Assembly: GCA_034620365.1 (NCBI GenBank)
Contig: JAQGEQ010000043.1
Location: 248,001 to 312,000 of the forward strand
Direction of reading: 5' to 3'
Length of the DNA stretch: 64,000 bases
Source of the DNA: Pegea sp. RAD2-039
Lineage: Eukaryota > Chordata > Thaliacea > Salpida > Salpidae
In this document: positions 1 through 64,000 of the stretch, in pieces
Numbering within the stretch: position 1 is the stretch's first letter
Layout: the number at the start of each line of letters is the position of its first letter
Translations under genes and position numbers: made by a program
Notes under the pieces: model-generated
What the model was told of the DNA's origin: nothing
The model's database searches: none
What the model saw: the letters and a program-made list of their open reading frames with translations, nothing else

Positions 1-3000
1 CACAATGGTAGAATATACTTGTGATAGTGGGTATGCAATGTATCCAAAAGAAAACAGCACGCTTTCTTGCAATAGTTCAGGGGAATGGAAAGGTATAATT
101 GGAAACTGTTATCCAAGTAAGTTATAAATATATTGCTACAATATGTATAACAGTTATTCCTTAGTTTGCAGTCCAGCACCTGATCTAGATAATGGTTTTA
201 AGAATATTACAAATCAAATCGTAATTAATGATACATTGACACTTGAATTAAAAGTCATATACTCATGTGACTTAAGCAGCGTGATGATTTCTGAAGATAA
301 AAATAATTGGACTTGCTTATCTCCTGGCTTGTGGTCTTACACAGCCTCACCTAAATGCTTGAAAGGTAGTAGTTATTTCTTCCTTGTAAAAGTCGATTAA
401 TAATTTTTTGTTTAAAATTAAATTTCATTAAGAACTTCAAAAATAAATTAGTGATTGACCTACTATTCTATTTTCTTGAAGAGTGTTCTTTAACTTGCAA
501 CACTCCAAATAGCAAATTTAAAAAGTAACATTTTACATATGTTAGAATATTGATTAAAATTAAAAATACATTTAATATGACAATTACCTTTTACATTGTT
601 TATCTTATTTACTTTTGAAAATTTAGTTTGTGATCGTCCAACGTCGCTTAAAAATGGAAACTTTTCAATTTCTACTGCTGTTTTTGGGTCAATGTATTTA
701 TCTGGCACAATGGTAGAATATACTTGTGATAGTGGGTATGCATTGTATCCAAAAGAAAACAGCACGCTTTCTTGCAATAGTTTAGGGGAATGGAAAGGTA
801 TTGTTGGAAACTGTTATCCAAGTAAGTTATAAATATATTGCTACAATATGTATAACATTTATTCCATAGTTTGCAGTCCAGCACCTGATCTAGATAATGG
901 TTTTAAAAATATTACAAATCAAATTGTAATTAATGATACATTGACACTTGAATTAGAAGTCATATACTCATGTGACTTAAGCAGCGTAATGGTTTCTGAA
1001 GATAAAAATAATTGGACTTGCTTATCTCCTGGCTTGTGGTCTTACACAGCCTCACCTAAATGCTTGAAAGGTAGTAGTTATTTCTTCCTTGTAAAAGTCG
1101 AATAATATTTTTTTGTTTAAAATTAATTTTCATTAAGAACTTCAAAAATAAATTAGTGATTGACCTACTATTCTATTTTCTTGAAGAGTGTTCTTTATTT
1201 TAAAATACTTTAAATGGCAAAATTAAATAGTACTATTTTACATACGTAAGATTATTGATTAAAATTAAAAATACATTTAAGATGACGATCTACACTTTTT
1301 ATTGCTTATTGTATTAACTTTTAAAAATTTAGTTTGTGATCGTCCACCGTCGCTTAAAAATGGAAACTTTTCAATTTCTACTGCTGTTTTTGGGTCAATG
1401 TATTTATCTGGCACAATGGTAGAATATACTTGTGATAGTGGGTATGCAATGTATCCAAAAGAAAACAGCACGCTTTCTTGCAATAGTTCAGGGGAATGGA
1501 AAGGTATAATTGGAAACTGTTATCCAAGTAAGTTATAAATATATTGCTACAATATGTATAACAGTTATTCCTTAGTTTGCAGTCCAGCACCTGATCTAGA
1601 TAATGGTTTTAAGAATATTACAAATCAAATCGTAATTAATGATACATTGACACTTGAATTAAAAGTCATATACTCATGTGACTTAAGCAGCGTGATGATT
1701 TCTGAAGATAAAAATAATTGGACTTGCTTATCTCCTGGCTTGTGGTCTTACACAGCCTCACCTAAATGCTTGAAAGGTAGTAGTTATTTCTTCCTTGTAA
1801 AAGTCGATTAATAATTTTTTGTTTAAAATTAAATTTCATTAAGAACTTCAAAAATAAATTAGTGATTGACCTACTATTCTATTTTCTTGAAGAGTGTTCT
1901 TTAACTTGCAACACTCCAAATAGCAAATTTAAAAAGTAACATTTTACATACGTTAGAATATTGATTAAAATTAAAAATACATTTAATATGACAATTACAC
2001 TTTACATTGTTTATCTTATTTACTTTTGAAAATTTAGTTTGTGATCGTCCAACGTCGCTTAAAAATGGAAACTTTTCAATTTCTACTGCTGTTTTTGGGT
2101 CAATGTATTTATCTGGCACAATGGTAGAATATACTTGTGATAGTGGGTATGCATTGTATCCAAAAGAAAACAGCACGCTTTCTTGCAATAGTTCAGGAGA
2201 ATGGAAAGGTATAATTGGAAACTGTTATCCAAGTAAGTTATAAATATATTGCTACAATATGTATAACAGTTATTCCATAGTTTGCAGTCCAGCACCTCAT
2301 CTAGATAATGGTTTTAAGAATATTACAAATCAAATTGTAATTAATGATACATTGACACTTGAATTAGAAGTCATATACTCATGTGACTTAAGCAGCGTAA
2401 TGATTTCTGAAGATAAAAATAATTGGACTTGTCTATCTCCCGGCTTGTGGTCAAACACAGCCTTACCTAAATGTTTAAAAGGTAGTAGTTATTTTTAGTA
2501 GTTATGATTAGTGATTTTTTGTATATAAACAATTTCCATTAAACATTCTACAAACAACTTTTTTGGTTAAAAATTTGCATAAAAAGATTAGGAACAATTT
2601 TCGTATAATTCTTGTATATCCATTAAACACTTCAAAAATAAATTGGTTATTAAGCTACTATTCTCTTTTCTTAAAGAGTGTACTTCAATTTACAACACTC
2701 CAAATGGAAAACTTGTTCCAATATATGAGCCAGTTGTTGGTAGATATGTATCTGGAACAATTGTTGAATACGTTTGTAAAGAGCTTTTTCTGAAAAAAGA
2801 AGGAGATACTTATACAAAAGCTTGTCAGGAAGATGGTACTTGGAATTCTACTGCTCTTCCTCGTTGTATTCTAGGTAAGTTAGCTTGTTTGTTTTCAAGT
2901 TTTAAGTTATTCAATCATAAAATTTTCAGTAAAAGTCATTAAAATTTTAGTAAATTGTTTTTAGTTGCATCTATTTCTTTAGTAGTTTAAATCTTTTGCA

Positions 3001-6000
3001 GAATTCTCAGATGCTATGAAATGTAATGCTTCTTTTACATTTCAACTAACGTCAACGAAGTCAAACTTTTCCGAAAGTAGAAAACTTTGTCAATTAATGG
3101 GTGGTGATTTGATTCATCAAACATTAGGATTTCATGAAGTTGGTTCAACTTATTTTAGGTAACTGTTAGTTGCATGGCACTTCTTTCAAAACTTTTTTAG
3201 TCTGACTAAAAATTAGTAATAGAAATAACTAGAAAGAATTATTCGATTAACTTTATAATAAAAAGTGTTTCAGTTAGCTTTTTCACCTAAACAAATCTTT
3301 TGTAGTTTAGTACAATTATTTTTGTAATTATTTGAACTAAATTAATAGTTAAGAAAGAAAATCAAACTTGGTTCTGTGGGTAAGCTGTTTTAGCTTAAGC
3401 TATTTGTAGCATATGTACTTAACACACATATATTTCCAAACATTAGTAATTTTATTTCAATTTAAAATTGTAACATATTTAACTATATTTTAGTGACATC
3501 AATGAATATTCGAAATTACCAGAAAGCTCGGAGACCCAGTTCTATATTGGAATCACTGATTTGAAATATAAAGGAGACTTTAGATTTATTGATGATACAA
3601 AATGGGATTTCAATAATTCAGATATACCTCAACTGTTAAATTGGACGAGTGGTGAGCCTAATAATATCAATGGAAATGAACGTTGCGTTGAAATCCGAGG
3701 TGTTAATACGTTGAATGACCGAAAGTGTACAAGAGAATACTTTGGGCTTTGTGAAATCAAAACAATTACTTGTGTCTCTGAAACTATTCCAACAAGTTGT
3801 GAGGCAGCACCTGATGTTAATAATTCAACTATCAGTATTGCTTATACTAATTTGGAAAACGACTTCATTAGTTCAGAAGCAAGTTTGACTTACATTTGTG
3901 ATGGTGATCTGTTGTTTGTTTCGCCTGACAAATCCAAGTGGAACTGCAGTGAAAAAATAAACTCGTCTATCTATACAACGCCGCAATGTGTAACTAGTCA
4001 GTTGTATTTATGTACTTATATAATTAGTTTGATAAATGTTTAAATAAACTTTTCTGTAAAAATAAATATTCAATGTTTAAATAACTCTAATATCAAGAAA
4101 CTGAAAAATTATCTAGAATATTGGCAGTATTAATTTTCAATAGAATCCTCATATCAGTTTTTTTCATTTCAATTCTCTCATTAATAACTGAGTATTGAAA
4201 TACATTTTAAAATTGTCTGATGCTTAATTTCAAATGTTAGATTTTGTCTTTTTCCATTCTAATTATTATAAAAGTAGTTAAGTCTTTTTTGGGATAACAT
4301 TTATAAATAGATCTATTTATAAATAGATTGTGGTCCGGCACCTGATCTTGAAAATGGAAGCAAATTTATAGTCGACAGCATTATCGTAAATGATTCATTT
4401 AGCCTGGAATTGAAAGTGAATTATACATGTGACAGTGATTTTTTCCTTTTTCCACACAATTATTCACAATGGAGCTGTCTTCAGGGAGGAAAATGGTCGT
4501 ACTCATTACAACCTCGCTGTTTAAATAGTATGATATAAGTTTTGCAAAAGTAGTGCTTTACTCTTAGATTGATTTTGATATAAACTTTTCAAACTTTTAT
4601 ATGATTCAATCATAAATTTGTTTTAGTAACATCTAACATTACTTCACTGAACTGTAATTTTGAAACTGAATTTTGCAATTGGATCAGTGAAGTTGAAAAT
4701 GATTGGATTTTGAAAAATGGTACGCTTTTAATTGTTTAAATCCAATATTTAGTACTTCCAAAGTTAATAGATTAAAAACTGATTATAGAAACTTATCAAC
4801 TACGTGCTGCATCTGCTGGGTATAAATCAGGAAAATATTCTGAGATTGAAGTGGACAGTATATCTTACAATTTAAGTGCTAGTCCAGTGCTAATAGGGCA
4901 TCATATTGTTGAAATAAAGACTGAAACAAATACTTTTACTGAAAGAATGTTTAATGTTTTCGGAAATGCAGAAGAGGTTCAAATTATTTTTGCTCATTAA
5001 AATTATCTAAAGCTTTTTTCAACTATTTCCTAGTTTGACTTAAAGCAAAAGTTTGCTTTATAGTTAGATTTTCAAATAATGCTTGAAGTATAAGTTCACT
5101 TTTCTTTACCAAAAGGTCGACAATATGCTTTCATATTTGATGAATGATGTCAGCTATGGATCTATTTTGTTGATAGCTATTAAAGACACAACTTTAAATG
5201 AACGCCTTTCTTCATCCAGTTTATACGTGGAACAATTTACTGCATTAGGAGCAGGAGATACGGAAGAATGCCCACTTTTTCCTGGTAAATTTATGCGTTT
5301 TAACAAATAAAATAAATAGTAGGTTTTAAGTCTTAACTCTATTTATAACGAGTTGTATAAATTTTTAAGGTATAACGTCAACACTAATTGTTGTATTTAT
5401 TATTAGTTTTGATTATCTCTCTTAGAAATTAGATCAAGCTGGGCGATGATAACGATGAAGGTTCGGAATAAAACTGAAATACCCGACTGGTTTGTTTGCA
5501 ATTATGCCACGAATAAATCTGTTGAAGTTTCTACAAATGCCTATAAAAGTAAAAAAAAGATAATATTGATATTTATCAAATTATATAATTGAATATTTGT
5601 CATTTAGATCGCTATATGCTTTTTGATGAGGCAAAATCAAGTTCAAAAATATCTTCACGACTAGCTTCAGTTCAACTTTTACCTCCATCCTCAGAATATT
5701 GTATTTGTATGCAATTCAAATATAAATCATTTGGATTAAGCGTTGCAAAGTTGTCTTTTACTGCTAAAAGCATAAGCACTGGAGATGAAAAAAAAGTAAA
5801 TCAAACTCAAAATACGAAAAATGATATTTAAGTGATTTTGGCAGATATGGTCAAATACAAGAGTATCAGCTGGTACTTGGTTACAAGACAAGGTTTTTTA
5901 TATGAACACACGTGAAACATATCAATTAGCATTTACAGTTGATCGCTCAGAAGAATCATTCACTAATGTTTCTGTTGATGATATTTTCTTCAGCAAAATT

Positions 6001-8359
6001 AATGCTGAAAACTGTGGTAATTACAAATTTACAGTTTTAAACATTAAAACATAATCTGTTAATTTTGCTACTAAGGTGTTTCTTATGTTTTAATAATTAT
6101 TAAATTTTAAATAATCATGTTTTGTTCACATACTAAAAAAAATTGTATAAGACTTCGCTTACAAAACTTAAAGTAAATTTTGTCTTGGTACACATGAGCA
6201 ACGAGCTGCTGCAAATTAATAAGCTAAAACGTCTGAGAAAATATTTTTATTTTTCGTTATAAACTAAAATATATTTCAAAAATACTATAATTATTTAATA
6301 AAATAATTGTTTTCATTTGATTATCCATACAAGATCTAAGTAAATATTGATTTAGTGATTAATCAGTTATAAATAAATTTTACTTTTGTCAACTAGAATG
6401 CCCTTTGCTCTATAATACTGCAAATGGAAAAATTGTTCCTCGAACAGAACTTGAAGATGGAAGATATTTGCTTGGAACTATTATTGATTATGTGTGTGAT
6501 GAGTTTTATGTTGAAGCTGAAGGGGATAATTTTACATTAGCTTGTCAAGATGATGGTACTTGGAATTCTACTGTTGTTCCTCGTTGTGTTTTAGGTATTT
6601 TCTGAATAAGAGTGTTTTTTTCAAAAATTTTAATTTTCTCAACAGTTTTACTAATTTTAATTTTTATACATTCATATTTAAAATATGAAACTTCTAATCA
6701 GCAAGTTTTTTTGATAAGCACACTCCTAGTTGTAAACTTAAATCACCTATATCAAAAAATCAGAAGCCTAACTTCTCAAACAAAAGGCTATAAGAATTGA
6801 TAAGTAAAATGTATTATCTGTTGTTGTTTATATTATCAAAAAAACATTTAATATTTGCTATAAAAATTTTTTTTGTTTATGCTTACATCCACTAAACAGT
6901 GTTAATATTTAGAAAATTTAGTAGACAGTTTTACTTCAGTAATATTAATTACACTTGAACCACAGCAGGTTAAGGTAATAGAAAATAATACAGCGATAGA
7001 ATGAACTGTATTTCAAAATGTCTTAATCAAAAATACTGTTTAGAATTAATATATTTTGTAAATAAAGTCGCTTATAAGATTACGCGCCTGTAGTAAAAAA
7101 GGTTCACTTGCTAACTGACAATTGGTAATAAGCTATATAAAGTGATTTAAAGCCTAAAATACTTAAAAATTCATATTGGAAATTAGAGTAAGAATATTTG
7201 TGTAATATCTATTCGATTACTCTGCTTTAATATACAGCAACTTGCAACTAACTTTTTTTCAGACAATAAACATCATTAAATTTTAGTTTAAATTTTACAA
7301 AATAGAATTTCAAGATATACTAAAAACAGAAAGTGCAAACTTTATTATTAGGAAGTTTATTTCTTTTAAATTAAAGATTTTCATATTATTAAGTGATTAC
7401 TTTTATTTATAGGCCAATGAGATTTTCTTTAAATTCTACTCAAGTTGTTTTTAGAGTAATTGAGCCTTATCATTAACAGAGTATTGGAGTGCTTGCATCA
7501 CTGCAATAATTTAGCACTTTTACAGTGAACATCATCAGATTTCTAGATTTTACAAACTTTTCTTCTTCACAGAGTGGTCTGATAGCAGAAAATGTAACGT
7601 CTCATATGAGTTTTTTGCTACACCAACTAAAGACAACTTTACGAATTCACAAACTTATTGTCACTCATTAGGAGGAGATATAATTCATCAAACATTAGGA
7701 TATACTGATGTTGGCTCAGCTTATTTCGAGTAAATAAATTATTTTTATTGTGCTTTCATTTTTTGTCGTAATGAATCTGTTTACTAACATTATTTCGTGA
7801 TAAGACTGTAATTATAACCAAATTTTTCAAGCACTAAACATATATTTATCATCGTTTTGTTAGCTTTGAGCTATATATATTAGTTATCTCTTTAATGTGG
7901 TTTGCCTTTTTAATTTAATATTTACCAGCATTAATAGATTTAATCTTTGTATTTTCTAGTAACTGATAGCTTTTAAGCTAAATTATCGCTTATGAAGTTA
8001 TATGACTTTATATGTTTTCGAAAGCCAGGTCAAAATTGATTTCTTTTTGTGTTTTTAGTGAAATACAAACTTTAATAGACGACCTGGCTTCTGAAAGGGG
8101 TTCTTTTAATCCGCTAGTTGGACTGACTGATATTGTTGAAGAAGGAACATTTACTTTTATCGACTATACTGTGTTTGATTATGATAACCCAATAACCTCT
8201 CGGGCTTATTCATGGATGAGACGAGAGCCTAATAATTACTTGAATGCAGAAGATTGTGTTCAACTCCTTAAATCTTTTGGTGTATATTCACTGAATGATG
8301 TTGATTGCTCGGCACCAAATTATGCACTTTGCGAAGTCAAGAATATAACATGCTCTTAA
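1..8359 (+). CDS. Lectin gene A: sushi / CTLD / MAM-ILEI secreted protein (5' partial)
   Basis: Exons: 1-116 (partial CCP), 165-365, 627-821, 870-1070, 1333-1527, 1576-1776, 2038-2232, 2281-2481, 2677-2874 (CCPs); 3002-3158 and 3494-3996 (CTLD1, then CCP); 4327-4527 (CCP); 4627-4719 (start of MAM); 4789-4976, 5116-5284, 5426-5548 (ILEI/GG domain); 5608-5795 and 5845-6016 (rest of MAM); 6397-6594 (CCP); 7573-7729 and 8059-8359 (CTLD2, stop TAA). CCP exons are phase 1-1 and carry four cysteines each. Both CTLDs keep EPN and a later Asn-Asp before the next cysteine, the known Ca2+/mannose-type site. There is no membrane segment after CTLD2, so secretion is inferred. It differs from genes B and C by having at least four copies of the CCP2-CCP3 pair. 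AATAAA signals lie at about 8410 and 8440. The physiological role is unknown. Confidence 0.85.
482..528 (+). pseudogene. Truncated CCP4 exon relic, unit 1
   Basis: After the acceptor-like TTGAAG the sequence reads ECSLTCNTPN then a stop at 526, resembling the first third of the intact CCP4 exon (2677-2874). It then passes abruptly into sequence that normally precedes CCP2. This marks the recombination joint of the 705-bp unit. Confidence 0.7.
1187..1230 (+). pseudogene. Truncated CCP4 exon relic, unit 2
   Basis: Same joint as at 482 but more decayed; reading from the acceptor-like AAG reaches a stop after five codons. Confidence 0.6.
1893..1939 (+). pseudogene. Truncated CCP4 exon relic, unit 3
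   Basis: Same joint as at 482, with the same short frame ending in TAA at 1937. The following unit (2038-2481) is the only one that continues into an intact CCP4 exon. Confidence 0.7.
4300..4323. promoter_or_regulatory. 24-bp palindrome at a 3' splice site (gene A)
   Basis: Perfect inverted repeat centred on AGATCT, with arms TTTATAAAT / ATTTATAAA. It overlaps the acceptor (AAATAG) of the CCP6 exon starting at 4327. It also creates a second TAAATAG 16 nt upstream of the used one. It could fold and hide the acceptor; function unproven. Confidence 0.6.
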
Positions 8360-9307
8360 TAGCTTCGATAATTAGGAAAATATTATTTTTCTAGAGCACG
8401 TGCGATAGTAATAAAGTTGTTTTGTCAAAAGATTTGAAAAATAAAAGAAAAGTTAAATGTTATTAAGCTTTATTGTTTTAAAAAAGTTAGTTGATTTCGA
8501 AAAAAAAGAATTGCTTCCTACATGATAGTAGCTAGTTTAGATTCAATCGTAATAGGTTATTTTTCTGTTTCTGTAATCAAAATTTTTTGAAAAGTTTCAG
8601 GTTTGAGCAAAATCTGGAAAAATTAATTTATTCAGATTTAATTCTAGGTTGAGCTTTACGCTTGTTCATCTTTTGTGTGACTACTGTTTAATTTTTACTT
8701 GGTCATTTGAGACAAATCGATAGGATACAACACACTGAAATTGTTTAGGGATCTGTTACAAATGATAACTTTTCTTGTCAATTTGTTAATATTACAGAAG
8801 GTTTCTCTTCTGCCAAAGATTTTTCTTAAAGTAGCCTGAATGGTAATCTCAAAGCATAACTGATAATTTACAATTAATTAAAATGATTCTAAAACGGTAG
8901 ATGCTCAACACTTTTTGCATCATCTCTCATACAGAATGGTATTTTCACCCATAAAAGCTTGTCATCAGCTTACTTACTACACAAATATCTTTAAATTGGT
9001 TATAACAGATAATTTCAATTTACTTTCCACTAAAAAAATATTCTTGATTGTGTTCTTTGTGATTAGAATTCATACCTGAGAGAAATTTCTTTGAACCCAA
9101 CTAACTACTTAAAAAGTATTAAACTGCAAAGAAATTTTTATAATCAACCCTAAATGTTTAAGTTTTGTATATCAATGTATTTATTCGATTGATTTTGAAA
9201 ATTTTTAAAGTTAACAAATTAAAAACTAAATACATCAATGATTTTATTGTGAAAACTTTTAAATTGACTGGTTTAAACGAGTTTATATTTATTTTAGCAT
9301 GACAAAA

Positions 9308-9841
9308 TCATTTTGATTTGTTTGGCTCTTTGAAAGTCAGAGTTGAATCTGACCTCCAAAGACCGTATAGTAAACAAATATGACATGCATGCAGTAGCAG
9401 CGAGGTGAAAACAGTTGACGGATAAATGTTCCAACAAATTTCTATCAACCCAAATACTAGCAACCTAAAATAACTTTATTAAGTAAAAATTATAACATCA
9501 ATTTTATAAATAACTCACCTTGACGATGACGAATAATTGGTACACCATAACAAGTACGGCAGTGTGTGATAATACCAGATATAAAACTGGTAGTGTAAAG
9601 ATCGGCTGAAACACATTCCAATGAAATTACTTGTAAACAACACAGTTACTATATGTATACAAAATTTCAGAAAAATAAAAGGAAATAATAATTAAACAAA
9701 TATAATTTAAAAATAGCATCTTTATTTTAACTTTTATGTTTTCTGCATTTATATGCAAAAAGGATATGATCGGTGTTGAGAATTCTTTTGGTGACCCAAT
9801 TCTTCCAAAAATTAGCAAGTGCAAATAGTGAAGAAACATTT
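9308..9841 (-). pseudogene. Orphan copy of the last three ALG3 exons
   Basis: Minus-strand exons at 9768-9841, 9519-9654 and 9308-9464 match ALG3 exons 7-9 at 36112-36185, 35863-35998 and 35652-35808 exactly in structure, including the AT-AC intron. Reading frames and splice sites are intact (for example FTSNFIG and [11 protein letters not shown]), but exons 1-6 are absent upstream. It is a by-product of the segmental duplication, not a functional gene. Confidence 0.85.
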
Positions 9842-9984
9842 CTAGAAGATTATGTAAAAAAAAATTTTAAGTGTAAAAATTTGAGTTTTTTTTGAAATTT
9901 CAGTCATTTTCTAGTATATTATTTTATATTTACAATAATAGAAACTGTATTTGTTGAGTAACTTATTAATATATAATATTTCCA

Positions 9985-10095
9985 TCATTTATTTTGAGAT
10001 CCGTATTGAGAATTCGCTTAATGAACAAGTTCTCGTAAAAATGAGCAAGTGCAAATAGCAAATAAAAAATCAGAGAAGAATATGTGATAAAAAGA
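9985..10095 (-). pseudogene. Extra decayed copy of ALG3 exon 7
   Basis: The minus strand reads FALAHFYENLF then IKRILNTD, similar to ALG3 exon 7 ([10 protein letters not shown], then KRILNTD) about 230 bp away. It lacks the ATATCC donor. In copy C (36340-36378) the corresponding stretch has an in-frame TGA and is cut by the duplication boundary. Confidence 0.55.
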
Positions 10096-10179
10096 ACTTT
10101 GAAGTTTAAAGTTGTTACAATAATAGTAGCACTTTTTTTAAAAAAGAGTCAAAAACTTTCTCTGAATAATAAAATCTAG

Positions 10180-10790
10180 TTAGGTCTACAGTTAGAATGT
10201 TTATCAAATGGTAGTTTTTCACTGGACAGTGATCATCTTGCAGTATGTTTACCAGGTTTGTACTAATTAAAAACTAGTAAAATGTATCAATTAAATACAG
10301 TATTATTCAATTTTTTGATTTAAATTAAAAGGTTTTAGAAATGACAAAGAAAAGTTACATCAATTAACATTTCAATATAATTTATTTTTATTTACAAAAA
10401 GTTAATTTACAGTTGAAAAATGTTTTCCAACATTTCAAATCATTCAAATGAAAAATTTTACTTTAAAAACTATATCCTATGTTATTTTTGATAACAGCAA
10501 CAGTTGTTAATTTGACGTATTTAGCAATGAAATGATAAACTTACTACAATGTTGTAAAGAAGAATATTTATTTGATACTATTAGGTTTTATAGAAAAATC
10601 ATTTAACTTTTTTCACTAATAAGCTTAATTATTAATCTTATCCAAGTAATGTAAGAGTTTTGACTGAAATTCAAAATATATTAAAGATTTTACTTCAGAT
10701 AATTTATTTTATCTGCTTTCAATAAATTAGGCTGTGATCGTCTACTACGGCTTAAAAATTGAAAATTTATTAGAAAAATGTATTTCATAA
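10180..10790 (+). pseudogene. Relic CCP1-intron-CCP2 of a lost lectin gene
   Basis: 10180-10255 resembles the end of the CCP1 exon (encoding CLSNGSFSLDSDHLAVCLPG) but lacks its first half. 10732-10790 resembles the start of the CCP2 exon (GCDRLLRLKN) and then hits a stop. The sequence between them resembles the gene B intron. These are remains of a further paralogue, duplicated with the spacer. Confidence 0.65.
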
Positions 10791-11184
10791 GGAGGTAAGA
10801 ACCTGGTAATATACAGAAGTCTTATCAAAAGGTTTGACAAATAAAAAAAAGTTTATTTTTATATATCTAATAAAATAAAAACCGAATTGTGATATCTGAT
10901 GAAGCATCTCTTGCTAACACACATTCGCACACTTATTATATGTAATTAAGTTTGAAATCTAGGGAGGAAAACATGTAACACATTTCAGTGGTTTCTATAT
11001 CAGTGAATAATTACATCTAGTGTTAAATCTATAAAGTAAAATGGAATCATATCTTAGAAATGACAGTGATAGCAGTATTATAACGGTTCAGCTCTTAAAC
11101 AGCACGAATGATTTTGATATGAAAATGTCTAATGGCAGCTGGTTTCATGTTCAATTGTGTAATATAAGAAACAATTTGATCTGA

Positions 11185-11960
11185 TTAAGATGATATGAAT
11201 GATAGTTTTTCAGTTCTGCAGATAACTGAAATCAGCGAAACTGGTCTGTAGTTAAGTGCAGTGTTTCTGGAACCCTTTTCATGAATTGGAGTAATGATAG
11301 CTTTCTTCCAAATTGGTGGAAGTCTACCTCGCCTTAGAATGATGTTAAAGAGTGGCGATAAAAGTAGTGGTAAAGAGGAAGTAGTTTTTCTTAGAACCAA
11401 AGCCGGGATCTGATCTGCAGTGTTGGAAACTGATGATTTGAAAAAAAAGATAGTCATATCTACCATATGGACCGTTATATCAAAATCTATCATCTCAGAG
11501 AATTTTGTAAGAATGTCTGACTAGGAAAGAGAAGGAGTATTGCCATCATCAGTTTAGAAACTACTATTAAATTGATTGTTTAGCAATTGGACTTTATTCT
11601 CTGGTTCCATCACAAGCTGGTCGCCATTATCACGTAAGGGAGGTAATTGAGATCCCGCCTCAAGCTTATGATTTATAAAGCGAAAAAACATTTTCTTGTT
11701 AGGTGAAGATAAGACTGCAGTTTCTCTTCATAAATAAAAATTAGAAATAGAAGAATCTTTGTACAGAGATTTGATGGAAGGGTCTGCTTTAGTTTGTTTG
11801 TATAAGTGGTTTTTCAAATGATGTAATGTTGTTTAAGCGACTACAATATTATATTTACTTAGCCATCTGACAAATCCTTTGTAGAACTATCTAACTGTCA
11901 TTTGTAGTAGAACAAGAAAAATTTTCATATAGATTAAATAATGATAATTTTGGTATATTT
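11185..11960 (-). mobile_element. CR1 LINE fragment, inverted
   Basis: The minus strand encodes a piece of CR1 ORF2 ending in the first reverse-transcriptase blocks (PPIWKKAIITPIH, then NYRPVSLISVICRTE), matching 25150-25575 of the copy B element in opposite orientation. Upstream minus-strand codons are broken by stops. The distal limit near 11960 is approximate. Confidence 0.75.
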
Positions 11961-12107
11961 TGATGGTATAGAACGTTTAATTTTATGTTAAAGTTTTCTT
12001 GAAAAGTCAGAATGTTAACGTAATGCTGTAACTACAAACTCACAACTCATTAAGATCATTGTCCCAAAGATTTTTCATGATCAACAGTTGATGTCTCATT
12101 TTGTTGA

Positions 12108-12752
12108 ATGAGATTAAAAAATAAAAGCTTCAAAAGATTCGAAAGATTCAGTGCATGGATGCCATATCAAGTTGGTGATATCAGAAAAATCGAATCTGTT
12201 CAGGCAACATTTACGAGATTGGTTTGCAGGAAACTTAATATCAAATACGAGAGTTATAAGCATCGTCTCAGCTTCTTCAATCTAGATACTTTGGAAATCC
12301 GAAGAATTAAATACGACCTTATTCTGATTTTTAAAATTATTCACAACCTAATTGATCTTCAGTTTGATGACTTTTTCTCCATTAGTCCCTCCCTCAAGTT
12401 ATATCAACTTAGAAGACATAAATTACATCTTAATAAGCCCACTCCACCAGCTACGTTAACCAGATTAAGTTTTTTCTCATACCGCACAATCAGTACATGG
12501 AACAATCTGCCATCAGAGATTGTCATGTCAAAATCACTTATGCTGTTCAAGAAAAAGCTGAATTGTTATAATATCGCCAACATTGCCATTTCTAAACTGT
12601 GAATTTTTCTCTTTTACAATACTATGATTCTGTGCAATTCTTCATTGTCATATGCTTTTTCGTTTACACGTCAAATAGATCTAATTTGTGAGAATGTGTG
12701 TTAGCGAGAGGTGCTCTTTTTAGGCACCCTCCTTCACATTTATTGTAATAAG
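12108..12752 (+). mobile_element. CR1 LINE 3' end, 5'-truncated
   Basis: 164 codons (12108-12602) match the C-terminus of CR1 ORF2 (SAWMPYQVGDI, then LSFFNLDTLEIRRIKYDLI, then NIANIAISKL). A 3' UTR follows with the same GAGAATGTGTG motif as the copy B element (26948). It lies head to tail with the inverted fragment 11185-11960 and runs into the TAAA array. Confidence 0.85.
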
Positions 12753-13371
<619 letters not shown>

Positions 13372-14232
13372 GTTTTGCGAATATTTTAGTAGTTTGCAAA
13401 AAATAAGTTTAAAAATAAGATTTGAAAAATAGGTTCAGATTTTCATACCATGTTTTCCATGTAAATTTGAACCATAATCAAGTTAACTATTTGAGAATAA
13501 CATTTTTCCAATAGTTTTGAGTCAAACGATACCTAAATAGTAAAATGTTGAAAAAATAACCAAAATAGCAAAGTTGTAAAGAAAGCTAAAGAAAATTTAT
13601 AACTTCATCAAGACAAAAGTATTAGTTTAAAACAATTTTCAACAAATTGATGTAACTTTGAGCTTCCATAAAAGTATCGGAAGTTTACCAAGCACTTAAG
13701 AGATTTTACTTAGCTGTACTTGTTTGTGGAGGTTTGCAACTTAAGTAGTACCCGTATAATCATAAAACAAGGTTTGCTGTACTGGTGCACAAACAAAAAA
13801 AAAATGAGGTAGTAGTATTATTACTAAAAAGAGTTCTTAGCAAAAAATTCTTATTATTAGTTTATATATCCAGGTGTCGTAATGAATTACAGACTACTTA
13901 GAACAAAACATGACTGAACTAATGAGTGCTTAAAAATGAGTTTTATACTTTTATCACATTTCTTTGTATTTTAAAGTATTTTGTCAGGTAAGATAAAACT
14001 ATCATTAATGTTTAGTTACTATTAAGCGTAAAAATAATATTTTTCATATATACTTAAAACTATTTATTGAAACTTGAAAAAAATCTATATTAAACATTAC
14101 TTTAAATCAGTTTATAGCTTTATAAGTTTACTATAAAGTTTATTATAATAACAAAATAACATTTAATATTGAATAATGAGATAAATTCAAATACTATAAA
14201 GTTTAAATATACCAAGAGTTTGTATGACCATT
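13372..14232. other. Spacer and 5' flank of gene B
   Basis: AT-rich with no recognisable gene. From about 14170 it is homologous to the 5' flank of gene C. A TATAAAG lies at 14195, 144 bp before the start codon, and is not kept in gene C. Confidence 0.5.
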
Positions 14233-14242
14233 ATTACGTAAC
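14233..14242 (+). promoter_or_regulatory. Conserved PAR-bZIP-like site upstream of gene B
   Basis: ATTACGTAAC fits the known PAR-bZIP consensus RTTAYGTAAY and contains the TTACGTAA palindrome. It lies 97 bp before the predicted ATG and is preserved at the same place in gene C. Function is inferred. Confidence 0.4.
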
Positions 14243-14338
14243 AATTAAAGTCGCATTTTATACTTGAAGTCATTCTAAATGAATTGTGTGCTTTGATATA
14301 TGCAGAGATTTAATCTACAAAATATATGTTAGACAAGA

Positions 14339-17300
14339 ATGTGTTCTTCCTGCGTTTTTGCTGGAGTAACATGGGCAGCCATCATTTGTGAGTACCTTAA
14401 AATACCTATTTTCTTTTGCTTTATCAACTTTTATAAAATAAGTAAAAACTTTTAGTAAATAAAAAATAAAGTTAAGACTGATAGAATAAAACTCATTTTA
14501 CACCTCAATTTATATAGTATGTGGCATTCCTCCTGAAATAAGAAATGGATCTTATTCAGGACCTTCTAAGGCAGTTTCAGGATCAATCTACAATTATTCG
14601 TGTAATAAAGGATTTATTGCATTTGGAGAATTTAAAAACAATCTACAGGTGGAATGTTTATCAAATGGCAGTTTTTCACTAGATAGTGATCATCTTGCAG
14701 TATGTTTACCAGGTAAAGAATTTGTACAAATTTAACAAAATTTAAACGCATAAATTAAATAAAGTACTATTTAACTTTAAGGTTGAAGTTAAAGATTTTT
14801 AGAAATGACTAAAAACATATCACACAACTAAAAATTTATCTAAGTTATTTTGTTAAGAAAACGTTTATTTTCTAAATAATGTTTTTAATTATTTGAAATA
14901 GTTTAAATGAAAAATTTTACTTTCACAATGATGTGTTTTGGATTTTTGAAATCTATAATCCAAAAAATAATTAGTTTGTTAATTTAATGTAACTAGGAAT
15001 GAATAGATAATATTACTACAATGTAACAAAAAAAAAATTTTCAGTTATTATAAGGCAAGAAAAAAAACATCTAGTTGAGTTACTATTAAGTTTAGAAAGT
15101 AATATTTCATATATTTTTAAGATTATTGATTAAAACTGAAACTAAATTAATAATGAAGATTAAAACTTTTTACACTTTACATTGTTTATCGTAATTACTT
15201 TTGAAAATTCAGTCTGTGATCGTCCACCGTCGCTTAAAAATGGAAACTTTTCAATTTCTACTGCTGTTTTTGAGTCAATGTATTTATCTGGCACAATGGT
15301 AGAATATACTTGTGATAGTGGGTATACATTGTATCCAAAAGAAAACAGCACGCTTTCTTGCAATAGTTCAGGGGAATGGGAAGGTATAATTGGAAACTAT
15401 TATCCAAGCAAGTTATAACTATATTACTACAATATGTATAACAGTTATTCCATAGTTTGCAGTCCAGTACCTGATCTAGATAATGGTTTTAAGAATATTA
15501 CAAATCAAATCGTAATTAATGATACATTGACACTTGAAATAGAAGTCATATACTCATGTGACTTAAGCAGCGTAATGGTTTCTGAAGATGAAATACATTG
15601 GACTTGCTTATCTCCTGGCTTGTGGTCAAACACAGCCTTACCTAAATGTTTAAAAGGTAGTAGTTATTTTTAGTAGTTATGATTAGTGATTTTTTGTATA
15701 TAAACAATTTCCATTAAACATTCTAAAAACAACTTTTTTGGTTAAAAATTTGCATAAGAAGATTAGGAACATTTTTCGTATAATTCTTTATATTCATTAA
15801 ACACTTTAAAAATAAATTGTTTATTGACCTACTATTCTATTTTCTTAAAGAGTGTACTTTAATTTACAACACTCCAAATGGAAAACTTGTTCCGATATAT
15901 GAGCCAGTTGTTGGTAGATATGTATCTGGAACAATTGTTGAATACGTTTGTAATGAGCTTTATCTGAAAAAAGAAGGAGATACTTATACAAAATCCTGTC
16001 AGGAAGATGGTACTTGGAATTCTACTGCTCTTCCTCGTTGTATTCTAGGTAAGTTAGCTTGTTTGTTTTCAAGTTTTAAGTTATTCAATCATAAAATTTT
16101 TCAGTAAAAGTCATTAAAATTTTAGTAAATTGTTTTTAGTTGCATCTATTTCTTTAGTAGTTTAAATCTTTTGCAGAATTCTCAGACGCTATGAAATGTA
16201 ATACTTCTTTTACATTCCAACTAACGTCAACGAAGTCAAACTTTTCCGAAAGTAGAAAACTTTGTCAATTAATGGGTGGTGATTTGATTCATCAAACATT
16301 AGGATTTCATGAAGTTGGTTCAACTTTCTTTAGGTAACTGTTAGTTGCTTGGCAATTCTTTCAAAACTTTTTTAGTCTGACGTTCTTAGTAATAGAAATA
16401 ACTAGAAAGAATTATTCGATTAACTTTATAATAAAAGGTGTTTCAGTTAGCTTTTTCACCTAAACAAATCGTTTGTAGTTTAGTACAATTATTTTTGTAA
16501 TTATTTGAACTAAATTAATAGTTAAGAAAGAAAATCAAACTTGGTTCTGTGGGTAAGCTGTTTTAGCTTAAGCTATTAGTAACATATGTACTTAACACAC
16601 ATATATTTCTAAACATTAGTAATTTTTTTTCAATTTAAAATTGTAACATATTTAACTATATTTTAGTGATATCAATGAATATTCAAAACTAGAAGAAGGC
16701 TCAGAGACCCAGTTCTATATTGGAATCACTGATTTGAAATATCAAGGAGACTTTAGATTTATTGATGATACAAAATGGGATTTCACTAATTCAGATATAC
16801 CTCAATTGTTAAATTGGACGAGTGGTGAGCCTAATAATGAGAATGGAAATGAACGTTGCGTTGAAATCCGAGGTGTTAATACGTTGAATGACCGAAAGTG
16901 TACAAGAGAATACTTTGGGCTTTGTGAAATCAAAACAATTACTTGTGTCTCTGAAACTATTCCAACAAGTTGTGAGGCAGCACCTGATGTTAATAATTCA
17001 ACTATCAGTATTGCTTATACTAATTTGGAAAACGACTTCATTAGTTCAGAAGCAAGTTTGACTTACATTTGTGATGGTGATCTGTTGTTTGTTTCGCCTG
17101 ACAAATCCAAGTGGAACTGCAATGAAAAAATAAACTCTTCTATCTCTACAACGCCGCAATGTGTAACTAGTCAGTTGTATTTATGTACTTATATAATTAG
17201 TTTGATAAATGTTTAAATAAATTTATCTGTAAAAATAATTTTTAAATGTTTAAATAACTCTAATATCAAGAAACTGAAAAATTATCTAGAATATTGGCAG

Positions 17301-20300
17301 TATTAATTTTCAATAGAATCCTCATATCAGTTTTTTTCATTTCAATTCTCTCATTAATAACTGAGTATTGAAATACATTTTAAAATTGTCTGATGCTTAA
17401 TTTCAAATGTTAGATTTTGTCTTTTTGCATTCTAATAATTATAAAAGTAGTTAAGTCTTTTTTGGGATAACATTTATAAATAGATCTATTTATAAATAGA
17501 TTGTGGTCCGGCACCTGATCTTGAAAATGGAAGCAAATTTATAGTCGACAGCATTATCGTAAATGATTCATTTAGCCTGGAATTGAAAGTGAATTATACA
17601 TGTGACAGTGATTTTTTCCTTTTTCCACACAATTATTCACAATGGAGCTGTCTTCAGGGAGGAAAATGGTCGTACTCATTACAACCTCGCTGTTTAAATA
17701 ATATGATAGAGGTTTTGCAAAAGTAGTGCTTTACTCTTAGATTGATTTTGATATAAACTTTTCAAACTTTTATATGATTCAATCATAAATTTGTTTTAGT
17801 AACATCTAACATTACTTCACTGAACTGTAATTTTGAAACTGAATTTTGCAATTGGATCAGTGAAGTTGAAAATGATTGGATTTTGAAAAAGGGTACGCTT
17901 TTAATTGTTTAAATCCAATATTTAGTACTTCCAAAGTTAATAGATTAAAAACTGATTATAGAAACTTATCAACTACGTGCTGCATCTGCTGGGTATAACA
18001 CAGGAAGATATGCTGAGATTGAAGTGGACAGTATATCTAACAATTTAAGTGCTGAATCAACCAAATTAGGGCATCATATTGTTGAAATAAAGACTGAAAC
18101 AAAAACTTTTACTGAAAGAATGTTTGATGTTTTCGGAAGTGTAGTAGAGGTTCAAATTATTTTCGCTCATTAAAGTTATCTAAAGCTTTCTTCAACTATT
18201 TCTTAGTTTGACTTAAAGCAAAAGTTTGCTTTATAATTAGATTTTCAAATAATGCTTGAAGTATAAGTTCACTTTTCTTTACCAAAAGGTCGACAATATG
18301 CTTTCATATTTGATGAATGATGTCAGCTATGGATCTATTTTGTTGATAGCTATTAAAGACACAACTTTAAAAGGACGCCTTTCTTCATCCAGTTTATATG
18401 TGGAACAATTTACTGCATTAGGAGCAGGAGATACGGAAGAATGCCCACTTTTTCCTGGTAAATTTATGCGTTTTAACAAATACATTAAATAGTAGGTTTT
18501 AAGTCTTAACTCTATTTATAACGAGTTGTATAAATTTTTAAGGTATAACGTCAACACTAATTGTTGTATTTATTATTAGTTTTGATTATCTCTCTTAGAA
18601 ATTAGATCAAGCTGGGCGATGATAACGATGAAGGTTCGGAATAAAACTGAAATACCCGACTGGTTTGTTTGCAATTATGCCACGAATAAATCTGTTGAAG
18701 TTTCTACAAATGCCTATAAAAGTAAAAAAAAAGATAATATTGATATTTATCAAATTATATAATTGAATATTTGTCATTTAGATCGCTATATGCTTTTTAA
18801 TGAGGTAAAATCAAGTTCAAAAATATCTTCACGACTAGCTTCAATTCAACTTTTATCACCATCCACAGAATATTGTATTTGTGTGCAATTCAAATATAAA
18901 TCATTTGGCTTAAGCGTTGCAAAGTTGTCTTTTACTGCTAAAAGCATAAGCACTGGAAATGAAGAAAAAGTAAATTAAACTCAAAATTTCAAAAATAATA
19001 ATTAAGTGATTTTGGCAGATATGGTCAAATACAAGAGTATCAGCTGGTACTTGGTTACAAGACAAGGTTTTTTATATGAACACACGTGAAACATATCAAT
19101 TAGCATTTACAGTTGATCGCTCAGAAGAATCATTCACTAATGTTTCTGTTGATGATATTTTCTTCAGCAAAATTAATGCTGAAAACTGTGGTAATTACAA
19201 TTTTACAGTTTTAAACATTAAAACATAATCTGTTACGTTTGCTACTAAGGTGTTTCTTATGTTTTAATAATTATTAAATTTTAAATAATCATGTTTTATT
19301 CACATATTAAATAAAATTGTATAAGACTTCGCTCGAAACACTTAAAGTAAATTTTGTCGTGGTACACATGAGCAACGAGCTGCTGCAAATTAATAAGCTA
19401 AAACGTCTCAGAAAATATTTTTATTTTTCGTTATAAACTAGAAATTATTTCAAAAATACTAAAATTATTTAAAAAATAATTGTTTTCATTTGATTATCCA
19501 TACAAGATCTAAGTAAATATTGATTTAGTGATTAATCATTAATAAATAATATTTACTTTTGTCAACTAGAATGCCCTTGGCTCTATAATACTGCAAATGG
19601 AAAAATTGTTCCAAGAACAGAACTTGAAGATGGAAGATATTTGCTTGGAACTATTATTGATTATGTGTGTGATGAATTTTATGTTGAAGCTGAAGGGGAT
19701 GATTTTACATTAGCTTGTCAGGAAGATGGTACTTGGAATTCTACTGCTGTTCCTCGTTGTGTTTTAGGTATTTTTTTAAAGAGATTTTTTCTAAAGTTAA
19801 AAAGTTTTCATAAAAGTTGTACTAATATTAGTTTTTCTACATTCTTATTTGAAATATGAAACTTTTTATCAACAAGTTTTTTGCTTATCAAACTTCTAGT
19901 TGTAAACTTTAATCAGCTATATCAAAAATTCAGAAGCCGAACTTCTCAAACAGAAGATTATAAGAATTGATAAGTAAAATGTATTATCTGTTGTTGATTA
20001 AATTATCAAAAAAAAACATTTTATATTTGTTATAAAACTATTTTTATTTCTTGCTTACAGCCAATAACTAGTGTTAATATTTACAAAACTTAGTAGAAAG
20101 TTTAACTTCAGTAATAGTAAGTACTCTTGAACAACAGCAGATCGAGGTATTATAAAATACTACATCGATAAAAATAAGTTTATATCAAAATACCTTAATC
20201 TAAAATACAATTTAAACTATTATATTTAGTAAATAAAGTCGCCTATAAGATTACGCGCCTGTAGTAAAAAAGGTTCACTTGCTAACTGACAAATGGTAAT

Positions 20301-21360
20301 AAACTATATAAAGTTGTTTAAAGCCTAAAATACTTTAAAATTCTTATTGGAAATTGGAGTAAGAATATTAGTTTAGAATCTATTCGATTTTTCCGCTTTA
20401 ATATGCAGCAAACTGCAACTAACTTTGTTATCAGACAATAAAAATCATTGAATTTTACTTAAAATATTACAAAATAGAATTTCCAGATATGCAAAAACAT
20501 AAAGTTCAAACTTTATTATTAAGAAGTTTATTTCTTTTAAATTAAAGATTTTCAAATCATTAAGTGATTTTTTTTATTTAGAGGCGTTTGAGATTTTCTT
20601 TAAATTCTACTCAAGTTGTTTTTAGAGTAATTGAGCCTTATCATTAACAGAGTATTGGAGTGCTTGCATCACTGCAATAATTTAGCACTTTTACAGTGAA
20701 CATCATCAGATTTCTAGATTTTACAAACTTTTCTTCTTCACAGAGTGGTCTGATAGCAGAAAATGTAACGTCTCATATGAGTTTTTTGCTACACCAACTA
20801 AAGACAACTTTACGAATTCACAAACTTATTGTCACTCATTAGGAGGAGATATAATTCATCAAACATTAGGATATACTGATGTTGGCTCAGCTTAATTCGA
20901 GTTAATAAATTATTTTTGATGTGCTTTAATTTTTTTGTCATAATGAATCTGTTTACTAACATTATTGTTAAGTTATCGCTTATCAAGTTATATGACTTTT
21001 TATGTTTCCTAAAGTCAGGTCAAAATTGATTTTGCTTTGTTTTGTTTTTTTAGTGAAATAAAAACTATGATTGACAACCTGGCTTCTGAAAAGGGTACTT
21101 TTAATCCGCTAATTGAACTGACTGACATTGTTAAAGAAGGAACATTTACTTTTATTGACAATACTGTGTTTGATTATAATAATCCGAAATTCCCTCGGCT
21201 TTATTCATGGTTGTTCGGAGAGCCTAACAATTATTTAAAGAAAGAAGATTGCGTTCAAGTGTTTAAAGATAAAAACACAGGTGTATATGCACTGAGTGAT
21301 GTTGATTGCTCGGCACCAAATTATGCACTTTGCGAAGTCAAGAATATAACATGCTCTTAA
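14339..21360 (+). pseudogene. Lectin gene B: sushi / CTLD / MAM-ILEI protein, probably inactive
   Basis: Exons: 14339-14387 (signal peptide, MCSSCVFAGVTWAAII), 14518-14712, 15213-15407, 15456-15656, 15851-16048 (CCP1-4), 16177-16333, 16667-17169 (CTLD1, CCP5), 17500-17700 (CCP6), 17800-17892 (MAM start), 17962-18149, 18289-18457, 18599-18721 (ILEI), 18782-18969, 19019-19190 (MAM end), 19570-19767 (CCP7), 20744 onward and 21054-21360 (CTLD2). Lesions relative to A and C: the last cysteine of CCP2 is Tyr (NYYPS); the CCP2 donor is GC; the CCP6 donor GT is AT at 17701; TAT has become TAA at 20893 in CTLD2, with its donor GTAAAT changed to GTTAAT; and the CTLD2 Asn-Asp ligand is Ser-Asp. If transcribed, the best outcome would be a protein lacking CTLD2. 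Confidence 0.75.
17473..17496. promoter_or_regulatory. 24-bp palindrome at a 3' splice site (gene B)
   Basis: Identical to the palindrome at 4300-4323, three bases before the CCP6 exon at 17500. Confidence 0.6.
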
Positions 21361-22732
21361 TAGCTTCGATAATTAAGAAAATATTATTTTTCTAGAGCAA
21401 GCGCGATAGTAATAAAGTTGCTTTGTCAAAAGATTTGAAAAAAAAAAGAAAAGTTAAATATTATTAAGCTTTATTGTTTTAAAAAAGTTAGTTGATTTCG
21501 AAAAAAAAAGAATTGCTTCCTACATGATAGTAGCTAGTTCAGATTCAATTGTAATAGGTTATTTTTCTGTTTCTGTACTCAAAGGTTTTTGAAATGTTTC
21601 AGGTTTGAGCGAGATCTGGTAAAATAACTTTACTCAGATTTAATTCTGGATCGAGCTTTACGCTTTTTCATCTTTTGTGTGACTACTGTTTAATTTTTAC
21701 TTGGTCATTTGAGACAAATCGATAGGATACAACATACTGAAATTGTTTAGGGATCTGTTACAAATAATAACTTTTCTTGTCAATTTGTTAATATTACAGA
21801 AGGTTTCTCTTCTGCCAAAGATTTTTCTTAAAGTAGCCTGAATGGTAATCTCAAAGCAGAAATGATAATTTACAATTAATTAAAATGACTCTAAAACGGT
21901 TTATATTTATAAAGTTTATATTTATTTTAGCATGCCAAAATTATTTTGAACTTGCAGGCTATGAAAGTCAGAGTTGAATCATTCAAATGAAAAATGTTAC
22001 TTTAAAAACTATATCCTATGATATTTTTGATAATAGCAACAGTTGTTAATTTGACGTATTTAGCAATGAAATGATAAACTTACTACAATGTTGTAAAGAA
22101 GAATATTTATTTGATACTATTAGGTTTTATGGAAAAATCATTTAACTTTTGTCACTAATAAGCTTAATTATTAATCTTATACAAGTAATGTAAGAGTTTT
22201 GACTGAAATTTAAAATATGTTAAAGATTTTACTTCAGATAATTTATTTTATCTGCTTTCAATAAATTAGGCTGTGATCGTCTACTACGGCTTAAAAATTG
22301 AAAATTTATTAGAAAAATGTATTTCATAAGGAGGTAAGAACCTGGTAATATACAGAAGTCTTATCAAAAGGTTTGACAAATAAAAAAAAGTTTATTTTTA
22401 TATATCTAATAAAATAAAAACCGAAATGTGATATCTGATGAAGCACCTCTCGCTAACACACATTCGCACACTTATTATATGTAATTAAGTTTGAAATCTA
22501 GGGAGGAAAACATGTAACACATTTCAGTGGTTTCTATATCAGTGAATAATTACATCTAGTGTTAAATCTATAAAGTAAAATGGAATCATATCTTAGAAAT
22601 GACAGTGATAGCAGTATTATAACGGTTCAGCTCTTAAACAGCACGAATGATTTTGATATGAAAATGTCTAATGGCAGCTGGTTTCATGTTCTAATTGTGT
22701 AATTGAAGAAACAATTTGATCTGATTAACATG
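21361..22732. other. Spacer B with relic sushi exon
   Basis: Homologous to spacer A with two deletions. A short remnant of the ALG3 last exon is left near 21930-21980. The relic CCP2 start is at 22266-22310. A short CR1 3'-end match in reverse orientation lies near 22440-22475. No active gene is seen. Confidence 0.6.
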
Positions 22733-22869
22733 ATTATGTTTTATATTTGAATAAGTTTCAGGTTATAGGTTATATTCAATTTGAATAAGTGCTTATAAGT
22801 TGTGATTATTATTTATAGGAAGTGATTGTAAAATATATATATTGTGATTGGTGACAGTAAAAATCTTTT

Positions 22870-23812
22870 ATGAAAACTATGGTGGATCCACATAAAAGTG
22901 GCAAGACCTTACGGTCAACTGTAATGAAAAAATACTGAAAAACCGATTTCATCAAAGCAAGATTGCAATTGCCAATCCTGCAATAAAATTTGCTCTGGTG
23001 AAGATCCGGTAATTGAATGCTTTAAATGTCTCTCCTGCTTTCATCTCACATGTAGTGATGTGAACAAGAAAGTTTATGATATGTTTGATAAAAACCAGAT
23101 GAAGCAAATGGGATTTAAATTTAAACGGGATCTAAATTTGCATTAAATGTAGAACTACCGACACAACAGCTAACTCAACCAATTCTGATGAAAACCTATT
23201 ATCAGACATCAGCAAATCTGTATCTGCTGAATTAGTAAAACTTAGATCGGAAATTGCCAAAGATGTTGCCAAGATTGATGAGAAAGTTTCTAGTTTGTCT
23301 AAATCAATGGACGAACTGAATGACTCTACAAAGAAACAAGTCACATGGGCCTCAGTGGTCGGTGATCCCGGTTCCGACAAAAATGCTAACATGGTGCGGC
23401 TTCTTGCCAAGAAGGTCACCGAAACGCACAAAAAACTCACTTTTGACCGTGAGGACAGAGAAAACATTGTCTATAGTGTCTCTGAGACTGATAAAGATGA
23501 TGAAGTGAGCTTTTTAATCAAGTGTGCTCTCAAAGCCTCGATTTTGTGGACGTTACAAAGGTATCAATGACTAGACTTGGAGCAAAAAGCTCAGATCATC
23601 AAAGACCGTTTAAAGTGTTCTTTTAGGAAAATTGGAACAAATGCAAGTTTCTTTCCAAACTGTATAAATTAAAGTTTGAGAAAAAATTCAAGCGCATTAG
23701 AGTAGCACATGATATGTATGAAGATGATCGCTTAGAAAATAGGCGTCTTCTAAAAGAAGCGAATAACCGAAATCAGAAGGAACAACCAACTGATTTTAAA
23801 TACAAAGTTTGA
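22870..23812 (+). pseudogene. CR1 ORF1 remnant
   Basis: After an early stop and frameshift the sequence encodes a cysteine/histidine cluster at about 22968-23060 (CNCQSC, then CFKCLSCFHLTC), typical of a PHD-like finger. A polar segment follows (23160-23560) with KKQVTWASVVGD. The reading frame is broken near 23110 and after 23560. In intact elements ORF1 binds RNA. Confidence 0.7.
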
Positions 23813-24067
23813 GGTCCACTATGGGCCTTTAGAATTAAGGTTTTTTCAAAAAACGGAATTGGCAAATAATCACTGGACCCACATCTTCTTTTTTCAAACT
23901 CTCTCCGGACACAACTGTTAATACCCAAGATATCAATTTACAGAAGCCCATCATCAAATCTCACAAGCATCAACAAGACAATTCTTCTATCACATTTTCT
24001 GTACTTGTTCTTCAAGCACTTTCGATTATTAACAAAATTTTTTAATTAAAAGCTTTTTTGTATTTTT

Positions 24068-26818
24068 AAGATTTCACATTTGGTTTTATTGCTGAAACTT
24101 GGTTGGAACCGTTTTATCCTGATTCTTTTCTGGTTGACGGTAATCTTTTTTGAGTTTTGCGTTGTGATAGACTGTATGATAGAGGCGGCGGTGTTTGCGT
24201 AATTTACAAAATATTGCACCAAAGATCTCTACAATTCAGATCGATCCCATTAATTTTCCAGGGTTTGAGATTATTGCGTTTGATTTTCATTACTCAAAGC
24301 CCAAATTCTCTCGTTTTATATGTACCTATCTACCACCCTCTAAAACTAATGACTGGATTACTGTTAAGGCCCTTTTGAAAGTACTGAAAAATGTTGTCTG
24401 TCCTGAGTTATATATTTTGGGGGATTTTAATTTTAGTATAATTGATTAGAATAATCCGAATTTAGCATTTATTGGAAAATCGTTTGACTTGGATAGCGAT
24501 AATACTATTTCACCCTTTCTAAGTCATGTCTTTGTAAGCTTCCTCAATGCTAATAATCTATCTCAGATGGTTACTTTCCGACCCAAGTTAGTGGTAATAC
24601 TTTGGATCTTCTTATCACATCGAAACTCGAGAACATTATCTACGTTGATCAAAAAGAACGTTTTGCTTTGACATGCGATCACAATATGATTGAATTCACG
24701 CTCCATCAAACTGTTTTTATGAACGTTAAAACTTCAAGCAAAAGGAATTTTCACTGTGAAAATTATAATGGCATTAACAAGTTTCTATCAGATGTTGACT
24801 GGATTTATGTTTTCAACTCTTCCGAAGACATCAATACTATTTACTCAAGGTTTACTAACATCGTTAAGGAGTCAATCGAAAAATTCATACCTTTTTATAG
24901 AGCCAACAAAAAACCGCATTGGCCCAAAAATTTTAAGAACTTACAACATTTAAAAAACCTCCTATACAAACAAACTAAAGGAGACCCTTTTATCAAATCT
25001 TTCTACAAAGATCTATGTATAGTTTACAAGAAATCTATTTCTAATTTCTATTTGGGAAGAGAAAGTTCAGTTTTATCTTCACCTTGCAAAAAAAACGTTT
25101 CTTGGTTTCATAAATCGCAAGCTTAAGGCAAGATCTCAAATACCTCCCTTGCTTGATAACAGCAACCAGCTTGTGATGGAACCAGAAAATAAAGCTGAGT
25201 TGCTAAACAATCAATTTAATAGCGTTTTTATAACTGATGATGGCAATACTCCTCTCTCCTGCTCCGACATTCTTACAAATGTCTCTGAGATGGTAGATCT
25301 TGACATAACGGTCAATATGATATCTAAGTCTATTTTTTCTTTAAAATCATCAGTTTCCAACACCCCAGATCAGATTCCAGCTTAGTTTAAAAAAAAACTA
25401 CTTCCTCTTTATCACTACCTTTATTGCTTTTCTTTAACATGACTCTGGGGCGAGGAAGAGCTCCACAAATTTGGAAGAAAGCTATTATTACTCCAATTCA
25501 TAAAAAGGGTTTCAGAAACACTGCACTTAACTACAAACCGGTATCGCTGACTTCAGTTATCTGTAGAACTGAAGAGCATATAATTCACAATCATATGACC
25601 AGTCATTTGATGGAGCACCATCTAATATCTGATGTCCAACATTGCTTTGTGAAACGGAGATCTTCCCTGACTCAACATCTCACTTTTCTTAATGAGCTTA
25701 CAGCTTATTATCAAAGTAACACTCCCTGTGACATCATATACCTCGAGTTTGCTAAAGCGTTTGACTTTGTCCCACACACTAAGCTCGTTACTGTATTGAA
25801 AAACTTAAAAATCAACGGCTTTATCTTACAGTGGATTGAAGGTTACCTATCAGGTAGAAGCCAACAAGCTGATGTGGAAAGATCTTTATCCACTTCTAGT
25901 CAAATCTCTAGTGGTGTTCCTCAGGGCTCAGTTCTGGGCCCCCTTCTCTTTTTAATTTTCATTGAAGACCTCATCAGAAGATTAGTATCAGTAGATGATG
26001 TCAGAGTGTTTGTGTATGCAGATGATATCAAGCTATTATCTTGTAATCCTTCAAAACTTCAAACTACACACTGTAGAAAACTGGTCTACGAAGTGGCAGC
26101 TCAGAATCCACCCAAAGATTCTGAACTTATAACTTTTTCTAGTAAACCAGCTGTAAATTGTTTGAAACAATACTCCATCAATAGATTTATTATTCAACGA
26201 GTATCTTCGGTCCTAGACCTTGGCATTACTCTATTATCTGACTTTAAATGGCGCAATTATGTTTCCAAAATCTTTGGAACCTTGTCTTCCTTATTATAAA
26301 GACCTTTAATTCTAAGAACCCATGCTTATTTATCAATCTTTTCAAATTGTACGTACGTCCAATTCTTGAATATAATGTCAGTGCATGGATGCCATATCAA
26401 GTTGTTGGTATCAAAAAATCGAATCTGTTCAGGCCACATTTACAAGAGAAGTATGTAGGAAACTTAATATTAAATATGATAGTTATAACCATCGTCTCAG
26501 TTTCTTCAATTTAGACTCTTTGGAAATCTGACGGATTAAATACGACTTAATTCTTATTTTTATAATTATCCATAACTTAATTGACATTCAGTTTGATGAT
26601 TTATTTTCTACTAGTCCTTCCCTCAAGTTATATCAGCTAAGACGACACACATTACATCTAAATAAGCCTATATCAACTAGTACATTGATCAGAGCAAATG
26701 TTTTCTCATACCGTACAGTTAATAGATGGAACCAGTGGCCATGTCAAAGTCACTTGCGTTGTTCGAGCAGAAGTTGAACCGTTATAATATTGCCAACATT
26801 GTCATTTCTAAACTGTGA
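24068..26818 (+). pseudogene. CR1 ORF2 remnant (endonuclease-reverse transcriptase)
   Basis: The endonuclease start (FIAETWLEPFYPDSFLVDG) is at about 24075, with a stop at 24151 where the minus-strand copy at 42372-42692 has Cys. Further stops and shifts occur near 24447, 24600 and 25120. The RT domain is at 25424-26299 with FAKAFDFVPH, the GVPQGS block and the YADD box. The C-terminus (SAWMPYQV) is in another frame from about 26380. Confidence 0.8.
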
Positions 26819-27021
26819 TTTTTTTTTCTTTCTTATATTATTAACATTCCATGTAATTCTTCACTGTTATATGCTTTGAGTGATATCGAAATACCATGTG
26901 TTACATCTTTTACTTTCTATATTTTCGGCTAAACAGACGTTATTTGTGAGAATGTGTGCTAGCGAGAGGTTCTCTTTTCAGGTACCCTACTTCGTATTTA
27001 TTGAAATATATAAATAAATAA

Positions 27022-27333
27022 CTGATCTGAATGGTATGTTTTTCAGTTTTGGAGATAATTGAAGTCAGGGAAACTGGTTTGTAGTTAAGTATAGTGTTTC
27101 TGGCACCCTTTTTTGAGTAGGAGTAGTGAGAGCTTTCTTCGAAATTGGTTAACTCTACCTCGTCTTATAATGATGTTAAAAAGTAGCGATAAAGGTAGAA
27201 ATAGAGAAAAACAAAGTTATGTTTTTAAATCAAAGAAACGGATCTGATAGTGGGTATTGGAAACTGATGATTTTGAAAAAGAACTAGCGTTAGTTATCAT
27301 ATCGACCGTTATGTCAAGATCTATCATCAAATA
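27022..27333 (-). mobile_element. Inverted CR1 fragment, short version
   Basis: Homologous to the start of the inverted fragment 11185-11960 of spacer A and truncated here at about 27333. It abuts the tail of the plus-strand CR1, so the inverted piece predates the duplication and the long element was inserted at its edge. Confidence 0.65.
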
Positions 27334-27505
27334 GATTATGAATACAACCACCGAAAAATTAAATTGTTAAAATGTTTTTCAATATTCGAAATAAAAAGTT
27401 GTCCTGCAATTGCTTTGCAAAATTAAAGTTTACTTTTAGTACTTATCAATGAGATGAACTCAAATATTATCACGTTTAAATATATCAAGAGTTTGTATGA
27501 CCATT

Positions 27506-27515
27506 ATTACGTAAC
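27506..27515 (+). promoter_or_regulatory. Conserved PAR-bZIP-like site upstream of gene C
   Basis: ATTACGTAAC, 96 bp before the predicted ATG, in the same context as the site upstream of gene B although nearby bases differ. Confidence 0.4.
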
Positions 27516-27610
27516 AATTAATTTCGCATTTTATAATTATGTCACTCTAAATAAATTGTATGTTTGAAATTATGCAGAGACTTAATCTACAAAATAGATG
27601 TTAGACAAGA

Positions 27611-30600
27611 ATGTGTTCTTCCTGCGTTTTTGCTGGAGTAACATGGGCGGCCATCATTTGTGAGTACCTTATAATATTTTCTGCATGATGTTTTAATAAA
27701 TTGTTTAAAGAGAGTAAAAACTTTGTATGAATAATAAAGTCAAGTTTTGACTGATAGAATAACACTTTATAATATTTGGAATAACATTTTACACCTCAAT
27801 TTATAAAGTATGTGGCATTCCTCCTGAAATAAGAAATGGATCTTATTCCGGACCTTCTAAAGCAGTTTCAGGATCAATCTACAATTATTCTTGTAATAAA
27901 GGATTTATTGCATTTGGAGAATTTAAAAGCAATCTACAGGTGGAATGTTTATCAAATGGCAGTTTTTCACTAGATAGTGATCATCTTGCAGTATGTCTAC
28001 CAGGTAAAGAATTTGTAGAAATTTAACAAAATGTAAGAAGCATCAAATAGATACAATACTAATTCAAATTTTGATTTAAAATGAAGAATTTTGAAAATGA
28101 TAAGGAAAAGATTAACAAATTAAATTTTCGAACTAAATTACTTTATTTAAAAATAAGTTTTTTTTCTAAACAATGTTTTCAGTTATTTAAAACAGTTCAA
28201 AAACAAATGTTACTTTTAACAATTATTTGATAATATACGGTAATATAAAAAAAACATCAAATTGATTACTATTAAGCTTAAAAAGTAAAGTTTCATTTAT
28301 TCCTAAGATAATTGATTAAAACTCAAACTAGTATGAAAATAAGGACTAAAACTTTCCATTGTTTATCCTAATTTCCTATGAAAATTCAGGCTGTGATCGT
28401 CCACCGTCGCTTAAAAATGGAAACTTTTCAATTTCCTATGCAGTTTTTGAGACAATGTATTTATCTGGCACAATGGTAGAATATACTTGTGATAGTGGGT
28501 ATGCATTGTATCCTAAAGAAAACAGCACGCTTTCTTGCAATAGTTCAGGAGAATGGAAAGGTATAGTTGGAAACTGTTATCCAAGTAAGTTATAAATATA
28601 TTGCTACAATATGTATAACAGTTATTCATTAGTTTGCAGTCCAGCACCTGATCTAGATAATGGTTTTAAAAATATTACGAATCAAATCGTAATTAATGAT
28701 ACATTGACACTTGAATTAGAAGTCATATACTCATGTGACTTAAGCAGCGTAATGGTTTCGGAAGATAAAAATAATTGGACTTGCTTATCTCCTGGCTCGT
28801 GGTCTAACACAGCTTTACCTAAATGTTTAAAAGGTAGTAGTTATTTCTAGTAGTTATGATTAGTGAATTTTTGTATATAAACAATTTCCATTAAACATTC
28901 TAAAAATAACCTTTTTATTTAAAAATTTGAATAAAAAGATTAGGAACAATTTTCGTATAATTCTTGTATATCCATTAAACACTTCAAAAATAAATTGGTT
29001 ATTTAGCTACTATTCTCTTTTCTTAAAGAGTGTACTTCAATTTACAACATTCCAAATGGAAAACTTGTTCCGATATATGAGCCAGTTGTTGGTAGATATG
29101 TATCTGGAACAATTGTTGAATACGTTTGTAATGAGCATTATCTTAAAAAAGAAGGAGATACTTATACAAAAGCTTGTCAGGAAGATGGTACTTGGAATTC
29201 TACTGCTCTTCCTCGTTGTATTCTTGGTAAGTTAGCTTGTTTGTTTTCAAGTTTTAAGTTACTCAATCATAAATTTTTCAGTAAAAGTCATTAAAATTTT
29301 AGTAAATTGTTTTTAGTTGCATCTATTTCTTTAGTAGTTTAAATCTTTTGCAGAATTCTCAGATGCTATGAAATGTAATGCTTCTTTTACATTTCAACTA
29401 ACGTCAACGAAGTCAAGCTTTACCGAAAGTAGAAAACTTTGTCAATTAATGGGTGGTGATTTGATTCATCAAACATTAGGATTTCATGAAGTTGGTTCAA
29501 CTTATTTTAGGTAAATGTTAGTTGCTTGGCAATTCTTTCAAAGCTTGTTTAGTTTGACGTTCTTAGTAATAGAAATAACTAGAAAGAATTATTCGATTAA
29601 CTTTATAATAAAAGGTGTTTCAGTTAGCTTTTTCACCTAAACAAATCGTTTGTAGTTTAGTACAATTATTTTTGTAATTATTTGAACTAAATTAATAGTT
29701 AAGAAAGAAAATCAAACTTGGTTCTGTGGATAAGCTGTTTTAGCTTAAGCTATTTGTAGCATATGTACTTAACAGAAATATATTTCTAAACATTAGTAAT
29801 TTTTAATTAAATTCAAAGTTGTAAAGTTTTGTTTTAGTGATATCAATGAATATTCAAAACTAGACGAAGGCTCAGAGACCCAGTTCTATATCGGAATCAC
29901 TGATTTGAAATATCAAGGAGACTTTAGATTTATTGATGATACAAAATGGGATTACAATAATTCAGATATACCTCAACTGTTAAAATGGACGAGTGGTGAG
30001 CCTAATAATGAGAATGGAAATGAACGTTGCGTTGAAATCCGAGGTGTTAATACGTTGAATGACCGAAAGTGTACAAGAGAATACTTTGGGCTTTGTGAAA
30101 TCAAAACAATTACTTGTGTCTCTGAAACTATTCCAACAAGTTGTGAGGCAGCACCTGATGTTAATAATTCAACTATCAGTATTGCTTATACTAATTTGGA
30201 AAACGACTTCATTAGTTCAGAAGCAAGTTTGACTTACATTTGTGATGGTGATCTGTTGTTTGTTTCGCCTGACAAATCAAAGTGGAACTGCAGTGAAAAA
30301 ATAAACTCTTCTATCTATACAACGCCGCAATGTGTAACTAGTCAGTTGTATTTATGTACTTATATAATTAGTTTGATAAATGGTTAAATAAACTTATCTG
30401 TAAAAATACATTTTAAATGTTTAAATAACTCTAATATCAAGAAACTGAAGAATTATCTAGAGTATTGGCAGTATTAAGTTTCAATAGAATCCTCATATCA
30501 GTTTTTTTCATTTCAATTCTCTCATTAATAACTGAGTATTGAAATACATTTTAAAATTGTCTGATGCTTAATTTCAAATGTTAGATTTTGTCTTTTTGCA

Positions 30601-33600
30601 TTCTAATAATTATAAAAGTAGTTAAGTCTTTTTTGGGATAACATTTATAAATAGATCTATTTATAAATAGATTGTGGTCCGGCACCTGATCTTGAAAATG
30701 GAAGCAAATTTATAGTCGACAGCATTATCGTAAATGATTCATTTAGCCTGGAATTGAAAGTGAATTATACATGTGACAGTGATTTTTTCCTTTTTCCACA
30801 CGATTATTCACAATGGAGCTGTCTTCAGGGAGGAAAATGGTCGTACTCATTACAACCTCACTGTTTAAATAGTATGATATAAATTTTGCAAAAGTAGTGC
30901 TTTACTCTTAGATTGATTTTGAAATAAAATTTTTAAACTTTTATATGACTCAATCATAAATGTATTTTAGTCTCATCTAACATTACTTCAATGAACTGTA
31001 ATTTTGAAACTGAATTTTGCAACTGGATAAGTGAAGTTGAAAATGAGTGGATTTTGAAAAATGGTACGCTTTTAATTGTTTAAATCCAATATTTAGTACT
31101 TCCAAAGTTAATAGATTAAAAACTGATTATAGAAACTTATCAACTACGTGCTGCATCTGCTGGGTATAACTCAGGAAAATATTCTGAGATTGAAGTGGAC
31201 AGTATATCTTACAATTTAAGTGCTAGTCCAGTGCTAATAGGGCATCATATTGTTGAAATAAAGACTGAAACAAATACTTTTACTGAAAGAATATTTAATG
31301 TTTTCGGAAATGCAGAAGAGGTTCAAATTAATTTTGCTCATTAAAATTATCTAAAGCTTTTTTCAACTATTTCCTAGTTTGACTTAAAGCAAAAGTTTGC
31401 TTTATAATTAGATTTTCAAATAATGCTTGAAGTATAAGTTCACTTTTCTTTACCAAAAGGTCGACAATATGCTTTCATATTTGATGAATGATGTCAGCTA
31501 TGGATCTATTTTGTTGATAGCTATTAAAGACACAACTTTAAATGAACGCCTTTCTTCATCCAGTTTATACGTGGAACAATTTACTGCATTAGGAGCAGGA
31601 GATACGGAAGAATGCCCACTTTTTCCTGGTAAATTTATGCGTTTTAACAAATAAAATAAATAGTAGGTTTTAAGTCTTAACCCTATTTGTAACGAGTTAT
31701 ATAAATTTTTAAGGTATAACATCAACACTAATTGTTGTATTTCTAACTAGTTTTGATTATGTCTCTTAGAATTTAGATCAAGCTGGGCGATGATAACGAT
31801 GAAGGTTCGGAATAAAACTGAAATACCCGACTGGTTTGTTTGCAATTATGCCACGAATAAATCTGTTGAAGTTTCTACAAATGCCTATAAAAGTAAAAAA
31901 AAGATAATATTGATATTTATCAAATTATATAATTGAATATTTGTCATTTAGATCGCTATATGCTTTTTGATGAGGCAAAATCAAGTTCAAAAATATCTTC
32001 ACGACTAGCTTCAATTCAACTTTTACCTCCATCCACAGAATATTGTATTTGTATGCAATTCAAATATAAATCATTTGGATTAAGCGTTGCAAAGTTGTCT
32101 TTTACTGCTAAAAGCATAAGCACTGGAAATGAAGAAAATGTAAATCAAATTCAAAATTTAAAAAATAATATTTAAGTGATTTTGGGCAGATATGGTCAAA
32201 TACAAGAGTATCAGCTGGTACTTGGTTACAAGACAAGGTTTTTTATATGAACACACGTGAAACATATCAATTAGCATTTACAGTTGATCGCTCAGAAGAA
32301 TCATTCACTGATGTTTCTGTTGATGATATTTTCTTCAGCAAAATTAATGCTGAAAACTGTGGTAATTACAATTTTACAGTTTTAAACAATAAAACATAAT
32401 CTGTTAATTTTGCTACTAAGGTGTTTCTTATGTTTTAATAATTATTAAATTTTAAATAATCATGTTTTGTTCACATACTAAATAAAATTGTATAAGACTT
32501 CGCTTAAAACACTTAAAGTAAATTTTGTCTTGGTACACATGAGCAACGAGCTGCTGCAAATTAATAAGCTAAAACGTCTTAGAAAATAGTTTTATTTTTC
32601 GTTATAAACTAAAAATTATTGCAAAAATATAAAAATTATTTAAAAAATACTTGTTTTCATTTGATTATCTATAAAAAGTCTAAGTAAATATTGATTTAGT
32701 GATTAATCAGTTATAAATAAATTTTACTTTTGTCAACTAGAATGCCCTTGGCTCTATAATACTGCAAATGGAAAAATTGTTCCAAGAACAGAACTTGAAG
32801 ATGGAAGATATTTGCTTGGAACAATTATTGATTATGTGTGTGATGAGTTTTATGTTGAAGCTGAAGGGGATAATTTTACATTAGCTTGTCAAGATGATGG
32901 TACTTGGAATTCTACTGTTGTTCCTCGTTGTGTTTTAGGTATTTTCTGAATAAGAGTGTTTTTTTCAAAAATTTTAATTTTCTCAACAGTTTTACTAATT
33001 TTAATTTTTATACATTCATATTTAAAATATGAAACTTCTAATCAGCAAGTTTTTTTGATAAGCACACTCCTAGTTGTAAACTTAAATCACCTATATCAAA
33101 AAATCAGAAGCCTAACTTCTCAAACAAAAGGCTATAAGAATTGATAAGTAAAATGTATTATCTGTTGTTGTTTATATTATCAAAAAAACATTTAATATTT
33201 GCTATAAAAATTTTTTTGTTTATGCTTACATCCACTAAACAGTGTTAATATTTAGAAAATTTAGTAGACAGTTTTACTTCAGTAATATTAATTACACTTG
33301 AACCACAGCAGGTTAAGGTAATAGAAAATAATACAGCGATAGAATGAACTGTATTTCAAAATGTCTTAATCAAAAATACTGTTTAGAATTAATATATTTT
33401 GTAAATAAAGTCGCTTATAAGATTACGCGCCTGTAGTAAAAAAGGTTCACTTGCTAACTGACAATTGGTAATAAGCTATATAAAGTGATTTAAAGCCTAA
33501 AATACTTAAAAATTCATATTGGAAATTAGAGTAAGAATATTTGTGTAATATCTATTCGATTACTCTGCTTTAATATGCAGCAAACTGCAACTAACTTTTT

Positions 33601-34703
33601 TTTCAGACAATAAACATCATTAAATTTTAGTTTAAATTTTACAAAATAGAATTTCAAGATATACTAAAAACAGAAAGTGCAAACTTTATTATTAGGAAGT
33701 TTATTTCTTTTAAATTAAAGATTTTCATATTATTAAGTGATTACTTTTATTTATAGGCCAATGAGATTTTCTTTAAATTCTACTCAAGTTGTTTTTAGAG
33801 TAATTGAGCCTTATCATTAACAGAGTATTGGAGTGCTTGCATCACTGCAATAATTTAGCACTTTTACAGTGAACATCATCAGATTTCTAGATTTTACAAA
33901 CTTTTCTTCTTCACAGAGTGGTCTGATAGCAGAAAATGTAACGTCTCATATGAGTTTTTTGCTACACCAACTAAAGACAACTTTACGAATTCACAAACTT
34001 ATTGTCACTCATTAGGAGGAGATATAATTCATCAAACATTAGGATATACTGATGTTGGCTCAGCTTATTTCGAGTAAATAAATTATTTTTATTGTGCTTT
34101 CATTTTTTGTCGTAATGAATCTGTTTACTAACATTATTTCGCGATAAGACTGTAATTATAACCAAATTTTTCAAGCACTAAACATATATTTATCATCGTT
34201 TTGTTAGCTTTGAGCTATATATATTAGTTATCACTTTAATGTGGTTTGCCTTTTTAATTTAATATTTACCAGCATTAATAGATTTAATCTTTGTATTTTC
34301 TAGTAACTGATAGCTTTTAAGCTAAATTATCGCTTATGAAGTTATATGACTTTATATGTTTTCGAAAGCCAGGTCAAAATTGATTTCTTTTTGTGTTTTT
34401 AGTGAAATACAAACTTTAATAGACGACCTGTCTTCTGAAAGGGATACTTTTAATCCGCTAATTGGACTGACTGATATTGTTGAAGAAGGAACATTTACTT
34501 TTATCGACTATACTGTGTTTGATTATAATAACCCAAAAACCTCTCGGCTTTATTCTTGGATGAGACGAGAGCCTAATAATTACTTGAATGCAGAAGATTG
34601 TGTTCATCTCCTTAAAACTTCAGGTGTATATTCACTGAATGATGTTGATTGCTCGGCACCAAATTATGCACTTTGCGAAGTCAAGAATATAACATGCTCT
34701 TAA
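27611..34703 (+). CDS. Lectin gene C: sushi / CTLD / MAM-ILEI secreted protein (complete)
   Basis: Seventeen exons, 3288 nt (1095 residues), all junction phases consistent: 27611-27659 signal peptide; 27809-28003, 28390-28584, 28633-28833, 29029-29226 CCP1-4; 29354-29510 and 29838-30340 CTLD1 plus CCP5; 30671-30871 CCP6; 30971-31063 MAM start (NCNFETEFCNW); 31133-31320, 31460-31628, 31770-31892 ILEI/GG domain; 31952-32139 and 32190-32361 MAM end; 32741-32938 CCP7; 33917-34073 and 34403-34703 CTLD2. Most donors are GT; CCP5 ends at ACTA|GTCAGT. CTLD1 has GEPNN and LNDRKC; CTLD2 has REPNN and LNDVDC, so both should bind Ca2+ and sugar. No transmembrane segment or GPI signal is seen. The ATG was chosen because its frame enters CCP1 in the right phase; an ATG 14 bases upstream does not. 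Ligand and role are unknown. Confidence 0.88.
30644..30667. promoter_or_regulatory. 24-bp palindrome at a 3' splice site (gene C)
   Basis: Identical to those at 4300 and 17473, three bases before the CCP6 exon at 30671. Confidence 0.6.
30971..32361 (+). other. MAM domain split by an inserted ILEI/FAM3 domain (gene C)
   Basis: The first MAM exon supplies cysteines 1 and 2 (NCNFETEFCNW). The MAM core resumes at 31952 (RYMLFDEAKSSSK, then YCICMQFKYKSFG) and ends with VDDIFFSKINAENC. Between them about 160 residues match the ILEI/PANDER fold of FAM3 proteins: LRAASAGYNSGKYSEIEV, GHHIVEIKTET, FNVFGNAEEV, YGSILLIAIKDTTLNE, IRSSWAMITMKV. The same arrangement is in gene A (4627-6016) and gene B (17800-19190). 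Confidence 0.75.
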
Positions 34704-35651
34704 TAGCTTCGATAATTAGTAAAATATTATTTTTCTAGAGCACGTGCGATAGTAATAAAGTTGTTTTGTCAAAAGATTTGAAAAATAAAAGAAAAGTTAA
34801 ATATTATTGAGCTTTATTGTTTTAAAAAAGTTAGTTGATTTCGAAAAAAAAGAATTACTTCCTACATGATAGTAGCTAGTTTAGATTCAATCGTAATAGG
34901 TTATTTTTCTGTTTCTATAATCAAAATTTTTTGAAAAGTTTGTAGTTTGAGCGAGATCTGGTAAAATAACTTTACTCAGATTTAATTCTGGGTCGAGCTT
35001 AACGCTTTTTCATCTTTTGTGTGACTACTGTTTAATTTTTACTTGGTCATTTGAGACAAATCGATAGGATACAACACACTGAAACTGTTTAGGAATCTGT
35101 TACAAATGATAACTTTTCTTGTCAAGTTGTTAATATTACAGAAGATTTCTCTTCTGCCAAAGATTTTTCTTTAAGTAGCCTGAATGGTAATCTCAAAGCA
35201 TAACTGATAATTTACAATTAATTAAAATGATTCTAAAACGGTAGATGCTCAACACTTTTTGCATCATCTTTCATACAGAATGGTATTTTCACCCATAAAA
35301 GCTTGTCATCAGCTTACTTACTACACAAATATCTTTAAATTGGTTATAACAGATAATTTCAATTTACTTTCCACTAAAAAAATATTCTTGATTGTGTTCT
35401 TTGTGATTAGAATTCATACCTGAGAGAAATTTCTTTGAACCCAACTAACTACTTAAAAAGTATTAAACTGCAAAGAAATTTTTATAATCAACCCTAAATG
35501 TTTAAGTTTTGTATATCAATGTATTTATTCGATTGATTTTGAAAATTTTTAAAGTTAACAAATTAAAAACTAAATACATCAATGATTTTATTGTGAAAAC
35601 TTTTAAATTGACTGGTTTAAACGAGTTTATATTTATTTTAGCATGACAAAA
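34704..35651. other. Convergent gap between lectin gene C and ALG3
   Basis: No gene is seen. It holds the lectin 3' UTR (AATAAA signals near 34755 and 34785) and the ALG3 3' flank. It is nearly identical to 8360-9307 of copy A. Confidence 0.6.
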
Positions 35652-38600
35652 TCATTTTGATTTGTTTGGCTCTTTGAAAGTCAGAGTTGAATCTGACCTC
35701 CAAAGACCGTATAGTAAACAAATATGACATGCATGCAGTAGCAGCGAGGTGAAAACAGTTGACGGATAAATGTTCCAACAAATTTCTATCAACCCAAATA
35801 CTAGCAACCTAAAATAACTTTATTAAGTAAAAATTATAACATCAATTTTATAAATAACTCACCTTGACGATGACGAATAATTGGTACACCATAACAAGTA
35901 CGGCAGTGTGTGATAATACCAGATATAAAACTGGTAGTGTAAAGATCGGCTGAAACACATTCCAATGAAATTACTTGTAAACAACACAGTTACTATATGT
36001 ATACAAAATTTCAGAAAAATAAAAGGAAATAATAATTAAACAAATATAATTTAAAAATAGCATCTATATTTTAACTTTTATGTTTTCTGCATTTATATGC
36101 AAAAAGGATATGATCGGTGTTGAGAATTCTTTTGGTGACCCAATTCTTCCAAAAATTAGCAAGTGCAAATAGTGAAGAAACATTTCTAGAAGATTATGTA
36201 AAAAAAAATTTTAAGTGTAAAAATTTGAGCTGTTTTTGAAATTTCAGTCATTTTCTAGTATATTATTTTATATTTACAATAATAGAAACTGTATTTGTTG
36301 AGTAACTTATTAATATATAATATTTCCATAATTTATTCTGAGATTAGTATTGAGAATTCATTTAATGAACAAGTTCTTGAACATCAATTTATTATTTTTA
36401 AAATATTTTATTTTTATTTACTTCCATAATTTCAAATAAAAATTTACCTTTTCCATTTATAAGCTGCAAAATACAGCAGAACTACTAAATGAAGAAATAG
36501 AAGGAGAATGTGAAAATTGACATTCAAGAACAACGACTCCGATAAAAATCTCCAATTAACTGTCCATTTAAAAGTGAATTTTCGACCAAAATTAAAAGCC
36601 CGAGTAAAATAACCCAATGAATTGTCGATCAAAAAAGGAATTGCCAGAACAATCTAAAATATTTTTTCAAATAATTGAAATATTTTGTTTATCTTTATAA
36701 AAGGACAATTAGAAAATGCAAATATACACAGTGCACGATTGATCAGTGAAATTAAACAAATTTTGAAATACAACTGAAGATACTTGGATAGCGGCACATA
36801 TTGTCAAAAGGAAAATTGTTTTTGAGATTCCAACCCCTTCAAGTAATATAACAAGCAATCCAGGCGCAAACAGCATCACATTCATCTTCACAGATACTGC
36901 TAAACTAAATAAGATAGATCCAATTAACCTGAAAAAGTAACCACTACTTATAAATCTAATAATATCTAAAACTAAAAATTATTTATTAGCTTATAAAGAT
37001 TACAAACTCTTTCTTTTCAATTTATTTTATCTATCATCTCTGCGTTGAAGACAAACCATATTCCTGGACCACCTTTGCACAGCAGAATAATGTTTAACAG
37101 CCAGCTTCAACTTCTTATCAATACTGTAAGACTCTTTGAGCTATTTTAAAGGTATACGTTTATCAAACATCAACTTGATTATAGTAAAGAGCAGTGTGCG
37201 ATGACTTATTCTACTACTGAGATCCACTATTCGATGACAAGGTCTGATGGCCCGAGGTTTGACATTAATATCAACAGATCAAAGGTTTTTATCAAGTTTT
37301 CAGATAGTTAAACAGCCCGCTCTCATTTGTTAGATTTTTTCTTGTTTGTACATCTCAAAACCATCATTTTAAGTTCCCTAATTCTTTTTCCTAATATTTT
37401 TATGTACCATCAGAACGCGTTTTCTAAATATCGCTGCTAGTTTATGTGATGTCGTTCTTTTATCCGCTTTAAGTTAATGAATGTGTGCGAGCTTTTTTGA
37501 GAGCTTCACAATATATTCGGTTGTCTCACCAAAAATAACAGCATCATCAACCAAACAAAAGTTGTGAGTCGTTTCATCTAATGACACCTCTTAAAGCCTT
37601 AAATCGACATTGCATCTTACAAGCTGGTCTGTAAACATAGAGTAGAAAGTGACCAGGAACAACTCTAAGGAACACCCTTTTTAATGATCTGAATATTAGA
37701 ATTAGAATTGCAACCAAATGTTGTGTGTTCGTCTGATAACGTGAACATCACTGTGATTTGTGTCATCAGCGACACTGATTTAAATCCCATGCAAATCAAA
37801 CAAAAATTAATTAATTAACAAAAGCATTAGCACTCTGACTAATAACACTTTTCGACTAACAGCAATAAGCCAAAAATAAAATAGAAAAAATGTTGCACTT
37901 GGAGATAAAGAGAGCTTTAGAAACACACAACTTCACACAGCAAAGAGTTTGTTCTAATAGCTTCTCTAAAAATGTAATGAGTGGCTAAATCAATTTCTAT
38001 AAAAAAACGTTTAATACTTATATATACTGACCACTTTCTATCCATAAAGCAATTTACAGATCCATACAATAGTATCATAGCCACTGGGTCATTAAATAGT
38101 CTTAATAGAAATATTGAATGAATGCGGTATGATGCACAGCATATAAAAAACAGGACATAGGGAGGACACTGAAAACATAATAAATTAAATAAACATTTTT
38201 AACTTTTTTAGGTTGATATTTTTAAAATAGATTGAATCAGTATTAATTGGGTAAAGATAGAACTTGATTTATTTATAAGACATTAACAAAAATGGATTAC
38301 TAAAATTTCACTTACAAAAAGTAATAACTAAATATGATGATAACATAACATTAATTCAACCATAAAAAAGATTTATGAGATCAATTAAAAAAAGGGAAAA
38401 TAAAAATGGTTTTGATCATTAGTCTTATAAAATAGTTTTAAGAAATCTCACCTTACAAGTTTTATGATAAATTCTGATAACTAGAAACAAATTAATGGCA
38501 TAAAAGCACATGAAGATATATTGAGCAAATCTGATATCATTACCACTATCAGTTATGTGATGCAGCAGGGAAAATATGTATACAAACCCTGAAGAAAAGC

Positions 38601-39107
38601 AATCTTATGTAGTAAAAAAAGTTATAATAACTTCTCTAATATAATTACATAAATAATTATACTGAAAAAATTTAAACTATATTTATAATAACAATAGCCT
38701 CACCCAAAAAAATTACCTGAAATTCTATATTTGTTATAAAATACTTAATATAAAATAATTGAGGATAATAACCTGCAGGGTATACTAGTGGGCCAGTGTC
38801 TCCTTGAAGTTTCATATAATCAGTTGTACCATTCAAAAAACCAGAAACCTCTTGCATATAAGCTTTCCAATCAATTTCTGTGTCTAAATAATATTTAGTT
38901 ATTAGCTCTATTCTTATAAGCTACTTATTGCTTACATTTAACATTTTTAATTATAAAGATATTTTGGAGAAAATCGAAGTGCCATAACATTAATCCAAAA
39001 ATTAATGTGTTTTTGGTATCAAACAGCAAAGATAAGATCAAGTTGCTATATTTTTTCAAGATTCCACCAGAACCATTTCCTGGGGATAAGGATAAGCCTC
39101 CAGTCAT
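35652..39107 (-). CDS. ALG3: ALG3, dolichyl-P-Man:Man5GlcNAc2-PP-dolichol alpha-1,3-mannosyltransferase
   Basis: Adds the first lumenal mannose to the lipid-linked N-glycan precursor in the ER membrane. Nine exons (minus): 38936-39107, 38773-38883, 38452-38588, 38032-38168, 36784-36928, 36448-36653, 36112-36185, 35863-35998, 35652-35808. They total 1275 nt (424 residues, about the family length) with all phases consistent. Diagnostic stretches: [101 protein letters not shown]. Most of the protein is hydrophobic helices. The ATG at 39107 is preferred to the GTG at 39110. Intron 7 is AT-AC type. Exons 7-9 lie inside the last segmental-duplication copy. It sits 175 nt downstream of PNO1. Confidence 0.93.
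35999..36111 (-). other. U12-type AT-AC intron in ALG3
   Basis: The minus-strand donor is C|ATATCCTTTTT and the acceptor GTATAC|ATATAG, 113 nt apart. The AT-AC join gives [15 protein letters not shown] with correct phase and family match. No GT donor near the exon end does this. TTTTTCTGAAAT, with the branch A about 11 nt from the acceptor, resembles the U12 branch site. Confidence 0.85.
37050..37760 (-). mobile_element. Decayed reverse-transcriptase relic in ALG3 intron 4
   Basis: This part of the 1.1-kb intron is less AT-rich than its surroundings. The minus strand reads [20 protein letters not shown] followed by [12 protein letters not shown], resembling the catalytic [FY]xDD region of a LINE reverse transcriptase. 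Stops and frameshifts surround it. The clade cannot be assigned. Confidence 0.4.
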
Positions 39108-39165
39108 CACATATACGTTTTAATTCTAAATAATAAAACAAGAAAATTGACAAACAAATTTTATT
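39108..39165 (-). promoter_or_regulatory. PNO1-ALG3 intercistronic signals
   Basis: On the minus strand an AATAAA (39165-39160) follows PNO1. A pyrimidine-rich run ending TTGTTTTATTATTTAG (AG at 39127-39126) lies 18 nt before the ALG3 ATG. This is the expected layout of a poly(A) site followed by a spliced-leader acceptor. SL trans-splicing is known in Hydra; its use here is inferred. Confidence 0.55.
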
Positions 39166-39282
39166 AGCAAATAAACTATAGAAAGCACATTTCGATTCAT
39201 GATCATGCACAATTGTTCATATCTTAAATCAAAATATGAGAATTAAATTAATAAGAAATTAGTTTGCCAAAAAATCTTTCTT

Positions 39283-39966
39283 TTAAAAACTTTCAGATGA
39301 TCTGCTAGCTATTGCTCTCATATTTCCATAAACTTTTGCTGGTGGACTACCTAAAATAAGGTTACAGATGGCTGTTCTTGCAATTCTGATATTGGTATAA
39401 GATCCCAAAAGATGAATTTTAGTATTTGCAAGCACAATGCGAGTCTTAGTTACATTTTCAATTGTATACTTTACTTTTCCACCTGAACCAGCAATTCTAC
39501 CAATAGCTCTTGAAAGATGATCTCCCTTTAATGTCTTCACATCTTTGATATCAAAACTTTCTAAAAATAATTGATCCAATCGAATAAGAGCAAGGGCATC
39601 TTCAACAGAAAATCCCAGAATAAATGCTTTTATAAAATCAGAAGCCTTCTGTAAAGCACCAATATCTGTAGTTTCAGAGCTGTTTTGAATTTCTACCTGC
39701 CTTGCCTTCACATTAAATCGAAGTTGCAACTTCAAATGCTTAACTAATGGTGTATAAATACTTATCCAATTTTCTTTCAACGGTGTATATCTATTAGCAG
39801 GTACAGGAACTTTTCTCAAACTTTTAGGCCCCGTATTAATCAATTTTTCACCACTTATAGCTGGAAAACAAGGACGTTTAATTCCATTGTCATCCATATT
39901 TATATTTTTGGACTTTCTTTTTCTTTTTACTTCTACAAAACCACCATCATTTTTACTTTGAGACAT
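39283..39966 (-). CDS. PNO1: PNO1, KH-domain ribosome-assembly factor
   Basis: Single exon, 227 residues. PNO1/Dim2 binds pre-18S rRNA near its 3' end in the nucleolus and cytoplasm and helps release the small subunit. The conserved body begins about residue 55 (VPVPANRYTPLKENW). It continues through LQLRFNVKARQVEIQNS, a KH-like first domain, SVEDALALIRLDQLFLESF and the C-terminal KH domain (KGDHLSRAIGRIAGSGGK, then THI-like strand IHLLGSYTNIRIARTAIC). The N-terminus is basic (KRKRKSKN), as is common for nuclear factors. Length and domain order are typical. It is the upstream member of a tight same-strand pair with ALG3. Confidence 0.95.
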   Translation of the reverse strand: MSQSKNDGGFVEVKRKRKSKNINMDDNGIKRPCFPAISGEKLINTGPKSLRKVPVPANRYTPLKENWISIYTPLVKHLKLQLRFNVKARQVEIQNSSETTDIGALQKASDFIKAFILGFSVEDALALIRLDQLFLESFDIKDVKTLKGDHLSRAIGRIAGSGGKVKYTIENVTKTRIVLANTKIHLLGSYTNIRIARTAICNLILGSPPAKVYGNMRAIASRSSESF

Positions 39967-42379
39967 TTTAAATAATCACTTAAGAATTAGATGATACAAA
40001 AATCTAAAAATAATGTTATAATGTTTAAATAATAATAAAGAATGATAGAACAAAAAGTTTTAAAATCTTAACAAAACAAAAATTTAATTTATATTTAGCA
40101 AAGCATAAAACAGAACATTAAAAAGATAGCATAAAATAATATTTGATTTTTCTTATATCATTAAAGTATTCAACACATTTTAATTCATAAGTAAAAATTT
40201 GTTGCCTCTAAGCATAGCAGAAAAAAACTATAAAAATATTAGTTATTAATAATAATCATTCTCATTTTAAATTATTAAAAAAATACATTGACAAACATAA
40301 TTATTGAAATCAAATTATAATAATTGGTAACAGAATCTGTAAATTTATATATGTAGAAAATTAAAAACTAGCAAAATCTTCAAAAGAATATTCTATGAAA
40401 ATAAATTAAAATTAATATCTTACAAAGTTAAAAGAAAGGACCCTTTATAGATTTCAACTTTTTTATATTATAATTAAAATTTACATAAAAGTTAATAAAT
40501 AAAAATCATCAAAAATTAAATAACTCTATTTAACTTAATTTGGCTTTAATATAAAGGAATTTATTTATTTAAATTAAAATATATAAACTGTACAGATTTA
40601 TCTTAAAATATAAATAAGGCAAAAAGTATTTTAATAATATTGCTATCAACTATAAACACAGATTTTTTTATCAATAATTACAATCTAAAATCACAATACA
40701 AATTAATATAAATTTTGATCTAACTCAACTTAATAAGTACAGAACAGTTACTACGAGAACAAAGAAATGGAGAATAAGAAAGGATATCTCGATTCAGATG
40801 TTAAACGTATGCAGTAAAAGCGACGCGCTCTGAAAAAGAACGGGAACTTTAAAAAATGGCCTGAACATAAATTTATTTTAGTGACATTTTAAACTATCTG
40901 AAACAAAAGTATTTTTATGCGTGTTATTTTGAACTAATTCTATTCAAAAAATATTTTAAACTTTGTAATGATAGAATTTTAAAAAATGGCTTTTGTAACA
41001 TTTTATAAAAATAAGTTCAGAGAGCTTGCAAAATAAAAAGTAAGAAATCCATAGAGATATTGCTGTTAAAATTTGTAGTGTCGTAAAACCTTTTAGATCA
41101 ATAAAGTTAGTTTAAACTCAGTTTACTCAAAAAATAAGTAAAACTACAAAATTTCAGCTACTTTTGATTTACAAAATAAAAGAAATACAGGCAACAAAAT
41201 CAACAAAACGAAATTATTAATATTATAATCAACTTATTTTAAACTTAGTTAAACTAAACAAAATTGCATAAGTTATTTCCTAACTTATCGAGGAATTTAT
41301 AAATGATTTTAATTTAAATTTCGTAAGCATACAGATTTTAACTAGTGTTTATATACTTCTAAATTAAGTTAGCTATTATTATTTTATAAAATAAGAGATT
41401 TTAAACAGCACAATATCAACTTACTTGCTGTTAGTTTAGACAATATAAATAAATAAATAAAAAATTAAGTCTACTATTTCATTATGTTCCAAACATTATT
41501 ATTTTTTTCAAAAGTAATTCATAGTGAATTTGAAAGCATAATTTTTTATATCTAAAATTACATAACACCTTTGTCCAAATTTTACACCTTGTCTGCAAAA
41601 CTTGAGCTTAAAATTTGTCTTTTCTAGATTACAATTAGTTTGTTTTGTATCAAAATGAATTTCAGAAGCTCTGCTAATCGCAGTAGTTCGCTCGAATGAG
41701 CTGATTAAGGAAAGAAAGAAACTAAAGAATTATTCTTGATGCCCAAACACATTTTTAAACACAACATAATACAATAAATAAGAACCCTTCAAAATGCAAG
41801 ATAATATAAGCTGTAGTTTAAATAGTTTAGGCTTTCTCATTTGTTAATTATTCCCATCTTAATGTTAAGTATTTTTCTAGTCTATAAAGGGCTCCTTTAA
41901 GAAGTTGATTATGCAAACTAAAGTAAATAACTAAATAGAATATTTTAAATATTGATTTCATAATTTGCAAATAACCAACTAAAAATTATATCAATCAGCT
42001 ACATGCTTTATATATCATACTTTTAAATATTTATTACAATAATAATTTATACTTAACATATAAAAAGGTTTGTCGCTCTTTCTTTGTTCTACAAAAGTTT
42101 CATCTATATTATCCAGACTAATGATCTTTTTTGATCATTACAAAGAAGTTTTTTTCTTGCAGTTTCATTTAACAATACAGTTTTTTTTTAAAAGAGTGCT
42201 TTTTGGGACTCAATTAGTATTTTTCTGTTCTGAGTAGTAGCATTACGGAACAAAGCTTACAATGTACTTATGAAGTAGTTTATTCACAGACTTTATTGGG
42301 ATCAGCATGGTTGACCAAATCATCTTTACTGTAACCATTACTATCATGTGTTCCTATTCTTTCTATATCAACTATATTG
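39967..42379. other. Intergenic, no gene recognised
   Basis: Very AT-rich sequence upstream of PNO1. No convincing exon, RNA gene or repeat was seen. A slightly less AT-rich patch lies at 40735-40860. Confidence 0.5.
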
Positions 42380-43440
42380 TGATATCTACGACTTTTCCAT
42401 TAACTTTCCGTGGTAGGTAAGTACATATAAAACGAAAAAATTTGGACTTCGAGTAATAAAAATCGAAATCAATAATTTTAATTCCTGGACAATTAATGGC
42501 ATCGATATGAGTTTTGGAGATCATGGGCGAAAGCGATGTTTTATAAATTACGCAAACACTGCCCCCTCTACTATACAGTCTATCACAACCCAAAACACAA
42601 AAAAGATTACCATCAACCAGAAAGGAATCAGGATAAAACGGTTTCAACCAAGTTTCAGTAATAAAAACAAATGTGAAATCTTGAGAATGCAAAAGAGCTT
42701 TTAATTAGTAAATGTTAGTAATAATCGACCGTGCGTTGAATAACATACCTAATGTAATAGAAGAATAGTCTTCTTGACGCTCCTGGACCTCGAACTTTGT
42801 ATTTGAAATCAGTTAATTGTTCTTCTGATTTCAGTTTTACGCTGTTTTTACAAGACGCTTATTTTCTAAGCGATCAGCTTCGCACATATCACATTGTACT
42901 CTAATGCGCTCGAAATGTTTTCAACCTTTAGTTTATACAGCTTGGCAAGAAAATTGTGTTTATCCCAACTTTCCTAAGAGGATATTTTCAACGGTCTTTG
43001 ATGATCTGAGGTTTTTGCTCTAAGTCTGGTCATTGATACCTTTATAAGACCCATAAAATCAAGGCTTTCAGAGCACATTTGATTAAAAAATTTATTGTCA
43101 TCATCTTTATCAGCATCACAGACATTAGAGATGGTGACATTGTTTTCTCTGTTTTCACGGTCCAAAGTAAGTTTTCTGTGTGTGTCTGTGACCTTTTTGG
43201 CTAAAAGCTGCATCATGCTAGCATTTTTGTCGGAATCGAAATCACCGACCACCGAGGCCTATTTGACAAGTTTCTTTGTAGATGCATCAAGTTCGTCCAT
43301 TGATTTTGACAAAAAAGTTTGAATCGATTTCTTATCAAGATAGAATAATTTATCACAAGTATTATACAAATCACTTACTAAAAATAATTTTATCACAACT
43401 TATAATCACTATTTAATCAAATATGACCTTATTCAACCAG
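42380..43440 (-). mobile_element. CR1 LINE fragment (ORF1 end and ORF2 start)
   Basis: The minus strand carries the C-terminal part of CR1 ORF1 (about 43320-42975, broken) and the endonuclease start of ORF2 (42692-42372: FVFITETWLKPFYPDSFLVD, then GCDRLYSRGGSVCVIYKT). It is collinear with 22800-24320 of the copy B element. Both ends are truncated and there is no tail. Confidence 0.8.
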
Positions 43441-44071
43441 AATTCCTATAATAATTAAGAATATTTATCACCGGTAGATGAAGCTAAAGAGTAGTTAAAA
43501 GTCTAGTTATTCTACAGTAGACGAAAAACGAAGAAATGATGCGATATTTGAGAGAAAGAAAATTCTTTTTTTGCTCAGCTTGCTACGATAGCTACTCATG
43601 CGCGCTTTTTGTTATTTTACCGCTGGAATTGTCTTTATATATATGTTACCATTTTATCAAGCTTGTAAACTAGTATTTAACCATTTCAGCTTGGTCGGCT
43701 TTTTGAACTGCTTTAGTGTTTATGGATAAGGCTGAAAGTTTTTTTTGATTGATTTTAATTTAAAGGTAATAAATGACAGCTATAATGTGCTTCTTTATGG
43801 TTTTAATATATTGAAGATTTTTTTTAACCAATTTTTTTTAGATACAAGAACATTTTTATATCATCGCTGTAGTTACAAATACGGAACATTCTGCTTAGCC
43901 TGTAGAGTACTTTAACAGTTTCAAAAATTGCCAAAAGCTTATTTTATATGATTAAAAATAATAAATATATAAAATTTTCATGTTCATATTTTTAGAAACT
44001 TAAGTTTTCGATTGTTTGATACTACATTGTTTCTTATTTACTAGCGTTTTTGATATTTATTCCATCCTAAG
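43441..44071. other. 5' flank of the glypican gene
   Basis: No coding signal. The short CATGCGCGC at about 43599 is the only GC-rich patch. Promoter elements could not be assigned. Confidence 0.4.
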
Positions 44072-47000
44072 ATGGATATTTTCAAATTTATAACCCTTTG
44101 GCTGGTTTTGATGGTAGGAACTTCAAGTCAATCGCTTTACCGATCCACATGTGCTGAAGTAAAACGAAGTTTTGTTTTAAGTGGTCTTGGACCTCGCCGC
44201 TTTGTACCTTCCCTACCACGCAAAGGTGAAAGACAAGTTTTTGATTTTGTATTTATGTGATGCTTAAATGTTTGTAATATTTTGAAATATGTAGTATAGT
44301 AACCTGCTAACTTGCTAACCGAAAGCAAAAAGTAACAATTAGGTATTACCTAGTTTTAATTTGATAACTCTAAAATGCAATTTGTATGAATTATAAAGAT
44401 TATAAAGATTATCTGGTAGTTTTGAATATTAATTAAAACATTTTTATAACTTATTAAATGTTTGATATAATCTATTTAAAAAAAAAACTGCTAATGACAT
44501 ACATGCTCAATACTCAAAACTAAACAATCATAATAGGTAAAAATTTACTAAAGTAATTTAATTTGAGTTCGTTTTAACTTTACGATTGCAAGAATTTATA
44601 AATCAATTATTTTATTGGTAGGCGTCATGTAACAATAGGCATATGTAGCTTGCACCTTTCAATAGTTCTTTTTTCATCGTTTCTTTTTATTCAACTTTAT
44701 TTAATATTAAACTGCTGAGTTTAAGTTTTTCGGCTATGATGAAACCAGATTTTAGAAATACTATAAAAGTAACTGCTCAATATAATTTTAACAACATTCA
44801 TCATTAATTGTATGGTTAAATATGAGTAATTTTTATAAAAATAGCTATATAAGTATTGCCATCTAAATGTAACTTTAAGGGGTTATTTTTAGAGCATTTC
44901 GAATAATGATTTTTAATAGCTTTTGTCTATCAATATGAAACCTTGCTTAAATTTTATAATTAAAAAAAATTTGTATAACTTTGTAAATAAAACTCATTAG
45001 GGACCAAATGAATGTGAGAAATACATTTGGTTTGATACAGCTCTTAGCAATCAGGGAGTAACTTAAATACAAAATACTTTTGTTTAGAAATCGAACATTT
45101 ATTATCAAAATCGTTAAATTTACTAAACTGCTTGACTCCTTTTATTAAGCTCGTCACCTGGAAGTTTGTCCAGCTCAAAATTTGACATGCTGCAATAAAA
45201 GAATGGAAAAAAGATATCGAAAAGCAACTGGCAGTCTTCTACAAAGAGCATTTAATGAAGCAACATCTACAGCATTGAATGATTTTTCTATGATGGAGAA
45301 ACTACTAAAAGGTACTATCATTTTTTATAGTGTCAATTTTCAGTATTGTCTAAGTTGTGGTTATTTTAGAAGGTCGTGATAACAAAGTTCTTACGAAAAT
45401 TGTTAAGTCTCAAAAATTATCATTATTATGAAATTTAATACTTAAAAAGTAAATTATAGTTTCAAAAAGTTATTTTAAGGATTGTTAAAAAAGTTGTCCT
45501 ACAATCAACCAAGATTAAATTAAATAGTTTAGCGCTGTAGATGTCTATTGATGTCAAACGGTGTTAGAATAGAAATGCAATTTAAACTACGAACAACTTC
45601 TGATTGTGGAGCTAGTTTGAGTATTTAAACAGATTACTTACAAGTGTACTCAAAGATTCAAAAACTATCTCAAAGTTGATTCGATTTCATCTGGTCAGCT
45701 TGAGGTTAGACTAAGGATTTCTTATATCTAATATATTCTTATTTGTAATTATCTTTTGTATAAGCTTTACTGAATCAGTTCAAGTGTTTTAATTTTCAAA
45801 AAATATATTTCCTATGAAAATAAAACTAACGAAATATTTTTGATGTATATTGCTCATAAGAGTTTTGAACCACTCATAGCTTTGTTCAGCTCTGTAACAT
45901 CTGCCTGATAAATGAAATAAGTCAACACAGCATGGGTGGGCCGCATACACAGAACATAGTTCTATTGAAAGTTTTGGTAAAGCAAAGGGTTTTCACCTAC
46001 TAAACCGATTAGCTTGTTGAAAAATTGACAAGATATCAGCACTTCTCATTTTTTCCTAAACATATATTAGCATCGAAGCTTTATTAAAACTTGAATAAAA
46101 CAATTTCTTTTAATAAATTAATTTTATTGGAATGTAGTTTAATAAAAGTAAAATGTTGCCACGTTAAATAAAACAGCGTTTGTTTACAGCTCAATTATTA
46201 AACAATTATTTTTATCATAAGACTTCAAAAATTCAGAAGTTTCGCTTAAGTTTTCTAAAAGCAAAATATATGTTTTTATTATGTTTTGTTCTTTCTAAAT
46301 AATTTTGTTGTTCGTCCTTTTCTATTTTATCAATTGCTATTTTTTTTTTTTCTAAACCGATTGCATATTTGCTCAATGATAAGATCAATATTATCAATAT
46401 TACTTTAAATGTAATTTAGAATATATATTAATAAACAAATACGTTGTTTTAATTCGTTCATAGTGCAAATTATTGTATAAAATTTGATTTATTATTTTAA
46501 TATTTTTAAACTTTTTAAGTTTATTTTTTAAGTCTCATATATATATATACGATTTTTCAATAAATTATGTTTCTGCTTTAAATACGGTAAAATATAAAAG
46601 TGTTTCAAATAATTTTCTTTAAATTAACAAAAATATGAAAATTAAAACTTTTTCTGTCATTAATAATTAGTAAACAAATGCTTTAGAAGAAACATCTTTA
46701 GCTCGGTAAAGCAATTCCAAGATAAGAGAAGCAATAGAGCGTTAAAATCTCTGAAAATACTGTTTAAATTTATTAAGCTTTTTTTGATAGTAAATAATAA
46801 CAACAATTTGAAAATTAACGTTTTCATTATATTTATCAGCGCGAATAAGCTATGTTATGTCAATGTTTTTCTTAAAACATATTGTATAAGGCGTTCGATT
46901 AAATTTACTTGGATTTATGAATAAAAATGTATTATAGTTAATAAAACAATTTGAATTATTTAGCAATAAACTTAAATTTTTTTTTATACATATTACAATT

Positions 47001-50000
47001 TTTCTATGAGCAGAACTTATTTAAATCTTTGTTTTCTATATATGAAAATGTGTGCTTTGTTATAAGTATAAACAAGAGTATATAGGGTAAACACAAGGCT
47101 CATTTACTTAATGATTTAAAGAAGCAGTATTACTAAAAAACTAAGAAATACACACTATTGAAGATATAATTGACTAACGCAATTTTGCTCTAATTTTGCA
47201 CTATCTAAAAAGTCTTGATTAGGTTTATTTAAAAAATTGAATGTTATAATTTATTCAAAAATATAATTGCTTTAACATTGCTTAATGAGCAGTACCATTT
47301 TAGTTGTAGAATATGGAATAAATCAGTTAACTAACAGTAATAAAATAAGACAAATTTTAGCTTTTAAATTTATAGAAAAAATTTCTTGTAAACACTTCTT
47401 GTAAATTTTAGAATCTTCAAATATATTTGTTGGTGGTGAAATGGAAAGTACCTCCTTTCAAGCATGAACGCTTCATATATTAGAGAGTGGTTTTGTTAAT
47501 GCAGCTTTACACAGCTTGCTGTTTTGAGTATCTCTGACACGCTTTTAAGTTTTTCAGTTTATCTAAAGAATGAAAGATTTTGAATTCATAATCACTGAAG
47601 TAGGTGTTTACAGAAAAAATAGATTCAATTTATTAATGATTTATAATCTAGTGGCATCAGCTGACCCCTTTATTTCGACTTTTATATACACATGTTTGAA
47701 CATCAATAATTTCACTTCTCGTTTTTTCTACTATTCAACGAGCGTTGGCGCGAAATCTAAGTGTATAAACTGTAAAGTGGCTCTACATCATTAACTACCT
47801 TTTTTGTGGCTCGATGGTGGATAAGAAAAAGAATAAACTTTTTAGAAAGCGAAATAGCAAACAAGATGACTTCAAAAACGTCTCTATACTGATGTCTGGC
47901 GCCACAAGCCGGCCATTTCCAATCACGCCCTTCTCACTGGTGTGAATGAATGTGAATAATGAACGCTGAAAAGTGTATGAGCTGCACATAGCGCAGCGGA
48001 CATGAACAGGCACTTGTGTCTCTGGTAAGCAACTTGATCACCGGCAAGCAACCAACATATGAATAAAGACTTGACAAATATTGGCTTGATAAAGTTTGTT
48101 AGACTCTGAGCGATGAAAGAGGTAAACAAGATTATTTTAAATGATAGCCTTGAACGAGAAGACTTGTCGGAAAAAGCAAAGAAGAAAATCTTTTTTGCAC
48201 TTTTAATTAGTGTAATACAAAATATAAAAAAGTTCGAAGCTTGATCATACCTTTTGCTTCTAAAATATAATTTAACTTTTAATTAAGTTTTTATAAAAAT
48301 AAACGAGTATTTTCTCTTTCATCTAATTTTCTTGAAGAAAACTTTCTGGGCTGAAATTTATCACTGTCAAGTATTCTGTGTTGTGATGATTCGCTATTTG
48401 ATAAAATAATTAAGAGTCCCTTTCTCCTAGTGTCACTTTAATTTGTGCTTCCAAACTTCTAGCTGAAAGCTTTTCTTTCGAAAGATAAAACAGAAATCAA
48501 TCTTCTTATCGACTGTAATGAAGATTGAATGATGTATAAAAACAGCAAGAAAACCTGCAGATCCAACATTTATTGTCATTTCGCTGATGGATTTTTAGAA
48601 AGATTTTTACATCGTTTCATAAGACCAACAAATTTAATTTATATAACTCTTTAAAGATTTCCTAAATCGATAATTAAATTATATTTGCTTCCTTTACAGT
48701 TGAAAGTAATCGAATTGCAAAAAAAGCCAGCAAACCAATTACTGAGCTTCTCAAAAAGCTTTACTTTGGCCAAAGAACTGTAGAAATGTTGACTGAAAAT
48801 TTATTTGAATTAGAATTTTTGACAAGTAGTGACAAAGATGCTTTTACCTCTGTTCAAAAGTAGGTTATTAAAATTAATAATATAGCAGAACATTAACTGT
48901 ACTTAGTTCTTAAGAAATTTGAAGTGTAATGATTGCAAATTGCTTTACAGATTCTTTTACAACGTCATTTTAGTTATGATATCTCAATCAGATGAAAACA
49001 AATTACTTTCAACTGTAAACCTGGAGTGTATCGCCAAAACAACTTCAACAAGAGAATCGTTTCAAAAAAAAATTCAAGACATTGCAAACCATTTTGAGCA
49101 AGCTCGAAAAAGCATCAACAGCCTCTTTCGGGTGATAAGTTTTGAGATAATTTAATCACTTTAACAAATGTGCCTGGATATTGTTACTTTCAACATTTGT
49201 TGATAGAAATAGATTCTTTTAGTATACTCTTATGTAAAAATTTGATATTATTCTGATAACTGCTAGATTAAGTAAATCATTTCGTTATTATGTTTGACAA
49301 TCTGTTTGTCATAATTCTTTTTAGCATACAGGCGTTTGTACAAGTAAAGGTTAAATAATTTAATTATCGTTTATATTATTTTTCAACTGTTTTCATGTTT
49401 TACTGGCATGACGACCTATATCTTATTTAACAAATAAACTAATCTTCTATAAATAGTCAACTTTTAAGCTGCTGTAGAAACGTTTTTAAATACCTAAATA
49501 ACAAAAGTAGTATTTAATTCAGATTAATCTGAATAAATATATAACAATATTAATTAAGTTTATTATTCTAGCAACAAAATCCTTGTTATGCTTTGTTTAC
49601 TACTTTCTATACTTTTAATAATCGTTCAGGTGTTAGAACTAACGCAAGATGCGATGAATATTAGTTTGTGGTTTAAAGGGAACCAAGCCTGTTTTGATTC
49701 AGTTATTCGAATTCAATTTTGTTCACACTGTTATGGTTTGACATTAATACAGCCCTGCCCTCGGGTTTGCGAGGAAGTTATTGAAAGGTAAAATTAATTA
49801 ATAAATTTACTAAACTATGAATTTAATACATAGGCATATAAAAATTTCAATGAAATAATTGAAATTTATTTAAAGTTCTTTAATCGTAATGACTTTTTTA
49901 TATTTATCTTCCTGAACATTTTTATAACAACCTTTTCAGTTCTTTTAATCGGATTAAATTATTTTTATTGAAACTACATTGATCCATAGAACTTGTTATT

Positions 50001-53000
50001 CAAAGCCTTTTAACATAGCTGAAATTCTCATATTTAAATTGAGTTCTTTGTTGACTGTACTAAAAAAGCTAAATGTTACAATTCCAATTATATTATTTCT
50101 ATTAAAATCAGAACTTTATTTTATCTTTCAAAGTAACAGACTAGTTAGTTTAACAATATTCTTACGATCTTTTCATTAAACAAATTATCAAAGAATACAA
50201 GTTAAGCTACTTGTAAACTTTATGACAAACATTCAATTATTTTTCAAATTTTTACTTAAATATTCGTTTGGAAAATACCATAGTTGTAAAGTTCTCCTAA
50301 CAGCTCTACTTTCTTTTGTTTACAAGTATGCACAGCAAAATTTTAAATAATTTATCTTCGAAGATTTGTTTAAGCAAAATAACAGACGTTACATATTTAT
50401 CAAAGAAGTATCTGAACATCTTTTAGTGATGATTGATCATTAGCCTGAAAGAAAACTTTATTCCCAAATGAAATCTTAAAAGATATAAAACTTTTACTCA
50501 GTTTGCAGCATCTTACATAATGATTGCGATTCAAAATTTAAATTAAAATAATAAAAACTTTGTATTACTGAAGAAACTCATATTAAAAATTTGCTAAGTA
50601 ATAACTTTTGAAACTATACAGTATTCATATAAATCATTGATTCTTTAGATAAAATTTTCATCAAAATCATTGTTCTGTCTATTCTACAAAACAAGAAAAC
50701 CTTCAGCACTCTTTGCAAAAAGTCTCAAGACTTATTTCGTATTTACTCAAACTTTTCTGTAAGAATAAAATTACTAAATCGATTTTAGTCTAGCAGATTT
50801 CATACATATAAAGAATATCATTTTTATATACGTCTTGTTATCTCTGATCAGACAAGATTTTGTTTATATCAGTACTGTTTGTGTACAAATTAATTACTTT
50901 GGGTGTTCTAATAAATAAAGTTTCTTTAAATGATATAGAAATGATTCAATGTTTTGTAAATATCCTCTGTCATAATATAAATACTTTTAGTCAATTACTT
51001 TCTATTAGGCTTGCTTAAATGAAGAAAAGTTTGAAAATCTCGATAGCACACAACAGCTCTCATAGCAAACATTTCATGAAAACCTAAAACAAACCGAACA
51101 ATGTATTTCTTTATTTTCGTTTTAATTATCTTACGAGCGATGTGGTCTGATTTTTTGGTTTTCTAATTAAGTTGCCTAGAACAAATTGATAAGCTGAGCC
51201 ATAGTTGGAATGGTTATATTGAAGAAATGTCGATGTACTTATCTAATGAAGTTCTTCCTGTTACAAACCTTCACAATTCCTTGCTTATGATTTCGAGCTT
51301 AATTGTGAGTCTTATTGAAGAAGCCAGAAACCAAGAAGGATTAGCTCAAGTAATTTTTGTTTAAAGATAATTTTTGTTTACTTTAAACTGAGTAATTTTT
51401 ATCCAATTTAGATAGAATGTTTTTTTTTCTATTCTAACCAATTAAAATATATTTTATATGATAGACCAAGTTCCTACTTTATGAACTGTAAAGTGAAACT
51501 AACCTAAACAAGTAATGATAAAAGGCAAATATTTAAAAACTTGTAATTCTAAAGGCAAACGTTATTGTAAACTGTTTTTAGGTCAAACTTTGAGCTGAAA
51601 TGCTTCAACAGTTTTTGTTTACATGATTAATTATATTTTAATAAACAATATTAAACAAAGTATTATCGATAAAAATTTACTTTAGAGCTTAATTGTAACT
51701 GCTGAATGATAACCACTGTTAGGTTAAAGATATCTAAAATGTTTTTATCATTTTTGAAAGGCAAGAAATGAATGCTTTGGAGAATTATACAGAAATCAAA
51801 GATCTACAAGTGAGTCCACCTAGGACTGAATAACTTAATAAATTTTAGAAAAAGAATATTGTACAACGACAAGAAACAATTTAAATTCAAACGTTTCTAA
51901 TATCTATATTATATACGTTTCAATAAAAATTTGTAGAAGATATCAAATAAGTAATATTTCGATTTAGTTGTACATTATTGAAAACATGTTCACTATCATA
52001 AGGAAATACATAATGTCAAAAGACAATATTTACATGAAATTTAAAGGAATTAATCGAAGCTTTATCGTAAATTTTGTTAACTTTATCTTTAGCTAAAATC
52101 AAAGTATAAAAAACATGATTTTGCTATTAGATAACTTTATAGTGAGTTAAACGCTTTTATTGATCTACAAGACTTTAATAAATTGCATTTGAATAATCAT
52201 TAAATAAAATTGAACTTTTGATTAAAAACTGAAATCTTATGATTTTTTAGACAAAACGAAAAATAAGAACCAACTTGCTTCAGTGAAGGCTCGCAAAATA
52301 TCTTCACACAATAAAAAACGACAACGTCAAAAATATAGAAAGAAAACTAGAAATCAAATGAAAGAATCTCAATCAAAAAAGAAAAGAAACCGAAACAAAA
52401 AAGATCATGTACAGCCTCCATTCATGATGCTGAAAGAAGATAGTTCAGTTAAAGTATTAGGTGATCTTTCAAAGGTAGTTTTAGATTTTTCAAAACGCGA
52501 TGAAAAAGCAAACAAAGATTTGAAGAGCTTTGAAGACAAGTATAACAAAACTGGGACAATTTCTCTTACTCAATATGTTCGTAGGTTTGTTAAAGTTTTC
52601 ATTTACTATTAAAAAACCTGTTGCTTTAATTTTGTTCAAAAAGATACAACAAGAAGTAAACAAACACCAAAAGAACTAAATAAGCTGAGTAATGAGAATA
52701 CGACTAGTCTTTAAATAAAAGATTGTTAGAAAGTTCTTAAACTATAAATATACGGTTGCTACCTTCAAGATAATTATAAGAAAACCTTTACGAAATTAGT
52801 AATTTTTTTAATCTGTTTTGCTATAGATTTACTTAATGGTATTTAAATAAAAAGATTTCTAGTATTTTACTTCTTTAAAATTTCAGAAGATAAGGTAGTC
52901 TTAGCTGTCTTAACATTTGCATTTTTAAAGTTCTGTCTACAAAAGTTTTTTTGTTAAATGTAAATATTTCCAAACATTTAAAGTTCTGTTTGAAGTAAAG

Positions 53001-54224
53001 TTTAATTTTTACTTCAACCACAAAACAGCGTTTTTCTTTCTTTTCTAATTTTGTCGAGCGATTTTCGAAAAATACAAAAAAGTTTGTTAAGAATTTAAAG
53101 GTTATCTCTTAAAACATTTAAATCATACACAGCTTTAATGTCGTTCCTTCAGACTTGTTGCTCGTTTGAATACTACAAATATCAAAGGAGTTTTCTCTAA
53201 TCTTCCTCGCAATGTTTGTACCAATCGAAGTGATGCAGCCATTCAAGTAGCTGACTCTTGGGGCAAATGTTGGAATGGAAAAGAAATTTCTGAGTAAATA
53301 TCACAAAGCTTTCTTGAAATTCTGCTATTGTTTACTTAATTGACTTGTCTTGATTGATTTTCGCTTGTTTGAGAAATTTAAAGGTTACTAAAATGATAAG
53401 ATCTAACTTTGTGTTTGTACAAAATAAAGTTATTTCTTAAACTTGAAATGAACTTGGCTGGTTGAGTATATGTTTAAATTTATTATCTTTAATAAATATG
53501 AAAAGAAAACGACTTATCGCTTTTCTTTGTTTTGTAAGAGCTTTTAAACTTTTTAGTGTCAATCAAGATATACTCGCTAGGAATGGAACAAACTCAAATT
53601 TTCAAAATGTTACAAACTACAACAGAAATAATGGAATACAATATGCTATCACATCGATTAAAAAAGCAACTCAGGTAATTACATATTCAAAAATTTTTAT
53701 TTGTTTTTAAATTAGAAGCAATTGATAACGACAGATAATAGAAGAACTAATTTTGGAGTTAGAACAATCGACAAATTCAGATGATCCCTATGTAGAAGAA
53801 GGACAACCACCTGCAGTAATTGGAAAACATCCAAATGAATCTGTCCGATCCCAAACAGATCTTCATGAAGGTTGTGTGCTTGAAAATAAAGTTCTTTCTT
53901 AAATAAGCTTCTCTACAATCATATTGAACTTTTTTTTGTATTTTTAACGCCAAATAATTTTTAGATTTTACTACAGCAAGAAATAAAGAAGAAACTACGA
54001 GCCGGAGAACTGTTCTTTCTACTTCTTCAACTATAAATAATACTTTGAACTCATCTCTTCCGATTTTAGACGAGTCTTCAACTGATGAAAAGGTAAAAGA
54101 CCGAAGATCAAAACACTCATTTGAACCAATATTAATTAGATCTGCTTCATCCTGTTTAGCTTCTAAAAACAATCTAACAACAAACTTTTACATTCTTATT
54201 TTTATTTTACGATTTATTTTATAA
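44072..54224 (+). CDS. Glypican-like GPI-anchored cell-surface protein
   Basis: Twelve exons: 44072-44225, 45150-45311, 48700-48859, 48951-49131, 49630-49787, 51172-51349, 51761-51809, 52251-52584, 53153-53293, 53557-53674, 53735-53870, 53965-54224; 2031 nt, 676 residues, phases consistent. Glypicans present growth factors at the plasma membrane. Family marks: signal peptide (FKFITLWLVLMVGTSS), VCPAQNLTCCNKRMEKR, FCSHCYGL with PCPRVC, CLEQIDKLSHSWNGYIEEM, LPRNVC with GKCWNG, and 14 cysteines before the tail, the glypican number. The C-terminus has small residues (SASSC) and a hydrophobic end (NFYILIFILRFIL), fitting a GPI signal although it contains an Arg. Odd points: no Ser-Gly near the C-terminus, where heparan sulfate normally attaches, and a Lys/Arg-rich insert in exon 8. 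Which vertebrate subfamily it matches is unclear. Confidence 0.88.
45312..48699 (+). other. Glypican intron 2
   Basis: A 3.4-kb AT-rich intron without recognisable exons apart from the compositional island at 47795-48130. Confidence 0.6.
47795..48130. other. GC-shifted island in glypican intron 2
   Basis: Clearly less AT-rich than its surroundings, with overlapping open frames on both strands (a 42-codon plus-strand frame from 47816 beginning MVDKKKNKLFRKRN, and minus frames of 68-72 codons). It looks like a piece of foreign or mobile DNA, perhaps the start of a transposase gene. No family was recognised. Confidence 0.3.
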
Positions 54225-57200
54225 ATAAGACTAATAATTATTTCTGAAAGCTTCAAAACAAATTTCACTCATTTGGATTGAATAGAAGGCGGATAAAGAG
54301 CTGATACTGAAAGCAATCTGACAGCATACATTGAACTCATTAAAGGCCTTTCTTGTATTACTCTTGCAGATTTCTAAGCATGAAATAACGTCGATCATTT
54401 CAGTTTTGTTTTATGACAGTTACAACGGATTTTAGTTCTTTTAAAATAAACTTTTAAATTAGGTAAACACATTAAATGAATTTCTTTTACGTTTCTGATG
54501 TAGCTATCTTAAAGCTAGCGATACTAATTTCGAATAACGTTATTTGAATGATTGTTCATTATTTTGTGCTGCCAAACTTTGTATTAAAAATATTTTTGAA
54601 AGAGAATTTAGCTTTTTTCACGACTACTTTTTACTTTTTTAATTAACAAAGAAAGAAAAAAATACTTAGAAAAAGCTTAACTTAAGAAGCTTAGCTTAAC
54701 AAAAGAAATCCAAAATTAATAGTTCTAAACATATATTTTATCGATATAACGAAATGCTAAAGAATGATTTACAATCTTAGTTACTTTACAGAATGATAAA
54801 AAGATGTTAGAATTTTTGATTCTTTATTTATAATGACGCCTAAAGCTTTGTGATAACATTAATAATGGTTAAAAACTAAAAACTATTTTTATTTACTTCG
54901 AAATTTTATGAATAATTTGAAAAAGTCCTACATAGAACACTTTTTTCAAGTTTAGAAATATTAAATTAAATTTCATCTATATTTTGAAACTGGAAAATAG
55001 CAAATTAGTTTTGTTTAGAGCTTCAACTTTTCATTGGATTTTGAATTGTCTGCAGCTGTAATCCTTTACAACTTTAGAAGCAGCTTAACCAATGAACTAA
55101 AAGCCCTTTACATGAGTACTTAATACTCTTTTTTCACAGTTGTTTGACAGTAATTTTATAAGCTTAACACTATGAGGTAGTTGTAAACAAAACCTTTCTT
55201 TTTTTGATTAAAAGTTAGTTAAATATCCTATAGTACATTTTCTAGACTTTTTTTCTTAGACATCATACGATATCGTTAGAATTACACAATTATTAAGACT
55301 CTATAAAACAGTAATTAGCAACTAAATCTAATACAGGTATGATTTATAAGTCTAAAATCAATTTAATTAAAGTCTAAAAAACAACTTTTTTCAAAATTTT
55401 AGGATACTACTCCCAATTTGAAGCAGTCATCATTTATTTGACGATTTTCTAACTTTAATTTCTAGAAAGTATTATGTACCCAAAGTAAATAAAGTTTTGT
55501 AGCATAGTGCTGCAATCCCGAGCTGAGTAACTAGATGATAAAGTCTTGTTTCAAGCAGAGAAGACCAAGCTTCGGCACAGCATTGTGCTAAAAAAATAAA
55601 TATCTAAAAAAAATATTAAAATAAGTTTTCATAATTTTGAGATCGTAGTATAATCTATTAAAATGATTGATTCTAATAATATTTTTTATTCTAAATTATT
55701 TTTCAACTTTTACTTATTTCGAACAATATAACTAACTGCGTATTTCAAATGAACCATTTTCGTGAGAATAATTTTATTAATTTATCAGAGACTGTCTATT
55801 GGAAGATTTTCTATCTAACAGGCCAAACTTATTGATATTATATTAGCTAATAAAATTCTTCATAAAAAACGATTTTAAGTAAAAATGAATCGCTAGAATT
55901 TCTTAAGGTTAAGTATATACAAAAGTTTCTAACAAGAGCTTTGCAAGCAGTTCACATTAACTGGAATAATACTTACTGATACGTCTAAAATAATAGTAAA
56001 TGTTAATTCAATTGACTTTAATAACCAGCCTTTTTCTTGAGTTTTAATATGTTTTTCTTCAGTTGGCATCGTTTGCCGCTTCAAAATTTGCTCAAAACTT
56101 TGGTATAGCTCAATTTTTTTAAGTTTGACTATTTTGATAGCCTTCGATGGGTGTAAATAATTCTAATATGACGTAACTAATAGCATTTTTGATAAACTCA
56201 AGAAGAATCGTTTGATATTTTTAACAGCGACCAACCTTATATTTCACGACATTATATTTGCTTAAAACTTTTTTCAATGATTCACTAGTTTTAGTAAGTC
56301 TTCAAACTGTTTATAATTTGTTTGACTTGCTATTTATCTATCTTAACCAATCTACTGCAAACAATTATTAGCAATTAAAAAAAAGAAAACAACACTTAAA
56401 ATAGTTTAGAATAGGTTAAAGCTCTTTTTTCAAGAGAACCTGCAGTCTTTAATAACACTTTAAGGCCTGTCTTGATGATAATTTAAGTTGCTATACTGAC
56501 ATATCATGGTGTCTTTCGAACAGGGTCTTCTAAAAACAACATTGTGGTATACATTTTTTAAAATTCTTAGTCTTTTTCTGGTACGTAATTTGATAGAATT
56601 TTATTCTGAAAAGTAAAGATTTTTTTATGTTTGAGAATAAAAACTAACTGATATGATAGCTGCTAACCTCTTCGCAGTGGCATATCTTTTTACTGATTGA
56701 TATATGATTTTAAGTATAGTAAATATTTAATGGGATGCTTGATTTCCTTAATTTTGCATGGAATATTTTAATTTTAAACCATAGCATTTTAATTTAATTA
56801 ACGATTTATTCGAATGTGAATTTATACTCTAACTTAAACCTATTTATGAAAAAACATTGATGCTATTTATAGAGTCGTCATTAAAATCTAGTTTCAATTT
56901 GATTGCACAATTATTTTAATGCCAAACTCGGCCAAATTTCTAATGATTTAAAAATAATTTTGCTCTAATCCTGGGTCTTTCCTAATAAGTTAAAGTGATA
57001 AATCGTCAATATTACTTGTTATACACTTTTTTTTATTACGATAAATTCGAAGGAAGACTTTGACATAGTTTCTGACATGTTTTTTAATATATACTTGAAA
57101 CAAGATCTGTAATCATTTTTAGACTGAGTTATAAGTTTTTATTTATTATATAAATAGATTTGTATGCTAACTATAATGAAAACTGTTTTAGATCTGTTTT

Positions 57201-57932
57201 AGCAGCTCAAAAAAAACAATTTTATTTTATTCTTTTGCAAGCTATTAAAGATCTAATCTTTATCTATTCTATATATAAACATTATTTTTTGAATTAAAAA
57301 AACTGTAAAAACAAAAATTTGCCTCTTAGATTATTAATTATTAGGCTGTTGTTTTCTTATTGCCTCCAAAATGATTTTAAAGTTTTTAGAATTGTAGTTT
57401 GAAACGCTAGATCCCGCTGTGCGTGCTATCAACGGTATTTTATTGATTTAAACTTCTCAGCACTAAAAGTTAAACGATTGTTTTTCTTATTTTATGGTCT
57501 TATTACTTTGATCTTATAAACTTATTTTTTTCAAGTTTATTATCAATATTTTTATATTTATCTAATAAGTTTTGGCTCAAATTTAAATCGCACATTTTCT
57601 GTAATATTTCTTAGCTCATATTTATTTATTTACTCGGCCTATATTTTAAATCTTAGAAAATAGTAATATGAAAGCTGTAAATGGATTGTTTGTTATGTTT
57701 TCATTTAAAGTTAATATAGGTCATCTATGAGACATAATTTTTTTTTATCAAAATTTAATCCTTGATATTATTTAGTAGTGTACAACTCCATGTTATTTAA
57801 AGTAAATTATAATATTTATACTTTTATTTGAAATTTTGTTAAATACTTTTTCTAACATTTTCATGAAATTTGTCACAAATTGTTTATTGAATTATAGATT
57901 CAATTATTTTTTAGGTATAAATAGTTTTTAGA
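54225..57932. other. Intergenic, no gene recognised
   Basis: 3.7 kb of AT-rich sequence. No ORF or exon with family resemblance. A GCACA-GCAT-TGTGC hairpin followed by A-rich sequence at about 55577-55600 is the only local structure noted. Confidence 0.5.
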
Positions 57933-59018
57933 ATGAGGTCTTGGCTGTTAGCATTTAAATGTGATTTCAATCTATTTGATCCTAAAGAAGCAACGGAAGA
58001 TATCAGCAATGTGATTAATACAACTTTTGTATCATCAAAAATGGTTTTTGCTGATGTTGGTATAAAAGAAAACTTTGTAATACTCTTTGCTGATTCTGAA
58101 GCTAACATTTTAGTCAGTTGTAAGTCTGATAGTTTGATTTATGTTGATATCCATACAACTTTACCTTCAATTACTATTGATGATATAGAAGATATAAAAA
58201 AAGATTTCTTAAAGTTATCTTGGTGTATATCTAATGGTTCAAACTCATATAAAACTTTGCCATCTATTATAAGAGACCAAGGTTTAAGAAATTATGATGT
58301 TGGTGCAGGAGGTCAAATAATACAGTATGATTTTACTAAAGTTGTATTTGAAGATCAATCTGATTATCAAAAAGTACGTATAATGCATTCAAACCAATTT
58401 GGAAACTGTTTATACTTGGATGATGATTTAAACCTAGCTGAAAGTGATCTACCTTATACAGTTGCAATTACTGGTAGTGATAAAGAAGATTATACTAATA
58501 AAGATGTTCTTATTCTTGGTGGTGGTGATGGTGGTATTTTAAACTATTTGAAAGATAAAGGTGCCAAAATGATAACTATGGTAGAAATCGATCAGATGGT
58601 GATAGATGTTGCTAAAATTCATCTTAGGAAAATTTGTGGTGGCTCAATGGATGAATTAGAAGGTCAAAATTATAAAATTATTATAGATGATTGTGTTAAG
58701 TGGCTCAAAAAGTTTGCTTCTGAAAATCGAAAGTTTGATTATATTATTAATGATTTAACTGCCATACCTGTTAGTACCTCGCCGGTGGGAGACCTTTGGG
58801 ACTTTCTTAAGCAAATATTAGCATTATCATTTGATGTACTGAGTAGCAATGGGAAATATTTTACTCAAGGTAATTCAGCTCTTTGTCAATCTGCCCTAAA
58901 TATGTATGAAGAACAGCTGGAAAAACTTGACTGCCCTGTTAGTTTTTCTAAGCAGTCAGTCTGTGTACCTTCTTATATGGAAATGTGGGTTTTTTATACC
59001 ATTTGGAAAAACTTTTAA
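57933..59018 (+). CDS. SMS: Spermine synthase
   Basis: Intronless, 361 residues (human enzyme 366). Transfers an aminopropyl group from decarboxylated S-adenosylmethionine to spermidine in the cytosol. The N-terminal about 120 residues fit the divergent SpeD-like dimerisation domain of animal spermine synthases. The catalytic half has the Rossmann-like GGGDGG loop (residues 196-201, Asp199), VEIDQMVID, IINDLTAIP (Asp274, the second catalytic acid) and GKYFTQGN. QFGNCLYLDDDLNLAESD is the substrate-binding strand. The presence of the N-terminal domain and overall similarity favour SMS over spermidine synthase. The start is the first ATG in frame, just after AG acceptor-like runs (TTATTTTTTAG, GTTTTTAG), so a 5' UTR intron or trans-splice site is possible. 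Centrin-3 starts 103 nt after the stop. Confidence 0.94.
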   Translation: MRSWLLAFKCDFNLFDPKEATEDISNVINTTFVSSKMVFADVGIKENFVILFADSEANILVSCKSDSLIYVDIHTTLPSITIDDIEDIKKDFLKLSWCISNGSNSYKTLPSIIRDQGLRNYDVGAGGQIIQYDFTKVVFEDQSDYQKVRIMHSNQFGNCLYLDDDLNLAESDLPYTVAITGSDKEDYTNKDVLILGGGDGGILNYLKDKGAKMITMVEIDQMVIDVAKIHLRKICGGSMDELEGQNYKIIIDDCVKWLKKFASENRKFDYIINDLTAIPVSTSPVGDLWDFLKQILALSFDVLSSNGKYFTQGNSALCQSALNMYEEQLEKLDCPVSFSKQSVCVPSYMEMWVFYTIWKNF

Positions 59019-59121
59019 TAGTAATGAAATATGATAAATAATCATGCAGATATTTTGATATTTTCAGCATTTTAGGATTTTATAAGTTTTAATTTTTTAT
59101 GTTAAATCTTTTTATTATAAA
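59019..59121 (+). promoter_or_regulatory. SMS-CETN3 intercistronic region
   Basis: Only 103 nt between the SMS stop and the centrin-3 ATG. It contains TTTTGATATTTTCAG (AG ending at 59067) and CATTTTAG (ending at 59075), usable as spliced-leader acceptors, and no obvious AATAAA. Too small for a conventional terminator plus promoter; operon use is inferred. Confidence 0.45.
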
Positions 59122-60651
59122 ATGAACTTGATGCTTAGGTGAGTTAATTGTTAGTTAAATATAAAGAATAGCTTTTATTATAAAATTTGATGTTTCACTC
59201 AAACTTTGAATGAGTTTTTGATTAATTTAACATATCCATTATATAGCTAAATTTGAATTAATTCAATGAAGTAATATAATAAATTATTGTCTTCAAAAAT
59301 GTTCTTCTTGATTAAATGTTTTATAGAGCTGAACATGGAAATGATAAACTGAAGAGAAGGAAGAGAAGAGAGTTAACTTTAGAGCAAAAGCAAGAAATAA
59401 AAGAAGCTTTTGAGTTGTTTGATTCTGACAAAGATAAAAAAATTAATTATCATGAATTGAAGGTGATGATTTACTTTCATTTATCTTGATTTTAAATTTA
59501 TCTAAATATTTCATTTTTCATATTAATAATTAATCAAGAAAATTAGGTTAAATGATTTTGATACATAGAATAAAGTAGATATGAAATTTTTCTAAAAATT
59601 TTTGCCATCTAGGTTTCCATGAAAGCTCTTGGATTTGAAGTTAAAAAAGCAGATATTCTCAAGATATTTCAAGAGTATGACCAAGAAGAGTCAGGAAAAA
59701 TTAATTTTGATGATTACTATGAGTGTGGTAAGATACAGTTCAATAACAACTATCATTTTAACTTATAAACTTCATAAAGAATTTGTTTTAGATGCTAATA
59801 TTCTGGAAAATCTGAAATTATTTTGTGATTGATGTAACACAATTTGAATAAATCTATTGTCTTATCTATTCATTCACTTAGCTTACGCAAATAGTCGAAA
59901 TTCCTATTTTTAAAGATTGCTTTTTCAGCGTTTCTACATCTTGATACTTCTAAAGCTTTTTTATTTCAATTTTATAAATTCTGTCGTTTCTACAAAAGTC
60001 GCTTTAAGTCTGCTGCGTTTAATTTGCTAAGGTCGCAGATATCTAAATAATCGTTATATTAGTCGTTTTCAATCACTTTTTTTCTAACTAAGATTCTAAA
60101 TGTCTGAAGAAATTTTTTAAAAGTTCCTTTTCATCTTTAAGTGACTGAGTGGATTTTGAATCGAGATCCTTTAGAAGAATTATCGAAATCCTTTAAATTG
60201 TTTGATGATGATGAGACTGGAAAAATCTCGGTAATTTTTATAATTATTTAAATTTAGCTTTGTAGCTTCATTTACTTGTAAAAATTGGTTATAAATCACT
60301 GATAACTCTGATAGATATCATATTTGTTGAAGTACTTACTGCTGACTTTACATCTTAGTTGAAAATTGATTTCATCATGTCAGGTTCGAAACCTACGTCG
60401 TGTGGCTCGTGAAATTGGAGAAACAGTCGATGAAGATGAACTACGAGCTATGGTTGATGAGTTTGACACTAATGGAGACGGCGAAAGTAAATTCTTGACA
60501 TTCTTTGAACGACTGCATTACGCTTCACTTAATATTTGTTGGAAATCTAGATGCTTATAGTAAATATCGCAAATAACAATGCCACTAATTTGTTATTTTC
60601 TTTTCAGTCGATCTAGAAGAATTCATTTCAATTATGACCGGAGATACGTAA
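59122..60651 (+). CDS. CETN3: Centrin-3 (EF-hand centriole protein)
   Basis: Six exons: 59122-59138, 59327-59462, 59613-59727, 60142-60230, 60384-60486, 60608-60651; 504 nt, 167 residues, the same length as human CETN3. The 17-nt first exon gives MNLMLR and joins in phase to [17 protein letters not shown], matching the family N-terminus. Four EF-hands: loop 1 [12 protein letters not shown] is complete, loops 2 ([12 protein letters not shown]) and 3 ([12 protein letters not shown]) are degenerate as in other centrin-3 proteins, and loop 4 DTNGDGEIDLEE is complete. The protein ends FISIMTGDT. It acts at centrioles and basal bodies. It follows SMS closely and converges on PLA2G6. An ATG at 59316 inside intron 1 would also be in frame but matches the family less well. 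Confidence 0.95.
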
Positions 60652-60752
60652 ATTCAAGATTTTAATGCACTTTTATATCATTCCTTTTTCTAGTTTTAGT
60701 TTGTCAAAAAATAAAATAAAAAGCTGAATTTTTTTTATTTGCCATCACAACC
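60652..60752. terminator. Shared convergent poly(A) region
   Basis: Plus-strand AATAAA at 60710-60715 and 60715-60720 serves centrin-3; minus-strand AATAAA at 60739-60734 serves the iPLA2 gene. The signals are about 15-25 bp apart between stop codons 101 nt apart, so 3' UTRs must be short or overlap. Confidence 0.6.
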
Positions 60753-63430
60753 TTATTCAATCAGCCTAAGTAGATCTTCTATTGTGTCCATATTATTTAG
60801 TACATATTTACGGGTGTCCCATAATAATTCTAATAAAATCAAGTCATCGGTTTCATCAATTGCAACGTTGGTACTCATAAAGGGATTCAATCTGAAATAA
60901 TATGCCCCAAGAGAATCGCACCTACAAACACAATTATCAGCTCATTACATCATCAAATGTAAACTTACCAAGCTTTCGCCCTGTTAACAATATGGGCATT
61001 GCTTTCACAAGCTCCATCAATCACAAGTTTTTGCAACTCTATTCCCGCGAAAGTGCATTCCAACATATCTGTTAGTTTAGTCGGCACCTTGATATCTAAA
61101 TTTCTAAAAGAAATATTTTTTAAGGCCTTTGAAGTTTTAGGAGCTAAAAAGTTAAATGAGCGATAAAACTAGACGCTTTGCCAGAAGTAGTCGTTTTTCA
61201 AGTATCTTTTAGCAATTACCCGTTGTCATACACAAGCGAGGTCAAATGTTTAATTTACTGTTTTTTAAGGTTTTCATGTAAATTGATCCAATAGTTTTAT
61301 ATAAAATGTTTGTGCCGCAATTCGAACTATATGGCTGAAAAAATCATCTTTTCTATCACGCTAAAAGACGCGTTCACAACTGCCATAGGTTTTAGGAACC
61401 GTTTCTTAAACGAATGTCATTGTGCAGCAAAATACATACCTTAAAATAGATGTAGTTTTTTCTCCTGTTCCAAGTGACAACACCACACCAATTCTGCTAT
61501 CTTGATTTAGTGATGAGTTAGAACTATCATCAGAATAATATTTATTAATCTCTGTTAGAGCATCTACAGTGGGATTGTTTGCAAACATGGCTCCATCTAT
61601 AAACCCATCACAAGAATTAAAATAAGTTGGTGCAGCTGCACTGTATCTAGCAACTTTCCAAATCAGCTGATCGCTTTCAGGAAAAGATTTTAGTTTATCG
61701 ACTTCAATCTGACTTAAATGTTTAGAAAGTTTTAAAGGTTCGGCTTTTGAACCAACAGAATAATTACGAAAAATATGAAGTCTGGCTGGTGTGCGATCTG
61801 CTAAAGTAGCTGTTATGATCAGTTTTAAAGGTTTCTTTATAGACTTCATAGTTTTTGTTTCATCATAAAAACTTTTGAGAAAATTTTCTAATGGTTCAGT
61901 TGCATAGGGTCTTGTTCCTTCAAAAATTGTATTTTTCATTTCAAAATAAAATTTTTGACACTCAATTGCCGTCTTACCCTGAGCCAACGCTATTGCTACC
62001 ATTGCACCAGTACTAGTTCCAGCTATCCAATTAAACAACTCTTTAGATTTTTTACCTGTCTTTTTTTCTAATAAAACTAAGATTTGACAAAGAATAATGC
62101 CTCTTACACCACCTCCGTCTAATGATAACAATTTTGGTCTATGACTAATGCTTGATGATATAGTTTGACGATTAATTGAACTATTTTTATAACCAAGATT
62201 ATGTGAACTATCTTGATGCTTATCACTTAAAATGTTTAAAATTGTTGTCAGATTTCTTGTTCCATTATCGCTAGCATATGTATACGCAGTTTGTTCTTTT
62301 ACATTTTTTATATTTACATCAGCTTCAAAGAGAATTAAAGCTTTAACAATCAATATTTCACCTTCTTTAGCAGCTATATGAAGAGCAGTGTTACCTATAA
62401 CATCTCTGGCGTTAATATCAGCATTTCTTAAAATTAAAAACAACATCATTCCAATTCTACCTTTTTCAGCCATAACATGAATAGGACAATATTTATGACG
62501 ACTAAAAGAGTTTAGAGGGCTTTTAGCCTCAACTAATAGCTTTGCTTCATTAGAAGTTTTACACCAATGAATAGGTAATGATTTATGTTTAGTACAAACA
62601 GTATTAACTGCATCTGGCTCTTCTTCTAACATTAATTTCAAAACATTAGTAGCTTTGTATTTACAAGCATAATGCACAGCAGAAGCGATAGTTCCATTAA
62701 CCGATGGACTAGCACCATAATTTAATAGAATTGAGCACTTTTTTTCATTGTTCAGTTTACTAATTAAGTGTAAAGGAGTTTCACCATCTTTATTCAAAGC
62801 TTTAAAACTATCAATTCTTTCAGTGGATGAACAATATTTGCATAAAATTTCTAAAATATTATTAGACCCATTTTGAACAGCTAAATGAATAGCATTCTCA
62901 GAGTTCTCATTTGAAAAAGTTACAGAGGCTCCAGCTTTGATTAATTGTTTGCAAATAATTTCTTTATCTAGTTCAATCGCCAAATGAAGAGGTGTTATTA
63001 TAAAATCATCTTGAGTGCTGTTTATAATTGGTTGTAACTGTGGTGATGAATAAATACCAGTAAGTCCAGCCTCTACAGCTACATGACAAGCAGTCCAAGA
63101 AATGTTTTTTCGTATTGCATCACATATATCTTTCAACACATTAATACTTGCATCAGGTAAGCATTCATGAAAAACTGTCAACTTTTCTTTATATAACATA
63201 TAATTTTGAACTGCTTCTTCTTCTCTATCAGATGGTAAATGAAATAACTGAAAAACTTTATCTTTAACAGATGTATACAAATAAAAATGACTCTGAATAG
63301 AAAACAATTCCAAAGATCCATCTTTTTGGATTAAGTTGTTATATTCTGGATTAAATCTACCAGATATGTCATAAACTTTATAATAGTTGTATGGCAAAAT
63401 CTGGCCAATTTTAGTCCAGATAGAGTTCAT
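60753..63430 (-). CDS. PLA2G6: Calcium-independent phospholipase A2 beta (ankyrin-patatin lipase)
   Basis: Three exons: 61440-63430, 60969-61103, 60753-60921; 2295 nt, 764 residues. Hydrolyses fatty acyl ester bonds of phospholipids. Ankyrin repeats cover about residues 145-405 (TPLHLAIELDK, ETPLHLISKLNN, NTALHIAAKEGE). The patatin domain starts at 435 with SLDGGGVRG (oxyanion loop), then GTSTG (nucleophile Ser473) and DGAMFANNP (catalytic Asp612). The C-terminal exons give VIDGACESNAHIVNRAKAWC and YYFRLNP, conserved in iPLA2-beta. The first in-frame ATG (MNSIWTKIGQ) was used; a longer frame begins with TTG. The apparent end YVFCCTMTFV after 61440 is intron read-through. The acceptor at 61104 was chosen because the next AG leads to a stop. 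Confidence 0.93.
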
Positions 63431-64000
63431 TTTCAAGATATATTTTACTTGAATGGTCAATCAGTTAGTAGAAATGTTAAAAACTATAGAAAGTTATTGG
63501 TTGCTGGAGTCATCTTCATAAAAAATCATATAAATCATAATAAATAAATAAATAAATATGAGAAAACTAAAGTCAATTTAATGAAAAATCATATGAGAAA
63601 ACTAAAGTCAATTCAATAAAAAATCATATGAGAAAACTAAAGTCAATTTAATAAAAAAACAGAATCAAGATTACATAATTTACAAAATCTGATTAACATA
63701 TAGTTTAAATAAAAAAAATGCTTGAATCACTTTCTAGATGGTACTAGAAGTCACTTCTAAGCAAAGATATGTCTATAAAGTAAACAAAAGCTTTATATGA
63801 TTACATTACGGTGGTAAATTACAATTAAATTGAAAAAGGACTCAAATAACAAACTTATTGCGTTAACAAATTTATCATACCAAGTAAATGATATTTAAAA
63901 TCATTAAATAACCTTACCACAGCTACATAAAAATTAAAAAAGGTTTTGATTTTTTAGCATATGTAATAAATAAACAAGCCCAAATAAAATTGTCTAATTA
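63431..64000. other. 5' flank of PLA2G6
   Basis: AT-rich, no gene recognised; contains a TAAA run and the 35-bp tandem repeat. Confidence 0.4.
63558..63658 (+). repeat. 35-bp tandem repeat, three copies
   Basis: Units start at 63558, 63593 and 63628, each beginning ATGAGAAAACTAAAGTCAAT, with one or two differences and a truncated last unit. Confidence 0.9.

Follow-up and report, generated by a model that had tools for sequence, protein, structure and literature searches.

An ILEI/FAM3 (GG) domain nested within a MAM domain in lectin genes and further genes of the salp Pegea sp.

The GG domain is known from the FAM3 cytokines, from POMGnT1, from the nematode protein FAMP-1 and from hyaluronidase-type proteins. 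In the cell surface hyaluronidase TMEM2 it sits in line within the protein and is not known to lie inside a MAM domain. Domains are inserted into one another much more rarely than they are shuffled end to end. PMC9802357 describes the cytokines FAM3A-D/ILEI as free-standing secreted domains and reports that the stem of POMGnT1 binds beta-linked GlcNAc via Arg129, Asp179 and Arg207. For FAM3C, FAM3A and Fam3L2, a FAM3-like domain of a nematode, the same paper reports binding of sugars too, GlcNAc among them (PMC9802357). We searched the open-access literature for an ILEI or PANDER-like domain together with a MAM domain, for a domain insertion in a MAM domain and for an ILEI domain in a lectin, and found none of these. 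FAM3 and the MAM domain do occur in the text of two papers, with a single mention each, and a paper on NOD receptors and one on astacins came up for invertebrate FAM3/ILEI architectures and for tunicate proteins with MAM, C-type lectin and sushi domains, respectively. Thus, as far as the open-access literature goes, the arrangement described here appears to be undescribed, as had been supposed when the sequence was first read: its parts are known and the nesting is new.

The window analyzed here is a stretch of 64,000 nucleotides (C30:248001-312000) from an assembly of 105.7 Mb in 387 contigs, which was searched as a whole. Its GC content is 27.9% and its genes contain introns. Three lectin genes of the window each carry a unit, termed MAM(ILEI), in which the exons of an ILEI domain lie between those of a MAM domain:

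4627..6016, + strand: MAM(ILEI) of lectin gene 1, exons 4627-4719, 4789-4976, 5116-5284, 5426-5548, 5608-5795 and 5845-6016
17800..19190, + strand: MAM(ILEI) of lectin gene 2, exons 17800-17892, 17962-18149, 18289-18457, 18599-18721, 18782-18969 and 19019-19190
27611..34703, + strand: lectin gene 3, 17 exons and 1095 aa in the splice model
30971..31063, + strand: MAM-N of gene 3, ending at 31063, first two MAM cysteines (CNFE..FCNW), short and without the DHT loop
31133..31320, + strand: ILEI-a of gene 3, first part of the nested ILEI/FAM3 (GG) domain, starting in phase 1 and ending in phase 0
31460..31628, + strand: ILEI-b of gene 3, YGSILLIAIKD...GAGDTEECP, phase 0 to phase 1
31770..31892, + strand: ILEI-c of gene 3, FRSSWAMITMKV...PDWFVCNY, phase 1 to phase 1
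31952..32139, + strand: MAM-C1 of gene 3, MAM resuming at RYMLF, third MAM cysteine
32190..32361, + strand: MAM-C2 of gene 3, last MAM strands (SVDDIFF) and fourth MAM cysteine

The six exons between 30971 and 32361 end in the phases 1, 0, 1, 1, 0 and 1 and have AG/GT borders throughout. Lectin gene 3 encodes a putative signal peptide and then, in this order, sushi/CCP domains (Pfam reports five stretches, seven can be counted by eye), a C-type lectin domain, the MAM(ILEI) unit and a second C-type lectin domain which is followed by the stop codon. The start codon and the putative signal peptide were picked by eye, and the hydrophobic first exon, likewise judged by eye, suggests that the product is secreted. 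With Pfam the domains Sushi, Lectin_C, MAM and ILEI score above cut-off in this protein and HRM falls below its own; Lectin_C (PF00059) matches in two stretches with 80.3 bits. In the sequence of both C-type lectin domains the EPN motif is present, a motif which goes with mannose/GlcNAc-type binding in this domain family.

Several features of the surroundings deserve mention. In lectin gene 2 the first exon of the second C-type lectin domain (20743-20901) is interrupted by an in-frame stop (SA*FE), so this copy may be cut short close to its end. At window positions 1-2480 gene 1 shows extra CCP2/CCP3 exon pairs with a repeat of ~0.7 kb, which suggests that exons have changed in copy number within the lectin cluster. 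Inspection by eye showed reverse-transcriptase-like open reading frames at 23136-26299, between lectin genes 2 and 3, with similar ones at 11185-12602, and a long tandem repeat at 12664-13434 reads (LFIY)n on the minus strand. As to the genome at large, GH6 genes and let-7 clusters are tunicate marks; a GH6 match is present with 27.5 bits (cut-off 27; 35 bits for the exon), and three tandem let-7-like hairpins, each below the curated score, lie within 0.6 kb at G000:C42:53785-54357 (L047, L048). Both point to a tunicate. A mitochondrial cox1 was not found in the assembly, and one exon compared as DNA with plasmids gave no match.

For the profile analysis the unit of lectin gene 3 (30971-32361, called W3) served as main reference and was spliced to a protein of 310 aa; the curated Pfam cut-offs are 26.4 bits for MAM (PF00629) and 27 bits for ILEI (PF15711). 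On the spliced protein MAM scores 66.8 bits (2.6e-18), split into two stretches at E<=10; the ILEI match has 31.1 bits (3.5e-7) and covers residues 67-161. The insert by itself, 31133-31892, matches ILEI with 32.5 bits. When the insert is taken out, a single MAM match over profile positions 1-153 of 158 results, with 60.4 bits for the joined parts versus 55.4 bits for the C-part by itself. The ILEI scores are modest in the window copy, 30.1-32.5 bits, and range from 30.1 to 45.4 bits across the four units scored. In the full 1095-aa protein of gene 3 MAM is reported as one stretch, namely the C-part. The assignment of the N-part of W3 is supported by the motif C-x-F-E..C-x-W, by the joined alignment and by the complete first exon of a paralogue on contig C262. 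In all ten units that were aligned (of 15) both Pfam domains match at E<=0.01, and the residues C9, F11, C16, W18 and W26 are invariant; the four MAM cysteines C9, C16, C63 and C149 of the insert-free alignment are invariant in all six units given for them (of 15). A continuous MAM chain with the TGP..DHT loop was found in none of the 15 units, as ILEI interrupts every one of them, and the loop is retained only in C262. We regard the nesting of an ILEI/FAM3 (GG) domain in a MAM domain at 30971-32361 as confirmed at the level of sequence, with both halves belonging to MAM and the whole being a nested variant of it. Searches of the genome exon by exon gave two places for PF15711, neither of them nested, and for PF00629 matches of 20-24 bits on the C30 lectins, below cut-off; such searches miss or under-score the nested units because each exon is short.

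The sequence-only reading of this window had claimed an ILEI domain between MAM parts in all three lectin genes, and the six-exon set is indeed found also at 4627-6016 and 17800-19190. It had placed two junctions at 31063/31133 and 31892/31952; these positions are right and both are phase 1 with AG/GT borders in the splice model. The two profiles that it had proposed for the spliced translation both match above cut-off. The absence of an ILEI match from 31133-31892, which it had named as one of two refuting results, did not occur. One of its motifs has to be corrected in part, as IRSSWAMI holds for copies 1 and 2 and the copy at 30971-32361 has FRSSWAMI.

The genome was also queried with the spliced 310-aa protein, and this search revealed at least 15 MAM(ILEI) units, a number which is a lower bound: six lectin copies on C30, three of them outside the window at 205 kb, 216 kb and 436 kb, one unit on C113, seven on C258 (lettered a to g) and one on C262. 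All 15 were modelled. Their internal junctions are GT-AG without exception, exons 1-5 end in the phases 1, 0, 1, 1 and 0 in 15 of 15 units, and no stop codon lies inside a unit. Phase 1 is found at the end of the last exon in 11 units. In C258g a stop codon follows directly after the fourth MAM cysteine, C258a and C258c have TA at this place, and the last exon of C262 was cut at the cysteine because it continues into the next MAM. Among the ten aligned units (of 15) the identity with the window unit goes down to 32-37%. On C258 the units b-a and d-c are arranged head to tail with matching phases. Three kinds of genes carry MAM(ILEI), that is, the sushi/C-type-lectin genes of the window, sushi genes with one or two units on C258 and a large multi-MAM gene on C262. 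With at least 15 places the two-in-one unit looks like a real building block. An MAM-N-like exon on C38 (L046, G000:C38:4000-13900, at ~4648-4734) was not counted as a unit since no ILEI exon was found with it; it adjoins a sushi-like exon with a short simple repeat. The region G000:C262:757000-820000 is a dense MAM array with one LDLa-like stretch by eye, and in one of its MAM domains the ILEI insert was seen.

The C262 unit is informative with respect to the insertion point. Its first exon reads CTFETGLCDW...TDPSQGSSNDHTTLASG, then come the ILEI exons, and then GYYMHF, which is the normal continuation of MAM. The complete first half of MAM including the DHT loop is thus retained; without the insert MAM scores 114 bits in one stretch over positions 1-157 of 158, and with the insert 102.3 bits in two stretches. 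In the 14 other units the first exon has a length of 93 bases and stops ahead of the DHT loop, which appears to have been lost secondarily. For comparison we assembled a set of 16 ordinary MAM domains, that is, 18 MAM-N-like places minus the nested unit of C262 and minus one place in a meaningless frame (L005, + strand). An intron directly after the DHT loop was verified as phase 1 in six of the 16 and as phase 0 in one; by eye, four have no intron there, one shows a phase-1 donor, two have an earlier intron and two are ambiguous. With phase-1 introns on either side, an ILEI cassette fits this site without a change of frame, and from the phase-1 introns of the ordinary MAM domains we infer one insertion of a phase 1-1 cassette and subsequent duplication. 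The first interpretation, an in-frame insertion of ILEI into a MAM intron, had been offered as plausible and is supported by these sequence comparisons. A maximum likelihood tree was built from eight nested ILEI domains (8 of the 15 units), the POMGnT1-like and FAM3-like sequences of the same genome and two human GG fragments. The eight nested domains fall on one side of a branch with support 97/99, and own_POMGnT1 and own_FAM3 form long branches. In one pattern scan 4/4 nested versus 0/3 ordinary MAM domains had a YTNT-type motif in their last exon, a weak hint to a common origin of the nested units. A single insertion followed by duplication would be the simplest reading.

We suggest that MAM(ILEI) is a composite module, probably extracellular, and consider the following course of events likely. 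An ILEI/GG exon cassette with phase-1 introns at both ends would have entered a phase-1 intron of a MAM domain once, at a site just past the DHT loop where the MAM genes of this lineage may carry an intron. The two MAM parts could then pair across the insert, keeping the four MAM cysteines, and the ILEI fold would protrude from the MAM loop. The composite would have been duplicated in one piece into the three kinds of genes. As the lectin line seems to have lost the DHT loop, ILEI might now be a fixed part of it. With respect to function, the insert could serve as an extra glycan-recognition head on a secreted multivalent lectin, similar to the GlcNAc-binding stem of POMGnT1. The insertion step is unusually readable since three states coexist in one genome: MAM introns of the right phase without insert, the C262 unit with its complete first half, and the nested copies without the loop.

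We compared the exons of W3 and C113 for silent and protein-changing substitutions. In this single pair ILEI-b has a dN/dS of 0.34/1.05, ILEI-c of 0.26/1.07 and MAM-C1 of 0.34/0.54; the values for ILEI-a, MAM-N and MAM-C2 are 0.55/0.52, 0.20/0.14 and 0.32/0.30, respectively. Among the six C30 copies ILEI-a has a mean dN of 0.102 and a mean dS of 0.040, with mean intron distances of 0.00-0.07. The bootstrap fraction with pN<=pS is 0.0075, or 0.0055 without the loop codons, uncorrected and for one of 16 exons tested; in the four of six copies which pass the no-gap filter the ratio is 1.43 (P 0.21). Ratios above one were also obtained for ILEI-c (1.11), MAM-C1 (1.29), CTLD2a (1.92) and CTLD2b (1.18, 3 copies), MAM-C2 shows no silent change among the C30 copies (P 0.017), and the sushi, first lectin, MAM-N and ILEI-b exons have ratios of 0.11-0.60 (3 to 6 copies each). 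These values are no more than suggestive of positive selection on ILEI-a among the C30 copies. It is a speculative and rather unlikely idea that MAM(ILEI) is a recurrent recognition module whose nested ILEI head varies and selects the ligand, with protein change in ILEI-a outpacing that of the silent and intron sites among the six recent lectin copies. If true, this would fit an immune or self/non-self receptor diversifying by tandem duplication.

The placement of a GG domain in a lectin makes the proposed role in sugar binding directly testable. The residue offset to POMGnT1 was read off the profile alignment, and the spacings of 50 and 28 agree. Among the 13 units checked, equivalents of Arg129, Asp179 and Arg207 are all present in one (C262), two are present in nine and one in three. 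All six C30 lectins keep those of Asp179 and Arg207 and have I or L at Arg129. As the window lectins lack this arginine, GlcNAc binding of the POMGnT1 type is not assured for them; glycan binding appears plausible for C262 and possible for the lectin units. The insert might instead be a structural or protein-protein interaction piece and the C-type lectin domains, which have both retained EPN, would bind the ligand. The missing arginine and the complete triad in only one of 13 units fit this alternative, and we hold it for possible, with some doubt, because two of the three residues persist in 6/6 C30 copies and because FAM3C, FAM3A and the worm Fam3L2 domain bind GlcNAc and other sugars, as stated in PMC9802357.

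The remaining alternatives concern the protein itself. The ILEI exons could be an optional cassette, and the main isoform a plain MAM domain: phase 1 at both ends allows skipping in frame, the products expected from skipping in W3 and C262 stay open throughout, and plain MAM without insert still matches Pfam. However, the first exon stops before the DHT loop in 14 of 15 units, so that a skipped product would lack the loop, and the W3/C113 ratios of ~0.33 for ILEI-b and ~0.25 for ILEI-c (one pair) suggest that these exons are translated; this makes the optional cassette improbable. It could further be argued that the first exon is an unrelated short linker and the protein an ILEI domain with a truncated MAM behind it, as the 30-aa MAM-N exon of W3 by itself, too short to score, gave no Pfam match at E<=1. 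In C262, however, the whole N-half with the DHT loop is present in one full MAM alignment, and the five invariant residues listed above lie in 10/10 aligned units, which leaves very little room for a linker. Finally, tandem copies and the stop in the later C-type lectin exon of gene 2 could raise the suspicion of an assembly or prediction artefact or of dead gene copies, which is hardly credible given that four contigs carry 15 units and that all of these have intact internal junctions and are free of internal stops. In our view a composite module which arose by insertion is the likely explanation.

The comparison with solved structures agrees with the assignment of both domains. A single-sequence search of the PDB with the insert gave no match up to E=1, and an eight-row profile of the insert matched the POMGnT1 stem (1.1e-5, 1.3e-4) and TMEM2 (5.3e-4) and nothing else up to E=1. 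By sequence profile the closest solved relative of the insert is the POMGnT1 stem (PDB 5ggf, 5ggg, 5ggi-5ggl, 5ggn-5ggp, 5xfc), with which it has in common the positions around RG(I/H), KD and R(D)xW. The stem, however, lies N-terminal to a glycosyltransferase and is not nested, whereas the nested copies share two conserved cysteines that are particular to them (CP, WF.C), and the set of three sugar-contact residues is incomplete in 12 of the 13 nested units checked. A POMGnT1-like gene of the same genome (L044, G000:C258:2003500-2013400) has one open frame of 676 aa with 55.6 bits for ILEI and 152.9 bits for GNT-I and is thus apparently without introns over that stretch. The GG domain of TMEM2 (PDB 8c6i) is the weaker match of the insert profile. 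The cytokines FAM3A-D/ILEI belong to the same Pfam family, PF15711, as the insert, and in the FAM3-like gene of this genome (C6:594846, 29 bits) the intron places, by eye, differ from those of the nested copies. The MAM profile matched 11 PDB chains at E<=0.01, with enteropeptidase best (3.3e-13). The MAM domains of enteropeptidase, MDGA1, neuropilin, meprin and RPTP kappa match the insert-free MAM part over nearly the full length, and in enteropeptidase (three alignments printed) only residues of the DHT loop occupy the position of the insert. The C262 protein resembles the multi-MAM/LDLa proteins of the MALRD1 kind in its dense MAM array with one LDLa-like stretch by eye; in the part of the array that was read one C262 MAM domain carries the ILEI insert.
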